From contig NZ_JAFBCK010000001.1 in the NCBI RefSeq assembly GCF_016907695.1, forward strand, positions 5,630,001 through 5,694,000: a stretch of 64,000 bases of DNA, in the 5' to 3' direction. The notes beneath the pieces were generated by a model. That model worked only from the letters and a program-made list of their open reading frames with translations. It was not told the DNA's origin and made no database searches. Position numbers and translations under genes: made by a program. Each line of letters opens with the position of its first letter. Position 1 is the first letter of the stretch. This document shows positions 1 through 64,000 of the stretch, piece by piece. The DNA comes from Actinokineospora baliensis (GTDB lineage Bacteria; Actinomycetota; Actinomycetes; Mycobacteriales; Pseudonocardiaceae).

Positions 1-1134
1 CACGAGCTGAGCCACCTGCTCGGCATCGGCGACAACTACAACAACCCCTTCGGCACCCCGCCGCGCCGCGACTACTCCGGCATCTGGGACATGCTCTCCC
101 GCGGGTCGTTCAACGGACCGGGCGGGCCGCACTCGCGCTGGGTCATCCCGGCCACCGGCGGCGCGTCGATGGGCGCGCAGCACATCCTGCGCAACAAGAT
201 CAAGCTCGGGATCGTCGACGAGCGCAACGTGCTGCGGCTCTCCCGCGAGGCACTGGCCGACTCCGGCGTGGTGGTCGCGCAGGTCACCGCGCGCACGGTG
301 CAGCCGGGCCGCGACGGGCTCTCCGGGGTCAACATCGCCTTCACCGGCGGCGACCACACCCCGGCGTGCGACATCACCACCAACCCGTACTGCGACGGCG
401 GCGGCTACGAGAACTACACCGTCGAGGTCGTCGACCGGATGGGCTCGGACTCGTTCACGCCGGACTCCGGTGTGCTGCTGGCCAAGACCAAGAACGAGGA
501 CCGCGCCCCGTTCGCCTGGGTGATCGACGCCAACCCGCAGGACATCGGCATGACCGACTACGTCCTGCCCGACGGCCGCAAGGTCCCCATCACCCTCGGC
601 GACTACCGCCAGCTCTCCGACGCCCTGTTCCACGCGGGCACGGGATCAGGCAGCGAGTACGAGTTCGTCGACCAGGCCAACCGCCTGCACTTCTACGTCC
701 TCGACGTCAAACGCGACCGCAAGGGCATCCTGTCCTACACGATCGCGATCCGCTCCCTCGACGGCGCAGGCCCCCAACGCCGCGGCGTCCGCCTCCAGCC
801 CACAGTGGCCCGGGCGAACCACGGCCTGGCGACCTGCCAGATCCCCCTCCTCAACACCGGCCGCGCCACCAAACCCGCAGGCCAACACCCCGAAGACGTC
901 AGCACCTACCTCAACAACGACGTCTACCGCATCACCGCCAAGACCACCGACCGCGGCTGGACGGTCCAGGTACCAAACGCCTTGGCCACGGCCAAGTTCG
1001 GCCACCAGGTCCAGATCCCGATCAACGTCAAGCGCGACAGCGGCCCCCCGGTCACCAAGGTGACCCTGACCGCCACCTCCGAGAGCAACCCATCGGCGAC
1101 CGCCACCACCACGTGCGTGGTGCTCGGCCGGTGA
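1..1134 (+). CDS. M6-like secreted zinc metalloprotease, C-terminal part (left edge)
   Basis: The reading frame is open from the first base, so the gene begins outside the window and 377 C-terminal residues are seen. The first visible residues are HELSHLLGIGD, an HExxH zinc motif with a downstream Gly-Asp. A WDMLSRGSF...GPGGPH segment follows about 20 residues later and resembles the region after the active site in M6 (immune inhibitor A-like) peptidases. The last 200 residues look like beta-sandwich material (VTKVTLTATSES) ending in a Cys-containing strand. Export is expected for the family, but the signal peptide lies outside the window. A strong hairpin follows the stop codon directly, so this is the end of a transcription unit. 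The family call is good at motif level; the exact subfamily is uncertain. Confidence 0.7.
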   Translation, partial: HELSHLLGIGDNYNNPFGTPPRRDYSGIWDMLSRGSFNGPGGPHSRWVIPATGGASMGAQHILRNKIKLGIVDERNVLRLSREALADSGVVVAQVTARTVQPGRDGLSGVNIAFTGGDHTPACDITTNPYCDGGGYENYTVEVVDRMGSDSFTPDSGVLLAKTKNEDRAPFAWVIDANPQDIGMTDYVLPDGRKVPITLGDYRQLSDALFHAGTGSGSEYEFVDQANRLHFYVLDVKRDRKGILSYTIAIRSLDGAGPQRRGVRLQPTVARANHGLATCQIPLLNTGRATKPAGQHPEDVSTYLNNDVYRITAKTTDRGWTVQVPNALATAKFGHQVQIPINVKRDSGPPVTKVTLTATSESNPSATATTTCVVLGR

Positions 1135-1138
1135 GTTA

Positions 1139-1172
1139 CCGGGAGCGGGCACAACCGCGTGCCCGCTCCCGG
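1139..1172 (+). terminator. Perfect 14-bp hairpin after the metalloprotease gene
   Basis: The arms CCGGGAGCGGGCAC and GTGCCCGCTCCCGG pair perfectly around a 6-nt loop, starting 5 nt after the stop codon. There is no T-tract, which is common for actinomycete terminators. A partial, degenerate copy of the right arm (CCCGCTCCCGCGCTCGG) lies near 2155-2170, after the next gene. Confidence 0.75.
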
Positions 1173-1224
1173 GCTCGGATCCGCATCTCGCGACGTCGTG
1201 TTAGCACTGTGTCACCATGTGACG

Positions 1225-2127
1225 ATGTCGATCGCGTCGTTGCAGCCCTATCTGACGGCCATCGCCGCGGTGGTCAGCCTGACCACGCTTGCCATGATCC
1301 TGCGCCTGTCCGTCTCGTTCCGCCAAGCGGCTCGGGACCGTGCCGAGGTTCTAGAGGAAAAGAACAAGTACCTCCAAGAGCAGCTGGCCGCGTCGGAATC
1401 GATGTCCAAACGCGTAGATGAGTTCCGCGCACTGGAAAACGGACAGCTCAAGGAACAGTTGCGAGCGCTGCTCGATGACACTGGCGCCACCCTTGACGCG
1501 CTTGTCGTCGGCAAAGTCACCGACAGCCTCGAGGCGGGCATCAGGAACTCCATCGAGTCCTTGGTCCGTCGGATGGAGACCAGGCAGGACGAGATCGCAG
1601 ATCCTGCCTGGCACCTCGAGCTCGCGAAGGGGCACATGGTCGGGCACGACTGGCTCCAGGCGGCGGTGCACTTCGGCGAGTACCTGAAGGTCCATTCGGA
1701 CGATCCGGTTGTGCACTTCTCGCGAGGAGTCGCCTTCACCAATGCCCGCGCAGGCCGTTCGACCGATCTGGCCGCGATGCTGTCCTACAGCCAAGCTGTC
1801 GCTCACACAGCCGACAACGACATCGCGCTCAGGGCGCTGTGCCTCTCGCGACGCGGAGCGATGCTCAAACGTCTCAGCCGCCTTGACGAGGCTGAGGCCG
1901 ACCTCCGCCTTGCCCTGCGCTGGAACTCGGACAGGGCGACGTTCAAGGACATCTGGTACAACCTCGCCTGCGTGCACGCCATGCGAGGAGAACGCGACCA
2001 ACTGCTCGCGATGGTGGACAAGCTAAAGGGAAGCCACCTCGAGATCAGCAGGATCCGAGACCACCTTGGCACCTACTTCGCCGGATTCGCCGAGGATGAA
2101 GAGTTCTCGCGGGCGATCGGCGTGTAG
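1225..2127 (+). CDS. Membrane-anchored TPR protein
   Basis: A 300-residue protein. Residues 1-30 (MSIASLQPYLTAIAAVVSL...) form one hydrophobic N-terminal segment, followed by a charged predicted coiled coil (RAEVLEEKNKYLQEQL). From about residue 130 there are TPR-like helical pairs with the pattern ALCLSRRGAMLKRLSRLDEAEADLRLAL. The start is placed at the ATG before MSIAS. A GTG two codons upstream is possible, while the longer in-frame extension would overlap the preceding terminator hairpin. No enzymatic motif is seen. It probably acts as a protein-interaction scaffold at the membrane; its partner is unknown. It converges on the regulator gene downstream. Confidence 0.65.
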   Translation: MSIASLQPYLTAIAAVVSLTTLAMILRLSVSFRQAARDRAEVLEEKNKYLQEQLAASESMSKRVDEFRALENGQLKEQLRALLDDTGATLDALVVGKVTDSLEAGIRNSIESLVRRMETRQDEIADPAWHLELAKGHMVGHDWLQAAVHFGEYLKVHSDDPVVHFSRGVAFTNARAGRSTDLAAMLSYSQAVAHTADNDIALRALCLSRRGAMLKRLSRLDEAEADLRLALRWNSDRATFKDIWYNLACVHAMRGERDQLLAMVDKLKGSHLEISRIRDHLGTYFAGFAEDEEFSRAIGV

Positions 2128-2181
2128 CTGCGGTGATGGCTGCGACGCGGTACCCGCTCCCGCGCTCGGCAGGTGCTGGGG

Positions 2182-5100
2182 TTAGGGCAGGTGGGTGGTG
2201 AGGGCGGAACGGGAGGTGGAGCCGAGTTTGGCCAGGATGGTGGCCACGTGGGATTGGATGGTTCGGCGGGGTAGGGACAGGGCTGTGCCGATCTCCGGGT
2301 TGGACATGCCGTGGGTTACGAGTTCGGCGATGCGTTTCTCCAGGGGGGACAGGGCTTCGGCGGCGGGGTACTGGGTCGGGCGGGGGTGGCCCAGGGTCTG
2401 CATGCGGGTATCGAGCCTGTGGAGGTCCCAGTGGGCGGAGCGGGCTGTGAACAGGGCCGTCGCTTCGGTGCGGGTGGCGGTGGCGGCTTCTACGTCGCCT
2501 TGGGTGGCTAAAGCTATGGTGGCGTCGGCGAGGGCTGTTGCCAGTTCTACTGGGCGGCCGACTTCGCGGTAGTGGGTGGCGGCGCTCAGGGCTGGGGCTG
2601 GGTCGCCGGTGATGAGGGTTTGGCAGTGGGCAAGGGCGGCCGCGGCGCGGGCCGGGGTGACTTCCTTTGAAGCCTCCTCGATGGACACCGCCAGGGCCTG
2701 TTCGGCTACAGATGTAGACCCCGCGGCCAGGGCGAGGCGGATGACGTCGGGGAGCCATTGGTGGCGGAGCATGAGGCGGGCGTAGTCGGGGCGTAAGACC
2801 GGTTCCAGGAGGCGGAGGGCCTCGGGCAGGTCGCCGCGTTGTTCGGCGGCCAGGGCGGTCGCGGCGAGGTGGAAGTCGTAGCTCTCGCGTTCGGAGTCGG
2901 TGCTCGGCTGGTGCGCTCGAGCGGCGTCGAGGTGCGCGGCGGCCTGGGCCCGGTCGCCTCTGCGGCCCGCGATGAGGGCGGCGACGCCGTGCAGCAGCAG
3001 GGCCGCGGAACCGGGCTCGCGCATGCCGTAGAACGTGATCGCCGGGCCGTCCTCGGTGACGGTCTCCAGTTCGGCGAGGGCCTCGTCCCACCGGCCGGTC
3101 CAGTAGTGGTGCACCGCCGCCGACACCTGCATCCCGGCAGGCAGGCTGTGCCGGGCCGCGACGGCCCTGGCCGTGCGCAGCGAGTCCTCCGCCTCGTCGA
3201 GCCGGTCCAGGTTCTGCAGGGTGAACATCCGGTTGTCCAGCAGGTCGAAGCGCAGCTCCGCGTGCGCCCCCACCTCGGTGATCGCCCGGTCGACCCACCC
3301 CAGCGCGCGCTCGTGGTCGCGGCGGATGGAGTGCACCAGCCACAGGGTCTGCGCCGCGTGCGCCTTGGGGTACGGGGCGAGCGCCTCGGCGTGGGCGTCC
3401 ACAGCGGACAGTTCGGCGGCCGACAGGTCCGCCAGGTCGCCCCGGCGGAAGTTGGCCAGCAGCGACTGGTGCCGCACCCGCCACAGCTCCGGTACGTCCT
3501 CGACCGCCAAAGCCGCGCGCAGCCGGGTGATCGCCTCCTCCCCCGCCCCCGCGCGGTGACAGGCCGCCGCCAGCAGGTGCCGCATCTCCGCGGCCTGAGC
3601 CGGATCGGGGTCCAGGTCCAGCCCAGCGGTAGCGGCGCTGGACGGGTCGCGGCCGAGTCGGAACTGGGCGCGGGCGAGCGCCGCGTGCAGTGACGCCACC
3701 CGTGCGCCCGTGTCCACCGCCCGCTCCAACACCGCGACAGCGACCAGTGGCGCGCGGTTTCCGATCGTGGCGTGGTGCGCGACCAACCACCCGGTCACCC
3801 ACGGATCGGCCGGGACCTCCCCCGCGGCGAGTTGCTCCGCGACCCGCTCGACCGACGCGCCCACCCGCGTCAACGCCGCCGCAGCCGCCCGGTGCGCAAC
3901 GGTGCGCTCCCCCGCCGACATGCTCTCGTACACCGCTTGGCGCAGCAACGAATGCCGGAACGCGAGCCGATCCCCGGCTTCCACCACAACCGATGCGGTC
4001 AACGCCTCGTCAAGTCGCACAACGAGCTCGGCAACGGCAAGGCCAGCCACCTCGGCCAGTTCCTCCACACCGAACTCGACCCCCAGCAACGCGGCCGAGC
4101 GCAGCAGCGCACGAGTGTCCGGCGAGAGCAGTTCGACCGTCTGGTGCACCGCCGACAGCAACGACCGGGGCGCGAGCGCAACAGTGCTCGGCGCGACCTC
4201 GGCGATCCCGTCGGTGACCTCGACGGCGCCGGTGCGGGTCAACGCGTGCGCCATCTCGCGCAGGTACAGCGGGTTGCCCGCGGCCCGCGCCGCCATGGTC
4301 CGCAGCCGCGGCCCCGGCCCGGCACCGACCAGCCCACCGAGCAGCGACTCGGCGTCGGCCGTGGCCAGCAGGTCGAGGGTGAGCACGTGCCCGCCCCTGG
4401 ACAGCACCCCGCGCCTGGCCCTGCCGACTTCGGCGCTGCCTGGGGCCGGGCGGGTCGCCGCGACCAGCAGCAGCGGGAGCTGGCGGGTCGCGGCGGTGAG
4501 CCGGTGCCAGACGAGGACGCTGGCCGGGTCGGCGCGGTGCAGGTCGTCGAGCACCAGGACCAGCGGTGCCGCGGCGCAGACCCGGTCGACCAGGTCGAGC
4601 AGCCGGTCGACGGCGGCCGGGGTCGGGTCGGCGGGTCCCCAGCCGTGGTGGTCGGGGTCGCGGGTGAGCTGGGCCGCCAGGTCGGCGCGGCGCGGATCCG
4701 ACGAACCGACGTCGACGGCGAGGCAGCGCAGGATGACCTGCAGCGGTGCGCGCTGGTCGGTGGGGCTGGCCCAGCCGAGCTGGCAACCCTGGTCCGCGGC
4801 GTCGGCGAGCGCGGCGGCCAGCAGCGCGGACTTGCCCAGGCCGGGCTCGCCCTCCACCCACACGGCGTTGCCCCGCCCGGCGGCCGCTTCGGCGACCAGG
4901 CCGCGCAGGGTGGACACCTCGGTCGACCGGCCGAGCAGGTCGGACCGGGTCACCGTCGCGGGCAGGACCAGCAGGCGCCGCGGTGCCCGGTCGGCCGCGT
5001 GGTGCAGGGACGGGTCACGCGTGACGATCCGCTCGTGCAGTGCCCGCAACGCCGGGCCGGGTTCGATGCCGAGCTCGTCGGCGAGGGCCCGCCGGGTGTC

Positions 5101-5769
5101 GTCGTAGACGGCCAGCGCGTCGGTGCGCCTGCCCGATCTGTGCAGGGCGAGCATCAGGTGTTCGCGCAGCCGCTCGTCGCGGGGGTCGCGGGCGACCAAC
5201 TCGGTCAGCTCCGCGACCGCTTCGCTGTGCGCGCCGAGTTCCATCACCGCGCGCACCCGCAGTTCCAGCGCCCGAGCCCGGGATTCGGTCAACCGGTGCC
5301 GTTCCAGCTCGGCGGACGGTCCGGGGACCCCGGCGTAGGCGTCGCCGTGCCAGAGGGTCAGCGCGTCGTCGAGGCGCTGGCGGGCACCGCGCCAGTCACC
5401 GTCTTCGCCCTGTTGGGCCGCCGTGGTGCGGGCGAGGTCGAACGCGGTGGCGTCCACGGCGGCCGGGTCCACGCGTAGGCGGTATCCGGCGGTGGTCGAC
5501 TCAAGCAGGGCACGGGCGTCACCGAGCGCGCGGCGCAGGCCGGACACGTAGGTGTGCAGGCTGCCGCGGGCGCTGGCGGGTGGGTCGTCGCCCCAGATTC
5601 CGTCGACCAGGTCCGCGGTCGGCACCGCGATCCCGGCTCTGGCTGCGAGCATGCCGAGGACCGCGCGCTGCCTGGCCGGTCCCAGCGCGAGTTCGGTGTC
5701 GCCGCGCCACGCCCGCATCGGCCCGAGCACGCGCACCCGGACCGGCTCCGCCGTCAAGACGTCTCCCAT
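2182..5769 (-). CDS. SARP-type transcriptional regulator with STAND ATPase, TPR and C-terminal LuxR HTH
   Basis: An 1195-residue regulator. Residues 1-95 form a winged-helix OmpR-like DNA-binding domain (RVRVLGPMRAW...GSLHTYVSGLRRAL). Residues 100-250 are the BTAD helical domain (LWHGDAYAGV, DELGIEPGPALRALHERI). A STAND-type ATPase follows, with Walker A GEPGLGKSALL (Lys near 313) and Walker B LVLVLDDLHRAD, then a long TPR-like helical region. The last 60 residues are a LuxR-type HTH (LSPLEKRIAELVTHGMSNPEIG...). Carrying two DNA-binding domains, one at each end, is less usual than the AfsR layout. A GTG 9 nt upstream could also start the protein, but GGGAGG is better spaced for the ATG. It lies upstream of a second SARP on the same strand and is a candidate regulator of nearby loci; targets cannot be read from sequence. 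Confidence 0.88.
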   Translation of the reverse strand: MGDVLTAEPVRVRVLGPMRAWRGDTELALGPARQRAVLGMLAARAGIAVPTADLVDGIWGDDPPASARGSLHTYVSGLRRALGDARALLESTTAGYRLRVDPAAVDATAFDLARTTAAQQGEDGDWRGARQRLDDALTLWHGDAYAGVPGPSAELERHRLTESRARALELRVRAVMELGAHSEAVAELTELVARDPRDERLREHLMLALHRSGRRTDALAVYDDTRRALADELGIEPGPALRALHERIVTRDPSLHHAADRAPRRLLVLPATVTRSDLLGRSTEVSTLRGLVAEAAAGRGNAVWVEGEPGLGKSALLAAALADAADQGCQLGWASPTDQRAPLQVILRCLAVDVGSSDPRRADLAAQLTRDPDHHGWGPADPTPAAVDRLLDLVDRVCAAAPLVLVLDDLHRADPASVLVWHRLTAATRQLPLLLVAATRPAPGSAEVGRARRGVLSRGGHVLTLDLLATADAESLLGGLVGAGPGPRLRTMAARAAGNPLYLREMAHALTRTGAVEVTDGIAEVAPSTVALAPRSLLSAVHQTVELLSPDTRALLRSAALLGVEFGVEELAEVAGLAVAELVVRLDEALTASVVVEAGDRLAFRHSLLRQAVYESMSAGERTVAHRAAAAALTRVGASVERVAEQLAAGEVPADPWVTGWLVAHHATIGNRAPLVAVAVLERAVDTGARVASLHAALARAQFRLGRDPSSAATAGLDLDPDPAQAAEMRHLLAAACHRAGAGEEAITRLRAALAVEDVPELWRVRHQSLLANFRRGDLADLSAAELSAVDAHAEALAPYPKAHAAQTLWLVHSIRRDHERALGWVDRAITEVGAHAELRFDLLDNRMFTLQNLDRLDEAEDSLRTARAVAARHSLPAGMQVSAAVHHYWTGRWDEALAELETVTEDGPAITFYGMREPGSAALLLHGVAALIAGRRGDRAQAAAHLDAARAHQPSTDSERESYDFHLAATALAAEQRGDLPEALRLLEPVLRPDYARLMLRHQWLPDVIRLALAAGSTSVAEQALAVSIEEASKEVTPARAAAALAHCQTLITGDPAPALSAATHYREVGRPVELATALADATIALATQGDVEAATATRTEATALFTARSAHWDLHRLDTRMQTLGHPRPTQYPAAEALSPLEKRIAELVTHGMSNPEIGTALSLPRRTIQSHVATILAKLGSTSRSALTTHLP

Positions 5770-5862
5770 CGCTGCCACCCTCCCGTCACGAGCGGGGTGC
5801 GCGGGAGGTTCACCGCCATTTCATCCCCTGTTCGGCGATCGGTGTTCGCCCGGCAGGAGCAA

Positions 5863-7587
5863 TCAGGCTTCCACCCGCGCGGACTCCGGTGTATCACCTG
5901 GCAGCAGCAGTCGGACGAGGGAGGCCGTGAGTTCGGTGCGCGCCGGGGCGGGCAGGTCGTCCTGGGCGATGGCGTGGCGCAAGGCCCGCACGGCCAGGGC
6001 TGGGGTGAGCACGTCGACGTTGTTCGCCAACCAGTCAGCCGCCCACCCGTGCATGGGTGCGGCCCCTTCCAACAGGTGCGTCACGACCAGGTCTGCCGAG
6101 ATGTGGGCAGCGGCGAGGTCCTTGGCCAACTCGCGGTGCAACACGACCCGCACCGCGCGCGGCAGGCCTTCCACCAGAACCCGCCTGACCGAGGGCTGGG
6201 CGAACCGCACCCGCCCTTCGGCCTCTCGTAGGACATCAGAGGCCAGCGCCTCGGCGAACCACTCCGTCCCCGGGTGTGCCGCCCTCACCTCAGTAGGCGC
6301 CCGATCCGTCCCTAGCAACGCGACCCGGCGCAGTGGCTCGACCAGCACCGCGGGCAACATCCCAACCCGGGCTTGAACGACGCGATCAACGTCGCCTGCT
6401 GCGTCGATCAACGCTGCCGCGAACCCGGGATTCCCGCCGGACTCCCGCACGACCGCGAGGTCACCACCCGCCAGAGCGGCGATGTCCTGGTCGGCGAGCG
6501 GCCCCAGGGTGATCACCAGTGTCGCGTGGTCGCGCAGGGCGGCCAGGTCGGACCTGGGTCGCGTCGCGACGATCAGCGGGGTTCCCCCCGCGAGCCACCG
6601 CACGCACCGACGGAGGGCGGCCTCCCCGGCCCACTGCAGGTCATCGAAGACGACCAAACCAGCGCCCACAGGCTCAGGCAGGTCACCCGTCCGCTCCGAG
6701 ACCTCGTAGCAGCTGTGTGTCACGCCTGTCAGCGCCTCTCGCAGCAACGCTGACTTCCCTGCGCCTATAGGCCCCTCAATCCACACGAGGCCGCTGGGCC
6801 TGGCAGCGACCGCACGCAGCGCTGCGACCTCAGCAGTGCGACCCACGTATCCGCTGGCCACGCGCGCGGGCTGGGTGCCGGTGAGGATGCGCTCGTGCAG
6901 TGCCCGCAACCCCGGCCCGGGTCGACCGCCCTCGTGGAACACCTCGATGGCCCGCGCGGGGCGCCCGCTGGCGGCCAGTGCGGTCATCAACAGCGACCGC
7001 AGGCTGTCGCGGTCCGGGTGCTCGGCGGCGAGCACGGTCAGTTCGGCCGCGGCGTCACCGGCCCTGCCCGCGTCGAGCAGCAGCCGGGTCCGCCGCTCCA
7101 ACAGGGTCAGCCTGATCTCGGCGAGCCGGGTCCGCTGGCCCTCGGCAAACGGGCCCGTCACCCCGGACAACGGCTCACCACGCCACAACGCCAACGCGGC
7201 GTCCACGGCGGCGATGTCGGTCGTGCGGGCCAAGAGGCGGTCGAGGTCCCGCACGTCGAGGCCGTCGTCGGGCAGGTCGAGCAGGTACCCGGACTCTGTG
7301 GTGCGCAGCACCTGTCCGGAGGTCCACCTGGCCCGGCTCGGTTCGAGGGCCCGCCTCAGGTCGCCGACGTAGGTCTGGATGATCCGCGCGGCGCTGGCGG
7401 GCGGCCGGTCCCACAGCCCGTCCTCCAGCCTGCTCCGGGACACCACCTGACCCGCGCCCATGGCGAGGAGGGCGAACACCGCCTGTCTCCCCGCCGACCC
7501 GAGCGGCAGCACGAGCCCGCCGCGGCGCGCCTCGACCGGTCCCAGCAGCCCGGCCCACAACGGCCCCGCGTCGCCCTCCGCCGTCAT
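5863..7587 (-). CDS. AfsR/SARP-family regulator with degenerate STAND ATPase
   Basis: A 574-residue protein. The N-terminal winged helix (GLLGPVEARRGGLVLPLGS...RIIQTYVGDLRRAL) and BTAD domain (LWRGEPLSGVTGPFAEGQ; LRALHERILTG) are clear. A compact ATPase follows, with Walker A GPIGAGKSALL (Lys near 278) and a Walker B-like LVVFDDLQWAGE, then helical sequence that stops without the long TPR array or LuxR HTH of its neighbour. It is transcribed toward the other SARP gene with an 84-93 bp gap, so they may be co-transcribed. The start is the ATG; a TTG immediately upstream is unlikely. It is a paralogue of its neighbour rather than a broken copy. Confidence 0.85.
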   Translation of the reverse strand: MTAEGDAGPLWAGLLGPVEARRGGLVLPLGSAGRQAVFALLAMGAGQVVSRSRLEDGLWDRPPASAARIIQTYVGDLRRALEPSRARWTSGQVLRTTESGYLLDLPDDGLDVRDLDRLLARTTDIAAVDAALALWRGEPLSGVTGPFAEGQRTRLAEIRLTLLERRTRLLLDAGRAGDAAAELTVLAAEHPDRDSLRSLLMTALAASGRPARAIEVFHEGGRPGPGLRALHERILTGTQPARVASGYVGRTAEVAALRAVAARPSGLVWIEGPIGAGKSALLREALTGVTHSCYEVSERTGDLPEPVGAGLVVFDDLQWAGEAALRRCVRWLAGGTPLIVATRPRSDLAALRDHATLVITLGPLADQDIAALAGGDLAVVRESGGNPGFAAALIDAAGDVDRVVQARVGMLPAVLVEPLRRVALLGTDRAPTEVRAAHPGTEWFAEALASDVLREAEGRVRFAQPSVRRVLVEGLPRAVRVVLHRELAKDLAAAHISADLVVTHLLEGAAPMHGWAADWLANNVDVLTPALAVRALRHAIAQDDLPAPARTELTASLVRLLLPGDTPESARVEA

Positions 7588-7777
7588 CAACCCCCGCCAT
7601 CACCCTGCGCGACTCCCCAGTCACCACGACGGTAGGGCGGTCGCCGGTGCCGCCGCAACCAACCCCCGACCCCGGTCCCGGCGGGCACACCCGGCGGTGT
7701 GGCCGGGCAGAGCGGGGCGCACGTGCTTCCGCCGGTGCCTCCGCACGTGGTGCGCTGGGCGCGTCTGCGGAGGTGTG

Positions 7778-8161
7778 ATGGACATCTGGTCCGGGGAAGA
7801 GTCCGACGAGCGGGGCGGGCCCGAGGACGGCGAGGGCTTCGCGGGTGAGTTGTTCCTCCAGCTCGCCGACAGCGGCTGGCTGGTGGTGGAACCCGAGGTG
7901 GGGCTGCGGGTGATCGCGCAGCTTCGGCAGACGCTGGAGGTGGTGCGCGGCCGGGTGCGGCTCGCCGAGCTCTCCCGCAGGCTGCGCGACACCGCGGGTG
8001 ACGACCTGGAGCCGGAGGTCGACCAGGCCGCCGTGGACTCGGTGTTCGCCGAGCAGATCACCGCGGGCCGGTGGGAGCAGGCGCTGGTGGAGCTGCCCAA
8101 GTACATCGAGGCGTTCCGGCGCGCGGCCGGGCTGCCTGAGCAGCGGGAACCCGAGCGGTAG
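7778..8161 (+). CDS. Small acidic protein of unknown function next to a LuxR regulator
   Basis: A 127-residue soluble protein with a strongly acidic N terminus (MDIWSGEESDERGGPEDGEG) and a mostly helical remainder (LRVIAQLRQTLEVVRGRVRLAELSRRLRD). GCGGAGGTG precedes the ATG at good spacing. No catalytic motif, signal peptide or membrane segment is seen. It is divergent from the SARP gene and 81 bp upstream of the LuxR-type gene on the same strand, so it may share that promoter. I do not recognise the family. Confidence 0.6.
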   Translation: MDIWSGEESDERGGPEDGEGFAGELFLQLADSGWLVVEPEVGLRVIAQLRQTLEVVRGRVRLAELSRRLRDTAGDDLEPEVDQAAVDSVFAEQITAGRWEQALVELPKYIEAFRRAAGLPEQREPER

Positions 8162-8242
8162 CGCCCCGGGCGCGGACGTGAAGGATTCGTTGAGTCAGGC
8201 CCGACAGGCTGGTGGCACACGAGTGTCGGGGAGGGGAACGCG

Positions 8243-8866
8243 ATGGTGCGAGTCCACGTCGTGGTCCGGTCGGCGGACCCGCTGACGCTGGCCGGGCTGG
8301 TCGGGCAGCTGGGGGCGCAGCCGAGGATCCAGGTCAGCACCGGTGGTCAGACCGCGGCGACCGAGGTGGTCGTGGTCGGTGCCGACCGGCTGACCCAGGA
8401 GCTGGTCGGCGAGCTGCGCGCCGCGGCCGCGGAGTTCGGCGCGCCGGTGGTGCTGGTCGCCGACGGGGTGACCGAAGGGGAACTGCTCGCGGCCGTGGAG
8501 TGCCGGGTCGTCGCGGTGGTGCCGCGGGCGTCGGCGACCGGGGGGCGGTTGGCGCACGCGGTGCTCACGGCGGCGGAGGGCGGCGGGGTGCTGGGGCCGG
8601 AGCTGGTCGGGGGCCTGCTCAAGCACCTCGACCGCATCCAGCGCGACCTGCTCGCCCCGCGCGGGCTGACCGCGTCCGGGCTGACCACGCGGGAGATCCA
8701 CGTGCTGCGGCTGATGGCCGACGGGCACGACACCGCCGAGATCGGCGTCCAGCTGTGCTACTCGGAACGCATGATCAAGAACGTCATCCACGGCCTGACC
8801 CGGCGGCTGAACCTGCGCAACCGGTCCCACGCGGTGGCCTACGCGCTGCGGGCGGGTGTGATCTAG
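8243..8866 (+). CDS. LuxR/NarL-family regulator with degenerate receiver domain (paralogue 1)
   Basis: A 207-residue protein with a C-terminal LuxR-type HTH (LTTREIHVLRLMADGHDTAEIGVQL...LNLRNRSHAVAYALRAGVI) behind a receiver-like N terminus. The acidic pair expected after strand 1 is replaced by Arg-Ser (VVVRSADPLTLAGL) and no Asp sits at the usual phospho-acceptor position (EVVVVGADRL). Phosphorylation by a histidine kinase is therefore unlikely. It closely resembles the second LuxR-type protein encoded about 7 kb downstream beside the injection-system genes (shared YSER, KNV, TRRLNLRNR-like segments). The pair probably arose by duplication. A GAGGGGAA ribosome-binding site precedes the ATG. 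Confidence 0.85.
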   Translation: MVRVHVVVRSADPLTLAGLVGQLGAQPRIQVSTGGQTAATEVVVVGADRLTQELVGELRAAAAEFGAPVVLVADGVTEGELLAAVECRVVAVVPRASATGGRLAHAVLTAAEGGGVLGPELVGGLLKHLDRIQRDLLAPRGLTASGLTTREIHVLRLMADGHDTAEIGVQLCYSERMIKNVIHGLTRRLNLRNRSHAVAYALRAGVI

Positions 8867-9017
8867 GTCCGGTGATCGATTGGGCACTGACCGTGGGTGG
8901 GTAAGGGCAACGCGGGCGCCGCGGCGCTGCGGGGGCCGAGCCCGTGCGAGCACCGTGGTGCCGACAACGCGACGTCCGCAGGGGGTCGTCGCGCGGGGTC
9001 GGCGAGGGAGGACGCGG

Positions 9018-10280
9018 ATGCGGCGGGGACGGGTGGCATGGCTGCTGGCGGTGGTCGCGCTGGGGGCGCAGGCGGTGGCCGGGTGTTCGGCGAGTGCCGA
9101 GCAGGGGAAGGTGCGGATCACCGTGGCGACCTTCGGCGAGTTCGGCTACGAGCCGCTGTTCGCCGAGTACGAGCGGCTCAACCCGGGGATCGACCTGGTC
9201 GGCCGGGTCACCGACTTCGACTCGCACCACAAGGGGCTGATCACCGCGCTGGCCGCCGGTCGGGGCGCGGCGGACGTGGTGGCCGTCGAGGAGCAGTACC
9301 TGCCCGCGCTGCGCCGCTCGCGCGACAAGCTGGTGGACCTGTCCCGCTTCGGGGCCCGGGAGCTGCGGGACCGGTGGACGCCGTGGAAGTGGGAGCAGGG
9401 CGTCGTCGGGGACGCGGTGCTCGGGCTCGGGACCGACATGGGCGGCCTGGCCATGTGCTACCGAACCGACCTGGTCGCGCGCGCGGGCCTGCCGACCGAC
9501 AGGGACGCCCTCGCCGCGCTATGGCCGACCTGGGAGGCCTACGCCGAGGTCGCCGACCGGTTCGCCGCGCGGGTGCCCGACGCCAAGTTCACCGACTCGG
9601 CGGGCACGGTCTACACGGCGATGCTCAACCAGGCGCAGGAGAACTACTTCCGCACCGCCGACGACGCGTTCATCGGCGACAGCAACCCGGCGGTGACCCA
9701 CGCGTTCACCCTCGCGGGGTCGATCGGCGCCAAACACCAGACCGCCGCCCTCACCACCTTCACCCAACCGTGGAACGTCGGCATCAACCAGGGCGCGTTC
9801 GCCACGATGACCTGCCCCGCGTGGATGCTGGCCCAGATCAAACAAGCCGGTGGCCCCGGCGGCGCCGGAACCTGGGACGTGACCACCGTCCCCGGCGGCG
9901 CGGGCAACTGGGGCGGCTCGTACCTGGTGGTCCCCGCACAGGGCGAACACATCGAAGCCGCCTACGCCGCAGCGAAGTGGCTGACCGCGCCGGAACAGCA
10001 GAAACGCCTCTTCGAGACCGACAACATCCTGCCCAGCCAACCCAGCGTGTACCGCGACCCGACGGTGCTGTCGCAGACCGACCCGTACTTCCGAGGAGCA
10101 CCGATCGGACGGATCTACGCGGCCTCGTCAGATGCGGTGCGGCCCAATCACCGGGGCGTGCGAGACGCGGACGTCCGCCCGATCTTCGGCCGCGCCCTCG
10201 GCCGCATCGAAGACGGCAAGCAAACCGTCGACCAAGCATGGCGACAAGCCGTCGACGAGGCCCACACGGTCCTCCGGTGA
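9018..10280 (+). CDS. Sugar ABC transporter substrate-binding lipoprotein
   Basis: A 420-residue family-1 extracellular solute-binding protein. The N-terminal signal MRRGRVAWLLAVVALGAQ is followed by the lipobox AVAGC, so it should be processed and lipidated at that Cys. ITVATFGEFGYEPLFAEYERLNPGI is the typical start of the mature binding lobe, and GTDMGGLAMCYRTDL, WNVGINQGAFATMTCPAW and LTAPEQQKRLF are family-typical segments. GGGAGGAC precedes the chosen ATG. The permease genes that should follow directly are separated from it by a transposase relic. A GH1 beta-glucosidase gene in the same unit suggests the substrate is cellobiose or another beta-glucoside; this is inference from context. 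Confidence 0.88.
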   Translation: MRRGRVAWLLAVVALGAQAVAGCSASAEQGKVRITVATFGEFGYEPLFAEYERLNPGIDLVGRVTDFDSHHKGLITALAAGRGAADVVAVEEQYLPALRRSRDKLVDLSRFGARELRDRWTPWKWEQGVVGDAVLGLGTDMGGLAMCYRTDLVARAGLPTDRDALAALWPTWEAYAEVADRFAARVPDAKFTDSAGTVYTAMLNQAQENYFRTADDAFIGDSNPAVTHAFTLAGSIGAKHQTAALTTFTQPWNVGINQGAFATMTCPAWMLAQIKQAGGPGGAGTWDVTTVPGGAGNWGGSYLVVPAQGEHIEAAYAAAKWLTAPEQQKRLFETDNILPSQPSVYRDPTVLSQTDPYFRGAPIGRIYAASSDAVRPNHRGVRDADVRPIFGRALGRIEDGKQTVDQAWRQAVDEAHTVLR

Positions 10281-10896
10281 GGCGGAAAATCGAGCCCGGT
10301 GTGTCCATCGCGGAGGCGGCGCGCCAGTTGGGCCTGGTCAAGCAGACTCTGAGGAACTGGGGCGCGTGGCGGCGTTGTGTCCGATGTGGATGGTCGGACC
10401 CCGGTGGTGGGTCTGTACGCGAGGTGTTCGCCGAGCCGCGCCGCACCCTGGATACCGTCGTATCCACGCCGAGCTCGCACGCCGAGCCGTGACCTGCGGG
10501 TCGGAACTCATGCGAGCGCTTAAGCGTGAGCTGGGACGGTTCCCGGTCGGGCCACGACGTCAGCCGGTCATGACCATCCAGGTGCCGGAAGTCCACGCCA
10601 CACCCGGCCTCCTCCGCCGCCGTGATGTCACCGCCGACCGCCCCGGACGGGAACTAGTGGGAGACATCACCCATATCCCCGCCAGGCAAGGATGGCTCTA
10701 TGACCTCCACTCGCGCCACACTCACCCCATACACTGCCTTTCAGGGAATTGCCGCCTACATCGAACTCTTCTGCAGCCACACCCGAATCCACTCCACCCT
10801 CGGCTTCATCACCCCAATGAAGCCGAAAACCACTACCACGCAACATCATCAGCAGCCTGAAACCCACATAGCTACTGTCCGAGAACCCCATGGCAG
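10277..10896 (+). mobile_element. Decayed IS3-family insertion sequence
   Basis: The interval between the binding-protein and permease genes holds fragments of an IS3 transposase in two frames. An OrfA-like HTH starts at 10277 in frame 2 (VSIAEAARQLGLVKQTLRNW). OrfB-like pieces follow in frame 1 (GYRRIHAELARRAV near 10450; ELVGDITHIPARQGWLYDL near 10650) and in frame 2 again (YIELFCSHTRIHSTLGF near 10760-10810). About half the normal length is missing, including the later acidic residues of the DDE core. The right end may be near ACTGTCCGAGAACCCC (10874-10889); no matching left inverted repeat was found. The element is dead. It sits inside what should be one operon. Confidence 0.75.
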
Positions 10897-10971
10897 CCCA
10901 CCCGGGCCGCCCACACAGAGCGTATCGGGTTTCGGGCCCTGTCAAGAGGGTTCGGCCGGGGCTGTGGACAG

Positions 10972-11880
10972 GTGAGGCCGTTGTGGACAACGAGGGTCCG
11001 AGCTCCCGGGGCGCGAGCGGTCGCGCCGTACCTGCTCGTAGCGCCGTTCTTCCTCGTCTTCGGGGCCTTCGGGGTGTTCCCGTTGGTGCGCACGGCATGG
11101 GTGTCGGTGCACCGGTGGCACCTCATCGGGGGCGACGAGGGCTTCCGAGGATTGGACAACTTCCGCCACCTGCTCGGGGATCCGCTGTTCTACAACGCCC
11201 TGGGCAACACCGTGAGCATCTTCCTGCTGGCGACCGTCCCCCAACTCGCACTGGCCCTATGCATCGCAACGTTGTTGGCGCGGCGCAGGCCCGCTTGGCA
11301 GGTGTTGGTGCTCGTCCCGAACGTGGTGCCGGTGGTGGCGGTCGCATTGGTGTTCGGGCAGTTGCTGGGCCGCGACTACGGCATAGTCAACTTCCTGCTC
11401 GGGCAGGTGGGGGTCGGCCCGATCTCGTGGCAGGCCGAGACGTGGGCGGCGCACCTGGGTGTCGCGGTGATGGTGATGTGGCGGTGGACCGGGTACACCG
11501 CACTGCTGTACCTCGCCGCGATGCGATCCGTGCCGCGCGAGCTCTACGAGGCCGCCGCGTTGGACGGGGCCGGTGGGTGGCAGCGGTTCCGCGTGGTCAC
11601 GCTGCCCGGGATCCGCCCCACGGTGCTGTTCACCGTGGTCGCCTCGGCCATCGGTGGGGTTCAGATGTTCACCGAACCCCAACTGTTCGACGGTTCCGGG
11701 CTCGCGGGCGCGGGTGGCAGCGACCGCCAGTTCCAGACCGTGGCGATGTACCTGTACGAGGTGGGCTTCGGGCGGTTCGACGCCGGGTACGCGGCCGCGA
11801 TGACCTGGGTCCTCTTCCTTTTCTGCGCTGCTTTCGCCGCCACAGCGGTCGTTCTCGTGCGCCGACTGGTCAGCCGATGA
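10972..11880 (+). CDS. Sugar ABC transporter permease (MalF-like)
   Basis: A 302-residue membrane protein with about six hydrophobic segments, beginning APYLLVAPFFLVFGAFGVFPL. It carries the EAA loop of binding-protein-dependent permeases (ELYEAAALDGAGGWQRFRVVTLPGIRP), which contacts the ATPase. The start is a GTG about 75 bp past the likely right end of the IS relic. A 4-bp ATGA overlap couples it to the second permease. No ATP-binding subunit is encoded here; a shared MsiK-type ATPase elsewhere would be usual for actinomycete sugar importers (family knowledge, not seen here). Confidence 0.9.
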   Translation: MRPLWTTRVRAPGARAVAPYLLVAPFFLVFGAFGVFPLVRTAWVSVHRWHLIGGDEGFRGLDNFRHLLGDPLFYNALGNTVSIFLLATVPQLALALCIATLLARRRPAWQVLVLVPNVVPVVAVALVFGQLLGRDYGIVNFLLGQVGVGPISWQAETWAAHLGVAVMVMWRWTGYTALLYLAAMRSVPRELYEAAALDGAGGWQRFRVVTLPGIRPTVLFTVVASAIGGVQMFTEPQLFDGSGLAGAGGSDRQFQTVAMYLYEVGFGRFDAGYAAAMTWVLFLFCAAFAATAVVLVRRLVSR

Positions 11881-12698
11881 CCGTCCGCGTCCGGCACCTG
11901 GCCGCGCTGGCCGCTTTGGTGGTGTTCTCGCTCTTCCCGCTCTACTCGACCGTCGTGGTGGCCTCGCACGACAACGCGGACCTGGCGAGGGCGACTCCCC
12001 CGCTGCTGCCGGGTGGGCGGTTGCTCGACCACGTCAGCGAACTCCTCGACCGGGTGGACCTCGGCCAGGCGATGGTCAACTCGGCGGTGATCGCGGGCAC
12101 GGTAGCCGTCGCGAACGCGTTGTTCTGCACGGTGGCGGGGTTCGCGTTCGCGCGGTTGCGGTTCCGCGGCAGGGAAGCGCTGTTCGCCGTGGTGCTGGGA
12201 TCGGCGATGGTGCCGACCCAGCTCGGCATCGTGCCGGTGTTCATGGTGGTCGACGCGCTGGGGTGGTACGACACGTTCGCGGCGGCGATCGTGCCCGGGC
12301 TGGTCAGCGCGTTCGGGGTGTTCTGGATGCGGCAAGCCTGCCTGGAAGCGGTGTCGGACGAGCTGGTGGACGCCGCGAAGGTCGACGGGTGTTCGCTGGC
12401 GCGGGTCTACTGGCACGTGGCGCTCCCGGCACTGCGCGGTCCTGCGGCGGTCCTTGCGATGCTCTCGTTCGCCACGTCCTGGAACGAGTTCAGCTGGCCG
12501 CTGGTCGCGCTCGACCCGAACGACACCCCCACCGCGCAGGTCGTGCTGTCGCGGTTGGCGGGCGGCTACTACACCGACTACCCGCTCGTGCTGACCGGGG
12601 TGCTCGTGAGCATCGTGCCGGTCCTGCTGCTGTTCGTCCTGTTCGCCAGGAAGGTCGTGGCCGTGCTCGCGCGCGGCGCGGCCGAGACCGGGAGGTGA
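11877..12698 (+). CDS. Sugar ABC transporter permease (MalG-like)
   Basis: A 273-residue partner permease with six predicted membrane segments (LAALAALVVFSLFPLYSTV at the N terminus) and an EAA-type loop (ELVDAAKVDGCSLARVYWHVALPALRG). The sequence WNEFSWPLVALDPNDTPTAQV is typical of the MalG/CebG branch. It is translationally coupled to the upstream permease by ATGA and followed 6 bp later by the beta-glucosidase gene. With the lipoprotein gene it forms an importer resembling CebEFG in layout; the substrate is inferred only from the neighbouring glycosidase. Confidence 0.9.
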   Translation: MTVRVRHLAALAALVVFSLFPLYSTVVVASHDNADLARATPPLLPGGRLLDHVSELLDRVDLGQAMVNSAVIAGTVAVANALFCTVAGFAFARLRFRGREALFAVVLGSAMVPTQLGIVPVFMVVDALGWYDTFAAAIVPGLVSAFGVFWMRQACLEAVSDELVDAAKVDGCSLARVYWHVALPALRGPAAVLAMLSFATSWNEFSWPLVALDPNDTPTAQVVLSRLAGGYYTDYPLVLTGVLVSIVPVLLLFVLFARKVVAVLARGAAETGR

Positions 12699-12704
12699 TG
12701 TGCT

Positions 12705-14066
12705 GTGGCAGGGGATCGGGTCTTCCCGCCGGGGTTCCTGTGGGGTGCCGCGACAGCGGCGTACCAGATCGAGGGCGCGGCGGCGGAGGACGGGCGCGGA
12801 CCGTCCATCTGGGACACTTTCGCGACCGTGCCGGGAGCGGTCGAGGGTGGTGCCAGCGGCGCCACGGCGTGCGACCACTACCACCGCTTCCGCGAGGACG
12901 TCGCGCTGCTCGGCGAACTCGGCCTCGGCGCGTACCGCTTCTCCACCGCGTGGCCGAGGGTCATGCCCGACGGCCGCACCCCGAACCCGGCGGGCATCGC
13001 GTTCTACGACCGGCTCGTCGACGCGCTCCTCGAACGCGACATCACCCCCGTACTCACCCTCTACCACTGGGACCTGCCGCAAGCGCTGCAAGACCGCGGC
13101 GGCTGGCTCGAACGCGACATCGCTTCCTGGTTCACCGAGTACGCGACAACAGTCCACAACAGACTGGGAGACCGCGTCACGCAGTGGACCACGCTCAACG
13201 AACCCTTCTGCTCGGCGTTCCTCGGCTACGGAACAGGCGTCCACGCCCCAGGTCTGCGCGATCCGAAGGGTGCGCTGCGAGCGGCCCACCACCACCTGCT
13301 GGCCCACGGCCACGCGGCCCGCGCGCTGCGAGCGGCGGGCGCGACCAGCGTCTCCATCGCGCTGAACTTCTCCCCCGCGCTGCCCAACAGCCCCGATGAC
13401 CACGACGCGGTCCGCCGGTTCGACGCCGTGCACAACCGGTTCTTCCTCGACCCCGTCCTCGGCCGGGGCTACCCGGCCGACCTGCTCGACGACGTGGCCC
13501 ACCTCGACGGCTTGCACCCCGCCATCCACGACGGCGACCTCGACGTCATCGCCGCGCCGCTGGACTGGATCGGCGTCAACTACTACGCGCCGACCAGGGT
13601 GACCTCGTTGCCCGACCCGACCCAGCCCAGCAACTGCCCGCTGCCCGGTCTGCGCGGCATGTCCGTGACACCGCCCCGGGAACCGGTGACCGTGACCGGC
13701 TGGGAGCAGCACCCCGAATCGCTGACCGACTTGCTGGTGCGGCTCGGGCGCTGCGGGATTCCCTTGGTGGTGGCCGAGAACGGGTCGGCGTTCCCCGATG
13801 TGGTCGACCCGGATGGCCGGGTGCGCGACAGCGACCGGGTCCGCTACCTCGCCGAGCACCTGCGGGCCGTGCACGCCGCGATCGAGGCAGGCGCCGATGT
13901 CCGCGGGTACCTGGCGTGGTCGCTGCTGGACAACTTCGAGTGGGCTTGCGGCTACGGTCCCCGCTTCGGCGTGGTGCACGTGGACTTCACCAGCCAGCGG
14001 CGGGTGGTCAAGGACAGCGGGTGGTTCCTGTCCCGGGTGGCCACCCGCAACGCCGTCCCGGACTGA
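12705..14066 (+). CDS. GH1 family beta-glucosidase
   Basis: A 453-residue glycoside hydrolase of family 1. The N terminus FPPGFLWGAATAAYQIEGAA, the acid/base motif TLNEP (Glu166) and the nucleophile motif VAENGS (Glu358) are all present, with GYLAWSLLDNFEWACGY near the end. There is no signal peptide, so the enzyme is cytoplasmic and should hydrolyse imported cellobiose or related beta-glucosides to glucose. The start is a GTG preceded by GGGAGGTGA. It is the last gene of the sugar operon, and its stop lies 2 bp from the end of the convergent gene, leaving no room for a separate terminator. Confidence 0.93.
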   Translation: MAGDRVFPPGFLWGAATAAYQIEGAAAEDGRGPSIWDTFATVPGAVEGGASGATACDHYHRFREDVALLGELGLGAYRFSTAWPRVMPDGRTPNPAGIAFYDRLVDALLERDITPVLTLYHWDLPQALQDRGGWLERDIASWFTEYATTVHNRLGDRVTQWTTLNEPFCSAFLGYGTGVHAPGLRDPKGALRAAHHHLLAHGHAARALRAAGATSVSIALNFSPALPNSPDDHDAVRRFDAVHNRFFLDPVLGRGYPADLLDDVAHLDGLHPAIHDGDLDVIAAPLDWIGVNYYAPTRVTSLPDPTQPSNCPLPGLRGMSVTPPREPVTVTGWEQHPESLTDLLVRLGRCGIPLVVAENGSAFPDVVDPDGRVRDSDRVRYLAEHLRAVHAAIEAGADVRGYLAWSLLDNFEWACGYGPRFGVVHVDFTSQRRVVKDSGWFLSRVATRNAVPD

Positions 14067-14068
14067 GG

Positions 14069-15337
14069 TCACTGCAGGTCGGCGAGCTCGCCGCTGACGT
14101 TGAGCATCTCGAAGCAGTTGCGGGCTTGCCGACCCGTCGCCGGTGTGCCGGGCTTGGCGCAGGTGACGTTCACCGTGACCGCGGCGCCCGCGGGGATATC
14201 GATCGGGGTCACCCAGTGGTAGTCCTGGTTGCGGAAGGTCTCCAGGGCGATGGTGGTGACGGTGCGCTCGCCGAAGACGATCGTCAGCACGCCCTCGTCG
14301 CCCTGGTGGTTGCCGACCAGGATGTCGGTCACGCGGAACACCTTGCCCTCGGGCACCACGTACGTACCCGTGCCGAGGCCGCCGGTGTTGGTGCGCACCT
14401 CGATCGTGCTCGAGCTCTGCGTGCCCGCCCCGCCCGCGCTGTTGCCGTCGGCGCCGGGCTCACCGACCTCGTCGCCCCCACCGGGCTCGGGCGCGGTTGT
14501 CGTGGGCGGCGGAGGCGGCGGCACCGGGGTCTGCCCTTGGGTCTGCCCGGCCTCGGCGATCTCCTCGGCCCGGTCGTCGACGGCCTCACGCGCGGCGCTG
14601 CGCACCGCGGGTCGCACCAGCAGGAGCCAGGCCAGGAGCAGCGCGAGCAGCAGACCGAGCAGTGCCAGCAACCACCGGGGGAACACCGGCAGCTGGATGA
14701 ACTCGCCCGCCAGCTCGTGTTCGCGCGGTTCGGGTTCCTCGGCGACGCCGCCCAGCCGGATCGGCCAGGTGACCGGTTTGCCGAACCACAGGACCTTGCC
14801 GACCCGGACCCGCACCGGGATCTCGGCTTCGGCACCGGGTTCGACCGGTGTCGGCGCGTCGGTGGTGGTGTAGCGGAGCCGGTCGTCGACCTCGATGGCG
14901 GCCAGCTCCAGCGCCACCGGCGTGTTGCCGTCGTTGTGCGCGAGGACGCGGTAGCGGGCCGACCGCCACGCCCTGCGCCGCTCGGGCACCAACTCCAGGC
15001 GCTGCTCGGCGAACGGGGCGATGTCCACCACCGTCTCCGACACCACCACCGAGTCCGGCCGCTCCACGGGCAGCACCCGGATCCCCAGCGGGGTCTCACC
15101 CGCGCGGACCGAGGGTGAGCGCGGTGGTCGCAACCGGACCAGGACCGGCTGCGAGGTGCCCGGGTAGAGCGACAGCCGGGCCGGTTCCACCTCGGTCCAC
15201 GGCGCGCACTCCCCCACCACCTCGAACCCGTAGGCCTCGACGATGTCGCTGTCGTTGCGCACCGTCAGCGTCGTGGTGGTCTCCGCGCCGGGGACGACCC
15301 GCACCGTGCGCCGCTCGAAGTCGGTCGATGTGCTCAC
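14069..15337 (-). CDS. Single-pass membrane protein with Ig-like N-terminal half, linked to the injection-system locus
   Basis: A 422-residue protein. Residues 1-200 are beta-rich and Ig/COG1470-like (TTTLTVRNDSDIVEAYGFEV; RVLAHNDGNTPVALELAAIEVDD). A single membrane helix follows (RWLLALLGLLLALLLAWLLLV), then a Pro-rich linker (TPVPPPPPPTTTAP) and a C-terminal beta-domain with two Cys (VNVTCAKPGTPATGRQARNCFEM). The start is a GTG overlapping the palindrome TCACCCGGGTGA. It is divergent from a LuxR-type gene. Similar 'hydrolytic protein'-type membrane proteins are annotated in actinomycete eCIS loci. A role in anchoring or envelope sensing is inference. Confidence 0.6.
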   Translation of the reverse strand: MSTSTDFERRTVRVVPGAETTTTLTVRNDSDIVEAYGFEVVGECAPWTEVEPARLSLYPGTSQPVLVRLRPPRSPSVRAGETPLGIRVLPVERPDSVVVSETVVDIAPFAEQRLELVPERRRAWRSARYRVLAHNDGNTPVALELAAIEVDDRLRYTTTDAPTPVEPGAEAEIPVRVRVGKVLWFGKPVTWPIRLGGVAEEPEPREHELAGEFIQLPVFPRWLLALLGLLLALLLAWLLLVRPAVRSAAREAVDDRAEEIAEAGQTQGQTPVPPPPPPTTTAPEPGGGDEVGEPGADGNSAGGAGTQSSSTIEVRTNTGGLGTGTYVVPEGKVFRVTDILVGNHQGDEGVLTIVFGERTVTTIALETFRNQDYHWVTPIDIPAGAAVTVNVTCAKPGTPATGRQARNCFEMLNVSGELADLQ

Positions 15338-15345
15338 CCGGGTGA
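15334..15345. promoter_or_regulatory. Perfect palindrome TCACCCGGGTGA in a divergent intergenic region
   Basis: A 12-bp perfect palindrome overlaps the GTG start of the minus-strand membrane-protein gene. The half-site recurs as GTCACCCGG at about 15465-15473, just before the LuxR-type gene, and as CGGGTGACG at about 16206, before the beta-propeller gene. This is a candidate operator for the local LuxR-type regulator. The motif is short and GC-rich, so chance is a real possibility. Confidence 0.3.
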
Positions 15346-15488
15346 CGCTAGCCACGGCCGAACGTGCTGCGGCAGGGGGAAAAGGGCAGTCGGTGGGCAC
15401 CTCTCGTGCACAGCCCGGCCGCGGTCGCTGCCCGCCGCCGGTGCCGCGGCGCAGGATCGGGGCAGTCACCCGGCGTCAGGAGGACAGC

Positions 15489-16112
15489 GTGAACAGAATC
15501 CCGGTAGCGGTCTACGCGGACGACCCGATCCTGCGCGGCGGCACCGTCCACCTGCTGCGGTCGCGGCCCGAGGTGGAGCTGCTCGGGCCGGACGAGGAGG
15601 CCACGGCGACCGTGTCGCTGGTGGTGGTCGACACCGTGGACGACGAGACGGCCCGGTTGCTGCGCGGCCTGCGCCGGGGCGGGGCGACCAGGACCGGGCT
15701 GGTGGTGGGCCGGTTCGACCAGAACTCGTTGCGCACCACCATCGAGTGCGGGGTGGCCGCGGTCGTGCGCCGCGCCGAGGCCACCCAGGACCGGCTGGTC
15801 GGGGCGATCACCGCGATCGCGGGCGGGGAGGCGGTGCTGCCCGGCGACCTCCTGGAGACCCTGCTCGCGCACGTCGGCAGGCTGCAGCGCGGCGTGCTCG
15901 ACCCGAACGCCCCCACACTGTCCACTTTGTCCTCCCGGGAGTCCGACATCCTGCGGCTGGTGGCCGACGGCCTGGACACCGCCGAGATCGCGCTGAAGAT
16001 GTCGTACTCGGAGCGGACGGTGAAGAACGTGCTGCACGAGGTCTCCACCCGGCTGAACCTGCGCAACCGCGCGCACGCCGTCGGCTACGTCATGCGGCAC
16101 GGCCTGATCTGA
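15489..16112 (+). CDS. LuxR/NarL-family regulator with atypical receiver (paralogue 2)
   Basis: A 207-residue protein with a C-terminal LuxR HTH (LSSRESDILRLVADGLDTAEIALKMSYSERTVKNVL...LNLRNRAHAVGYVMRHGLI). Its receiver-like N terminus (IPVAVYADDPILRGG) keeps some acidic residues (VVVDTVDDET) but is weak by canonical standards. It is the same length as, and clearly homologous to, the LuxR-type protein encoded near 8.2 kb. The start is a GTG preceded by AGGAGGAC. Its place just upstream of the injection-system genes makes it the best local candidate regulator of that locus; phosphorylation dependence is doubtful. Confidence 0.85.
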   Translation: MNRIPVAVYADDPILRGGTVHLLRSRPEVELLGPDEEATATVSLVVVDTVDDETARLLRGLRRGGATRTGLVVGRFDQNSLRTTIECGVAAVVRRAEATQDRLVGAITAIAGGEAVLPGDLLETLLAHVGRLQRGVLDPNAPTLSTLSSRESDILRLVADGLDTAEIALKMSYSERTVKNVLHEVSTRLNLRNRAHAVGYVMRHGLI

Positions 16113-16249
16113 CGGCTCCGCCCCGGTCGGGCAGCGGCACCGGCCCGCGCGGGCACGGGGTGCGCCGCGACGGTGCCCGCCGGGACCTCGGCCCCACCGC
16201 GCCACCGGGTGACGATCACCGCGTGGCCCAACACCGCGAGAGGACACCC

Positions 16250-19243
16250 GTGTCCAGAACGCTCGTCGTGCTCACCGTCCTGGTGTCGCTGAGCACGGTG
16301 GTGACAGCGGCGGCACCGACCGTCGCCCAGCCGCCGAGGGATCCGGTCCCGACCAGGATCGCCTTCGCGGGCACCGGCCACCGCAGCATCGGCACCGTCG
16401 ACAACCCGGTGCCCGATCGGCTGGACCCGACGGAGCCGCTGTTCGGGCCCGGGGTGGCGCACTACGACGACGACGTGTTCGCCCGCGGCGACCTGGTCGT
16501 GTTCACCAGCAGGCGCGACAGCGCGCGGCCGCAGGTCTACGTGGCTGAGGCGGACGGCGCGGTGCGCGCGCTGACGACCGAGCGGGACGCGGCGCGGCCC
16601 GTACTGTCACCCGACCTGCGGACCGTGGTGTTCGACTCCGCCGAGGGCGGTCAGCGCGACCTGTGGGCCGTCGGGGTCGACGGCACCGGTGAACGCAGGC
16701 TCACCAGGACACCGCAGGACGAGACGGCGCCGAGCTTTTCGCCCGACGGGTCCGAGATCGCGTTCGCCAGGTCCGGCGAGATCCTCGCCCAGCCCCTCGC
16801 GGGTGGCCCGGCCGTGCGGCTGACCGACGAGCCGGTTGGCCAGGCGAGCCAGCCCGCGTGGAACCCGCGCGACGGGCGGATCGCCTACACCGTGGACTTC
16901 GGCGCGACGGGAACCCGGATCCACGTCATCTCGGGCGGGGCCAGGGCCGCCCAGGGCACTCCCCTGCTCGGCGGCGGGCAAGCCGACTGGAGCATCCACT
17001 CACCGCGCTGGAAACCCGACGGGGTGAACCTGCTGTTCCTGACCAAGGACCAGGACTGCACCTGCACGGCGGACCCGGCCGTGCTGAAGGTGTACTGCAT
17101 CGACACCGGGACGCTGCCCGCCCCGCAACTCCCGGATCTCCTCCTGGCCGAGAACCGCTCGGTCTCGTCACCCACCTGGCAGGTGCTGGGCGGCACCCAG
17201 CGGTTGCTGGTGGCCCGAACGAGCGCGCCGACGGCGAACACCGCGACGTTGCAGGACATCCAGCCGAACGGGGTCGACCCGCGTGACCTCGGTGTTCCGG
17301 TGCTGCGGGAGGACCCGGAGGCGGTGAACGACCCGAACCTCCTGTTCCACCCCCGCGCGACCTACGACCCGTGGACGCAGCGGCAGTCCTACTCCCCCGA
17401 CGGGCGCCAGATCGTGCTGAGCCGGTTCGAGGACGAGGTGGGCAGGCGGGTGCAACGGCTGTGGCTGGTCGACGCCGACGGGGCCAACCCGCGGCGGATC
17501 CCGGTGGCCGACCGCCAGCCGACGGACTGGGAGTTCGACCCGGCCTGGTCACCCGACGGCCGCTCGATCGTGTTCGCCAGGCGCTCCCCCGGCGGGATCC
17601 GGCCAAACGGGGGTCCCAGCCGGATCGTGGTGATCGACGCGGAGTCCGGGGCGGTGCGCGGGCGGCTGCTCCCGCCGCCCGAGGTCGCCGACCAAGAGGA
17701 CACCCAGCCCGCGTGGTCACCGGACGGCCGGACGCTGTCGTTCACCCGGGGTCTGGTGACCGACGGGCCCACCGGCGAGGTCAGGGACAACCACGTGTGG
17801 GTGGCCCGCGCGGACACCCTCGGTGCGCAGCGGGACCTGAGCGCGGCGGTGTGCGGGTTCGACTGCGCGGTCACCGACGACGGCTCGGCGTTCAGCCCGG
17901 ACAGCCGCGTGCTCGCCTTCAACCGGGAGAACGACGGCGTGCTGCTGGTGTCGCTGACCGGGGACGACTGCCGGGTGGTGCTGCCCGCGGGCGGCTCGTC
18001 CTGCTCGACCCCGATCACCAGCGCGACCGGCCCGTTCCAGCCGCGTGACGTGGCGTTCTCGGCCGAGGGCGACCGGCTGGTGCTCACGACCCGCCGCGAA
18101 GGCGACGCCCGGTCACCGGAAGCGCTGGCGGTGCTCGACCTGACCACCGGTGAGCTGACCCGGCTCGACTGGGACCTGCCGGGGCGGCAGAAGGAGCCGA
18201 CCTGGCAGCAACCGGTCAACCTCGCGGTGGTGGCACCGCCCCGCCTGGTCGGCACGGTCGGCGAGCGGGTGGAGGTGCCGGTGGACGTGGTCAACCACGG
18301 GCCCGCCGACACGCCGAGCGCCGTCGTGACCGGATCCGTGCCCGAAGGGCTGCGACTCGACGAGCTGCGGGTGCCCCGGGGGCGGTGCGAGGTGGTGGAG
18401 CGGCGCTGCGTGTTCGACGAGCTGCCTCCGGGCGCGTTGGTGCGGGTCACGGCGGTGTTCACGGCGGTCGTGGCCGGGCGGTGGACGGTCCAGTGGACGG
18501 TGGCCGGGCCGATCCTGGACTCGACGCCCGCCGACAACGGGACCGCGACGGTGGTCGAGGTCGACTCCCCAGCACCCCCCGATCCGCCGCCACCGCCACC
18601 CGCCGGACCGGCGCTGACCGTGGCCGTCACCCCGAATCCCTCCTATGTGGACGGACGGGCGATCGTCACCTACACCGCGCGCAACGGCGGCCCCAGCCTG
18701 GCCACCGGGTTGCGCCTCGACTTCACCCTGCCCGCGGGAATGCCGGTGGCCGCCCTGCCGCCGGGCTGCACGGCGACCGGTTGTGCGTTGCCCGACCTGT
18801 GGCCGGGGATGACAGCCTTGGTGCAGGTGGTCCTGGCACCCCAGGCGCCGGTGGTCACCGAGGTGCGCGGCCTGTTGCGCACCTCCGGCACCGACAACGA
18901 CCTGGCCGACAACACGGCCACCGCCCCGATGCGGGTGCTACTGCCGAAGATCGTCGCGGTCCCCGACATCGGCGAACCCCGGTTCGTCACCTCGGTGCGC
19001 GGCATCGACTTCCCGCCCGGCGCCCCCGTAGCGTTGACCTGGTCACCCGGCATCACAGCGGCCGCGTCCCCCACATTCCCCGGCGGCGACGGCAAGTTCA
19101 TCGCGCAGCTGCTGATCCTGGCCAAGGACCAGACCGGCCCGCGCACGATCACAGCGAGTGGGGTGGGATTCCGCCCGGCGACGACACCGTTCCTGGTGGT
19201 ACCGGGGTCCATCGCCCCGCCCGACATGGTGGGGCGCCGGTGA
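16250..19243 (+). CDS. Secreted TolB-like beta-propeller protein with C-terminal DUF11-type domains
   Basis: A 997-residue protein. The N terminus (RTLVVLTVLVSLSTVVTAAAPTVA) looks like a Sec signal peptide. About 620 residues of TolB/WD40-like propeller follow, with repeated SFSPDGSEIAFAR, AWSPDGRSIVFARR and AWSPDGRTLSFTRG blades. Two DUF11/CARDB-like beta-domains (PRLVGTVGERVEVPVDVVNHGPADTP; VAVTPNPSYVDGRAIVTYTARNGGPS) come next, separated by a PPDPPPPPPAGP linker. It overlaps the next gene by 4 bp (GTGA), so it is translated with the cap protein of the injection system. An exported propeller coupled to a contractile system suggests an envelope or surface role; this is inference. Confidence 0.8.
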   Translation: MSRTLVVLTVLVSLSTVVTAAAPTVAQPPRDPVPTRIAFAGTGHRSIGTVDNPVPDRLDPTEPLFGPGVAHYDDDVFARGDLVVFTSRRDSARPQVYVAEADGAVRALTTERDAARPVLSPDLRTVVFDSAEGGQRDLWAVGVDGTGERRLTRTPQDETAPSFSPDGSEIAFARSGEILAQPLAGGPAVRLTDEPVGQASQPAWNPRDGRIAYTVDFGATGTRIHVISGGARAAQGTPLLGGGQADWSIHSPRWKPDGVNLLFLTKDQDCTCTADPAVLKVYCIDTGTLPAPQLPDLLLAENRSVSSPTWQVLGGTQRLLVARTSAPTANTATLQDIQPNGVDPRDLGVPVLREDPEAVNDPNLLFHPRATYDPWTQRQSYSPDGRQIVLSRFEDEVGRRVQRLWLVDADGANPRRIPVADRQPTDWEFDPAWSPDGRSIVFARRSPGGIRPNGGPSRIVVIDAESGAVRGRLLPPPEVADQEDTQPAWSPDGRTLSFTRGLVTDGPTGEVRDNHVWVARADTLGAQRDLSAAVCGFDCAVTDDGSAFSPDSRVLAFNRENDGVLLVSLTGDDCRVVLPAGGSSCSTPITSATGPFQPRDVAFSAEGDRLVLTTRREGDARSPEALAVLDLTTGELTRLDWDLPGRQKEPTWQQPVNLAVVAPPRLVGTVGERVEVPVDVVNHGPADTPSAVVTGSVPEGLRLDELRVPRGRCEVVERRCVFDELPPGALVRVTAVFTAVVAGRWTVQWTVAGPILDSTPADNGTATVVEVDSPAPPDPPPPPPAGPALTVAVTPNPSYVDGRAIVTYTARNGGPSLATGLRLDFTLPAGMPVAALPPGCTATGCALPDLWPGMTALVQVVLAPQAPVVTEVRGLLRTSGTDNDLADNTATAPMRVLLPKIVAVPDIGEPRFVTSVRGIDFPPGAPVALTWSPGITAAASPTFPGGDGKFIAQLLILAKDQTGPRTITASGVGFRPATTPFLVVPGSIAPPDMVGRR

Positions 19244-19911
19244 TCCACGAAGTGGACGAGGCCCTGCGGGCCCTGCTGGCCGACGGCGGCGTCCCCGGAG
19301 GAGGAGGCGAGCTCGCGTTCGAGGCCCCCACCACGGAGTGGACCGCCCGGCGCACGGTGCCCACGGTGAACGTGTTCCTCTACGACATCCGCGAAGACCG
19401 GGCGCGGCGCGGCACCGGGACCATCGAGGAGCTCGACGAGACCGGCACAGTCACCGGCTGGCGCGACCCACCCCGCTGGTTCCGCCTGTCCTACCTGGTG
19501 ACGGCGTGGACGAACCGCCCGCAAGACGAACACCGGCTGCTGTCACAAGCGCTGACCTGCCTCATCCGGCGGGAACGAGTGGACGACCGCTGGCTGACCG
19601 GGACCTTGGCCGAGCTGGGCCTGTCGGTCACCCTGGAGGCAGCTGGGCCCGTATCGCAAGGCAGTGCGGCGACCGACATCTGGTCAGCCCTCGGCGGGGA
19701 ACTCAAACCCGCCATCGACGTGCTGGTCATCGCGCCGCTCATCGGCACGCACACGGCAGCGGGGCCGCCGGTCACCGAGGGCATCGTCCTGCGCACCCCG
19801 GACGAACCCGGCCACCACCTCCGATACGAAGACACCAGGGCAACGGGCGACGGCTTCGCGGTGTCCCGCCCCCGGCCGACCCGCCGCAAACGCGGAGGCC
19901 CGATCCGATGA
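19240..19911 (+). CDS. DUF4255-family protein (Pvc16-like, sheath terminator/cap)
   Basis: A 223-residue protein. IHEVDEALRALLADGG, VNVFLYDIREDRARR and WFRLSYLVTAWTNRPQDEHRLLSQAL are hallmark DUF4255 (Pvc16 N-terminal) segments. In eCIS and R-type systems this family caps the distal end of the sheath/tube. The start is a GTG overlapping the stop of the upstream gene. The last 14 residues (RPRPTRRKRGGPIR) are encoded by DNA that has been repeatedly copied in the following 700 bp, and its stop overlaps an ATG (ATGA). Confidence 0.88.
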   Translation: MIHEVDEALRALLADGGVPGGGGELAFEAPTTEWTARRTVPTVNVFLYDIREDRARRGTGTIEELDETGTVTGWRDPPRWFRLSYLVTAWTNRPQDEHRLLSQALTCLIRRERVDDRWLTGTLAELGLSVTLEAAGPVSQGSAATDIWSALGGELKPAIDVLVIAPLIGTHTAAGPPVTEGIVLRTPDEPGHHLRYEDTRATGDGFAVSRPRPTRRKRGGPIR

Positions 19912-20558
19912 GCTCCCACCTGGCCGACCTGGCCCAACCGGAGAACCGAACGCAGGCCGCCATCGACGACCGGCAACTCCAGCCATTGCCTCCGATGCAA
20001 GGACACCGAAGCGACCGGCAACAGGTTCGCGATGTCGCCGCCCGGCCGACCCGCCGCAAGCGCGGGGGCCGATCCGATGAGCCCCCTCCAGAGCCACCTG
20101 GCCCAACCCGAGAACCGAGCACAATCGGCCACCGGCAACAGTTCCGCGGCGCCGCGGCCCCACCCCACCCACCACAAGCGCGGTGCGCCAATCCCATGAA
20201 CCCCCTCCCGGCTCACCTGTTGGCCCAACCCAAAAGCCGGATGCAGACCGCCATCTGCGACCGACGACCCGGCCACCACCACCGATGCAAGGGCACCGAG
20301 ACCCCCGGCAACAGGGGCACGGCCCCACCCCACCCACCACAAGCGCGGGAGCCCCATCGCATGAACCCCCTCCCGCACCTGTTGGCCCGACTCGAGAACC
20401 GGGTCCAAGCCGCCAACCCCGCTGTCGCCTTGCGGACACCGCACCTGGACGAACCCGGCCACCACCTCCGATGCAGCGGCACCAAGGCCACAGGCGACGG
20501 ATTCGCGGTGCCACGCCCCCGGCCCACCCGGCGCAAACGCGGAGGCCCGATCCGATGA
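19908..20558 (+). CDS. Repeat-derived coupled ORF (216 aa) between cap and ATPase genes
   Basis: One uninterrupted frame crosses nearly the whole repeat block. It begins at an ATG with GGAGG 9 nt upstream and overlaps the DUF4255 stop (ATGA). It ends at a TGA that overlaps the likely ATPase start (ATGA). Its first 20 residues (MSSHLADLAQPENRTQAAID) copy the ATPase N terminus and its last 14 (RPRPTRRKRGGPIR) copy the DUF4255 C terminus. The middle is Pro/Arg/His-rich and repeats both themes. It could be translated by coupling. It could equally be a non-functional by-product held open by high GC. No domain is recognised. Confidence 0.4.
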   Translation: MSSHLADLAQPENRTQAAIDDRQLQPLPPMQGHRSDRQQVRDVAARPTRRKRGGRSDEPPPEPPGPTREPSTIGHRQQFRGAAAPPHPPQARCANPMNPLPAHLLAQPKSRMQTAICDRRPGHHHRCKGTETPGNRGTAPPHPPQAREPHRMNPLPHLLARLENRVQAANPAVALRTPHLDEPGHHLRCSGTKATGDGFAVPRPRPTRRKRGGPIR

Positions 20559-20611
20559 ACTCCGCCAACGACCCCGATATCACCTTGCGGACACCGCACC
20601 CAGACGAACCG
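19908..20611 (+). repeat. Degenerate tandem copies of the DUF4255/ATPase gene junction
   Basis: The interval consists of imperfect alternating copies of two elements. Element A is the 3' end of the DUF4255 gene (encoding DEPGHHLR...RRKRGGPIR). Element B is the first about 65 bp of the ATPase gene (encoding MNPL.SHLAQ.E.R.QTAI). B-like starts lie at 19908, 20077, 20196, 20361 and 20612. A-like ends lie before 20080, 20200, 20363 and 20558, plus a truncated A segment at about 20574-20611. Spacing is about 120-190 bp. Copies diverge by substitutions and small indels. The copy ending at 20558 is the closest to the original and retains GGAGGCCCGATCCGATG. Confidence 0.8.
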
Positions 20612-22537
20612 ATGAACCCCCTCCTGTCCCACCTGGCCCAACTCGAGAGCCGGATACAGACCGCCATCGGTGACCGAGCGGCCGTCGACCGCGGGTTCGC
20701 TGATCCGCGGCGGGCGCTCTACCTCACCCGAGCCGATGCGCAGCGCATCCTGGACACCCCACTGGAGCCCATGCCAACAGCCCCCCAAGTGCCGTCCGGG
20801 GGAAGGCTGGCGGAGGTCGTGCAGCGGTTCGGGCTGGACGACACAGACCTTGGCCTTCTGGTCGTGGCGATGGCGCCGGATATCGATGCGCGGTTCGAGC
20901 AGCTCTACGGGTACCTCAACGACGACATCACGCGGCGGCGGCCGACGGTGGGGCTGGCGTTGCGGTTGTGCGGGTTGCCGCAGGCCGGGGTGGGGCGGTT
21001 TCGGCTGGGGCCGTTGGTGGCGAGCGGGTTGGTGGAGATCGGGGACGCCGGGGCGGCGGCGTTGTCGCGGACGTTGCGGGTGCCTGATCGGGTCGTCGGG
21101 CACCTGCTTGGTTACGACAGCCCGGATCCGGCGCTGAACTGCCGGGTGCACACCGGCCAGCAGGCGTCCGGTTGGTTCGCCGAGCGGGTGCGGGCCGCGA
21201 CCGCGACTGGGCCGGTCCACCTCCAGGACACCACCGGGGAAGCGCACCGCACAGCGATCGAGGCGTTGGGCACGGCTGTCGTCGTGGAGCCTGGCGAGCT
21301 GAGCGAATCGACGGTCACCGCGTTGCTGCGGGAAGCGCGGCTGCGGGGCGCGGGCATCGTCATGGGCCTGCCGGAGACGGCCCCCGAGGGGCTTCGGGAG
21401 CTGCTCGCCCGCGCTGACGTGCCGGTTGTCCTGCACAGCGCGCTCACCTGGGACGCGAACTGGTCGACCCGCACAGTCCTGTCCCTGACGACCTCGGGCG
21501 ATTCGCCGAGCACGTGGGCGGAGGCGATCGAGACCGCCACCGGCTCACCCGCCGCAGCCGACGTGGTGGCCGCGGCAGGCGCCTACCGGGTCGGCAGGGC
21601 CCAGGTGGAGCGGATCGTGGCGGTCGCGGCCCGGCACGCCGCGCTCGACGGGAGTCCACTGGGGACAGAGCACCTGCGGGCGGGGGTCCGGGCGGCCAAC
21701 GGCTCCGGGCTGCGCAGGCTCGCCCGCCGGATCACCCCGTCCGTGGGCTGGGACGACCTCGTGCTCCCGGACAGCACCCGCGCGCAACTGGTCGAACTCG
21801 CCCGGCGGGCGCGGCTGCGCGACCGGGTCCTCGGCGAATGGCGGATGCGCCCCGGCGGCGGTCGCGGCCACGGTGTCGTCGCGCTGTTCGCGGGCGAGTC
21901 GGGCACCGGCAAGACGATGTCCGCCGAGGTCGTGGCCGCCGCCATCGGCATGGACCTGTACGTGGTCAACCTGGCCACGGTGGTCGACAAGTACCTCGGC
22001 GAGACGGAGAAGAACCTGGAGCGGATCTTCACCGAGGCCGAGCGGGTCCAGGGCGTCCTGCTCTTCGACGAGGCCGACGCCGTGTTCGGCAAGCGGTCCA
22101 AGATCTCCGACGCCAGGGACCGCTACGCCAACCTGGAGTCGGCGTACCTGTTGTCCCGGCTGGAGTCCTTCGGCGGCGTCGCGGTGCTCACCACCAACCT
22201 GCGGTCCAATGTGGACGACGCCTTCACCAGGCGGCTGGACGTGATCGCGGAGTTCGCGATGCCCGACGCCGCGCAGCGCGCCGCGCTGTGGGACCGCTGC
22301 CTGGGCACGGCCATGCCCAGGGACGACGACATCGACCTGCGCGGGTGCGCGGCGCGGTTCGAGCTGGCGGGCGGGTCGATCCGGGCCTGCGCGATCAGCG
22401 CCGCCTACGCCGCCGCCGCCGAAGACCGGCCGGTGGCGATGACCGATCTCGTCGACGCCGTGCGGCTGGAGTACCGCAAGCTCGGCAGGCTCGTGGTCGA
22501 CGACGAGTTCGACGCCCCGATCGCGCGATCCGCTTGA
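20555..22537 (+). CDS. AAA+ ATPase of the contractile injection system (Pvc15-like)
   Basis: A 660-residue protein. The N-terminal half is family-specific (ARFEQLYGYLNDDITRRRPTVGLAL). The C-terminal half is a classical AAA+ module with Walker A GESGTGKT (Lys453), Walker B VLLFDEADAVFGKR, sensor region LTTNLRSNVDDAFTRRLD and a final helical lid (GGSIRACAISAAYAAA). Such ATPases accompany nearly all eCIS loci and are thought to act in assembly or disassembly. The start at 20555 keeps GGAGG and an ATGA overlap, giving a 19-residue N-terminal extension that itself derives from copied DUF4255 sequence (ITLRTPHPDEP). The probable ancestral start is the ATG at 20612, which lacks a ribosome-binding site. 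Confidence 0.9.
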   Translation: MNSANDPDITLRTPHPDEPMNPLLSHLAQLESRIQTAIGDRAAVDRGFADPRRALYLTRADAQRILDTPLEPMPTAPQVPSGGRLAEVVQRFGLDDTDLGLLVVAMAPDIDARFEQLYGYLNDDITRRRPTVGLALRLCGLPQAGVGRFRLGPLVASGLVEIGDAGAAALSRTLRVPDRVVGHLLGYDSPDPALNCRVHTGQQASGWFAERVRAATATGPVHLQDTTGEAHRTAIEALGTAVVVEPGELSESTVTALLREARLRGAGIVMGLPETAPEGLRELLARADVPVVLHSALTWDANWSTRTVLSLTTSGDSPSTWAEAIETATGSPAAADVVAAAGAYRVGRAQVERIVAVAARHAALDGSPLGTEHLRAGVRAANGSGLRRLARRITPSVGWDDLVLPDSTRAQLVELARRARLRDRVLGEWRMRPGGGRGHGVVALFAGESGTGKTMSAEVVAAAIGMDLYVVNLATVVDKYLGETEKNLERIFTEAERVQGVLLFDEADAVFGKRSKISDARDRYANLESAYLLSRLESFGGVAVLTTNLRSNVDDAFTRRLDVIAEFAMPDAAQRAALWDRCLGTAMPRDDDIDLRGCAARFELAGGSIRACAISAAYAAAAEDRPVAMTDLVDAVRLEYRKLGRLVVDDEFDAPIARSA

Positions 22538-22554
22538 CCGGCAGAGGAGGCACC

Positions 22555-24150
22555 ATGCACGACCACGAGCACGACCGGCCCGAGCGGCGGGCGGCACCGC
22601 GCCGCGCGGCCCAACCCGACGAGACCGGACCAGCGGCGCGAACAACGCGACAGCTGCAACGGTCGATGGGCAACGCCGCTGTGGCGCGACTGCTGTCAGA
22701 GTCCGAAGAGGACACAGCAGAGCCCAACACCGTGCACGACGTGCTCGGCGGCTCCGGCCGCCCGCTCGACGCCGGGAAGCGCGCCGACATGGAATCCCGG
22801 CTAGGCGCCGACTTCTCCTCCGTCCGCGTGCACAACGACACCGCCGCCGCCCGCTCGGCCGACGAGATCGGGGCCCGCGCCTACACCTCCGGCGAACACG
22901 TCGTCCTCGGCCGGGGCGGGTCGGACGACCACACCCTCGCGCACGAGCTGTGGCACGTGGTGCAGCAGCGCGAAGGGCCGGTCTCGGCGACCGACACCGG
23001 CACCGGCGTTGCCCTCAGCGACCCTGGCGACCGGTTCGAACGGGCAGCCGAAGCGGTCGCCACCCAGGCCATGTCCGGCCCTGCGCCCGAGCACTCGGAC
23101 CACTCAGGCCACGACCACGCAGGCCACGATCACGCAGCGCACGGACAGGCGGCCGCCGGACCGGTGCAGCGGTCACCGCGCGACTGGCGGCACTCCGACT
23201 CCGTCCGCGACGCGCTCACCACCGAGGCGGGCATGGGCCTGCGCTCTTACTGGCCGCCGATCGTCCAGGCCGTGCGCCTGTACATCTCCATCCTCGACGA
23301 CACCCAGGTCGACCAGCGCGCCCAGGTCCTGGACCGGCTCGACGCCACCCTCAACGCCTGGGAGGACAACCAGGGTGCGGCGACCACCATCAACCTCACC
23401 GGTCAGGCCCGCAACAAACGCGCCATCGTCGCCGCGCTGCGGCAGCTGATCACCACGGAGCGCAGCGAGATCCGCACTCTGCGGCAGGGCCCGGTCGCCG
23501 CGCCGACCCCCGCCGCGCCGATCCCGATGGCCGTACCCATGGCCATCGGGGGCGCCTCCCGGCAGCCGCAAGGTGAGGAGTCCGAGGACAGCAGCCCCGA
23601 GACCCAGGTGCCGCTGTCCACCCTGCGCGGCCGGTTCCAGTCGGCGGGCGCGCTGCCCACCGGCATCGACATCCACCTGCACATGACCAGCGGGCGCAAC
23701 ATCCCCGGCATCCACGACCAGGGCGTGCGGCCCGGCGCCGGGCGGGGCATCGGACTGCCCGACACCGAAGGCGAGCCCGACAACAACTTCATCTACCTGC
23801 TGTCCAGCTCCCCCAACGCCAAGACGTTCGTCGGTCAGGAATCCGGCGGCCGCGCGGTCGGTGTGATCAGCTCCGGCGTCGCGTACGGACCGGACAGCAA
23901 CTACGACGGCGGCGCCTACCAGCACCACGGCGCCGCCCCACCGGCCAGGGGCGCGGCCCAGGGCGACGGCCCGTTCTCGTTCACCCTGCCCGCCACGCCG
24001 AGGACCAGGGCGGGCCTGCGCGACTTCGTCAACGGGCACCTCGACAACGGGCAGCAGCCGATGTCGGAGAACGAGGCCGTGCAACGCGTGCTCGCCGCGC
24101 TGTGGAACGAGTTCGGCCTGCTCGTGGCCAGGGATCTCTCCCGCACCTGA
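22555..24150 (+). CDS. DUF4157-domain protein, candidate injection-system cargo with ART-like C terminus
   Basis: A 531-residue protein. Residues 70-140 are a DUF4157 (eCIS core) domain: DMESRLGADFSSVRVHNDTAAARSA, then HELWHVVQQ (His130, Glu131, His134), the characteristic metalloprotease-like signature of proteins linked to eCIS. A His-rich stretch (HSDHSGHDHAGHDHAAHG) and a helical segment follow. A C-terminal domain from about residue 370 reads DIHLHMTSGRNIPGIHDQGVRP...NNFIYLLSS, which resembles the H-x-T and downstream Tyr layout of ADP-ribosyltransferase-like toxins. DUF4157 is known to mark eCIS cargo; the ART-like reading of the C terminus is inference. GAGGAGG precedes the ATG. Confidence 0.75.
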   Translation: MHDHEHDRPERRAAPRRAAQPDETGPAARTTRQLQRSMGNAAVARLLSESEEDTAEPNTVHDVLGGSGRPLDAGKRADMESRLGADFSSVRVHNDTAAARSADEIGARAYTSGEHVVLGRGGSDDHTLAHELWHVVQQREGPVSATDTGTGVALSDPGDRFERAAEAVATQAMSGPAPEHSDHSGHDHAGHDHAAHGQAAAGPVQRSPRDWRHSDSVRDALTTEAGMGLRSYWPPIVQAVRLYISILDDTQVDQRAQVLDRLDATLNAWEDNQGAATTINLTGQARNKRAIVAALRQLITTERSEIRTLRQGPVAAPTPAAPIPMAVPMAIGGASRQPQGEESEDSSPETQVPLSTLRGRFQSAGALPTGIDIHLHMTSGRNIPGIHDQGVRPGAGRGIGLPDTEGEPDNNFIYLLSSSPNAKTFVGQESGGRAVGVISSGVAYGPDSNYDGGAYQHHGAAPPARGAAQGDGPFSFTLPATPRTRAGLRDFVNGHLDNGQQPMSENEAVQRVLAALWNEFGLLVARDLSRT

Positions 24151-24260
24151 CCGCGAGGGCAGACGCTGTGCCCCGCGCGGGAGTCCGGCGGACCTGCCGC
24201 ACCACCCGGCACCCGCGCCACTGTTGTTCCCAGGCACCAGATCCGAGATGAGGAGCGACC

Positions 24261-25775
24261 ATGCCGCAGTACCTCTCCCCAGGCGTGTACGTGGAGGAGG
24301 TCCAGTCCGGTGCGCGACCGATCGAGGGCGTCGGCACCGCGGTCGCCGCCTTCGTCGGTTTCGCCGAGCGGGGCCCCTTCCACCGGCCAACCCTGGTGAC
24401 GAGCTGGAACCAGTACGCGCAGCTGTTCGGCGGCTTCGCCGAGGGCGCCTACCTCCCGCACGCCGTCTACGGCTACTTCACCAACGGCGGCGGCTCGGCC
24501 TACGTCGTGCGCGTCGGCGGGCCCGCCCCCGACGCCGTGCCGCCCGCGCCGATCCCGGTCACCCTCGGTGGTCTGCTCGTGGCGCCCAAGGCCGACGCCG
24601 GGCCCGACATCTCGGTCGAGATCGTCGACGCCGACGGGGAGAACCCGCCGGAGGACCGGTTCAAGCTGCTGGTGCGCCAGGGCACCAGGGTCGCCGAGAC
24701 CTACGACGTGTCGACCCGCAAGAACGTCAAGAACTACGTCGTCACCCAGGTCGGCGAGCGGTCCAAGCTGATCACCGTCACCGAGCAGCCGGGCACCTCG
24801 CTGAGCAAGCCCGACCGGCAGTCGATCACCCTGGCCGCGCCGGACAAGCCCGCGGAGTCGACCGCTGTCGACGCTGGCGAGTACATCGGCGACGCCGAGG
24901 CGCGCACCGGGTTCGGCGGCCTGGAGTCGATCGACGAGGTCACCATGGTGGCCGTGCCCGACCTGATGGGCGCCTACCAGCGCGGCACCATCGACCTGGA
25001 GGGCGTCAAGACGGTGCAGCTCGCGGTGATCTCGCACTGCGAGCAGATGGGCGACCGGGTCGCGGTGCTCGACACCCCGCCCGGCCTGTCCGCGCAGCAG
25101 GTCCGCGGCTGGCGCCAGGAGACGGCGGGCTACGACTCCAAGCACGCCGCCCTGTACTACCCGTGGATCAAGGTGTTCGACCCCGCCGCGGGCCGCAACA
25201 CCATCGTGCCGCCGTCCGGCCACATCTCGGGGGTCTGGGCGCGCAACGACGTCGAACGCGGCGTGCACAAGGCACCGGCGAACGAGGTCATCCGCGGCGC
25301 CGTCGACCTGGAGCTGTCGCTGAGCAAGGGCGAGCAGGACCTGCTCAACCCGGTCGGCGTCAACTGCGTGCGCGCCTTCCCCGGGCGCGGCATCCGGATC
25401 TGGGGCGCCCGCACCCTCTCGTCGGACCCGGCGTGGCGCTACCTCAACGTGCGCAGGCTGTTCAACTACCTGGAGGAGTCGATCCTGCTCGGCACCCAGT
25501 GGGTGGTGTTCGAGCCCAACGACGACCGGCTCTGGTCGAGCATCCGGCGCAACATCACGGCGTTCCTCACCGAGCAGTGGCGCCGGGGCGCGCTGTTCGG
25601 GCGGACCGCGGAGGAGGCGTTCTACGTCAAGTGCGACCGGGACAACAACCCCCAGGAGTCCATCGACCTCGGGCAGGTCGTGTGCGAGATCGGTGTCGCA
25701 CCGGTGAAACCGGCGGAGTTCGTGGTGTTCCGGCTGGCGCAGTTCTCCGACAGCACCAGTCTCGTCAGCGAATAG
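24261..25775 (+). CDS. Contractile tail sheath protein
   Basis: A 504-residue phage-tail-sheath family protein. The N terminus MPQYLSPGVYVEEVQSGARPIEGVGTAVAAFVG is diagnostic. The C-terminal domain (WRYLNVRRLFNYLEESILLGTQWVVFEPND...LWSSIRRNITAFLTEQWRRGALFG...AEFVVFRLAQF) is the conserved part that forms the extended inter-subunit mesh. It should polymerise around the inner tube and supply the contraction stroke. GAGGAG precedes the ATG, and 110 bp of non-coding DNA upstream leave room for an internal promoter, though no clear -10/-35 pair was found. It is followed within 14 bp by the tube gene. Confidence 0.96.
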   Translation: MPQYLSPGVYVEEVQSGARPIEGVGTAVAAFVGFAERGPFHRPTLVTSWNQYAQLFGGFAEGAYLPHAVYGYFTNGGGSAYVVRVGGPAPDAVPPAPIPVTLGGLLVAPKADAGPDISVEIVDADGENPPEDRFKLLVRQGTRVAETYDVSTRKNVKNYVVTQVGERSKLITVTEQPGTSLSKPDRQSITLAAPDKPAESTAVDAGEYIGDAEARTGFGGLESIDEVTMVAVPDLMGAYQRGTIDLEGVKTVQLAVISHCEQMGDRVAVLDTPPGLSAQQVRGWRQETAGYDSKHAALYYPWIKVFDPAAGRNTIVPPSGHISGVWARNDVERGVHKAPANEVIRGAVDLELSLSKGEQDLLNPVGVNCVRAFPGRGIRIWGARTLSSDPAWRYLNVRRLFNYLEESILLGTQWVVFEPNDDRLWSSIRRNITAFLTEQWRRGALFGRTAEEAFYVKCDRDNNPQESIDLGQVVCEIGVAPVKPAEFVVFRLAQFSDSTSLVSE

Positions 25776-25788
25776 GGAGGGCTAGGAC

Positions 25789-26229
25789 ATGGCAGAGGGC
25801 GACGCGCTGTCCACACACGTCTTCGGCGTGCAGTTGGGCGGGTACGAGGTCGAGTCGCTGCAGGAGGTGAGCGGCCTGGTCGTCGAGGAGGACGTCGTCG
25901 AGGTGTCCCAGGTGACCCCGCAGGGCAAACCGCTGCTGCGCAAGCAACCCGGCGCGCGCAAGGGCGGCGAGATCACGCTGACCCGCGGCTTGGACCAGTC
26001 CAGCGAGTTCACCAAGTGGCTCAAGGAGACGCTCAACAAGGGCGCGGTGGCCTCGGCGCGGCAGAACATCACCATCGAGGTCAAGGACAGCGAGGGCACC
26101 ACGGTGCGCCGGATGCAGCTGATGAACGGGTGGGCCAGCAAGTGGGAGGGCCCCTCGCTCAAGGCGGGCGAGTCCACCGCCGCGGTGGAGAAGGTCACCA
26201 TCACCTTCGAGGACATCGAGGTCGAATGA
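25789..26229 (+). CDS. Inner tube protein (gp19-like), copy 1
   Basis: A 146-residue tail-tube protein of the T4 gp19/Hcp-like type: THVFGVQLGGYEVESLQEVSGLVVEEDVVEV, KPLLRKQPGARKGGEITLTRGLDQSSEFTKWL and EKVTITFEDIEVE are family-typical strands. It should form the hexameric inner tube inside the sheath. GGGAGG precedes the ATG. It overlaps the next gene by ATGA. A second, divergent tube-family gene lies about 3.4 kb downstream beside the baseplate genes, so this copy is probably the major tube subunit because it follows the sheath. Confidence 0.93.
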   Translation: MAEGDALSTHVFGVQLGGYEVESLQEVSGLVVEEDVVEVSQVTPQGKPLLRKQPGARKGGEITLTRGLDQSSEFTKWLKETLNKGAVASARQNITIEVKDSEGTTVRRMQLMNGWASKWEGPSLKAGESTAAVEKVTITFEDIEVE

Positions 26230-26684
26230 GGCGCCGCACGGTCAGCCTCGGTGACCTCGACGAGCTGGTCGAGGTCACCGGGAAGAAGGGCAAGGCCCGG
26301 TCGGCGGACCCGTCGGCGCACACCGAGTTCGCCTTCGAACTGCCCCGCGGCTACGTCGACCAGAACGGCGCCACCCACCGCGAGGGCCGGATGCGGCTGG
26401 CCACCGCCCGCGACGAGCTGCGGCCGCTGATCGACCTGCGGGTCAAGGAGAACCCGGCGTACCTGAGCGTGGTGCTGCTCAGCCAGGTGATCACCGAACT
26501 CGGCTCGGTGTCGGACGTGCACGCGGGCGTGGTGGAGCAGATGTACGCCACCGACATCGCGTTCCTGCAGGACTTCTACCGCCGGATCAACAGCGAGGGC
26601 CACACCAGGGCCGGCGTGGCCTGCCCCACCTGCGGCAGCACCTTCGACGTCGACCTCGCGGGTGGGCGCCTGGGGGAATCGTGA
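26226..26684 (+). CDS. Conserved injection-system protein with C-terminal CPTC motif
   Basis: A 152-residue protein coupled to the tube gene by an ATGA overlap. It has charged N-terminal residues, a segment resembling tail-assembly proteins (HREGRMRLATARDELRPLIDLRVKENPAYLSVVLLSQVITELG), and a C-terminal half zinc-ribbon (ACPTCGSTFDVDL) with only one Cys pair. Proteins of this size and position follow the tube gene in eCIS and R-type loci and are thought to help tube or tape-measure assembly. The exact role is unknown. Confidence 0.7.
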   Translation: MRRRTVSLGDLDELVEVTGKKGKARSADPSAHTEFAFELPRGYVDQNGATHREGRMRLATARDELRPLIDLRVKENPAYLSVVLLSQVITELGSVSDVHAGVVEQMYATDIAFLQDFYRRINSEGHTRAGVACPTCGSTFDVDLAGGRLGES

Positions 26685-26839
26685 CGTACGCGCCCGACCG
26701 GCTGCTCGAAGAGGTCGCGTACGTGGCCTACCACTTCCACTGGCCGCGCGGGGAAATCCTCGACCTGACCCACGCCGAGCGTTCGGGCTGGGTGCGCGAG
26801 ATCAGCCGGATCAACACCAGGATCAACGAAGGGGGGTGA
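26681..26839 (+). CDS. Small DUF6760-like injection-system protein
   Basis: A 52-residue protein starting at a GTG that overlaps the upstream stop (GTGA). The sequence RLLEEVAYVAYHFHWPRGEI followed by LDLTHAERSGWVREISRINTR is characteristic of the short DUF6760 family found at this position in actinomycete eCIS loci. No membrane segment or signal is present. Its stop overlaps the next GTG, so five reading frames from the tube gene onward are tightly coupled. Function is unknown. Confidence 0.72.
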   Translation: MTYAPDRLLEEVAYVAYHFHWPRGEILDLTHAERSGWVREISRINTRINEGG

Positions 26840-29628
26840 GCGGGGTGTCCATCTGGGACCGTTTCCGCAGGCCCCAGCCCAAGACCACCCGCCCCGCGTG
26901 GGACGGCGGCTGGCGGGCGGTCGCCCCGCTCACCCCGGTGTCGACCCGAGACGACATCGCGGTCTCGGACGGCCTGGCCTTCAGATCAACCCTCTCGTCC
27001 TGGCACGACCCGTCCCAGGTGGGCGAAATGGCGCACTCGGTATCGGCATCGGCCCCCTCGGGTGTGGTGCACGGGGTCGTCCGGCCACCACGACCGGAAA
27101 CCACCGCCCCCGGCCCACTCCTGCGCGCCACACCAACGGAACCTGCGGTACAGCGGGCACCCACCATTGCCACTCACCGCCCAGGAACCAGCGACGCCTC
27201 CCAGCGCACCAACCCACAGCTCGCCTCGACCGGGACCGTGGTTCACCAGTCATCGGCACTCGGCACCTCCGCAGACCACTCGCGGAGCCCAGCACTCCCG
27301 CGCACCTCAGACACCGACGAGTCCCACACCGCCTCCCCGCCAAACGCCACGCTCCTCCAGCCGCCCACACCCACCTCGGCTATCGACACCCCAGCGCCCA
27401 ACGCGGCACCCGCCACGAAACCGGCGCCCAAGCGCACCCTGGCTCAACGCCGTACCGCTCCGGCTGCCACACCCCCGGCCGCCACCGCTCCACACACCAC
27501 CACGTCCCCGCTCACCCCACCTCCGACCGCCGTCGCGGCGTTCAAGCCTCCCAACGCCGTCCCTTCCCCGGCGGCCACTCCCCTTCCCCCGGCCACAACC
27601 CCACCTCCGGCCACCACGGCCACCGCCCCCACGGCCACAGCTGCTTCGTCGGTAGCCACCCCGCCTACGGCACCCCCATTCACCACCCCCACTTCCCCGG
27701 CCACCACCAGTCGCGCCGCCACTAGGCCGATCACCGGCGGCCTGGCCGCTCCCGCTCCCTCGACAGCGACCCCAGCCGCCGCCACCCCGGCGACTGCCGT
27801 GGCTCGGGCCACCGCCCCGTCCCCCACTCCCCTCGCCGCCCCTCCATCCGCCGCGCTCCCAATCACCACCCCGCCGCTGGGTGCCACCCCTGCACTCACC
27901 ACCCCCACCGCTTCTCTAGCCACACCTACGACCGCCACCCCGGCGGCCGCCGTAGCTCGGGCCACTGCCCCCACCCCCCTCACCGCCCCTCCGTCCGCCA
28001 TGCCCCGCACCACCCCCACCGCTTCTCCAGTCAGCCCCCCGACCGCCACCCGGACCACCGCGCCCAACGTCACCCCACGGCCAGCTGGCACCACTTCCCC
28101 GGCTACTCCCGCAAGCACCATCCCGGCCCGGACCACTACGCCAGCCCCCGCCACCCGGGCCACGCCCCCAATCACCACCCCCGCCCGGGCCACCACGCCC
28201 AAGGCCACTCCGCAGCACGCCGCCACCGCTGCACTCACCACCGCCCCCACAGCTCCTCCGGCCGCAGCACCCAACGCCACCACCGCACTCGCCACCACCC
28301 CGATCGCACCCGCGATCGCCAACCCGGCTCAAGTCGCCACCCCGCCAACCCCTGTCGCCCGGGCAACGGCCCCCGCCACTCCGGCGGTCACCACCCCCGG
28401 CCGGGTCGCCGCACCTGGCGCCACCACCGCACTCGTGACCGCCCTCGCAGCCCCGGCTTCCCAGACCACCACCCCACTGTCGGCCGCCACCGCTGCACTC
28501 ATCGCCACTCCCACTGCCATCACTCCCCCCATCGCCGCCGCCTCCCCCATCACCCCTGCTCCGGCAAGCACCCCTCTGGTCGCCCACACCACTACCCCCG
28601 CACAACCTCCCACCGCCCCCGCTCCAGTCGCTCAAGCTCCGCTCATCACCAACTCCGCAGCCCCAACCACCGCTCCCGCAGCACCTCCCACCACCCCCAC
28701 TCGAACCGCCACTCCTCGGCCCGCTCAAGCTCCGCTCATCACCAACTCGACAGCCCCAACCACCACGCCCACAACACCTCTCACGACCTCCGCTCAAGCC
28801 GCCACCCCTCGGCCCGCCCACAGTTCGCACATCCCCAACTCCATGGCCCACACCACCCCCGCAGCTCCCCCCACCCCTGCTCAAGCCGCCACTCCTCAGC
28901 CAGCCGCGCTCGCCACCGACTCCGCAGCCCCAACCACCCCCACTCGAGCCACCACCTCTCAGCCCGCCCAAGCCCCGCTCATCACCAACTCGGCCGCCGC
29001 TCCCTCTCGACCCGCCATCGGCCCGCCCACCTCCACATCCGCACAGGCCGCCACCGCCCTGCCTGCCCCCAGCCCGCGCGCGACCCGCCCTCACCTCGGC
29101 CCCCCGCGCCCCGGACCCTCCCCGAACGCCCCGGTCCAGCGGCTCCCTGTGGCGACTCCCCTCCTCGGCGCGTCAAGCCACCCCGCCGACACCGAGGCCA
29201 GTGAGCCTCCGCCCAAGAGCTTGCTGCGGGTCCGCGTGCAGCCATTGGCGCCGCAGATCCAGCGCGCGGGTAAGCCGACTCTCGGGCGGGAGAGTCGGTT
29301 GGTCCAGCCGGTGATCCAGGCGCCTCCCAGTGCGGTTGAGCGGCCTGCGGTTGTCCAGCAGGTCAAGGCGGAGCAACCCGCGGTTCGGCGCAACCCCGTG
29401 CCGACGGCTCGTGCCTCCGCACCGGAGAAGCCGCCGCCTGCCCCAGCCAAGCCCGCGCCGGTCCAGCGTCGTTCGGTCCCGGCCAAGAAGCCCCGGGCGG
29501 ACCGGACGCCCCAGCAGGACCTGGAAGAGGTGGCCCGTGGCCTCCTCGACCCGCTCTTGCGGCTGATGCGCGCTGAGTTGCGCCACGGCCGGGAGCGGGC
29601 CGGGCGCCGCAACGACCACCGCCGCTGA
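26836..29628 (+). CDS. 930-residue Pro/Thr/Ala-rich low-complexity protein of the injection-system locus
   Basis: It starts VSGVSIWDRFRRPQPKTTRPAWDGGWRAVAPL, a short ordered N terminus, at a GTG overlapping the upstream stop; a GTG three codons later is possible. About 700 residues of Pro/Thr/Ala-rich sequence follow with imperfect internal repeats (ATPAAAVARATAPTPLTAPPSA-type and RPAQAPLITNSTAPTT-type units). The C-terminal 150 residues are more ordered (LLRVRVQPLAPQIQRAGKP) with VQR motifs and a basic helical end (LEEVARGLLDPLLRLMRAELRHG). It lies where a tape-measure or length-control gene might be expected, but it is not the helical type. It may be a disordered scaffold, linker or cargo; nothing in the sequence decides this. 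Confidence 0.75.
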   Translation: MSGVSIWDRFRRPQPKTTRPAWDGGWRAVAPLTPVSTRDDIAVSDGLAFRSTLSSWHDPSQVGEMAHSVSASAPSGVVHGVVRPPRPETTAPGPLLRATPTEPAVQRAPTIATHRPGTSDASQRTNPQLASTGTVVHQSSALGTSADHSRSPALPRTSDTDESHTASPPNATLLQPPTPTSAIDTPAPNAAPATKPAPKRTLAQRRTAPAATPPAATAPHTTTSPLTPPPTAVAAFKPPNAVPSPAATPLPPATTPPPATTATAPTATAASSVATPPTAPPFTTPTSPATTSRAATRPITGGLAAPAPSTATPAAATPATAVARATAPSPTPLAAPPSAALPITTPPLGATPALTTPTASLATPTTATPAAAVARATAPTPLTAPPSAMPRTTPTASPVSPPTATRTTAPNVTPRPAGTTSPATPASTIPARTTTPAPATRATPPITTPARATTPKATPQHAATAALTTAPTAPPAAAPNATTALATTPIAPAIANPAQVATPPTPVARATAPATPAVTTPGRVAAPGATTALVTALAAPASQTTTPLSAATAALIATPTAITPPIAAASPITPAPASTPLVAHTTTPAQPPTAPAPVAQAPLITNSAAPTTAPAAPPTTPTRTATPRPAQAPLITNSTAPTTTPTTPLTTSAQAATPRPAHSSHIPNSMAHTTPAAPPTPAQAATPQPAALATDSAAPTTPTRATTSQPAQAPLITNSAAAPSRPAIGPPTSTSAQAATALPAPSPRATRPHLGPPRPGPSPNAPVQRLPVATPLLGASSHPADTEASEPPPKSLLRVRVQPLAPQIQRAGKPTLGRESRLVQPVIQAPPSAVERPAVVQQVKAEQPAVRRNPVPTARASAPEKPPPAPAKPAPVQRRSVPAKKPRADRTPQQDLEEVARGLLDPLLRLMRAELRHGRERAGRRNDHRR

Positions 29629-29639
29629 GAGGAAAACCC

Positions 29640-30065
29640 ATGACCAGCACCGTTTTCGCGACCACCGTGTTCTTCCAGCTGACCATCGGCGGCAACGACC
29701 TCGGGGCGTTCCACACCTGCCAGGGGTTGGGCGCGCAGATGGAGGTCGAGCAGTTCACCGAGGGCGGCAACAACGGGTTCACCTGGCAGCTGCCCTCGCG
29801 GATCACCTGGTCGAACATCACCATGACCCGGCCGGTGACGGCGGATTCGGCGAAGGTGGTGCGCTGGCTCAACGAGGTGGTGCGCCGGGTGGAGCGCAAG
29901 AGCGGGGAGATCGTGGCGCTGGCGCCGGACGGGACGCCGATCACGCGGTGGCAGGTGCAGGGGATCGTGCCGGTGCGGTGGGCGGGGCCGTCGTTCGACC
30001 CGGCGGATTCGCAGGCCGCGGTGGAGACGCTCGAGTTCGCGCACGAGGGGCTGCTCGCCTCCTGA
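29640..30065 (+). CDS. Tube-family protein (gp19-like), copy 2
   Basis: A 141-residue second tail-tube family member: TTVFFQLTIGGNDLGAFHTCQGLGAQMEVEQFTEGGNNGF and WNEVV-type helix LNEVVRRVERKSG, ending AVETLEFAHEGLL. It diverges strongly from the first tube protein. In PVC/Afp-like systems extra tube paralogues form the tube-initiation layers at the baseplate. Its place immediately before the LysM and spike genes fits that role here. GAGGAAAA precedes the ATG. Confidence 0.9.
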   Translation: MTSTVFATTVFFQLTIGGNDLGAFHTCQGLGAQMEVEQFTEGGNNGFTWQLPSRITWSNITMTRPVTADSAKVVRWLNEVVRRVERKSGEIVALAPDGTPITRWQVQGIVPVRWAGPSFDPADSQAAVETLEFAHEGLLAS

Positions 30066-30089
30066 GGCGGGCGACGAGGAGGGGTCGAG

Positions 30090-30809
30090 ATGGCGAAGCA
30101 GAGCCTGGCCAGGGCCCGGCTGGTGATCATGGAGCCGCCCGCGAAGGTGGGCGCGAAGCCGGGGGCGCGGCTGGCCAGCGTGCCGTTCCAGTTCAACCCC
30201 AACACCCTGGCGCTGGCCAAGAGCATCGAGTGGCGGCGCAAGCCGTCGCGGATGGCCGGGCAGGCGTCGTTGCCGGAGTTCGTGGGCAGCGGGCCGAGGA
30301 CGCTGTCGGTGGAGATCTTCCTGGACTCGACCGCCACGCACGACAACTCGGTGGAGGACCGGGTGGAGAAGCTGATGGTCGCGTGCGTGCCGACCAAGCA
30401 GAGCCTGGCCCGCAAGAAGCCCGCCAGCCCGTGGGTGCGGTTCGAGTGGGGCACGGCGAAGACGACCGCGTTCGACGGTGTGCTGGCGAACCTGTCGGTC
30501 GACTACGCCCTGTTCGACGTGGACGGCAAGCCGCTGCGGGCCACCTGCGCGCTCTCGATCGAGGAGGCCGGGGTGGACACCCCGGGGCAGAACCCGACCT
30601 CGGGGTCGCCGGGGGCGCGCCGGTCGCACCGGGTGGTCGCCGGGGACAGCCTGCCGCAGTTGGCGTGGCAGGAGTACGGGGACGCGACGCTGTGGCGGCC
30701 GATCGCCGAGGCCAACGACATCGACGACCCGATGGTGCTGCCGGTCGGGCGGGAGTTGCTGCTGCCCGGGGCGGCCGAGGTGACCGGGGACCTGGAGGTG
30801 CTCGCGTGA
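30090..30809 (+). CDS. Tube-initiation/LysM protein (Pvc7-like)
   Basis: A 239-residue protein. The N-terminal domain (VPFQFNPNTLALAKSIEWRRKPS...LSVEIFLDSTATHDNSVEDRVEKL) is the 'CIS tube' family. The C-terminal 55 residues form a LysM-like module (HRVVAGDSLPQLAWQEYGDATLWRPIAEANDIDDPMVLPVG). Family homologues connect the spike hub to the first tube layer; the LysM may bind structural partners rather than peptidoglycan. It is coupled to the spike gene by a GTGA overlap. ACGAGGAGGGG precedes the ATG. Confidence 0.9.
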   Translation: MAKQSLARARLVIMEPPAKVGAKPGARLASVPFQFNPNTLALAKSIEWRRKPSRMAGQASLPEFVGSGPRTLSVEIFLDSTATHDNSVEDRVEKLMVACVPTKQSLARKKPASPWVRFEWGTAKTTAFDGVLANLSVDYALFDVDGKPLRATCALSIEEAGVDTPGQNPTSGSPGARRSHRVVAGDSLPQLAWQEYGDATLWRPIAEANDIDDPMVLPVGRELLLPGAAEVTGDLEVLA

Positions 30810-32575
30810 GCAGTCGATCTTTCGCCGCCGACCCGATCGTGGCCGCGCCGGGGCCGCTGCCGCCGGTGTGGGACCGGCAGCTGGTCAGCTGCGTGGTGGA
30901 CGAGAGCGTCGGCCTGCCCGACGCGGCCGTGCTGACCTACCGCGACGGCGACCACGAGTTCCTCACCGCCACGGGCATCACGATCGGCACCCCGCTGCGG
31001 GTGTCGGTGGCCACCGCGCGCGGCACCGCCCAGGAGTTGCTGTTCATCGGCGAGGTGACCGCGCTGGAACTCGACGCCGACTCGACCGGCTCGTTCACCG
31101 TGGTCCACGCGATGAGCAAGGCGCACCGGCTGTTCCGGGGCCGCAAGGTCGAGGCGTTCCGCAACATGACCGCCGCCGACATCGTGCGGAAGGTGGCCAA
31201 GGCGGCGGGTTTGACCGTGGGTCGGGTCGAGCTGTCGCCGGTCACCTACCCGCAGCTCAGCCAGGCCGGGGTGTCCGATTGGGACTTCCTCTCGCAGCTG
31301 GCTTACGACCACGGCGTTGTGCTGCAGGTCGACGACAAGGGCGTGCTGCAGCTGACGAAACCCGAGCCTGCGAGCAAAGCGCCCGCGCCGAGCACGCCAG
31401 CGTCGCGCGACCCGCTGGTGCTGCAGCACGGCGCCAACCTGATGGCCCTGCACGCGACTCTGACCAGCGCCGAGCAGGTCAGCGCGGTCGAGGTGCGGGC
31501 GTGGGACGTCAAGACGAAGAAGGCACTGGTGGCGGTGGAGCCCGCGGTGACGAGCCGGACTGTGGCACCGGGGCTGGCCCCGTCGCTGAAGTTCGGGCCC
31601 AGGGCACGGCTGCTGGTCGCCGACACCCCGTACGGGACGCAGGCGGAGACCGCTGCCGTCGCGCGCGGGGTCGCTGCCTCGACCGCTGCGGGCTTCGGGG
31701 AGATCGAGGCGGTCGCCGAGGGCAACCCCAAGCTGCGGGCCGGGGTGCCGGTGGCGCTGGGCAGCGCGGGCCCGGCCTTCACCGGCCGGTACACCGCCAC
31801 CGCCGTGCGCCACGTTCTGGAGCCGGGGACCGGCTACCGCACCACGGTCACGGTCAGCGCCTCGGCCGACCGGTCGCTGTCGGGGCTGGTGGCGGGGGCG
31901 AACGCGCCCGCGCGCTCGCCGAGGATGCCTGGGTTGGCGATCGGGGTGGTCACCGACATCAAGGACCCGACCGAGCGCGGCGGGGTGCGGCTGAAGTTCC
32001 CGTGGCTCGACGACAACTACGTCACCGACTGGGTGCGGACCGTGCAGCTGGGCGGGATCCGCGGCGGTGGCGTGTTCAGCCCGGAGGTCAACGACGAGGT
32101 GCTGGTCGGGTTCGAGCAGGGCAGCCTCGACCGGCCATACGTGCTGGGCGGGCTCTACAACGGGGTGGACAAGCCGTCCCCGCACGACGTGCCGCTGGTC
32201 GACCGCAAGACCGGCAAGCTCAACCGGCGGTCTTTGGTCTCGCGCACCGGCAACCGGCTGGAACTGCTCGACGGCACCGCCCGCTCGGGGGTGCGGATCG
32301 CCAGTGGCGACAAGCGCTTGGAGGTCGTGCTGGACGAGAAGACCGGCCGGATCGACGTGCGGGTCCGCGGTCGCGGGGGCGGTCGGATCCTCAGCTCGCT
32401 GCGCCTGGACGACCGGGGCATCACCGTCGACGCCAAACGCGGCGCCTTGGTCCTCAAAGGACGGACGGTGTCGGTCGACGCCACGACGTCCGCCACGGTC
32501 ACCGGCGGCACCTCGGCGTCGGTCAGCGGCGGCACGGAAGCCGTGCTCAAGGGCCTCACGGTCCGGATCAACTAG
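30806..32575 (+). CDS. VgrG-like spike protein (Pvc8-like)
   Basis: A 589-residue spike/hub protein. The first 370 residues resemble the gp27-like hub (ATGITIGTPLRVSVATARGTAQELLFIGEV; FRNMTAADIVRKVAKAAGL; DWDFLSQLAYDHGVVLQVDD). An OB-fold gp5-like segment follows (GVVTDIKDPTERGGVRLKFPWLDDNYVTDWVRTVQLGG; VNDEVLVGFEQGSLDRPYVLGGLYNG). The C terminus has a beta-helix-like repeat (ITVDAKRGALVLKGRTVSVDATTSATVTGG). It should form the trimeric puncturing needle. No extra enzymatic domain is fused. The PAAR-like tip gene follows. Confidence 0.92.
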   Translation: MSSRSFAADPIVAAPGPLPPVWDRQLVSCVVDESVGLPDAAVLTYRDGDHEFLTATGITIGTPLRVSVATARGTAQELLFIGEVTALELDADSTGSFTVVHAMSKAHRLFRGRKVEAFRNMTAADIVRKVAKAAGLTVGRVELSPVTYPQLSQAGVSDWDFLSQLAYDHGVVLQVDDKGVLQLTKPEPASKAPAPSTPASRDPLVLQHGANLMALHATLTSAEQVSAVEVRAWDVKTKKALVAVEPAVTSRTVAPGLAPSLKFGPRARLLVADTPYGTQAETAAVARGVAASTAAGFGEIEAVAEGNPKLRAGVPVALGSAGPAFTGRYTATAVRHVLEPGTGYRTTVTVSASADRSLSGLVAGANAPARSPRMPGLAIGVVTDIKDPTERGGVRLKFPWLDDNYVTDWVRTVQLGGIRGGGVFSPEVNDEVLVGFEQGSLDRPYVLGGLYNGVDKPSPHDVPLVDRKTGKLNRRSLVSRTGNRLELLDGTARSGVRIASGDKRLEVVLDEKTGRIDVRVRGRGGGRILSSLRLDDRGITVDAKRGALVLKGRTVSVDATTSATVTGGTSASVSGGTEAVLKGLTVRIN

Positions 32576-32625
32576 AAGCGGCGCACCAGCCGTACCCACA
32601 CCGGCTCTACCGAAGGAAGAATCCG

Positions 32626-32925
32626 ATGTTGTTCGCCGCTCGCCTGGGGGACAAGACCAGCCACGGTGGCACGGTCGGTCCGCCGCCGCCGATGGCCGCG
32701 GCCAGGGTCGCGACCGTGTTGATCGAGGGCAAGCCCGCCGCGGTCATCGGGAGCACGCACGTGTGCGTGATCCCGCCGCACATCGCGCTCGGACCGGCGA
32801 ACGTGATCCAGCCGAGGCTGGGTCGGGTGCTCATCGGCGGGCTGGTGGCGGCCAGGGTCGGCGACAAGACCGCGTGCGGGGCGAACATCGTCTCCGGCGC
32901 GCTGACCGTCCGAATCGGAGGGTGA
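32626..32925 (+). CDS. PAAR-like spike-tip protein
   Basis: A 99-residue PAAR/DUF4280-like protein: AARLGDKTSHGG at the start, STHVCVIPPHI in the middle and AARVGDKTACGANIVSGALTVRIGG at the end form two similar halves with conserved His and Cys residues that can coordinate a metal. It should cap the VgrG-like spike with a sharp tip. CGAAGGAAGA precedes the ATG. A GTGA overlap couples it to the gp25 gene. Confidence 0.9.
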   Translation: MLFAARLGDKTSHGGTVGPPPPMAAARVATVLIEGKPAAVIGSTHVCVIPPHIALGPANVIQPRLGRVLIGGLVAARVGDKTACGANIVSGALTVRIGG

Positions 32926-33347
32926 AGGTGCGCGCGGACTTCATCGGCCGCGGCTGGGGCTTCCCGATGCGGGTCGGCCCGACCGGCGGGATCGGCATGG
33001 TCGAACGCGACCAGGAGGTCGAGGAGGCCATCTGGCTGGTCCTGGGCACCGCGCCCGGGGAGCGGCCGATGCGCCCCGAGTTCGGCTGCGGCATCCACGA
33101 CCACGTGTTCGCCTCGACCGACGGGGCGACCGCGGGCCACATCGCCCGCGAGGTGCGCGTCGCGCTCGACCGGTGGGAACCCAGGATCGAGGTCACGGCG
33201 GTCGACGTCGACTTCGACCCGGTCGAAGCGGGCACCCTGCACATCTCGATCCACTACACCCTGCGCGCCACCAACGACCAGCGCAACCTGGTGTTCCCCT
33301 TCTACACGATCCCCTCCGACGGCGAACCAGACGGCGAGGCGGACTGA
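32922..33347 (+). CDS. Baseplate wedge protein (gp25/Pvc9-like)
   Basis: A 141-residue gp25-like lysozyme-fold baseplate protein: FIGRGWGFPMRV, EVEEAIWLVLGTAPGERPMRPEFGCGIHDHVF and REVRVALDRWEPRIEVTAVDV are family-typical, including the EFG motif. It should nucleate sheath assembly at the baseplate. The start is a GTG overlapping the PAAR stop; a second GTG two codons later is possible. Its stop overlaps the next ATG (TGATG). Confidence 0.93.
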   Translation: MKVRADFIGRGWGFPMRVGPTGGIGMVERDQEVEEAIWLVLGTAPGERPMRPEFGCGIHDHVFASTDGATAGHIAREVRVALDRWEPRIEVTAVDVDFDPVEAGTLHISIHYTLRATNDQRNLVFPFYTIPSDGEPDGEAD

Positions 33348-35290
33348 TGGCGCTGCCCGCACCCAACCTGGACGACCGCCGGTTCCAGCAGCTCGTCGAC
33401 GAGGCGAAGCGGTACGTGCACAGCCGGTGTCCCGAGTGGACAGACCACAACGTCTCCGACCCCGGGGTCACGCTGATCGAAACCTTCGCGCAGATGGTCG
33501 ACCAGCTCGTCTACCGGCTCAACCGGGTCCCCGAGCGCAACTACCTGGCGTTCCTCGACCTGCTCGACGTGCGCCTGTTCCCGCCGACCGCGGCCACGGC
33601 GGCGGTGACGTTCTGGTTGTCGGCGCCGCAGGAGGAGGTGGTGCTGCTGCCTACAGGGACCGAGGTGGCGACAGCGCGCGCGGAAACCACCGAGGCCGTG
33701 GTGTTCGCCACGACCGAGCCGCTGCCGATCGTGCCGTGCGAGCTGACCGCGCTGGTCACCCGCACCGCGGCGGGCGAGCACGCCGACCGCAGCAAGGACA
33801 TCGCCGCCGGTCAGGACGTGCCGTGCTTCCAGGCGACCCCGGTGGTGGGCGACGCGACCCTGTTCGGGCTTTCGGCGGCGGCGCCGAGGTGCGTGGTGGT
33901 GCTGCGGCTGGACAGCCGGGTCGAGGGCATCGGCGTGGACCCGCGCCAACCGCCGCTGGTGTGGGAGGCGTGGGACGGGCACGGGTGGACCGCGTGCGAG
34001 ACGGATGAGGACAGCACCGGCGGCCTCAACCGTCCCGGTGAGGTCGTGCTGCACCTACCCGCGTCGCACACGGAGTCGGTGGTGTCGAGCAGGCGGGCGG
34101 GGTGGGTGCGCTGCCGCGTGACCGAACCCGAGCACGGGCAGCCGTTCTACGCCGAGTCGCCCACGGTGCGCGTCGCCGAGGCCTTCACCATCGGCGGCAC
34201 GACCATCGTCGAACACGCCGAGGCTGTGCCTGATGTGCCGCTCGGGCAGTCCCAAGGTGTTCCCGGCCAACGGTTCACGCTGCCGAGAACCCCGGTGCTG
34301 ACCGACGGCGACCCCATCACGGTGCTCGTCTCCGACGGCGACGGCTGGCAGCGGTGGACCGTGGTCGACCACTTCGGCGCCTCTCAACCGGATGATCGTC
34401 ACGTCACGCTCGACGCGACGCTCGGCGAAGTGCGGTTCCCGCCCGCCGTCCGCGAACCCGACGGCGGCCTGCGCCACTACGGCGCCGTGCCGCCCAAGGG
34501 TTCCGCGATCCTGGTGGAGCGGTACCGCACCGGCGGTGGCCGCGCGGGCAACGTGGCTCGCGGCTCGATCACGGTGCTGCGCAGTTCGGTGCCCTACATC
34601 TCGTCGGTGGTGAACCGGGAAGCGGCCCGAGGCGGCGTTGACGGCGAGACCGTGGCCGAGGCCAGGGAACGTGCCCCACACCAACTCCGCGTCCAGGACC
34701 GAGCCGTGACCGCGTCCGACTACGAACGCATCGCCCACCAGGCGGCGCCGTCCTTGGCCCGAGTGCGGTGCCTGCCCTCCGCCGACGAACCCGGCGCGGC
34801 CCGAATCCTCATCGTCCCCTCAGCCACCACTGGCCACGGCGAACACCTGCGGATCGAACAATTGATCCCTACCGACGAAGTACTGTCCACAGTGGCCCGA
34901 GGACTCGACTCCCGACGCCTACTGGGCACCAGAGCGATCGTCACCCCACCCCGCTACCAGGGCGTCACCGTCGTGGCCCGCTTGATCGCGGCCGACGCCG
35001 ACGTCGACCGCGTGCGGATCGCCGCGCAGGATGCCTTGCACGGATACCTCAACCCGCTGACGGGCGGGGCGGAGGGTGTTGGGTGGGAGTTCGGGCGGGC
35101 GGTGCAGTACGGGGAGGTTTTCGCTGTGCTGCAGAGGGTTGCGGGGGTGGGTGTGGTGGAGGAGATCCTGCTGTTCCCGGCGAATCCGCTGACCGGGGCC
35201 CGGGGTGGGCGCGTGGAACGGGTGGAGCTCACGCCGGACGCGCTGGTGTTCTCCCACCAGCACCAGGTGACGGTGGTGGGCGCACCGTGA
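33347..35290 (+). CDS. Baseplate J-like protein (gpJ/gp6, Pvc11-like)
   Basis: A 647-residue baseplate wedge protein. DDRRFQQLVDEAKRYVHSRCPEWTDHNVSDPGVTLIETFAQMVDQLVYRLNRVPERNYLAFLDLLDVRL is the hallmark N terminus of eCIS/T6SS TssF/gpJ-like proteins. The C-terminal third (APHQLRVQDRAVTASDYERIA; AAQDALHGYLNPLTGGAEGVGWEFGRAVQYGEVFAVLQRVAGVGVVEEI) is the gpJ domain. Its last about 35 residues (ANPLTGARGGRVERVEL...FSHQHQVTVVGAP) are copied in the short ORF that follows. Confidence 0.9.
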   Translation: MALPAPNLDDRRFQQLVDEAKRYVHSRCPEWTDHNVSDPGVTLIETFAQMVDQLVYRLNRVPERNYLAFLDLLDVRLFPPTAATAAVTFWLSAPQEEVVLLPTGTEVATARAETTEAVVFATTEPLPIVPCELTALVTRTAAGEHADRSKDIAAGQDVPCFQATPVVGDATLFGLSAAAPRCVVVLRLDSRVEGIGVDPRQPPLVWEAWDGHGWTACETDEDSTGGLNRPGEVVLHLPASHTESVVSSRRAGWVRCRVTEPEHGQPFYAESPTVRVAEAFTIGGTTIVEHAEAVPDVPLGQSQGVPGQRFTLPRTPVLTDGDPITVLVSDGDGWQRWTVVDHFGASQPDDRHVTLDATLGEVRFPPAVREPDGGLRHYGAVPPKGSAILVERYRTGGGRAGNVARGSITVLRSSVPYISSVVNREAARGGVDGETVAEARERAPHQLRVQDRAVTASDYERIAHQAAPSLARVRCLPSADEPGAARILIVPSATTGHGEHLRIEQLIPTDEVLSTVARGLDSRRLLGTRAIVTPPRYQGVTVVARLIAADADVDRVRIAAQDALHGYLNPLTGGAEGVGWEFGRAVQYGEVFAVLQRVAGVGVVEEILLFPANPLTGARGGRVERVELTPDALVFSHQHQVTVVGAP

Positions 35291-35478
35291 GCCGGGAGGC
35301 GTTGCCGAACGCCCAACTCACCACCATGGAGAGTGGGCCGGGAGTGGACACGGTGGAGGGCGCCCTGCGGTTCACCGCCAACCCAGCGACCGGGGCCCCT
35401 CGCGGTCGGATCGAACGAGCCAACCGCGCGGTCCCGTTCTCCCACCAGCACCAAGTGACCGTGGTGGGTGCGCCGTGA
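35287..35478 (+). CDS. 63-aa chimeric ORF from duplication of the gpJ/gpI junction
   Basis: This short frame overlaps the gpJ stop (GTGA) and its own stop overlaps the gpI start (GTGA). Its first codons (VSREALP) copy the gpI N terminus (VSRAALP). Its last about 40 residues (FTANPATGAPRGRIER...PFSHQHQVTVVGAP) copy the gpJ C terminus. It is the product expected from one tandem duplication of the junction of about 188 bp. Spaced this way it should be translated by coupling, but no function is implied and it could be a relic. The same arrangement occurs at the cap/ATPase junction earlier in the locus. Confidence 0.55.
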   Translation: MSREALPNAQLTTMESGPGVDTVEGALRFTANPATGAPRGRIERANRAVPFSHQHQVTVVGAP

Positions 35479-36026
35479 GCCGGGCGGCGTTGCCGCAGGT
35501 GCCCAGTACTCATCCCATCGGTGAGCTGCTCCCTGCCTTGTACGCGGCCGATGACTTCGCTCAGCGGTTCACTTCCGGGCTCGACGACGTGCTGTCCTCG
35601 GTTCTGTCCACCTTGGACAACCTGGCCGAGTACCTCGATCCGGCCCTGACCCCCGAGGACTTTCTCGTCTGGCTGTCGTCCTGGGTGGCGGAGCGGACGG
35701 ACCCCAGGTGGCCGGAGGCGGTTCGGCGGGAGCTGGTGCGGCGGGCGGTGGGACTGCACAGGGACCGGGGTACGGCTGCGGGGCTGGCCAGCAGGTTGCG
35801 GTTGGCGTTGGGCGTCGGGGTGGCGATCGAGGACGGGCCCGGGGTGGCCTGGTCGGTCGAGCCGGACGCGGGGCTTCCCGGGGCGGCGCCGGAGTTGGTG
35901 GTGCGGGTGTGGCCGGATCGGGGGCCGGTGGACGGTGACCAGGTCGCCGCTGTGGTCGCGGCGCATTGCCCGTTGCACCTCACACCGCGGGTTGACGTCC
36001 TCGCTGAGCCTCCGGACTCGCGATGA
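35475..36026 (+). CDS. Phage tail protein I-like baseplate component
   Basis: A 183-residue gpI/P2-I-like protein: THPIGELLPALYAADDFAQRFTSGLDDVLSSVLSTLDNLAEYLDP, LVWLSSWV and RRAVGLHRDRGTAAGLASRLRLALG are typical. It should join gpJ in the baseplate wedges. The start is a GTG overlapping the preceding short ORF, and its stop overlaps the ATG of the zinc-ribbon gene. This is the last recognisable structural component of the machine in the window. Confidence 0.88.
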   Translation: MSRAALPQVPSTHPIGELLPALYAADDFAQRFTSGLDDVLSSVLSTLDNLAEYLDPALTPEDFLVWLSSWVAERTDPRWPEAVRRELVRRAVGLHRDRGTAAGLASRLRLALGVGVAIEDGPGVAWSVEPDAGLPGAAPELVVRVWPDRGPVDGDQVAAVVAAHCPLHLTPRVDVLAEPPDSR

Positions 36027-36967
36027 GCACCCGTCCCTGCCCGGTGTGCGGGACCACCGCCAACGACACCGACGACTTCTGCGGCAACTGCGGCACCTAC
36101 CTCGGGTGGTCAGCCCAACAGGCACCCAGCCCACCAGAACCCGCTGAACCAGCACCCGAACCCGCCCTGGAGGAGCCCGATCCGCCCGCGGAGGAACCCC
36201 GGTCGGTGGACACAGCGCCGGTGCTGCCCGCCAGGCCCGTAGCCCCCCGCCCCACCGCGACCGCCGTCTCCGCCGACACCGTGGACGGTCCGCCCTGCCC
36301 CCACTGCGGGACGCCGAACCCGCCCGACCGCCGGTTCTGCCGCCGCTGCGCCACTGCCCTGTCCCCCGGCGCCGCTGCTGCCACCGAAGCCAAGCGCCGC
36401 CGCTGGTCCTGGCACGGAGATCGGTCCAGGTGGTTGCGCGCCCTAGTCGCCCTGCTGGTGATCATCGCGCTGGTGGTCGTCGGCATCGTCCTGTACCCCA
36501 AGCTCGACGAGGCCATCCAGGACATCCGGGACCGCATGGCGACACCGGCGCCCATCGCACCGCGCGCCGTCACCGCGACAGCCGAACTCCCCGACCACCC
36601 CGCCAAGTCCGCCGCCGACGGCCTCTCCAACCGCTACTGGGGCACCCCCGCACCCGGCGCCAAGGCGACCTTCACCTTCGCCGAACCGTTCCGCCTGCTC
36701 TCGGTCGTGATCCACACCGGTCCCACCGCCGAGCGGGACCGCTTCGCCGAGCAGGCCCGCCCCACCGCGTTGACCCTCACCACCACCGGCTCCGACGGCT
36801 CGACCACCACCAGGTCCATCACCCTGGCCGACGAACCGGGCCCCCAGCGCACCGACCTCGGCGTCTCCGACGTCGTCGAGGTCAGCCTGGAGATCCGCGC
36901 CGCGAGCGGCCTCGGCGGCGGCAACCACATCGCCCTCGGCGAGATCGAATTCTTCCGCCGCCGGTGA
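36023..36967 (+). CDS. Double zinc-ribbon, single-pass membrane protein with C-terminal discoidin-like domain
   Basis: A 314-residue protein. Two zinc ribbons lie on the N-terminal side (CPVCGTTANDTDDFCGNC; CPHCGTPNPPDRRFCRRC), separated by a Pro/Glu linker. A membrane helix (WLRALVALLVIIALVVVGIVLYP) follows, then a C-terminal beta-domain (AKSAADGLSNRYWGTPAPGAKATFTFAEPFRLLSVVIHTG...IALGEIEFFRR) resembling the discoidin/NADase-type glycan-binding fold. The topology suggests cytoplasmic zinc ribbons and an external sugar-binding module. It is coupled to gpI by ATGA. A role in tethering the machine to the membrane or sensing the cell surface is inference. Confidence 0.8.
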   Translation: MSTRPCPVCGTTANDTDDFCGNCGTYLGWSAQQAPSPPEPAEPAPEPALEEPDPPAEEPRSVDTAPVLPARPVAPRPTATAVSADTVDGPPCPHCGTPNPPDRRFCRRCATALSPGAAAATEAKRRRWSWHGDRSRWLRALVALLVIIALVVVGIVLYPKLDEAIQDIRDRMATPAPIAPRAVTATAELPDHPAKSAADGLSNRYWGTPAPGAKATFTFAEPFRLLSVVIHTGPTAERDRFAEQARPTALTLTTTGSDGSTTTRSITLADEPGPQRTDLGVSDVVEVSLEIRAASGLGGGNHIALGEIEFFRRR

Positions 36968-37117
36968 TCGGCGGCACTGTCCCATGAACTCCCCAAGAGA
37001 TGTTCTCGAAAAGGTCTGTTTGCCGGTCGCGCATTGTTCGACAACCCGCGAAATGGGCGGGCGGATCGCACGAGAAGCGGATTGACACCACCGCGCGCCG
37101 GCGGAAAGTTCCTGACG

Positions 37118-37837
37118 ATGAGAGACGTGGTTCTGGTACACGGGGGCTGGGGTGGCGCGTGGTGCTGGACGTCGGTCGTGGCGCACCTGCACCGAGCTCG
37201 ACCGGGTTCGCGGGTCTTCACGCCCACCCTCGCGGGCTTGGGTGAGCGCGCTCACGAGCCACCCGAGGACATCACCATGGGTACCCACATCGACGACCTG
37301 GTCCGCCTCTTGGACGATCACGACCTGCGCGACGCGGTCCTGCTCGGCCACTCCTACGGCGGCCTGCCCATCACCGGCGCCGCGAACCGGCGACCGGAGC
37401 GGGTCGGCGACCTGGTCTACCTCGACGCCCTGGTCCCCGAGCACGGCCAGAGCTGCGCCGACGTGCTCGGACCCGGCTTCGTCGCGGCCGCCGCGGCGGC
37501 CATGACCAGGGCGAACACCCCGCACTCGATCCCGTGGCTGTTCACCCCCGATGACCTGCTCGGTCCGGGCAGCCCGCTCGCCGGGGAGGTGGCCGAGCGG
37601 ATGACGGCCCACCCGGCGGGCACCCTGCACGACCCGGTCGACGCCGATCGGATCCGGGCGCGCAGGCACTACGTGTACTGCACCGGCAGCGCCTCGCTCG
37701 GCCTGACCGGGGGGTTCGCCGCGGCCGCCAGGGACTCCGCCGCGTGGCGGTACTCCGAGCTCGACGCGCCGCACGACGCGCCGCACGCGTGCCCCGACCA
37801 GGTGGCCCAGGTCGTGGCTCGGATCTCGTCACGGTGA
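37118..37837 (+). CDS. Alpha/beta hydrolase
   Basis: A 239-residue hydrolase with oxyanion motif VLVHGGWGGAWCW, nucleophile motif GHSYGG (Ser79), and a C-terminal His region (DAPHDAPHACPDQVAQ) in an esterase/salicylate-esterase-like fold. An Asp at DLVYLDALVPEHG is the likely acid. GGAAAG lies about 10 nt before the ATG. It is separated by 150 bp from the injection-system genes and by 258 bp from the NRPS, same strand. It may belong to the biosynthetic cluster, for example in hydrolysis of an intermediate, but that rests on position only. Confidence 0.85.
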   Translation: MRDVVLVHGGWGGAWCWTSVVAHLHRARPGSRVFTPTLAGLGERAHEPPEDITMGTHIDDLVRLLDDHDLRDAVLLGHSYGGLPITGAANRRPERVGDLVYLDALVPEHGQSCADVLGPGFVAAAAAAMTRANTPHSIPWLFTPDDLLGPGSPLAGEVAERMTAHPAGTLHDPVDADRIRARRHYVYCTGSASLGLTGGFAAAARDSAAWRYSELDAPHDAPHACPDQVAQVVARISSR

Positions 37838-37944
37838 GCCACGACAGCACCTGACGAAGCTGCCGGTGGCGCCGCGAACAGACGCGACAAATCACCCAAA
37901 CAGGTGGACCGCCCGACGGAAAATACCCAAACGGCCGACGCGTG

Positions 37945-37982
37945 CCCCCTCGGGTCGAGTATTGTTCGAAGCACCGAGGGGG
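37945..37982 (+). promoter_or_regulatory. Inverted repeat upstream of the NRPS gene
   Basis: CCCCCTCGG and CCGAGGGGG form perfect 9-bp arms around a 20-nt loop containing two TCGA half-sites. It lies 114 bp before the NRPS start codon and 108 bp after the hydrolase stop. There is no T-tract. It may be an operator for one of the local regulators or an mRNA structure. No convincing -10/-35 pair was found in the remaining leader. Confidence 0.45.
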
Positions 37983-38095
37983 CTCGGGGTGGCATCGCAT
38001 AGACATTTCCGGTTCGCGTGCTGCCCATTTCCCGTGGGTACCCCTTGGTCATTTGTCATCACCTTTTCCGGTGTGCTCGAGGGGGACTACAGCGG

Positions 38096-41000
38096 ATGAC
38101 GTTGACCGATGACGTGCGCCCGTCGACCGCCCAGGCCGAGGTCTGGACCGCGCACGAGGTGGACCCGGGCAACCCGGCCTACACCTGCGCAGGCTACCTG
38201 GACCTGACCGGGCCGCTGCGCCCCGACCTGCTCGACCGGGCGGTCGAACTGGTCGGCGCCGAGTGCGAGGCGCTGCTGGTGCGGCCGGAACCGTTGCGCG
38301 ACGGCGGTCGCGCGGCGGTGACCGCGACCCTGGACCGGGCGGCGGCGCCCACCGTCGAGCACGTGGACCTGCGTTCCGCCGCGACAGTGGCGGACGGACT
38401 GTCCCTGGCGGGCACGTGGATGGCGCGCGACGCGTCCGCACCGCTGCGGTTGGGGGTGGACCGGTTGGTGCGGGTCGCGCTGCTGCGGTTGGCCGCCGAA
38501 CGGCACCTGTTCTACTTCCGGTACCACCACTTCCTGCTCGACGGCTACGGGCAGATCCTGTTCTGGCGGCGGCTGTCGCGGGTGTACTCGGCGCTGGTCG
38601 CGGGTGCCGAACCGCCGCCGTGCCCGTTCGGCGAGCTGGCCGAGCTGGGCGAGCAGGAGCGGGAGTACGCGCTCTCGGCCGAGCACGACGCGGACCGGGT
38701 GTACTGGTTGGACCGGATGGCCGAGGCGCCCGGCCCGCTCGGCCTGGCAGACGGCGGTGAACGCCACCAGGAGCCCTCGCGCACACTGGCCGACACCACG
38801 ACCACGATGCGCGAGGTGCACCGCGCCGCGGCCGAGCGCGGCTCGCACTGGTCGGCCCCGATCATCGCCGGTCTGGCCGCCTACCTGCGCGGGATGACCG
38901 GGCGCGAGGACCTGGTGATCGGCTTCCCGGTCCGGGCCCGCACCGGCAAGGCGGCGCTGACCACGCCGTCGATGCTGTCCAACGAGGTGCCGCTGCGGCT
39001 GGCGGTGCCACCGACCGCGACGGTGGCCGAGTTGATCGCCCACGTGGACGGCGCGGTCGCCGGTGCCGTGCGGCACCAGCGCTTCCGCGGCGAGGACTTG
39101 CACCGGGCGCTGCGCTCGGGTGCGGGCGGGGCCGCGTTGCCCGAGGTGGTGGCGAACGTGATCGGGTTCGACGGGGCCCTGCGGTTCGGGGAGTGCGCGG
39201 CGACCGTGCGGCAACTGTCCTCCGGTCCGGTTCGGACGCTCTCCCTGGACTTCTACAGCGGTGCCGCTGACGGCCCGCTGGCGCTGGGGATCGGTACCGC
39301 GACCTTGGGCGCCGCCGAGGTCGACGCGCACCGGGAGCGGTTCGGCGAGTTCCTGGCAAGGTTCATCGCCGCGCCCGCGGACACGCCGATCGGCTCGTTG
39401 CCGCTGCTCGCCGACGCCGAACGGGCGGCGGTGGAGACCTTCAACGACACGGCCCGCGACTACGACCTGTCGGGCACGCTGCCCGACCTGATCACCGAAC
39501 AGGTGGCTCGGACACCGGACGCGGTGGCGGTGGTGGCGGGCACCAGGGAACTGACCTATGCCCAGCTCTACGACCAGGCGGATCGCTTGGCCGCGTACCT
39601 CATCGGGCGGGGTGTCCGGCCGGGTGACGTGGTGGGTGTGCACGCGCACCGCTCGCCCGAGCTGGTGGTGTCGCTGTACGCGGTACTGATCGCGGGCGCG
39701 GCGTACCTGCCGCTGGACCCGGAGTCCCCGCCCGCGCGACTGGCGTTCCAGGTCGCCGACGCCCGGGTCCGCTTGGTGCTCACCCGGTCCGGTCTGCCCG
39801 CGCCCGTCGCCGCCGAGCTCGTCGAGGTCGACGTCCTGCTGCCGACCCTGCCCGACACCGACACCCCGGACGTGCGGTTGGGGCCGGAGGACGCCGCGTA
39901 CGTCATCCACACCTCGGGGTCGACCGGCAAGCCCAAGGGCGTGGTGGTGCCGCACCGCGGGATCGTCAACCGGCTGACCTGGATGCGCGACGACTACGGC
40001 ATCCACGCCGGGGACCGGGTCCTGCAGAAGACCAGCGCCGGGTTCGACGTGTCGGTGTGGGAGTTCTTCCTGCCGTTGATCACCGGAGCCCGGCTGGTGC
40101 TGCTGGAGCCGGGGGCGCAGCGCGACCCGCACCTGGTGGCCGCAGCGGTCGACCGGCACGGGATCACGGTGCTGCACTTCGTGCCGTCGATGCTCGACCT
40201 GTTCCTGGTCGACGGTCCCGGCGAGCTCACGAGCCTGCGCCACGTGTTCTGCAGCGGTGAGGCGCTGCGCCCGGCCACGGTGGCGGCCTTCTTCGACCGG
40301 CTGGGCGGTGCCGGGCGGGCGGGCGGCGTCCGGCTGCACAACCTGTACGGCCCGACGGAGGCCTCGGTCGACGTCACCGCGTGGGAGTGCCTGCCCGGCC
40401 GCGACCGCGCGTCGGTGCCCATCGGCAGGCCGGTGGCCAACACCAGCGTCCACATCCTCGACCCGGACGGGGTCCCGGTGCCGATCGGGGTCGCCGGTGA
40501 GCTGCACATCGGCGGCGCCCAGGTCGCGACCGGCTACCTGCACCAGCCCGAGCTGACCGCGCGGCGGTTCGTCAGCGGAGGCGACGGCGAGCGGTGGTAC
40601 CGCACCGGGGACCTCGCCAGGTGGCGGGCGGACGGTGTGGTGGAGTTCCTGGGCCGCAACGACCACCAGGTCAAGGTGCGCGGCTACCGGATCGAACCGG
40701 GCGAGGTGGAAGCGGCGCTGCTGGAGCACCCGGCGGTACGCCAGAGCGTCGTCGTCGCCGCGGGCGCGGAAGGGGCGCTGCGGCTCATCGGGTACGTGGT
40801 GTCCGGCGGAGCCTTCGACCGGGACGCGGTGCGGGCGCACCTGGCGCGGCGGTTGCCCGCGTACATGGTCCCGGCCGTCCTGGTCGAACTGGACGCGATC
40901 CCGCTGCTGCCCAACGGGAAGGTCGACCGCGCCGCCCTTCCCGAGGTGGACTCGGCGCCTGTGTCGACCACCGCGGTCGCACCGTCCACACCGGACGAGG

Positions 41001-44000
41001 AGCTGCTGGCCGCCGTGTGGGGGCGGCTGCTCGGGTCGGACGGGTTCGGCGTCACCGATTCCTTCCTCGCGCTCGGCGGCGATTCCATGCTCGCCATCCG
41101 GGCCCGTGTGGCCGTCGAACGCGACCACGGGCGCACCTTCACCGTCGCGCAGCTGTTCGCCAACCCCACGATCCGCGAACTGGCGCCGCTGCTGCGGGCG
41201 ACCACCGGGGACGCGGCAACGAGCGAGCCGTTCAGCCTGCTCGACCCCACCGACCGCACGCTGCTGCCCGAGGGGCTCGACGACGCCTACCCGCTGACGT
41301 CGATGCAGGCCGCGATGCTCTACCACGTCTCCTACCAGGAGAACTCCTCGGTGTACCGGGTGGTCACCAGCGTGGCGGTGCCCACCGCGCTCGACCTGGA
41401 CGCGCTGCGCGCGGCCTGCGCGGACACCGTGGCCCGACACCCGCAGCTGCGGGTGTCGGTCGAGCTGGGTCGGTTCTCCGAGCCGCTGCAACTGGTGCAC
41501 TCGCACGTCGAGGTCCCGGTCGAGCTGGGGGCGGACCTGGGGGACCTCGACGCCGACGCAAGGAACCGTGCGGTGGCGGAGTTCGTCGACCGGGCGAAGC
41601 ACACCGTGTTCGACCTGGCCGCCCCGCCGCTGCTGCGGTTCGTGGCGCACCCGTGCGGGGCGGCGGGTTTCCAGCTGACCGTCATCGAGCACCACGTCCT
41701 GCTCGACGGCTGGTCCGACGTGCTGATGCTCGAAGAGGTCATCGACCGCTACCGCGGCACGTCGCGCGGACAACCGGAGCCGCGCTCGACCTACCGCGAC
41801 TTCGTCGCCGCCGAGCTGGCCGCACTCGCCGACCCGGACGCCAAGCGGTTCTGGTCGTCGGCGTTGCGCGGCGCGACACCGACGACGTTGTTCGGGGTGG
41901 ACACCGAGCGCGGGTTCGCCACCTCGGAGATCCGCCGGTTCACCCTCGACTTACCCGCGGACCTGGTGCCGCGGTTGCGGGCGGTGGCCGCGGCGCGCGG
42001 GTTGCCGCTGAAGTCGTTGCTGGTGGCCGCCCACGCGATGGCGTTGGCCACCGCGAGCGGCCAGGACGAGGTGCTCACGGGGCTGGTCGGCAACTCGCGG
42101 TTGGAGGAGCCGGGCGGCGACGAGGTGATCGGTGTCTTCCTCAACACCCTGCCGCTGCCGCTCGACCTCACCGGGGCGAGCCCGGTGGAGGTGGCCAGGC
42201 GGGTATCGGCGTGGGAGAGCGCGTGCGCGCCGCACCGCAGGTACCCCTTCGGCCAGATCCAGCGCGACCTCGGCGAGGCGTCGCCGTTGGGCGGGTTGGC
42301 CAGCTACGTGAACTTCATGGACTTCCACCGCGGCCGCTACCGCGACGAGTCGGTCTTGGGCGCGAGCACCGGGGTCGCGGACACGAACTACCCGGTGGCG
42401 GTCGACTTCCTCGTCGAGCCGGGCGGGGGCGAACTGCAGGGCTGGCTCGACTGCGACGTGGCGGCGCTGCCCGCGCCGTTGTGCCAACGCCTTGCCCGCT
42501 ACCACGAGCGGGCGCTGGCGGCGATCGCCGCCGACCCGGACCGGCCGGTGTCGACGCTGGACCTGCTCGGCGCGGACGAGCACCGGGAACTCGCCGCGTG
42601 GGACGGCCCGGTGACCGCCTATGACACTAACGCGACGCTGCACGGGCTGTTCGAGAACCAGGTGGCGCTCACGCCGAACGCGACGGCCGCGACGCACCGC
42701 TGGGACTCGGTGACCTACGCCGAACTCGACGCGGCCGCCAACCGGGTCGCGCACCGGCTGCTCGGCGCGGGTGTGCGCCCCGGTGACCTGGTCGGGGTGA
42801 GCGTGCACCGCGGCACGGGGTTGTTGGCCGCACTGCTCGGCACGCTCAAGGCGGGCGCCGCCTACGTTCCGCTCGACCCCACCTTCCCACTGCCGCGCCT
42901 GCGCGGTATCGCCGCCGACGCGGGCATCTCCTGCCTGCTCACCTCGAGCGGCACCCCCGCCGAGCTGTCGCGGGACCTGTCCTGCCCCGTGATCGAGATC
43001 GGCACCGGCACCGCGGTACCCGACACCGCACCCGCCGTGCCCGTCGGCGGCGAGGACCTGGTGTACGTCATGTACACCTCCGGCTCGACCGGCGCGCCCA
43101 AGGGTGCCCGGCTCGCCCACCGCAACGTGATCAACTTCTTCGCCGGGATGGACCAGCGGGTCGGGTGCGGCGGCGAGGACGTGGTGCTGGCGGTGACCAG
43201 CGCGTCGTTCGATATCTCGGTGCTGGAGCTGCTGTGGCCGCTGACCAGGGGCGCGCACGTGGTGGTCGCCGACGACGGGATCGGGCGCAACCTGGTGCGG
43301 CCGGACCTGGTCGACGACACCGAGCGCGCGCTGGGGTTCAGCCTGTTCTTCTTCGCCGCCGCGGCGGGCGAACAGGGTGCCCGCGAGGGCTACCGGCTGG
43401 TGCTGGACGCGGCGCGGTTCGCCGACGCGCACGGGTTCCGGGCGATCTGGACCCCGGAGCGGCACGGGCACGAGTTCGGTGGCCTGTACCCGAACCCGTC
43501 GGTCATGGCCGCCGCGCTGGCCACGGTGACCGAGCGGATCGGGTTGCGCAGCGGCAGCGCCGTGGCCCCGCTGCACGACCCGGTGCGGCTGGCCGAGGAG
43601 TGGTCCCTCGTGGACAACCTCTCCGGTGGCCGGGTGGGGTTGGCGTTCGCGTCCGGCTGGAACTCCAACGACTTCGTGTTCTTCCCCGAGAACTTCCCCG
43701 ACCGCAAGCGGGTGATGACCGAGCACATCGACCAGTTCCGCGCGCTGTGGCGGGGTGATCCGGTGACGCGGACCGGGGGCAGCGGCGAGCAGGTACCGGT
43801 GCGGGTGTTCCCGCGCCCGGTGCAGGCCGAGCCGCCGATCTGGCTGACCTCGGTGGGCACCGTCGCGACGTTCGAGAAGGCGGGGGCCAGCGGCGCCAAC
43901 CTGCTGACGCACCTGCTGGGACAGCGACCGGACGCGTTGGCGGAGAAGATCGCGGCCTACCGGGCGGCGCGCGCCGCTGCCGGGCACGAGGGGCCCGGCG

Positions 44001-46177
44001 AGGTGACGCTGATGGTGCACACGTTCATGTCCGACGACCCGGCCGGGGCCAGGGCCCAGGCGCGGGAGCCGTTCCGGGCGTACCTGCGCAGCTCGACCGA
44101 GCTGTGGCGCACGATGTTCGCCAGCACCGGCCAGGACTTCCCCGAGCGGGACGCCGAGTCCTATGTGGACGCGGTGATCGACCAGGCCATCGACCGCTAC
44201 TTCGAGACCTCCGGGCTGTTCGGCTCACCGAGCACGTGCGCGCCGCTGCTGCGCGAGCTGGCCGCCGCCGGGGTGGACGAGGTCGCCTGCCTGATCGACT
44301 TCGGGGTGCCGACCGACGCCGCGCTGGAAAGCCTGCGCTGGGTGGACCGGCTGCGCCGCGACCACGAGGACGAGGTGGCCCGCGCGCCGCACTCGCTGCG
44401 GGACCTGTGCCTGCGCCACGGCGTGACGCTGGTGCAGGGCACGCCGTCGTTGCTCTCGGCCGTGGCCGCCGAGCCCGGCGCGCTCGAAGCGCTCGGCTCG
44501 GCGCGGGCGCTGCTGGTCGGCGGTGAGGCGTTCCCGTCCGGGCTGGCGCGCAAGCTGCTCGACGCGCTGCCCAGGGTGCGGGTGCTCAACATGTACGGAC
44601 CGACCGAGACCACGATCTGGTCGACGGTGCACGAGCTGGACCCGGCCGCCGACGGCGCGGTGCCGATCGGCACCCCGATCGCCAACACCGCGGTGCGGGT
44701 GGTCGACGCGCACGACCGGGACGTGCCGGTGGGGGTGGGTGGTGAGCTGCTGATCGGTGGCGACGGCGTGGCCCAGGGGTACCTCGACCGCCCGGAGCTG
44801 ACCGAGCAGCGGTTCGCCGGGTTGCGCGGTCGCCGCTTCTACCGCACCGGCGACCGGGTGCGCCGCGGCGCTGGTGGGGTGCTGGAGTTCCTCGGCCGGG
44901 TGGACCGGCAGGTCAAGATCCACGGCCACCGGGTGGAGCCGGACGAGGTGGAGAGCGTGCTCTCGCGCCACCCCGACGTCGAGGCGGTCGCGGTGGTCGC
45001 GGTGGCGGGCAATTCCGGCACGGAACTGGTCGCCTACCTCACCCCCGCAGGCGCGGGTGCCGACCCCGGCGCCGAGCAGGCGCACGTGCGCCGGTGGGCC
45101 GAGGTGTGGCAGCAGACCTACCGGCCCGACGGCGACGAGTTCGCGGGCTGGACCAGCAGCTACACCGGCGACCCGATCCCGGCCGAGCAGATGCGCGAGT
45201 GGCTCGGGCACACCGTGGCGCGCGTCGCCGCGCACTCCCCCGCCGCGGTCGCCGACATCGGCGTCGGGGTCGGGCTGGTGCTGCGCGGCCTGGTCGAGCG
45301 GACCGCCGAGTACCACGGGGTCGACATCTCCCCCGCCGCGCTCGAGGCCGCCGCCCACTGCCTCGGCGACCGGCCGCTGCCCGAGCACGTCCGCTTGGTG
45401 CACGGCGGCCCGGAGTACCTGGCGGGGTTGCCGACCGACAGCCTCGACGCGGTGGTCATCAACTCGGTGGCGCAGTACTTCCCCGGTCCCGCCTACCTGG
45501 CGCGGGTGCTCACCGAGGCGGCGCGCGTGGTGCGGCCCGGCGGGGCGGTCCACGTGGGCGACGTGCGCAGCGTGCGGGCCCTGCCCGAGTTCCACACCGC
45601 TGTCGCGCTGCACCGGGCGCCGGTGCTGCAGCCGGTCGCGGAGCTGCGGTCGGCCACCGCCCGTCAGGTGCGCGACGAGCCGGAGCTGTGCCTGGCCCCC
45701 GCTTTCTTCGAGCGGGTGGCGCGCGGGTGCGCGGACATCGGCGCGGTCAGCGCGGAGCTCAAGCGCGGCCGGGCGGACAACGAGCTGACCGCGTTCCGCT
45801 TCGACGTGACCCTCCACATCGGACCAGCACCCGCCGCCGAGCACGCCGGGGTGGTGCCGTGGACCGAGGTCGACGACCTCGCCGCCGCGCTCGCCGGGCC
45901 AGGCGCGCTGGTGGTCACCGGCATCCCGAACCGGCGACTGGTCCGCCCCGCCGCCGCGGTGCGGTTGCTGGCCGGACTGCCAGACGGGGCGACGGCCTGG
46001 GACCTGCAGCGGGAGCTGTGGTCGGTCGCGGACGACGCGGTCCCGCACCCGGAGGACCTGGTGGACATCGCCGCCCAGGCGGGCCGCTCGGTCCGGCTGG
46101 CGGTCGCACCGGACGGGGCGCTGCACACGATCGACGCCCACTTCACCGCGCCCCACCGGAAGGAGGCCCGAGCATGA
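38096..46177 (+). CDS. NRPS: C-A(Ser)-T-C-A(Gly) with embedded luciferase-like monooxygenase and methyltransferase; ends inside an A domain
   Basis: 2693 residues. C1 residues 1-440 (HHFLLDG near 144). A1 450-950 (TSGSTGKPKG near 605); pocket residues read D-V-W-H-F-S-L-V-D-K, the EntF serine code. T1 has LGGDSML (Ser997). C2 1060-1480 (HHVLLDG near 1200). A2 starts near 1500; TSGSTGAPKG is near 1661. Between core motifs A4 and A5 an FMN-dependent luciferase-like monooxygenase of about 340 residues is inserted (about 1745-2086: LGFSLFFFAAAAGE...IWTPERHGHEFGGLYPNP). A5 is NMYGPTETTIW. Pocket D-I-L-Q-L-G-M-I-W indicates glycine. After A8 (KIHGHRVEPDEVE) a SAM methyltransferase (about 2330-2580; VADIGVGVGLVLRGL, YHGVDISP) leads to the stop. 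The A9/A10 end and carrier domain lie in the next gene. GGGGGAC precedes the ATG. Confidence 0.92.
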   Translation: MTLTDDVRPSTAQAEVWTAHEVDPGNPAYTCAGYLDLTGPLRPDLLDRAVELVGAECEALLVRPEPLRDGGRAAVTATLDRAAAPTVEHVDLRSAATVADGLSLAGTWMARDASAPLRLGVDRLVRVALLRLAAERHLFYFRYHHFLLDGYGQILFWRRLSRVYSALVAGAEPPPCPFGELAELGEQEREYALSAEHDADRVYWLDRMAEAPGPLGLADGGERHQEPSRTLADTTTTMREVHRAAAERGSHWSAPIIAGLAAYLRGMTGREDLVIGFPVRARTGKAALTTPSMLSNEVPLRLAVPPTATVAELIAHVDGAVAGAVRHQRFRGEDLHRALRSGAGGAALPEVVANVIGFDGALRFGECAATVRQLSSGPVRTLSLDFYSGAADGPLALGIGTATLGAAEVDAHRERFGEFLARFIAAPADTPIGSLPLLADAERAAVETFNDTARDYDLSGTLPDLITEQVARTPDAVAVVAGTRELTYAQLYDQADRLAAYLIGRGVRPGDVVGVHAHRSPELVVSLYAVLIAGAAYLPLDPESPPARLAFQVADARVRLVLTRSGLPAPVAAELVEVDVLLPTLPDTDTPDVRLGPEDAAYVIHTSGSTGKPKGVVVPHRGIVNRLTWMRDDYGIHAGDRVLQKTSAGFDVSVWEFFLPLITGARLVLLEPGAQRDPHLVAAAVDRHGITVLHFVPSMLDLFLVDGPGELTSLRHVFCSGEALRPATVAAFFDRLGGAGRAGGVRLHNLYGPTEASVDVTAWECLPGRDRASVPIGRPVANTSVHILDPDGVPVPIGVAGELHIGGAQVATGYLHQPELTARRFVSGGDGERWYRTGDLARWRADGVVEFLGRNDHQVKVRGYRIEPGEVEAALLEHPAVRQSVVVAAGAEGALRLIGYVVSGGAFDRDAVRAHLARRLPAYMVPAVLVELDAIPLLPNGKVDRAALPEVDSAPVSTTAVAPSTPDEELLAAVWGRLLGSDGFGVTDSFLALGGDSMLAIRARVAVERDHGRTFTVAQLFANPTIRELAPLLRATTGDAATSEPFSLLDPTDRTLLPEGLDDAYPLTSMQAAMLYHVSYQENSSVYRVVTSVAVPTALDLDALRAACADTVARHPQLRVSVELGRFSEPLQLVHSHVEVPVELGADLGDLDADARNRAVAEFVDRAKHTVFDLAAPPLLRFVAHPCGAAGFQLTVIEHHVLLDGWSDVLMLEEVIDRYRGTSRGQPEPRSTYRDFVAAELAALADPDAKRFWSSALRGATPTTLFGVDTERGFATSEIRRFTLDLPADLVPRLRAVAAARGLPLKSLLVAAHAMALATASGQDEVLTGLVGNSRLEEPGGDEVIGVFLNTLPLPLDLTGASPVEVARRVSAWESACAPHRRYPFGQIQRDLGEASPLGGLASYVNFMDFHRGRYRDESVLGASTGVADTNYPVAVDFLVEPGGGELQGWLDCDVAALPAPLCQRLARYHERALAAIAADPDRPVSTLDLLGADEHRELAAWDGPVTAYDTNATLHGLFENQVALTPNATAATHRWDSVTYAELDAAANRVAHRLLGAGVRPGDLVGVSVHRGTGLLAALLGTLKAGAAYVPLDPTFPLPRLRGIAADAGISCLLTSSGTPAELSRDLSCPVIEIGTGTAVPDTAPAVPVGGEDLVYVMYTSGSTGAPKGARLAHRNVINFFAGMDQRVGCGGEDVVLAVTSASFDISVLELLWPLTRGAHVVVADDGIGRNLVRPDLVDDTERALGFSLFFFAAAAGEQGAREGYRLVLDAARFADAHGFRAIWTPERHGHEFGGLYPNPSVMAAALATVTERIGLRSGSAVAPLHDPVRLAEEWSLVDNLSGGRVGLAFASGWNSNDFVFFPENFPDRKRVMTEHIDQFRALWRGDPVTRTGGSGEQVPVRVFPRPVQAEPPIWLTSVGTVATFEKAGASGANLLTHLLGQRPDALAEKIAAYRAARAAAGHEGPGEVTLMVHTFMSDDPAGARAQAREPFRAYLRSSTELWRTMFASTGQDFPERDAESYVDAVIDQAIDRYFETSGLFGSPSTCAPLLRELAAAGVDEVACLIDFGVPTDAALESLRWVDRLRRDHEDEVARAPHSLRDLCLRHGVTLVQGTPSLLSAVAAEPGALEALGSARALLVGGEAFPSGLARKLLDALPRVRVLNMYGPTETTIWSTVHELDPAADGAVPIGTPIANTAVRVVDAHDRDVPVGVGGELLIGGDGVAQGYLDRPELTEQRFAGLRGRRFYRTGDRVRRGAGGVLEFLGRVDRQVKIHGHRVEPDEVESVLSRHPDVEAVAVVAVAGNSGTELVAYLTPAGAGADPGAEQAHVRRWAEVWQQTYRPDGDEFAGWTSSYTGDPIPAEQMREWLGHTVARVAAHSPAAVADIGVGVGLVLRGLVERTAEYHGVDISPAALEAAAHCLGDRPLPEHVRLVHGGPEYLAGLPTDSLDAVVINSVAQYFPGPAYLARVLTEAARVVRPGGAVHVGDVRSVRALPEFHTAVALHRAPVLQPVAELRSATARQVRDEPELCLAPAFFERVARGCADIGAVSAELKRGRADNELTAFRFDVTLHIGPAPAAEHAGVVPWTEVDDLAAALAGPGALVVTGIPNRRLVRPAAAVRLLAGLPDGATAWDLQRELWSVADDAVPHPEDLVDIAAQAGRSVRLAVAPDGALHTIDAHFTAPHRKEARA

Positions 46178-47874
46178 GCGGTGCCGACAGCGCGCTCGGC
46201 AACGACCCGCTGGCGACGTCGTGGGAGACCGCGCTGCGCGGCGACCTGCGCGGGTTCGCCCGCGCGACGCTGCCGGAGGCGATGGTGCCCACCCGGTTCG
46301 TGGTGCTGCCGGAGCTGCCGACGTTGCCCAACGGGAAGGTCGACCGCAAGAGCCTGCCACCGCTGGAACCCGAGCGGCCAGAGACCGACACCTACCTGGC
46401 ACCCAGGAGCGCGGTCGAGTCCCGGGTCGCGCAGGTCTGGGCGGACATGCTCGGCGTCGGCCGGGTGGGGGTGCGCACCGACTTCTTCACCCTGGGCGGG
46501 AACTCGCTGCTGGTCATGCGGATGGCGGCGGCGGTGCGGGAAGCCTTCGACGTGCGCGTCGACCTGCGCCGCTTCCTGGAGGAGCCCACGGTCGAACGGC
46601 TGGCCAGGATGGTCGGCGCCACCGGCGACCCCGCCTTGACCGGTGGCGGCGCACGGGGGGTCACGCCGGAGGAACTACGGCTGGAAGCGGTGCTGCCCGA
46701 GGACGTGCGGCCCGAGCCGGGCGCGGCACCGCCAGCGGTGGGTCCGTTCCGGACGGTCCTGGTCACCGGCGCCACCGGCTACACCGGCGCCTACCTGGTG
46801 CGAGAACTGCTCGACCGCAGCGACGCCGACCTGCTCGTGCTCGCCCGCGGCCGCGATCCCGAGGACGTCGTGGCCCGGGTCCGGGCGAACCTGGAGCACT
46901 ACGGCATCTGGCACCAGGGCGACGAAACCCGGCTGCGCGGGGTCGTGGGCGACACGGGCAAGCCGTACCTGGGGATGGACCGCGCGGCGTACCACGCGGT
47001 GGCGGCGGACGCGGAGATGATCGTGCACAACGCCGCCGACTCGCGGTGGACGATCCCCTACCAGCAGGCCAAACCGGTCAACGTGCTCGGCACGGTCGAG
47101 GTGCTGCGGCTGGCCTGCCGCACGAGGGTCAAGCCGGTGCACTACGTGTGCTCGACCGGTGCCTTCCCCGGTGCCCCCGGCGAGGTCACCTGGACCGAGG
47201 GGCCGCTGCCGGAGCCCGAGGGCGTGGTCGGTGGCTACCGGCAGACCAAGTGGGTCGCCGACACCCTGGTGCACACCGCCCGCGAGCGCGGGGTTCCCGC
47301 GTCGGTGTACCGGCCGGGCGCGCTGACCGGCGCGCAGGACACCGGCGCCTGCGCGACCGACACCTTCATCAACCACCTGATCCGCGGCTGGGTGCAGCTG
47401 GGCGCCGCGATGCGCTACGACTTCCGGCTGGAACTGGTGCCGGTCGACTACTGCGCCAAGGCGATCGCGCACATCGCGCTCTCCGGCGCCGCCCCCGCCA
47501 CCTACCACCTGCCCGGTGCGCGCACGGTCGACATGGACGAGGTGGTCGACCACATCATCGCGCTGGGCTACCCGCTGCGGACGCTGCCCTACCGGCGGTG
47601 GCGCGAGGAGCTGGTGGCGGCTGTGGAGGGCGGCGCGGACAACGAGCTCGCCCCGTACATCCCGCTGCTCGACCAGGACCGGCCCGCCGAGGAGATCGGC
47701 CTGGCGGGCAGCCGCCCGGTGTTCGACAACGCCCGGCTCGCCGCGGCACTGGCCGGGTCCGGGATCACCGCGCGGCCGGTCGACCGCGACCTGATGGACC
47801 TCTACCTGCGCTACTTCGTGGCGATCGGCTACCTGCCCGCGCCGCCGCGACCCGAGAACGGGAGTGACCGATGA
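46174..47874 (+). CDS. NRPS continuation: A-domain C-terminal end, T, thioester reductase
   Basis: 566 residues, coupled to the preceding NRPS gene by ATGA. Residues 20-65 (RGFARATLPEAMVPTRFVVLP then LPTLPNGKVDRKSLP) are the A9-A10 end of an adenylation domain with its conserved Lys, with no A1-A8 part. It must complete the glycine A domain of the upstream protein. A carrier domain follows (LGGNSLLVMR, Ser111). A thioester reductase of the SDR type runs from about 190 to the end: VLVTGATGYTGAYLVREL near 198 and catalytic YRQTK near 355-359. The reductase would release the chain as an aldehyde or alcohol using NAD(P)H. Confidence 0.9.
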   Translation: MSGADSALGNDPLATSWETALRGDLRGFARATLPEAMVPTRFVVLPELPTLPNGKVDRKSLPPLEPERPETDTYLAPRSAVESRVAQVWADMLGVGRVGVRTDFFTLGGNSLLVMRMAAAVREAFDVRVDLRRFLEEPTVERLARMVGATGDPALTGGGARGVTPEELRLEAVLPEDVRPEPGAAPPAVGPFRTVLVTGATGYTGAYLVRELLDRSDADLLVLARGRDPEDVVARVRANLEHYGIWHQGDETRLRGVVGDTGKPYLGMDRAAYHAVAADAEMIVHNAADSRWTIPYQQAKPVNVLGTVEVLRLACRTRVKPVHYVCSTGAFPGAPGEVTWTEGPLPEPEGVVGGYRQTKWVADTLVHTARERGVPASVYRPGALTGAQDTGACATDTFINHLIRGWVQLGAAMRYDFRLELVPVDYCAKAIAHIALSGAAPATYHLPGARTVDMDEVVDHIIALGYPLRTLPYRRWREELVAAVEGGADNELAPYIPLLDQDRPAEEIGLAGSRPVFDNARLAAALAGSGITARPVDRDLMDLYLRYFVAIGYLPAPPRPENGSDR

Positions 47875-49058
47875 CCTCCGTGGTGCCCGATTTCCCGATG
47901 GCCCGCAGCCACCCGCTCGACCCGCCGCCGAAGTACCGGTCGCTGAGCCGGGACCAGCCGGTCGTCCAGGTCTCCACCCCGCGCGGCCTGGCGTGGCTGG
48001 TGACCCGGCACGAGGACTGCACCGCGGTCCTGACCAACCCGACGTTCAGCTCCGACCCGCGCACCCCCGGGTTCCCCAGCTACATGGCGGGCGACGTGCC
48101 ACCGCCGCCCGGGTTCTTCCTGCAGCTCGACCCGCCGGACCAGTCCCGGCTGCGCCGCCTGGTCACCCGGGAGTTCCTGGTGGGCAGGATGGAGGCGCTG
48201 CGGCCCAGGATGCGCGAGGTCCTCGACGAGCTCATCGACGCGATGCTCGCCCGCGGCAGCACCGCGGAACTGGTCGCCGACCTGGCCTACCCGATGGCGG
48301 CCACGATGATCTGCGAGCTGCTCGACGTGCCGACCGCCGACCAGGAGATCTTCGTCGGCCTCACCGACACCATCCTGGACCGCTCCACCAGCCCCGAGGA
48401 GACCACCCGGGCCGCCGAGGAGCTGATGGCCTACTTCGACCGGATGGTCACCGAGAAGAAGTCGGACCCCAAGGACGACCTGTTCGGCAGGCTCGTGCGC
48501 CACGAACTCGACGGGCTGATCAGCCACGAGGAACTGGTCGGGCTCGCGGCGCTGCTGCTGCTGTCGGGCTACGACACCATGGCCCAGATGATCGGCCTCG
48601 GCGTGCTGACCCTGCTCGAGCACCCGGAGCAGCTGGCCGAGCTGCGCGCCGACCCCGACCTGATGCCCGCCGCGGTCGAGGAGATGATGCGCTACCTGTC
48701 GATCAACCACGCCGGGCTGCCCAGGGCCGCCACCGTGGACGTGGTCGTCGGCGGCCAGGAGATCAAGGCGGGCGAGGGTGTGCTGGTCATGCTCAACGCC
48801 GCCAACCGCGACGCGGCGGTCTTCGCCGACCCCGACGTGTTCGACATCCACCGCCCGTCGGTGAACCGGCACATCGGGTTCGGGCACGGGTTCCACAAGT
48901 GCATCGGGCTGACCCTCGCCCGCGTCGAGCTGACCACGGTGTTCACCGGCCTGTTCGACCGGATCCCCGGGCTGCGGGTGCCCACCGCCATCGACGAGCT
49001 GCCGTTCCGGCACGACATGGTGCTCTACGGCGTGCGCGAGCTGCCGGTCGAGTGGTGA
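47871..49058 (+). CDS. Cytochrome P450
   Basis: 395 residues, soluble bacterial class. The heme-binding motif FGHGFHKCIG (Cys344), the K-helix region EEMMRYL and the I-helix segment LLLLSGYDTMAQMIGLG are present. The I-helix Gly-Tyr-Asp-Thr replaces the common AGxxT, still providing the Thr. N-terminal PPKYRSLSRDQPVVQVSTPRG is typical of tailoring P450s. ATGA coupling to the reductase-containing NRPS gene and GTGA coupling to the thioesterase place it inside the pathway, where it probably hydroxylates or otherwise oxidises the product. The site is unknown. Confidence 0.92.
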   Translation: MTSVVPDFPMARSHPLDPPPKYRSLSRDQPVVQVSTPRGLAWLVTRHEDCTAVLTNPTFSSDPRTPGFPSYMAGDVPPPPGFFLQLDPPDQSRLRRLVTREFLVGRMEALRPRMREVLDELIDAMLARGSTAELVADLAYPMAATMICELLDVPTADQEIFVGLTDTILDRSTSPEETTRAAEELMAYFDRMVTEKKSDPKDDLFGRLVRHELDGLISHEELVGLAALLLLSGYDTMAQMIGLGVLTLLEHPEQLAELRADPDLMPAAVEEMMRYLSINHAGLPRAATVDVVVGGQEIKAGEGVLVMLNAANRDAAVFADPDVFDIHRPSVNRHIGFGHGFHKCIGLTLARVELTTVFTGLFDRIPGLRVPTAIDELPFRHDMVLYGVRELPVEW

Positions 49059-49795
49059 CCGGCACCCCGGTCCGGCTGGTCCTGACCCACCACGCGGGCG
49101 GGTCCCGGCTGGCCTACCGCGGCTGGGACCGGCACCTGCCCGCCGACTGGGAGGTGCTGGCGCTCGACGCCCCCGGCCGCGGCCTGGCGCACCGGCAGCC
49201 GCTGCTCGACCGGGTCGAGGACATCGCCGACGCGCTGCTCGACCGCGCCGTCGACGGGCTCGACCGGCCGCTCGCGCTGTTCGGGCACAGCATGGGCGCG
49301 GCGGTGGCGGCCAGGATGGCCGGGCGGCTGCGCGCGGGTGCGGGTCCTGCCCCGGTGTGGCTGGGCCTGTCGGGGTGGACGGCCCGTCCTGGCCGAGGGC
49401 GGGCGGCGGCCGACGCGATGACCGACGACGAGGTCCTCGACCTGGTCGACAGCCTGGGCGGGACGTCGCGGGACCTGCTGCGCGACCCGCTGTCGCGGCG
49501 GATGCTGCTTCCCGCGCTGCGGGCCGACCTGACCGCCACGGCCCGCTTCGACCCGATGGCCGACCCCGGCTGGCTCGACGTGCCGCTGTCGGTGTTCGGC
49601 GGCCGGGACGACCCCGCGGTCAGCCAGGCCAGGTTGGCCGCGCTCGGCGCTGCGGCCAAGCGGCTGGTCGGGGTGCACGTGCACCCCGGTGGCCACTTCT
49701 ACCTCGCCGAGCGGCCCGCGGAGCTGGCGGGGCAGATCACCGACGACATCGGGCGCGCGCTGCGGCGCACCGAACTCAGCACGAGGGGGACCTGA
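49055..49795 (+). CDS. Type II thioesterase
   Basis: 246-residue alpha/beta-hydrolase thioesterase: RLVLTHHAGGSRLAYRGWDRHLP at the start, nucleophile motif GHSMGAAVA, acid region SVFGGRDDPAVS and C-terminal His in GGHFYLAE. This is the standalone editing type that strips wrong or stalled acyl groups from carrier domains. The start is a GTG overlapping the P450 stop; another GTG directly upstream is possible. It ends 1 bp before the AT-ACP gene. Confidence 0.9.
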   Translation: MTGTPVRLVLTHHAGGSRLAYRGWDRHLPADWEVLALDAPGRGLAHRQPLLDRVEDIADALLDRAVDGLDRPLALFGHSMGAAVAARMAGRLRAGAGPAPVWLGLSGWTARPGRGRAAADAMTDDEVLDLVDSLGGTSRDLLRDPLSRRMLLPALRADLTATARFDPMADPGWLDVPLSVFGGRDDPAVSQARLAALGAAAKRLVGVHVHPGGHFYLAERPAELAGQITDDIGRALRRTELSTRGT

Positions 49796-49796
49796 C

Positions 49797-51026
49797 ATGT
49801 CCAAGACGGCGTTTCTGCTCGCGGGCCAAGGGGCCTTCCGACCGGGGATGTTCGCCGCCGAGTCGGCCGCGACGGACCTGGGTGATCTGCTCGACGCCGC
49901 CGACGCGGTCGCGGCGTCCTTCGGCGCACCACCGGTCAGGCGGCACCTGCTCGACCCGGCCGGGCCGACCGCGGCGGAGTTGGCGAGCGCGGACCCGTTC
50001 GCGCTGCAGTTGGTGGTGTTCGTGGCCGCGCTGGGCGAGTACCGGCTGGCGAGTCGCACCGAGGAGCCCGATGTGCTGGTCGGGCACAGCCTCGGCGAGC
50101 TGGCGGCGCTGACGGCGGCGGGGGCGTTCGAGCTGTCCGACGCGCTGCGGGTGGTGTGCCACCGGTCGGCCGCGCTGGCCGGGGCGGTGACCGAGCCGGG
50201 CGGGATGCTGTCGGTGGGGATGTCCGCGGCCCGCACCGCGCACGTGGTCGCGGCGGTCGACGACCCGCGGGCGGCGATCGCGGTGCGCAACGCGCCCACG
50301 CGGACCGTCGTCGCGGGACCCGACGCAGCGTTGGAGTCGGTGCGGGCGGTGGCCACGGCGCTGGGCGCGGCCACCGTGCGGCTGCCCGCGCCGTACGCCT
50401 ACCACTCCCCCGGGCTGGCGCTGGCCGCGGAGCGGTTCGCCGAGTCGCTCGCGGGTGTGCGGCAACGGCCGTTGCGCGCGCGGGTGTACTCCCCACTCCT
50501 CGGCCGGTACGTCGCTGACACCGACGACCTCGCCGCTGTGCTGGTTCGGCACCTGTGCTCGCCGGTCGACTTCGTCGCCGCGGTGCGCGACCTGCACGCC
50601 GAGGGGTTGGCCGCGGTGGTCGAGTGCGGTGGCGGCGGGCTGGGCAAGCTGATCACCGCCACCGTTCCCGGCGTGTCGGTCGGTGGTGCCCCGGCCGTTG
50701 TCCCGGCACCCGAGGCCGCGGCGGTGGTCGAGGTGGTCGAGGCCGCGCCGGTCACCGGTCCGGACGTGGGTGAGGTGACCGAGCGGCTGCGCGTGCTCTA
50801 CGCGACCGCGCTGCACTACCCGCTGGAGGCCGTGGATCCCGAGGCGGACCTGGAGGCCGAGCTCGGGATCGACTCGCTCAAGCGGGCGGAGATGCTGGGC
50901 AAGGTCGGCAGCGAGTTCCGGTTGCCCGCCTCGGTCAACGACGGCCGGTTCCTCGCGCACGCGACGTTGGCCGAGCTGGCGGACATGGTCGCGGGGACCC
51001 TCGCCGCTGAGGGCGCCGCCCGATGA
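49797..51026 (+). CDS. Discrete acyltransferase-ACP protein (trans AT plus carrier)
   Basis: 409 residues. Residues 1-310 are a malonyl-CoA-type acyltransferase: LLAGQGAFRPGM, catalytic GHSLGELAAL, and YAYHSP at the substrate-selectivity site, closer to the HAFH malonyl type than to YASH. Residues 330-409 form a carrier domain with LGIDSLKRAEML (Ser360), a signature like the ACPs of polyunsaturated fatty acid synthases. A short Pro/Glu/Val-rich linker joins them. ATGA coupling to the following KS protein indicates that AT and ACP serve that synthase in trans. Confidence 0.88.
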   Translation: MSKTAFLLAGQGAFRPGMFAAESAATDLGDLLDAADAVAASFGAPPVRRHLLDPAGPTAAELASADPFALQLVVFVAALGEYRLASRTEEPDVLVGHSLGELAALTAAGAFELSDALRVVCHRSAALAGAVTEPGGMLSVGMSAARTAHVVAAVDDPRAAIAVRNAPTRTVVAGPDAALESVRAVATALGAATVRLPAPYAYHSPGLALAAERFAESLAGVRQRPLRARVYSPLLGRYVADTDDLAAVLVRHLCSPVDFVAAVRDLHAEGLAAVVECGGGGLGKLITATVPGVSVGGAPAVVPAPEAAAVVEVVEAAPVTGPDVGEVTERLRVLYATALHYPLEAVDPEADLEAELGIDSLKRAEMLGKVGSEFRLPASVNDGRFLAHATLAELADMVAGTLAAEGAAR

Positions 51027-54000
51027 CCGCGCCCCGGGTGAGCGTCCTCGGATCCGGGCCGCTGGCGTCGGCCATCGCGGGCGCCTGCGGGCCCGCTCCG
51101 TCCACAGTGGAGTCCGGGGCGGGCGTGGTGGTGCACGTCGTCGGGGACGACCACCCGATCGGCCAGGTGTTCGGCGAGGTCGCGGCCGGTACCGCGCCGG
51201 TCGCGGTGGTGGTCGTCGACGCGCGGGTGGACAACGCCGGGCAGTGGCCGCCGCACGGCGGTCCGGCCGCGGTGCGGGCGGCCGTTCAGGGGCTGACCGG
51301 TGGCACCACCAGGGTCAACGCGGTGGTCGTCACCGGTCCCCGCGACCGACCGGTCGACGCCGAGACCGCGGCCGCGGTGCTGTTCCTGGCCGGGGCCGAC
51401 CTGCTCGCGGGCCAGTGCGTCGAGGTCGACGCCTCCCGCGCCGAAGTGGACAGTCAGTCCGCAATGGACTCGTTGTGCGACAACGAGGATCCCGATTCCG
51501 TCGTCGTGGTCGGGATGGGCATTGTGTTGCCGGGCGCGGACTCGCCGGACCGGTTCTGGGAGCTGCTGCACGGCGAGGACACCGTGTTCGGCGAGCCCGG
51601 GGACCGGATCGCCCTGGACCACATCTTCTCCGGCGACCCCACCGAGGCCGACCGCACCTACTCCCGGGTGTCCGGTTTCATGGCACCGGACCCGCGCGCC
51701 GACGCGGCGACCGACTTCACCGAGGGCTGGCTGCGCCGCGGCATCGCCCAGGCCATGGCGACCGTCACCACCACCGGGACCGACCGGCACCTGTTCGCCG
51801 TCGGCCTCACCGCGGACGGCAGCCACCACCTCGAGCAGAGCCTGGTGGCGCGGGAGGTGCGCCGCCTGCTCGGCGACCGGCTCGACGCAGGCACCGACCA
51901 GCGGCTGCGGGAGCTCTACCCGCTCGCGGTCGACGCACCCGAGGAGATGCTGCCGTACCGCATCGCGCGCCGCGCCGCGGTCGACCTCCCCGGCGACACC
52001 GAGGTCGTCGTGGTGGACACCGCCTGTTCGTCGTCGCTGTACAGCATCGACATCGGTGCGCGGGCGCTGCGCGCGGGCGAGGCGGACGTGGCGGTGTGCG
52101 GTGGCGCCTTCGCGGTCGGCGTGCAGAACCTCGTGCTGTTCTCGAAGCTGCGCGGCCTGTCGCGCTCCGGCGCGGTCCGGCCGTTGGATGCGAGCGCGGA
52201 CGGCGTGCTGTTCACCGATGGCGCCGCTGTGCTGGCGCTCAAGACCCTCGCCAGGGCACGCGCCGACGGCGACACCGTGCTCGCGCACGTGGCGGGTTTC
52301 GGCGGCTCGTCGGACGGCAGGGGCAAGGCGATCTACGCGCCGAACCCGGTCGGGCAGCGGATCGCGCTGCGCCGCGCCTGGGCGGCGGCGGGCGTGGACG
52401 CGGGCGACATCGACTGGGTCATCGCGCACGCCACCGGGACCCCCGCCGGGGATCGCGCGGAGCTGACCGTGCTCGGCGAGCTCGGCGGACCGACCGGGTG
52501 GACGGTGTCGTCGAACAAGTCGACCGTCGGGCACACCGGGTGGGCGGCGGGCGCGGTGTCGGCCGTGCACGCCGTCCTCGCGTTGCGCCACGGCCGGATC
52601 CCGGCACAACGGCACTTCACCGGGCTGCCCCGCGATGTCGACGGAGCCGTGCCGATCACGGTGCCGACCACCGACCTCGCGTGGCAGGCGGGTGACCGCG
52701 CGCGGACGGTGGCCATCTCGGCCATGGGGTTCGGCGGGACCAACGGGCACCTGCTGCTCACCGACACCGCGGCGAGGGCACCCGAACGCCCGGCCACCGC
52801 GCCGGTCGACGATGTCGTGGTGGCGGGGTGGGCGGCTCATCTGCCCGGCGACCCGAGCCGCGACCGGGTCACCGCGTGGCTGCGCGGCGACGCCGCCGAC
52901 TGGCCGACCAGGTTCCCAGACGACTACCCGCTGCCGACCCCGGTGCAGATGCGACTCGCCCCGTCGGCGATCGCGGCGATGGACCGCAGCCAGCTGATCG
53001 CGGTGCGGTGCGCCGACGAGCTGGCCGGGGACTGGTTCGCCCGCACCGGGTTGGCCGACCGGACCGGGGTGTACGTGGGGCACAGCGGGCCGACGACGGC
53101 CGCCGTGCGCCACGACACCCGCGCCTACTTGGCCGACCTGGCCGCCCGCGGCGGGATCGACGGGTTCGCCGACCTGGTCGCCGGGCCCGCGTCGGCCGCC
53201 GTGCCCGCCGCGACGGAGGACTCGTACCCGGGGCTGATGCCGAACATCATCCCGGCGCGGATCGCGCAGCGGCTGGACCTGCACGGCCCGAACATGGCGC
53301 TGGACGCGGGGTTGGACTCGTTCACCTCCGCGCTGGCCACCGCGGCCAGGGCGGTGCGCGACGGCGAGGTCGACCTGGCCTTCGTCATCGGAGTGGCCGC
53401 CGCCGCAGACCAGGTCGCGCCCCGCGACGGTCGCGAGCCCGCCGAAGCGGCCATCGGTGTCGTGCTGACCAGCGGTGCCACCGCCGCCGAGCACGGGCTC
53501 GACCGGCTGGGCGTGGTCGAGGTGGGCACGACGCCCGCCGCCACGGCGACCCCGAGCGGTGATCGGGTCCACCACGGCGCCGAAGCAGCGGTGCAACTGC
53601 TCAGGCTGCTGCACACGGCCACAGGTCGCACGGTGCTCGCCGCGCAGGAGGACACCCGCACACCCCAGGTGACCGTGACCCCGGCGGTCCGCGAGCCCGG
53701 CCTCCGGGACATCCTCACCCGCCACGCCCTGGAGTTGTGGCCGACGCCCGCGCGAGCGCACCGCGCGCAACTGCCCGCCATCCCGCCGGATTGTGTTGTC
53801 ATCACGGACAACCCCGGCGTCTTCAGCACCCAAGCGGCCGTCGTGCTCGGTCTGGACACCGACCCGGAGACCGTCACCGCGCGCGTGGCGGGGGCCAGGC
53901 ACGTGCGGACCGTCCTCACCAGTGGCGGGTCGTTCGAGGACGCGTTGGCCGCCAACGACCTCACCTTCGCCGCCGTGCGGGCGCTGGTGGTCCCGCTCGC

Positions 54001-56074
54001 GGCGGGCGGCAGCGTCGGCGCGGTCCTGCTCGACGGTTTCGACGGGTCCGGCGTTCCCCGCCCGGACACCGGGTTGACCACGGGCCTGGTGCGCAGCGTG
54101 GAGTCGGAACTGCCCGGCTGCCTCGTGTTCGCCGTCATCACCGACTCACCGGACCCGCACGAGGGGCTGGCGGCCCTGGCCGCGGAGAGCGGGAACCACC
54201 GCCACCTGCCGGTCGCCTACCTGCGGGCGGGCCGCCGCTGGGAACTGGTGCCCCGCCCGCTGCCGGCGCCCCCGGCGGACGCGCCGGCACGCGTGGTCGC
54301 CGACCCGGTGGTGCTGGCCACGGGCGGCGCCAGGGGCATCACCGCGCGGTTGGTACGGGAATTGCTGCGGGACAGCACACCGCGGTCGGTGTGGCTGGTG
54401 GGTACCGCGCCCGAGCCGGACCCGGCGACGCCACCGCTGCTCCCGGACAAGTCGACCGCGTTGCGCGAACTGATGGCCCGTTTCCCCGGCGAGAACCTCG
54501 CCTCGCTCAACCGCCGCCACACCGAGGCGGTGCGCGACGCCGAACGGGCCACCGCGATCCGGCTGCTGCGCGAGCGGCTCGGCGACGACCGGGTGCACTA
54601 CCGGCGCTGCGACGTGCGCGACGCGCAGCGGGTGGCCGCGCTGGTCGCGGAGATCACCGGGGTCGACGGCGGCGTGGACGTCGTCGTGCACGGTGCCGGT
54701 CTGGTCCGCAGCACCGCGTTGGCCCGCAAGGACCTCACCGACTACCGGCTCGTGCGCGACGTGAAAGTCCGCGGCGACCACAACCTGCGTGCCGCGCTGG
54801 CCGCCGACCCGCCCGCGCTGTGGTGCTCGCTGAGCTCGGTCGGCGCGTTCATCGGGATGCGCGGGGAGGCCGACTACCAGGCGGGCAACGAGTACCTGCT
54901 GCTGTCCGCGGCGGCGGCCAGGGCAGCGGGCCGCGACGAGGTCGCCATCGTGTCCGGGCTCTGGGTGGAGTCCGGCATGGCGGCCGGGTACGCCACCGGC
55001 ACCCCGTTCACGTCGGGGCTCGCCGATTTCACCCAGCTGTCGGACGGGCAGGGCTTGGAGTTCTTCCGCGCCGAGCTCGCGGGCCGGGCGGATCCGGTCG
55101 GCGCGCTCGGGTCGACCTGGCTCGGCGAGGCCGAGTGGTCGACCCTGCACCGCGCCGCCCCGGGACTGCGCGACCGCTCGGCGAACCGCCCACCGGTCTT
55201 CCTGACCGACCCCGGCGTCGCCGACGGCCCGAGCACGACGTGGCGGTGCTCGATCGACCTGGCCGAACACCCGTGGCTGCTCGACCACACCGTCGACGGG
55301 CGCCCGACCGTGCCAGCGACCGTCGTCCTGCAGATCGCCGCGGAGGCCGCGCGGGTTCCGGGGAAGGTCGCGGCGCGGTTCACCGACATCGTGTTGTCGA
55401 GCTTCATCCGGGCACCCGTGGCGAACTGGCCACGGCACCTGCTGGTCACCGCGACAGCGGACGGCGACCAGGTGCAGGTGCGGGTGGCGAGCGCGCCGTC
55501 GGGCCCGGTGCCCTCGCGCGAACACGCCAGGATGACGGTCCACCTGGCGGGCGAGCACCCGTCGGTTCCGGCCTCGCCCCCACCGCCACCGCGGGGGATC
55601 CCCGTCCCGGACGTCTACCAACTCGGCGGCTCGGTCCATCTGAGCGGGGTCTTCAGCGGCCTCACCGACGCCCGCCTCGGCCGGGCGGGGGTCGGTGGGT
55701 CGGCGCGGTTCGGGATGCGACCGAGGGGCACCGCGTTGGACCGGTTCACCGTGCCCAGCGCCACCCTCGACGCCCTGCTGCGCAGCTCGGTGCTCGATGT
55801 CGGCGATTCGGGCGCGATTCCGGTGATCGTGCCGACCGCCATTGCCGCGATCGAGCTGTACGCGCCGGGAAACGACAGCGAGTGGGACATCCGATGTTCC
55901 GGGGAAATCACGCTGCGGTACCGTACGAACACGCGGAGCGGCACGGGGGAATACGTGGCCACAGCACCGGATGGCGCCGTCCTGGCCACACTGCACGGCA
56001 TTTCGTCCGTTTCCCGGGAATTGCACGAAATCCCCGCGGTGAATGGCTCGGCGACCGCGGTGGCCGTGCCGTGA
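51023..56074 (+). CDS. PUFA-synthase-like iterative polyketide synthase: KS-KS0-KR-DH
   Basis: 1683 residues. Residues 1-150 are a Rossmann/SDR-like remnant. The ketosynthase (about 155-580) has the active-site Cys335 in DTACSSSLYS, HATGTPAGD and the NKSTVGHTGWAAG His motif. A second KS-like domain (about 595-860) aligns well (RLDLHGPNMALDAGLDSFTSA) but has Leu764 in place of the Cys, so it cannot condense and looks like a chain-length-factor partner. The ketoreductase (about 1090-1350) has VLATGGARGI, SSVGAFIGMRGEADY and the catalytic Tyr in YQAGNEY. A hot-dog dehydratase (about 1400-1560) has HTVDGRPTVP. No enoylreductase or AT is present. Upstream AT-ACP supplies extender and carrier. It probably makes the acyl chain for the first NRPS condensation domain. 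Confidence 0.87.
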   Translation: MTAPRVSVLGSGPLASAIAGACGPAPSTVESGAGVVVHVVGDDHPIGQVFGEVAAGTAPVAVVVVDARVDNAGQWPPHGGPAAVRAAVQGLTGGTTRVNAVVVTGPRDRPVDAETAAAVLFLAGADLLAGQCVEVDASRAEVDSQSAMDSLCDNEDPDSVVVVGMGIVLPGADSPDRFWELLHGEDTVFGEPGDRIALDHIFSGDPTEADRTYSRVSGFMAPDPRADAATDFTEGWLRRGIAQAMATVTTTGTDRHLFAVGLTADGSHHLEQSLVAREVRRLLGDRLDAGTDQRLRELYPLAVDAPEEMLPYRIARRAAVDLPGDTEVVVVDTACSSSLYSIDIGARALRAGEADVAVCGGAFAVGVQNLVLFSKLRGLSRSGAVRPLDASADGVLFTDGAAVLALKTLARARADGDTVLAHVAGFGGSSDGRGKAIYAPNPVGQRIALRRAWAAAGVDAGDIDWVIAHATGTPAGDRAELTVLGELGGPTGWTVSSNKSTVGHTGWAAGAVSAVHAVLALRHGRIPAQRHFTGLPRDVDGAVPITVPTTDLAWQAGDRARTVAISAMGFGGTNGHLLLTDTAARAPERPATAPVDDVVVAGWAAHLPGDPSRDRVTAWLRGDAADWPTRFPDDYPLPTPVQMRLAPSAIAAMDRSQLIAVRCADELAGDWFARTGLADRTGVYVGHSGPTTAAVRHDTRAYLADLAARGGIDGFADLVAGPASAAVPAATEDSYPGLMPNIIPARIAQRLDLHGPNMALDAGLDSFTSALATAARAVRDGEVDLAFVIGVAAAADQVAPRDGREPAEAAIGVVLTSGATAAEHGLDRLGVVEVGTTPAATATPSGDRVHHGAEAAVQLLRLLHTATGRTVLAAQEDTRTPQVTVTPAVREPGLRDILTRHALELWPTPARAHRAQLPAIPPDCVVITDNPGVFSTQAAVVLGLDTDPETVTARVAGARHVRTVLTSGGSFEDALAANDLTFAAVRALVVPLAAGGSVGAVLLDGFDGSGVPRPDTGLTTGLVRSVESELPGCLVFAVITDSPDPHEGLAALAAESGNHRHLPVAYLRAGRRWELVPRPLPAPPADAPARVVADPVVLATGGARGITARLVRELLRDSTPRSVWLVGTAPEPDPATPPLLPDKSTALRELMARFPGENLASLNRRHTEAVRDAERATAIRLLRERLGDDRVHYRRCDVRDAQRVAALVAEITGVDGGVDVVVHGAGLVRSTALARKDLTDYRLVRDVKVRGDHNLRAALAADPPALWCSLSSVGAFIGMRGEADYQAGNEYLLLSAAAARAAGRDEVAIVSGLWVESGMAAGYATGTPFTSGLADFTQLSDGQGLEFFRAELAGRADPVGALGSTWLGEAEWSTLHRAAPGLRDRSANRPPVFLTDPGVADGPSTTWRCSIDLAEHPWLLDHTVDGRPTVPATVVLQIAAEAARVPGKVAARFTDIVLSSFIRAPVANWPRHLLVTATADGDQVQVRVASAPSGPVPSREHARMTVHLAGEHPSVPASPPPPPRGIPVPDVYQLGGSVHLSGVFSGLTDARLGRAGVGGSARFGMRPRGTALDRFTVPSATLDALLRSSVLDVGDSGAIPVIVPTAIAAIELYAPGNDSEWDIRCSGEITLRYRTNTRSGTGEYVATAPDGAVLATLHGISSVSRELHEIPAVNGSATAVAVP

Positions 56075-56107
56075 CCGTCCCGTGGGCTCGATTCGACCGC
56101 ACCCGTC

Positions 56108-56125
56108 CCGGGCACAGGTGCCCGG
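56108..56125. promoter_or_regulatory. Palindrome upstream of the MFS exporter gene
   Basis: CCGGGCAC-AG-GTGCCCGG is a near-perfect palindrome with 8-bp arms and a 2-nt centre, lying between the polyketide synthase stop and the exporter start. The tiny centre fits a dimeric-repressor operator better than a stable hairpin. No repressor gene is adjacent. Confidence 0.4.
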
Positions 56126-56152
56126 TGCCACCGCGAGCAGAAGGAGAACCCC

Positions 56153-57697
56153 ATGTCGGCTGAGGCCCCGCCCCCCGCTGACCCGGACGTCTCGACCCCG
56201 GGGTCCACCGCGCGCTGGTGGACCCTCGGCGTGGCCTGCGTCGCGACGTTCATGCTGATGCTCGACGTCACCGTGGTCAACGTCGCGCTGCCCGACATCC
56301 GCGTCGACCTGCGCGCCGACCTGTCGGCCCAGCAGTGGGTGATCGACGCCTACACCCTGGCCCTCGCGGCGTTCCTGCTGACCAGCGGCTCGCTGGCCGA
56401 CCGGCTCGGCCGCAGGCGGGTGTTCGCCGCCGGGCTGGTGGTGTTCACCCTCGCCTCGCTGGCCGCGGGCCTGTCGCAGGGCATGGTCGCGCTCAACGTG
56501 GCCCGCGGCGTGCAGGGCACGGGGGCCGCGGTGCTGTTCGCGGTCGGCCCGGCGCTGATCGCCCAGGAGTTCACCGGCGCCGAGCGCGGCAAGGCGTTCG
56601 GCCTCTTCGGCGCGGTCGCCGGTCTGGCGCTGGCGTTCGGGCCCGCCCTCGGCGGTCTGCTCGCCGAGGGCGACTGGCGGTGGATCTTCCTGGTGAACCT
56701 GCCGGTCGGCGCGGTGCTGCTGGTGCTGACCCTGCTGAAGCTGCGCGAGCAGCGACCGGGCGGGGCGCCGGGGGTGGACTGGCCGGGACTGGTGGTCTTC
56801 AGCGCCGCGCTGGTGCTGCTGGTACTCGGGTTCCTGCGCGGTGAGGCGCTGGGCTGGACCAGCCCCGCGGTGCTGGGCATGTTCGTCGGCGGGGTGGTGC
56901 TGCTGGCGGTGTTCGTGCTGGTGGAGCGCCGCCGCGGCGGCGCGGCCATGCTGGACCTCGGGCTGTTCGGCAACCGCACGTTCCTCGGCCTGTCGCTGGC
57001 GACGCTGCTGTCCAACGCGACGAGCCTCGCCGCGATCTTCCTCGAGGTGTCCTACCTGCAGAACGTGCTCGGCTACTCCGCGCTGGAAGCGGGCCTGCGG
57101 CTGCTGCCGCTGACCCTGGTGCTGTTCGTGGTCGCCGCGGTGACCGGCGGGGTGGTGTCGAAGTTCGCCCCCGGCGCGCTGATCGGCACCTCGATCCTGC
57201 TCATCGCGGTCGGCATGGGTCTGATCGCGCTGGTCGACCCGGGCGACTCGTGGCTGTCGCTGCTGCCGAGCATGCTGGTGATGGGCGTCGGCATGGGCAT
57301 GTTCAACCCGCCGCGCTCGGTGGTCTCGGTCGGGGTGGTCGCGCCGGAGAAGGCGGGCATGGCCACCGGCATCGGGGAGACGTTCCAGCAGGTCGGCGTC
57401 GCGGTCGGGGTGGCGGCGTTCGGCGCGCTGTTCCAGGCGAAGGTGATCGCCGCGGTCGGCGGGTCCGGCCTGGCGACCGGGTCGGAGGGCACCGACCGCG
57501 AGGTCGGCCGCGCGGTGGCCTCGGGGGCGGGCGGCGACCTCGGCGGTGGCGCGGACCTCGCCAGGGCGCTGTTCGTCGACTCGTTCGGGTCGGTCATGGT
57601 GGTCTGCGCGGTCATCTGCGCCGTGGGGGCGGTCATCGCCTATACCTTCATCAGGGGACGCGATCTGCACGAGTCGGCCACCGCGGGAACGGAGTGA
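56153..57697 (+). CDS. MFS drug exporter, DHA2 (14-TM) family
   Basis: 514 residues with about 14 hydrophobic segments. The N terminus TLGVACVATFMLMLDVTVVNVALPDI carries the D1 motif of EmrB/QacA proteins. Motif A is GSLADRLGRRRVF and a motif C-like GLALAFGPALGG is present. It should export the cluster product by proton antiport and may give self-resistance. AAGGAG precedes the ATG. A 78-bp gap with a palindrome separates it from the polyketide synthase gene. The FMN reductase gene follows 5 bp later. Confidence 0.93.
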   Translation: MSAEAPPPADPDVSTPGSTARWWTLGVACVATFMLMLDVTVVNVALPDIRVDLRADLSAQQWVIDAYTLALAAFLLTSGSLADRLGRRRVFAAGLVVFTLASLAAGLSQGMVALNVARGVQGTGAAVLFAVGPALIAQEFTGAERGKAFGLFGAVAGLALAFGPALGGLLAEGDWRWIFLVNLPVGAVLLVLTLLKLREQRPGGAPGVDWPGLVVFSAALVLLVLGFLRGEALGWTSPAVLGMFVGGVVLLAVFVLVERRRGGAAMLDLGLFGNRTFLGLSLATLLSNATSLAAIFLEVSYLQNVLGYSALEAGLRLLPLTLVLFVVAAVTGGVVSKFAPGALIGTSILLIAVGMGLIALVDPGDSWLSLLPSMLVMGVGMGMFNPPRSVVSVGVVAPEKAGMATGIGETFQQVGVAVGVAAFGALFQAKVIAAVGGSGLATGSEGTDREVGRAVASGAGGDLGGGADLARALFVDSFGSVMVVCAVICAVGAVIAYTFIRGRDLHESATAGTE

Positions 57698-57702
57698 GGA
57701 CG

Positions 57703-58248
57703 ATGACCGAGATTTCCGACATCCTGCTGATTTCCGGCAGCCTCCGGGACGGGTCGAGCAACTCGGCGCTGCTGCGCACGGCGGCCGCGCTGGTGCCCGC
57801 GGGATTCCGGGCGGTGACCTACGCCGGAATGGCCGACCTGCCGCATTTCAACCCCGATGACGACCACGACCCGCTGCCCGAGTCGGTCATCGAGATGCGG
57901 ACGAGGATCGAGCGCGCCGCCGCGGTGTTGATCTGCACCCCCGAATACGCGGGCGCGCTGCCGGGCTCGTTCAAGAACCTGCTGGACTGGACGGTCGGCG
58001 GGGTCGAGATCTGCGACAAGCCGACCGCGTGGATCAACGTGTCCGGCAACTCCACGAAGGCGGCCAACGCGCACGCCTCCCTGCGCCTGGTCCTGAACTA
58101 CACCGGGGCGGCCATCGTGGAGGAGGCCTGCGTGCACCTGCCGGTCTCCCCGTCGATGATCGACGACGGCGTGGTGGTCGACGAGGACGTGCGCACGGGC
58201 GTCGCCGCGTCACTGGCCGGGCTCACCGCCGCTGTCGTCCCGGTCTGA
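57703..58248 (+). CDS. NAD(P)H-dependent FMN reductase
   Basis: 181-residue flavodoxin-fold reductase: ILLISGSLRDGSSNSALLRT (phosphate loop), TPEYAGALPGSFKNLLDWTVGG (family signature) and KPTAWINVSGNS. It would reduce FMN or a small quinone with NAD(P)H. The NRPS in this cluster carries a luciferase-like, FMNH2-using monooxygenase domain without its own reductase, so this enzyme is the natural flavin donor (inference). GTGAGGACG precedes the ATG. Its last 39 bp overlap the 3' end of the convergent ligase gene. Confidence 0.9.
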   Translation: MTEISDILLISGSLRDGSSNSALLRTAAALVPAGFRAVTYAGMADLPHFNPDDDHDPLPESVIEMRTRIERAAAVLICTPEYAGALPGSFKNLLDWTVGGVEICDKPTAWINVSGNSTKAANAHASLRLVLNYTGAAIVEEACVHLPVSPSMIDDGVVVDEDVRTGVAASLAGLTAAVVPV

Positions 58249-59847
58249 GCCGGGCGGGACCGGCGGCTCGGCGAGCAGCCGGTCCCGCAGCAGCACCCGG
58301 GACACCTTGCCCGACCCGGTGGTCGGCATCCGGTCGACGAACCGCCACACCCGCGGCACCTTCTGCCGCGCCAGGTGCTCGCGGCCGTAGGCGACCAACT
58401 CGTCCTCGGTCGGTGCCGCGCCGGGGTGCGCCCGCACGAACGCGGCGGGCTGCTCGCCCCAGTGCTCGTCCGGCACACCGACGACCACCACCTCGGCCAC
58501 CCCCGGGTGCCGCGCGAGCGCGTCCTCGATCTCGCGGGGGAACAAGTTCTCCCCACCCCTGATGATCATCTCCTTGAGCCTGCCCACGATCCGGCAGTAC
58601 CCGCGTGCGTCCATCGCGGCGAGGTCCCCGGTGTGCAGCCACCCCTGGTCGTCGATCGCCCGCGCGGTCTGCTCCGGCGGACCCAGGTACCCGCTCATCA
58701 CGTGGTAGCCGCGCGTGCAGAGCTCGCCCGCCTCCCCCACGGTCACGGTCCGCCCGTCCGCCTTGATGGCCACCTCGACGCCAGCGACCGGGCGCCCCAC
58801 CGTGGTGGCGCGGTCCTCGGCGGAATCGGCGAACGGGTCGGTCATCGTGATCGCCGGTGACGCCTCGGTCTGGGCGTAGATGACCGCCATCGGCACCCCC
58901 AGCGCCGCCTCGACCCGGTGCACCAGGTCCGGCGGCACCACCGCGCCCCCGGACAGCGCGCACCGCAGCGACGAGGTGTCGGTGCGGGGCAGGTCCGGGT
59001 GGTCGAGCACCGCACGCAGCATCGTCGGCACGCCGGTGAGGACAACGGAACGCTCCTGCTCGACCAGGCGCAGGACGAGGTCCGGGGCGAAGTGCGGCAC
59101 CAGGACGTGGGTGCTGGCCGTCGCGATCGCCGACAGCGTCGCCAGGGCGGACCCGGCCGTGTGGAACAGCGGCATGGCGTTGAGCACCGGATCGGCCCTG
59201 CGGAACCGCAGCAACCGCGCGTAGGACAGGCGAGCGCTGTTCACCAGGCCGTTGTGGTGCAGCACAACACCCTTGGGCAAGCCGGTGGTGCCGGAGGTGA
59301 ACTGGATCTGCGCCGTGTCCCCCGGTTGGACCACCGGCAACCGCGTTGGCGGGCCTTGGACGTCGTGCCACCTGTCGAAGAACACGACCTCGCGCAGCCC
59401 TGGCAGCTCCCGCCGCACCTCCCGCACCGTCTCGGCCATGAGGTTGTCCCGGTACCGGCGCTTGAGGAAGATCCCCGCCGCCCCGGACGTCCGCAGCACG
59501 TGCCGCAGCTCATCGGCCCGCAGCGCGGGGTCGACGGTGACCAGCGGCATCCCGGCGACCGCCGCCGCCAGTTGCAGGATCGTCCACTCCGGAATGTTGT
59601 TCGCCCAGACCGCCACCCGCTCCCCCGGCTGGAACCTCGCCAGCAACCCCCAGGCGACCCGTTCGACGTCCTCCCACAGCCGCGCGTAGCTCCACCGCCG
59701 CCGCTCCCCCGCCTCGGCGACCCCCTCGACGAGCGCACACACCTCCGGAGCCACCTCGACGGCGCCCCGCAACAACTCCCCCACCGTCCCGGGCCGCACC
59801 AACTCCGCCCCCACGGCCCCTTGGTACGACACCTCGGAAGTAGCCAT
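58210..59847 (-). CDS. Acyl-CoA synthetase / AMP-dependent acyl ligase
   Basis: 545 residues of the ANL superfamily: IQFTSGTTGLPKGVVLHHNGLVN (A3), YAQTEASPAITM (A5), GWLHTGDLAAMDARGYCRIVGRLKEMIIRGGENLFPREIE (A7-A8) and GSGKVSRVLL (A10 Lys). No carrier domain is fused. It resembles medium- or long-chain fatty acyl-CoA ligases. It could activate a starter acid for the cluster or be unrelated. It is on the opposite strand, converging with the FMN reductase by a 39-bp overlap, so it is not co-transcribed with the cluster. GGGAGG precedes the ATG. Confidence 0.88.
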   Translation of the reverse strand: MATSEVSYQGAVGAELVRPGTVGELLRGAVEVAPEVCALVEGVAEAGERRRWSYARLWEDVERVAWGLLARFQPGERVAVWANNIPEWTILQLAAAVAGMPLVTVDPALRADELRHVLRTSGAAGIFLKRRYRDNLMAETVREVRRELPGLREVVFFDRWHDVQGPPTRLPVVQPGDTAQIQFTSGTTGLPKGVVLHHNGLVNSARLSYARLLRFRRADPVLNAMPLFHTAGSALATLSAIATASTHVLVPHFAPDLVLRLVEQERSVVLTGVPTMLRAVLDHPDLPRTDTSSLRCALSGGAVVPPDLVHRVEAALGVPMAVIYAQTEASPAITMTDPFADSAEDRATTVGRPVAGVEVAIKADGRTVTVGEAGELCTRGYHVMSGYLGPPEQTARAIDDQGWLHTGDLAAMDARGYCRIVGRLKEMIIRGGENLFPREIEDALARHPGVAEVVVVGVPDEHWGEQPAAFVRAHPGAAPTEDELVAYGREHLARQKVPRVWRFVDRMPTTGSGKVSRVLLRDRLLAEPPVPPGSDRDDSGGEPGQ

Positions 59848-59897
59848 GCCTCCCAGTCAACGCCCGGTCACCGTTGGGGGGTAAGGGCCAAACCGGG

Positions 59898-60257
59898 TCA
59901 ACCCTTGCGCGGGGTGATGTTCGCCCGGACGGCTTTCGGGAGCCCGGCCACAACCAGGTCGTAGGAGTGCTCGACCATGTCGCGCAACTCCTCCTCGGGC
60001 ACCCTGCCGTCGAGCAGGACGGTGTTCCAGTGCCGCTTGTTCATGTGGTAGCCCGCGATGACCGCGTCGAACTGGGCGCGCAACTCCAGCGCCCAACCGG
60101 GTTCGCACTTGAGCGTCACCTGCGCCGGGTTGTCGCCCTGCAGGATCGCGAAGACCTTGCCGGCGACCTTGTAGACCAACACCCCCGGCCTGAACGGCTC
60201 CTCCAGGGTCACCAACGGCCAGTCGCCGATGACCGCCGTGAAATCGCTGCTTCCCAC
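59898..60257 (-). CDS. MmcQ/YjbR-family protein
   Basis: 119-residue protein with the family core KVFAILQGDNPAQVTLKCEPG, the conserved HMNKRHWNTVLLDG motif and SYDLVVAGLP near the end. The fold is double-wing-like and often described as DNA-binding-like, but no precise function is established. The start is a GTG. It lies upstream of the ligase on the same strand with a 50-bp gap. It is probably a chromosomal gene at the cluster edge rather than part of the pathway. Confidence 0.88.
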   Translation of the reverse strand: MGSSDFTAVIGDWPLVTLEEPFRPGVLVYKVAGKVFAILQGDNPAQVTLKCEPGWALELRAQFDAVIAGYHMNKRHWNTVLLDGRVPEEELRDMVEHSYDLVVAGLPKAVRANITPRKG

Positions 60258-60310
60258 GAGGTCCAGGCTATCGCGGCGTCAGGTCGGGGTGGACACCGCA
60301 CCCGGCGCGT

Positions 60311-60709
60311 TCACGCGCTCGGGAGGGGGGCGCAGAGTTCGACGTGATTGCCGTCTGGGTCTTGCACGATGGCGTAGCGCTGGCCCCAGAACGCGTCCCA
60401 CGGCGCCTTGTACTGCGTGTAGCCCGCGGCGCCGAACGCGGCGTAGCCCGCGTCGACGGCGGCCGGGTCGGGCAGGCCGAACGCGATGGCCACCCGGTGC
60501 CCGCCGGTGGGCGGTGTCCAGTCCGGGTCGAAGGACTTGATGGTCCCGACGGTGTCCCACACCAGCTTCACCCCACCGAGGTCGGCCTCCACGTGCGGCT
60601 CCTGGTCGGCCTCGGCGGGCAAGTCGAGGCCCGCCAAGCGGTAGAACGCCAGCGAACGGGCCATGTCCTCGACCACGAGGCCGAAGAAGGCGATACGAGC
60701 GTCGGTCAC
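60311..60709 (-). CDS. VOC-family (glyoxalase/bleomycin-resistance-like) protein
   Basis: 132-residue vicinal oxygen chelate fold: RIAFFGLVVEDMARSLAFYRLAGLDLP at the start and QRYAIVQDPDGNHVELCAPLP at the end, with PHVEADLGGVKLVWDT between. The GTG start is chosen because AAAGGGAAAGGA lies just upstream and the homology begins there; a longer upstream frame has no family resemblance. Such proteins are metal-dependent enzymes or drug-binding resistance proteins. A self-resistance role for the nearby cluster is possible but unsupported. Confidence 0.85.
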   Translation of the reverse strand: MTDARIAFFGLVVEDMARSLAFYRLAGLDLPAEADQEPHVEADLGGVKLVWDTVGTIKSFDPDWTPPTGGHRVAIAFGLPDPAAVDAGYAAFGAAGYTQYKAPWDAFWGQRYAIVQDPDGNHVELCAPLPSA

Positions 60710-61205
60710 GGCGGAAGTGTCCTTTCCCTTCGCGAGAACGTGCCAGGAGGGTAGCAACAGCGAATTGCCCCGGCGACCCGTCCATCGGGCAATCGGGTTA
60801 CCCACCTCCCCCAACGGCGCAAGGCCGCTGACACTGCGCCACCAGCTGATCGGAGTCGGCCGAGGGGACGCCAACCATTCGTCGCAGCGCGGTGGTCACG
60901 ACCGGAGCAGCTGTTTGCTCCGCGTGCCCGCCACCCCGTCGCACCGGGTGGCGCAGTGCCGCTGTTGGTCATTCCCCGACCGGCCCCAATCCGTCCACAG
61001 CGGACCTTTCGGCCCACTGCCCGCGTGCGGTCGCCACGAAATCGGGCGTTCATCCGGCGGACACCTGACCGGACCCTTGACCGGCGCGACCGCTGGGACC
61101 GAGAGTTGTCCAAGTCCGCCTGAGGGAGGGCGGATCCCTTTCGCGGCAACGGTTCTGGCCATCGTCACCAGCCGGTCCGGTGTCGCGACACGACAGGAGG
61201 CACAC
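60710..61205. promoter_or_regulatory. 496-bp divergent intergenic region before the peptide precursor
   Basis: No gene is seen here. It holds three hairpin-forming repeats: CGGAGCA/TGCTCCG at 60903-60922 (6-nt loop), GCCACCC/GGGTGGC at 60930-60952 (9-nt loop) and TCCGCC/GGCGGA at 61115-61134 (8-nt loop). TTGACC at 61077-61082 could be a -35, but the -10 region (GAGAGT) is poor. AGGAGG at 61195-61200 is the ribosome-binding site of the peptide gene. It should contain promoters for both flanking genes. Confidence 0.45.
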
Positions 61206-61298
61206 ATGAAGAAGATCAAGGTGCGCAAGGCGGGCTCGGTTCGGCTGACCACCGCGGCCACCCTCTACTCCGGCGGTTGCGGTCCGATCTACGTCTGA
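61206..61298 (+). CDS. Candidate RiPP precursor peptide (30 aa)
   Basis: A 30-residue peptide with AGGAGG 5 nt before its ATG, an unusually strong signal in this window. The N-terminal half is basic (MKKIKVRKAGSVRL) and would serve as leader. The C-terminal half TTAATLYSGGCGPIYV has one Cys, a Gly-Gly pair, Thr, Ser and two Tyr, a plausible core. A perfect hairpin follows the stop, then a gene for a PqqD-like/M50-like membrane protein and a TPR protein. The strand, spacing and partners fit a ribosomally made, modified peptide. No named RiPP class matches the core as far as I can tell. It could instead be a small regulatory peptide. Confidence 0.65.
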   Translation: MKKIKVRKAGSVRLTTAATLYSGGCGPIYV

Positions 61299-61306
61299 TG
61301 CGACCT

Positions 61307-61334
61307 GGGCGCCCCGGCTCGCACCGGGGCGCCC
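61307..61334 (+). terminator. Perfect 11-bp hairpin between precursor and maturation genes
   Basis: GGGCGCCCCGG and CCGGGGCGCCC pair perfectly around the loop CTCGCA, starting 8 nt after the peptide stop codon and ending 23 nt before the next ATG. It has no T-tract. Such hairpins after RiPP precursor genes often act as leaky terminators or protect the precursor mRNA, giving more precursor than enzyme. Confidence 0.75.
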
Positions 61335-61357
61335 CCGGACCACACCGTGAGGCCGCC

Positions 61358-62524
61358 ATGACCGCACCCGCGCTCGACCTCGACCGACCGCTCGCGCTGC
61401 ACCCGTTGACCTTCCACGCCGACGGCGACGAGGTGACCGTCGGTCGGGCGGACATCGGGCTGTTCGGTGTGTTCCCCCCGGACGGGGCTGAGCTGCTGCG
61501 CAAGTTGACCGACGGGGTGCCGCCGAACGCGGCGGCGGCCTGGTACGCCGACGAGTACGGCGAGACCGTGGACATCGCCGAGTTCCTGGAGATCCTCGTC
61601 GAGTACGAGATGCTCGTCGGCGACGGGGAGAGCGCCGCGGCGGTGGGACCGGTGCGGTGGCGGCGGCTCGGCGAGGCGCTGTTCTCCTGGTGGGCGTTGG
61701 CGGTCTACGCGCTCGTCCTCCTCGGCGGGGTCGTGGCGATGATCACCGTCCCCGGGATGGCGCCGCACGCGCGGAACATGTTCTTCACCGAATCGCTCGT
61801 GGTGGTGCAGCTCGCGCTCTTCTTCGGACAGGTGCCGCTGATCCTGGTGCACGAGTCGTTCCACGCCCTCGCCGGGCGCAGGCTCGGCATCAACTCGTCG
61901 CTGTCGATCGGCCGCCGGTTCTACTTCCTGGTCTTCGAGACCAGGATGGACGGTCTGGTCGCGGTACCGCGCAAGCAGCGCTACGTACCGATCCTCGCGG
62001 GCTTGTTGGCCGACGCCTTGGTGCTCGGCCTATGCGCACTGCTCGCGGCCGCCGTCGGCGTGGGACACCCGGTTGGCCGGATCGCGCTCGCGTTCGCCTT
62101 CGTCACCCTGCTGCGGGTGGTGTGGCAGTTCTACTTCTTCCTGCGCACCGACCTGTACTACCTGGTGTGCACCGTTTTGGGCTGCAACGACTTGCACGTC
62201 GTGGCTAGCCAGATGCTGCACCAGAGACTGAACTCCCTGTTGCGGCGCAGGGGAACCCCGGTCGACGAGTCGTCCTGGCACCCGCGCGACCGCGAAGTGG
62301 CCCGCTGGTACATGTGGCTGTTGCTCGTCGGCTACGTGTTCCTCACGCTCAGCCTCCTGTTCGCGATCGTCCCCGCCATCGCCCACGTCGTGCAGGTCAT
62401 CGCCACCAGGCTCCAAGGTGACCCCACGGCCCTCGGTCTGCTCGACGCCACCGTCTTCCTCGTCCTGACGATCGGCCCGGTCATCGCCGCGGCGGTGCTG
62501 GCCGCCCGGTCCCGCCGCGCCTGA
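61358..62524 (+). CDS. Membrane metalloprotease-like protein with N-terminal PqqD-like domain
   Basis: 388 residues. Residues 10-90 (FHADGDEVTVGRADIGLFGVFPPDGAELLRKLTDG; DIAEFLEILVEYEML) follow the PqqD-like pattern, the precursor-recognition (RRE) fold of many RiPP pathways. Six or so membrane helices follow. HESFHALAGRRLG (His165, Glu166, His169) lies in or next to a helix, and YVPILAGLLADALVLGL follows, together resembling M50 site-2-type 'putative peptide zinc metalloproteases'. It probably binds the leader and cleaves or exports the modified peptide. The Asp ligand expected later in M50 proteins is only tentatively in LLADAL. GTGAGG precedes the ATG. Confidence 0.78.
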   Translation: MTAPALDLDRPLALHPLTFHADGDEVTVGRADIGLFGVFPPDGAELLRKLTDGVPPNAAAAWYADEYGETVDIAEFLEILVEYEMLVGDGESAAAVGPVRWRRLGEALFSWWALAVYALVLLGGVVAMITVPGMAPHARNMFFTESLVVVQLALFFGQVPLILVHESFHALAGRRLGINSSLSIGRRFYFLVFETRMDGLVAVPRKQRYVPILAGLLADALVLGLCALLAAAVGVGHPVGRIALAFAFVTLLRVVWQFYFFLRTDLYYLVCTVLGCNDLHVVASQMLHQRLNSLLRRRGTPVDESSWHPRDREVARWYMWLLLVGYVFLTLSLLFAIVPAIAHVVQVIATRLQGDPTALGLLDATVFLVLTIGPVIAAAVLAARSRRA

Positions 62525-62540
62525 CCCCTCGGAGGCCACG

Positions 62541-64000
62541 ATGTCCGCTCCTCGCCACCAGTGGGTCCGGCTCTCGCGCCGGGTCGAGCCCGCCGACCTG
62601 CCCGGCCTGCTCGCCACGCACCTCCCGGCTCTGCCGCCTGCGCTGACCGACCCCGTGGACGCGCACCGCCGCCTGCGCGGCCCATACACGGCAACGGGTA
62701 CCGTGCTGCGGGCCATCGTCCCGCAGGCCGATCCGAACCTGGTGCGCAGGCACGAGATCGAGCTGTTCTCGGCGGCGCCGGAACTGCGCGAGACCGTCGA
62801 CGGCGCCCGGGAAACCCTCACCTCGCTCGCCGTCCCCAAGGAGCGCACCAGGTTCTACTCGCGGGTGCGCACGCAGCGGATGGCGCACGGGATCGTCGAG
62901 TTCCTGCACGCGCACCTGGCGAGCTCCGGCCCCAGGTCGCTGGTCGTGCTCGTCGCCGAGGCGGACCGAACCGATCTCGAGTTCCTGTCAGCTCTCCTGC
63001 GCCGCACCGATCCCGCCGAGTTGACCGTCGTCGTGTGCGACACCGGGGAGACGCCCGGCGAACCGCTCGCCGCGGACTTGGCCGAACACACCACTTTTCG
63101 ACAGGTGACGACTCCACCACGCAGGTCCGATATAGACGTTGAGCGGTACGTCGCGGCGGATTGCCTGTCAGACGACCCCGCAACGATGGCCGCCTACGAG
63201 CGGCTAACGCCTGCGGAGCGCGCTGCGCTGCACGACCGGCGAGCTGAGGGTCTGGCGTCGCTCGGAGAGTTCTCGCTGACTCTCGGTGCGATCGCCTACC
63301 ACCGCGAACACGGCTCCGACCCGGCCGTCACCGGTGCCGACGCATTGGCGCAAGCGCTGAACCACTGCCTGGACATGGGCTACTACCACGCGACTGTCGA
63401 GTTGGGACAGCGCGGCCGAGCCGTCGTCGACATCTCCGACCTGGCCCGCTGGTGGGTCTTCACCACCAAGATGACCACCTCACTGGCCGCGCTCAACCGC
63501 CCGCACGAGGCCGAAGCGCTCTACGCCGAGATCCTCGCCGCCACCCAGGACCCGGGCGTCCACCTGCAAGCCTGCTACGCGGTCGGGATGCTCTACACCC
63601 GCCACCACGCCGAGGCCGACCGGGATCACGTACGCGCCAAGGGTTTGATGAACCAAGCCGTCGCCCTGGCGCGGTTGTGCTACACCGGCACCGAGCGCGT
63701 GTTCCACACCGTGTTCCAGCGCAACGGCCTCGCCCTCGTCGAGGCGCACCTGGGCAATCCGCACGAGGCGTTGCGGTTGGTGGCCGAAGGCATCGCGGAG
63801 ATGGACGCCCAACTCGGCGCGGACGAGCACGCCCTGCACCGGTCGGTCCTGGTGCACAACCGGGCACAGGTGCTCACCGGTCTCGGCCGCCTGGAGGAGG
63901 CCCTGGCCTGCTACGACGACGTCATCTCCCGCGACCCCAACTACCCCGACTACCACTTCGACCGCGGCAACCTCAACCAGCGCCTGGGTCGCACCGACGA
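62541..64000 (+). CDS. TPR protein with degenerate NTPase-like N-terminal region (cut by window end)
   Basis: The frame is open to the last base; 486 residues are seen. GGAGG is 5 nt before the ATG, which is 17 bp after the preceding stop. Residues 100-180 (RMAHGIVEFLHAHLASSGPRSLVVLVAEADRTDLEFLSALLRRTDP) resemble the Walker-B half of STAND ATPases, but no Walker A is visible. Residues 200-290 are helical like AfsR-type linkers, and TPR-type helical pairs follow (NGLALVEAHLGNPHEALRLVAEGI; QVLTGLGRLEEALACYDDVISRDPNYPDYHFDRGNLNQRLGRTD). It probably scaffolds or regulates the peptide cassette. The C terminus is missing. Confidence 0.72.
   Translation, partial: MSAPRHQWVRLSRRVEPADLPGLLATHLPALPPALTDPVDAHRRLRGPYTATGTVLRAIVPQADPNLVRRHEIELFSAAPELRETVDGARETLTSLAVPKERTRFYSRVRTQRMAHGIVEFLHAHLASSGPRSLVVLVAEADRTDLEFLSALLRRTDPAELTVVVCDTGETPGEPLAADLAEHTTFRQVTTPPRRSDIDVERYVAADCLSDDPATMAAYERLTPAERAALHDRRAEGLASLGEFSLTLGAIAYHREHGSDPAVTGADALAQALNHCLDMGYYHATVELGQRGRAVVDISDLARWWVFTTKMTTSLAALNRPHEAEALYAEILAATQDPGVHLQACYAVGMLYTRHHAEADRDHVRAKGLMNQAVALARLCYTGTERVFHTVFQRNGLALVEAHLGNPHEALRLVAEGIAEMDAQLGADEHALHRSVLVHNRAQVLTGLGRLEEALACYDDVISRDPNYPDYHFDRGNLNQRLGRTD

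Follow-up and report, generated by a model that had tools for sequence, protein, structure and literature searches.

A short tyrosine- and cysteine-containing peptide, a membrane protease with an RRE-like fold and a TPR protein form a conserved cassette, a candidate RiPP class

Introduction

What is the function of a gene for a 30-residue peptide that lies just ahead of the genes for a membrane protease and a TPR protein? The question is raised by the right-hand end of a 64,000-nucleotide stretch of DNA from Actinokineospora baliensis (hereafter the window), which covers positions 5,630,001–5,694,000 of a 7.68-Mb single-contig genome. An earlier note, made from the letters of the window, had taken the peptide for a RiPP precursor encoded beside its recognition and protease partner. 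We compared this locus with its homologues and now put a probability of roughly 0.85 on the reading that the peptide is a RiPP precursor, accompanied by an RRE-guided protease and by a TPR protein as its dedicated partner. The locus is a candidate RiPP class, apparently undescribed.

Results

A peptide, a membrane protease and a TPR protein form a conserved cassette

All the parts listed in the earlier note, namely the AGGAGG, the short peptide, the perfect hairpin, the HESFH membrane protein and the TPR protein, were found in the sequence (Table 1). They run in a single direction, in the order 30-aa peptide gene, hairpin, gene for the RRE-M50-like membrane protein and gene for the TPR protein, with a spacing of five bases between the AGGAGG and the ATG at 61206. 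The earlier note had also advised reading the DNA to the right of the window. The translations there, read by eye, revealed genes for an ArsR-like regulator, an aquaporin and an arsenate-reductase-like protein, and no known RiPP enzyme was seen among them.

Table 1. Features of the cassette, in positions of the window
Feature	Position	Strand	Evidence or remark
Ribosome-binding site AGGAGG, precursor gene	61195–61200	+	Sequence
Precursor peptide MKKIKVRKAGSVRLTTAATLYSGGCGPIYV, 30 aa	61206–61295, stop 61296–61298	+	Sequence
Precursor leader MKKIKVRKAGSVRLT	61206–61250	+	Kept in 104/105 close loci; profile 32–60 bits
Hypervariable core TAATLYSGGCGPIYV and stop	61251–61298	+	Tyr in 110/110, Cys in 109/110 distinct cores
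Tyr21 codon, window core	61266–61268	+	
Cys25 codon, window core	61278–61280	+	
Perfect hairpin, 11-bp stem, 6-base loop, between precursor and protease genes	61307–61334	+	z −3.0
RRE-M50/S2P membrane protease, 388 aa	61358–62524	+	
RRE of protease, residues 10–88	61385–61621	+	
HESFH of protease	61850–61864	+	
Asp265 of protease	62150–62152	+	
TPR protein, 688 aa	62541–64000 in the window; end 64607, beyond it	+	105/105 close loci; pLDDT 92.8

A protein search gave at least 736 relatives of the protease at E 0.001 among the matches listed. In the family to which the window belongs, 50 of 297 genomes had protease matches (at E 1e-10, with distant matches counted); at the cut-offs used, the figures were 22 of 200 for a second family, 16 of 343 for the genus of genome G467 and 51 of 150 for the family of that genus, with up to four copies per genome. 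From the genome-search matches we selected, for diversity, 123 homologous loci with wide flanks as a sample of all matches. Scored by tblastn against the protease of the window, these divided cleanly into 105 close loci (198 bits or more) and 18 distant loci (141 bits or less).

The TPR gene lay directly downstream of the protease gene in all 105 close loci, with a homologue of its N domain 1.2–1.6 kb downstream on the same strand in each, and it was absent from all 18 distant loci. Upstream of the protease, 104 of the 105 close loci encode a leader that follows the pattern KKIx[VI]RKxGx[VI][RK]LT; the exception, L211, has a core-like reading frame without a leader. A conserved peptide upstream of protease homologues is what the earlier note had made its RiPP reading depend on, and these leaders provide it. 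Thus, the peptide, the RRE(PqqD-like)-S2P/M50 membrane protease and the TPR protein are a conserved cassette.

Precursors consist of a conserved leader and a variable core

To build the leader profile, we used 58 leaders from the first sets, the window's among them. The profile found a leader in 54 out of 55 loci outside the training set (L181–L235), and the 121 leader rows upstream of close proteases scored 32–60 bits; on the reverse strands (2.12 Mb from the 123 loci), zero 14-mers exceeded 8 bits. In the first motif scan, L094 ended at a contig edge and L096 had no motif match, as was the case for L013, L033 and L095, which were resolved in the wide copies L044, L053 and L240. Four first-set loci missed by the stricter pattern were recognised with a looser pattern or by visual inspection, and the profile later recovered them. 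The window's leader codons differ at four places from those of A. diospyrosa and at three from those of A. auranticolor, all of the differences being synonymous. Among the 18 distant loci, 10 had weaker leader-like 14-mers (14–22 bits), which lay immediately ahead of the protease in five cases and approximately 1.2 kb upstream in the other five; this suggests that such leader recognition predates the cassette.

The precursors are thus split into a conserved leader and a variable core, the latter averaging 15 residues (sd 4.2) and being hypervariable in sequence, with 110 distinct cores in the close loci. Tyr was present in all 110 and Cys in 109, the exception being L053 (SQYWQ). Both residues together occurred in 109 of the 110 cores, compared with a mean of 57.8 and a maximum of 71 in residue shuffles (n = 2000). 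The two residues are placed differently: the offset of the first Tyr after the leader had an sd of 1.05, versus 4.27 for the first Cys. In 89 of 110 cores the first Tyr was residue 6 or 7 counting on from the leader Thr, and the nearest Cys fell anywhere from −6 to +16 relative to the Tyr. Four loci carry precursors in tandem, with arrays of 6, 6 and 7 in L133–L135 and of 2 in L210. The GGCGPxY-like ending that the earlier note had proposed looking for upstream of homologues fared unevenly: the leader, the Tyr and the Cys are kept, and the window's own ending, ..GGCGPIYV, is not conserved in the family. Because both residues persist in cores that otherwise change, we think it fairly probable that the core Tyr and Cys are modified, and the Tyr-plus-Cys rule renders this chemistry directly testable.

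Pfam and NCBIfam contain no model for the peptide; scans of 15 members turned up a single weak and isolated Pfam hit (PriS_C, E 0.044). Searches of the open-access PMC literature yielded no description of the cassette, and none of its papers contained any of six leader or core strings. The RRE family tables supplementing the daptide (PMC10036551) and RRE-Finder (PMC7470986) papers may list the family.

The membrane protease carries an RRE-like fold

S2P proteases are characterized by an HExxH motif plus a distal Asp. The predicted model of the window's protease showed helices, with an HExxH motif and distal Asp of the S2P/M50 type; the residues concerned, H165, E166, H169 and D265, were invariant in 105 out of 105 close proteases. 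Structure comparison placed an RRE-like fold at the N terminus. No Pfam or NCBIfam family scored above the cut-off for the protease, and no PDB sequence matched its profile at E 0.1. From the predicted fold and its conservation, we infer that the RRE binds the leader, and the invariance of the catalytic residues suggests that the HExxH...D centre would cleave it. The RiPP precursor with a recognition and protease partner claimed in the earlier note is therefore supported by the leader in 104 and the TPR gene in 105 of the 105 close loci, and by the RRE-like fold.

The TPR protein is the constant partner

The TPR protein was modelled with a pLDDT of 92.8 as an alpha/beta N domain of approximately 230 aa followed by a TPR superhelix; in a fifth or more of its rows, the structure comparison covered residues 254–688 only. 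The N domain is single copy in this genome and had no notable sequence match in the PDB at E 10; it may resemble a degenerate STAND/LuxR-type NTPase. Within the otherwise confident model, the loop of residues 92–101 was predicted to be disordered, and it is rich in invariant residues (T92, L93, T94, S95, P99 and E101), as would be an active-site or ligand-binding loop.

At four loci without the protease (L143, L146, L147 and L148), a peptide of the KKIRIR type or a related one is encoded in overlap with the TPR gene start, which indicates that peptide and TPR protein belong together; four further protease-less TPR copies had no such overlapping peptide. The cores of the four overlapping peptides lack Tyr in 4 out of 4 cases and Cys in 1 out of 4, so Tyr is retained only alongside the protease. 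The TPR gene comes straight after the protease gene in each of the 105 close loci, and we regard its protein as the leading candidate to present or modify the core. If it is an enzyme, it would be a peptide-tyrosine modifying catalyst unrecognised by any domain library.

Two candidate modifying genes accompany subsets of the loci

Candidate modifying genes were not constant, a Cys decarboxylase gene being present in 9 of the 105 close loci and a flavin reductase gene in 42. MrsD, EpiD and CypD are peptide Cys decarboxylases of AviCys RiPPs. The nine loci carry a gene for a divergent flavoprotein (PF02441), the closest solved structures being those of MrsD and EpiD, and their cores end in Cys in nine out of nine cases, a likeness to AviCys RiPPs, although no lanthionine enzymes were seen at cassette loci. 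Cores ending in Cys occurred in 12 of 104 loci overall, the other three (L208, L230 and L240) having no decarboxylase gene within approximately 7.5 kb. The link between the gene and a Cys ending had a hypergeometric p of 8e-11 with loci treated as independent. Because the nine form one clade in the tree (SH-aLRT 99), we took this link as a sign of function and not as a count: it reflects one evolutionary event, the one to be expected if the peptides undergo C-terminal Cys chemistry. The window locus has no HFCD Cys decarboxylase gene, and its core ends in Val.

The flavin-reductase-like gene (PF01613) lies downstream of the TPR gene, and in 21 of the 44 loci of the first set it touches the TPR stop or overlaps it. 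No adjacent copy is present in the window locus or its clade, and the closest flavin reductases that the window's genome encodes were only 32–35% identical to a cassette one, making a partner acting in trans no more than hypothetical. Of 39 cores in which Cys precedes Tyr, 21 had the gene at their locus, as did 20 of the 65 in which Tyr comes first (first-ranked peptide per locus, kinship ignored), a split that we did not use as evidence.

Discussion

Comparison with known systems

RRE-S2P fusions (daptides) and other M50 proteases (epipeptides and pearlins) are known, and what is different here is the leader, the core rule and the TPR partner. According to PMC10036551, the daptide protein MpaP joins an N-terminal RRE to an intramembrane site-2 protease and is encoded beside short, often multiple precursors, and this RRE-S2P fusion next to short precursors is what the cassette shares with daptides. 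The same paper describes a daptide leader motif ELExMEAP and a core ending in an invariant Thr modified by MpaB/C/D/M. The cassette, by contrast, has the KKIx[VI]RKxGx[VI][RK]LT leader, no core ending in Thr (0/110) and a constant TPR protein. MpaB, MpaC, MpaD and MpaM were found neither in the window locus (64 kb plus 22 kb, by eye) nor among the recurrent neighbour families. According to PMC10885120, epipeptide EpeP and pearlin TglG/TmoG are membrane proteases of the M50 family by which the product is released or exported, and the protease of the cassette is of this type too; unlike those systems, the cassette lacks the radical SAM epimerase and PEARL enzymes, and its protease carries an RRE. 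The cassette would be a widespread, apparently undescribed RiPP class.

A proposed pathway

In the pathway that we propose, the precursor leader (KKIKVRKAGSVRLT) would be held by the RRE at the N terminus of the membrane-embedded S2P/M50 metalloprotease, while the core would be presented to the TPR protein and changed at Tyr and Cys. The Tyr, at its near-fixed distance from the leader, and the Cys would most likely be joined or oxidised as a pair. The protease would then cut off the leader and free the Tyr/Cys core, perhaps also exporting it.

A bolder form of this pathway, drawn by analogy and in our view doubtful, makes the TPR protein a BhaC1-like flavin-dependent peptide oxygenase and has the core Cys capture the oxidised Tyr in a Tyr-Cys thioether macrocycle before release. 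The TPR protein, which has no recognisable flavin domain, would bind the precursor and oxidise the Tyr at its fixed leader distance to a catechol- or quinone-like state, with reduced flavin supplied by a neighbouring or distant flavin reductase. The Cys would add to the oxidised Tyr from either side and at any distance, and the RRE-S2P protease would then release the product. A fixed Tyr and a free Cys are the trace expected of an enzyme-aimed oxidation followed by a loosely constrained thiol capture, so this scheme would account for the placing of both residues as well as for the flavin reductase.

The model for it is BhaC1, described in PMC9850906 as a large, FMN-dependent TPR protein in which no flavin domain is recognisable and whose substrate is a small peptide, oxidised at an aromatic residue; BhaC1 and AmmC1 are there more active with flavin reductases around. 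The cassette resembles these pearlin systems in its TPR protein, in an aromatic core residue at a fixed place and in the flavin reductase of 42 of 105 loci. It differs from them in having no PEARL and in that an internal Tyr of ribosomal origin takes the place of a Trp at the C terminus. The lack of an adjacent reductase in the window's clade counts against the scheme, as does the homology comparison that follows.

As a homology test set, we used four TPR-like proteins encoded beside AmmA-like peptides (4 of 300 genomes), whose orthology to AmmC1 is inferred from position. Comparison of the cassette TPR protein with these four by hmmsearch and hhalign gave nothing above background: the hhalign probability was 11.7 and confined to the TPR repeats, and in profile searches of 759 proteins the AmmA-neighbour proteins fell within the background. 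A motif of ER, 36–44 residues and [TS]DLxxL occurred in 3 of the 4 AmmA-neighbours, in 27 of 120 and 7 of 44 cassette TPR proteins and in 0 of 711 others; having been picked after looking, and being mostly absent from the cassette TPR family, it was dropped as a link to BhaC1.

Alternative explanations

A short basic peptide, an M50 protease and a TPR protein are also the three kinds of part found in RRNPP and streptococcal SHP-Eep signalling, and the peptide could instead be a secreted, cleaved but unmodified pheromone with the TPR protein as its intracellular receptor. The lack of a constant dedicated transporter or immunity gene would suit such a signal, as would the peptides overlapping the TPR start in the four protease-less loci. 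We nevertheless consider it improbable: no HTH family appeared in the Pfam matches listed for the TPR protein (first 486 aa of the window's protein; full-length relatives, 25 of 61 families), the 230-aa N domain is unlike RRNPP, and the universal Tyr is left unexplained by signal variation. The RRE, together with the peptide-Cys decarboxylase in nine loci, is a RiPP feature. That Tyr and Cys are kept for metal binding or redox carriage, with removal of the leader and no cross-link, strikes us as quite improbable. Both residues are ligands, some cores are rich in Cys (SAAACKC- and CCC- types) and the operon is small with a single precursor, but 57 of 79 first-set cores have one Cys only, and the wide range of Tyr-to-Cys spacings is awkward for a metal site.

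The remaining alternative, to which we give very little credence, is a purely regulatory leader-peptide ORF, which would act through its translation and the hairpin on the genes downstream. The layout, a short ORF and then a hairpin just before the protease gene, is as it would predict; attenuation, however, needs neither an RRE in the next gene, nor arrays of 6–7 different precursors, nor a leader conserved at the amino-acid level with synonymous-only changes among near relatives. All of these are in keeping with the preferred reading of a RiPP precursor and its RRE-guided protease. The hairpin itself is probably an attenuator. In the window, 2 of 200 shuffles folded equally well (z −3.0), and the gap between precursor and protease genes folded at z < −2 in 29 of the 44 loci computed with our own shuffle procedure; a hairpin recurring in this way fits an attenuator that yields more precursor than enzyme.

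Precursor-like peptides near distant RRE-M50 genes

Among loci from other genomes whose protease gene is only distantly related to that of the window, we observed a related precursor type, KKLVVRKLESVKAS followed by a short core, approximately 140 bp upstream of the RRE-M50 gene at L064, L069, L072, L074 and L076. These cores contain Cys and lack Tyr (for example, ASVACGNQPV), and the TPR gene is absent at all five loci. The five loci represent a further, less elaborate RRE-M50 peptide system.

At L061, L062, L063, L068 and L138, the peptides approximately 1.2-1.3 kb upstream of the distant RRE-M50 gene are very short (for example, MTIEVRKVESVKATGFEV). Several of these loci carry, between peptide and protease, a ThiF-like gene (assigned by reading) with a PqqD-like N-terminal start.

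TPR genes without the protease

At L143, L146, L147 and L148, the protease is absent and the TPR gene is present, its start overlapped by a KKIRIR- or KSIRIR-type peptide that has lost Tyr from the core. Homologues of the N-terminal alpha/beta domain of the TPR protein at L144, L145, L149 and L150 had neither a protease nor a recognisable peptide nearby.

Other genes in the window and elsewhere

A small HTH (PF13560-type) regulator gene recurred approximately 0.8-0.9 kb upstream at 6 of the 45 loci of the initial batch (L048, L051, L056, L058, L079 and L080). AmmA-like scaffold peptides followed by a protein of about 600 aa and PEARL-like genes were observed at L241-L252; this arrangement was found in 4 out of 300 Streptomyces genomes.

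Further genes in the window
Feature	Window position	Remark
Large polyketide/fatty-acid-synthase-like gene	51023-56074	By reading, contains a pair of ketosynthase-like regions plus a ketoreductase
MFS-type exporter	56153-57697	Adjoins the polyketide/fatty-acid-synthase-like gene
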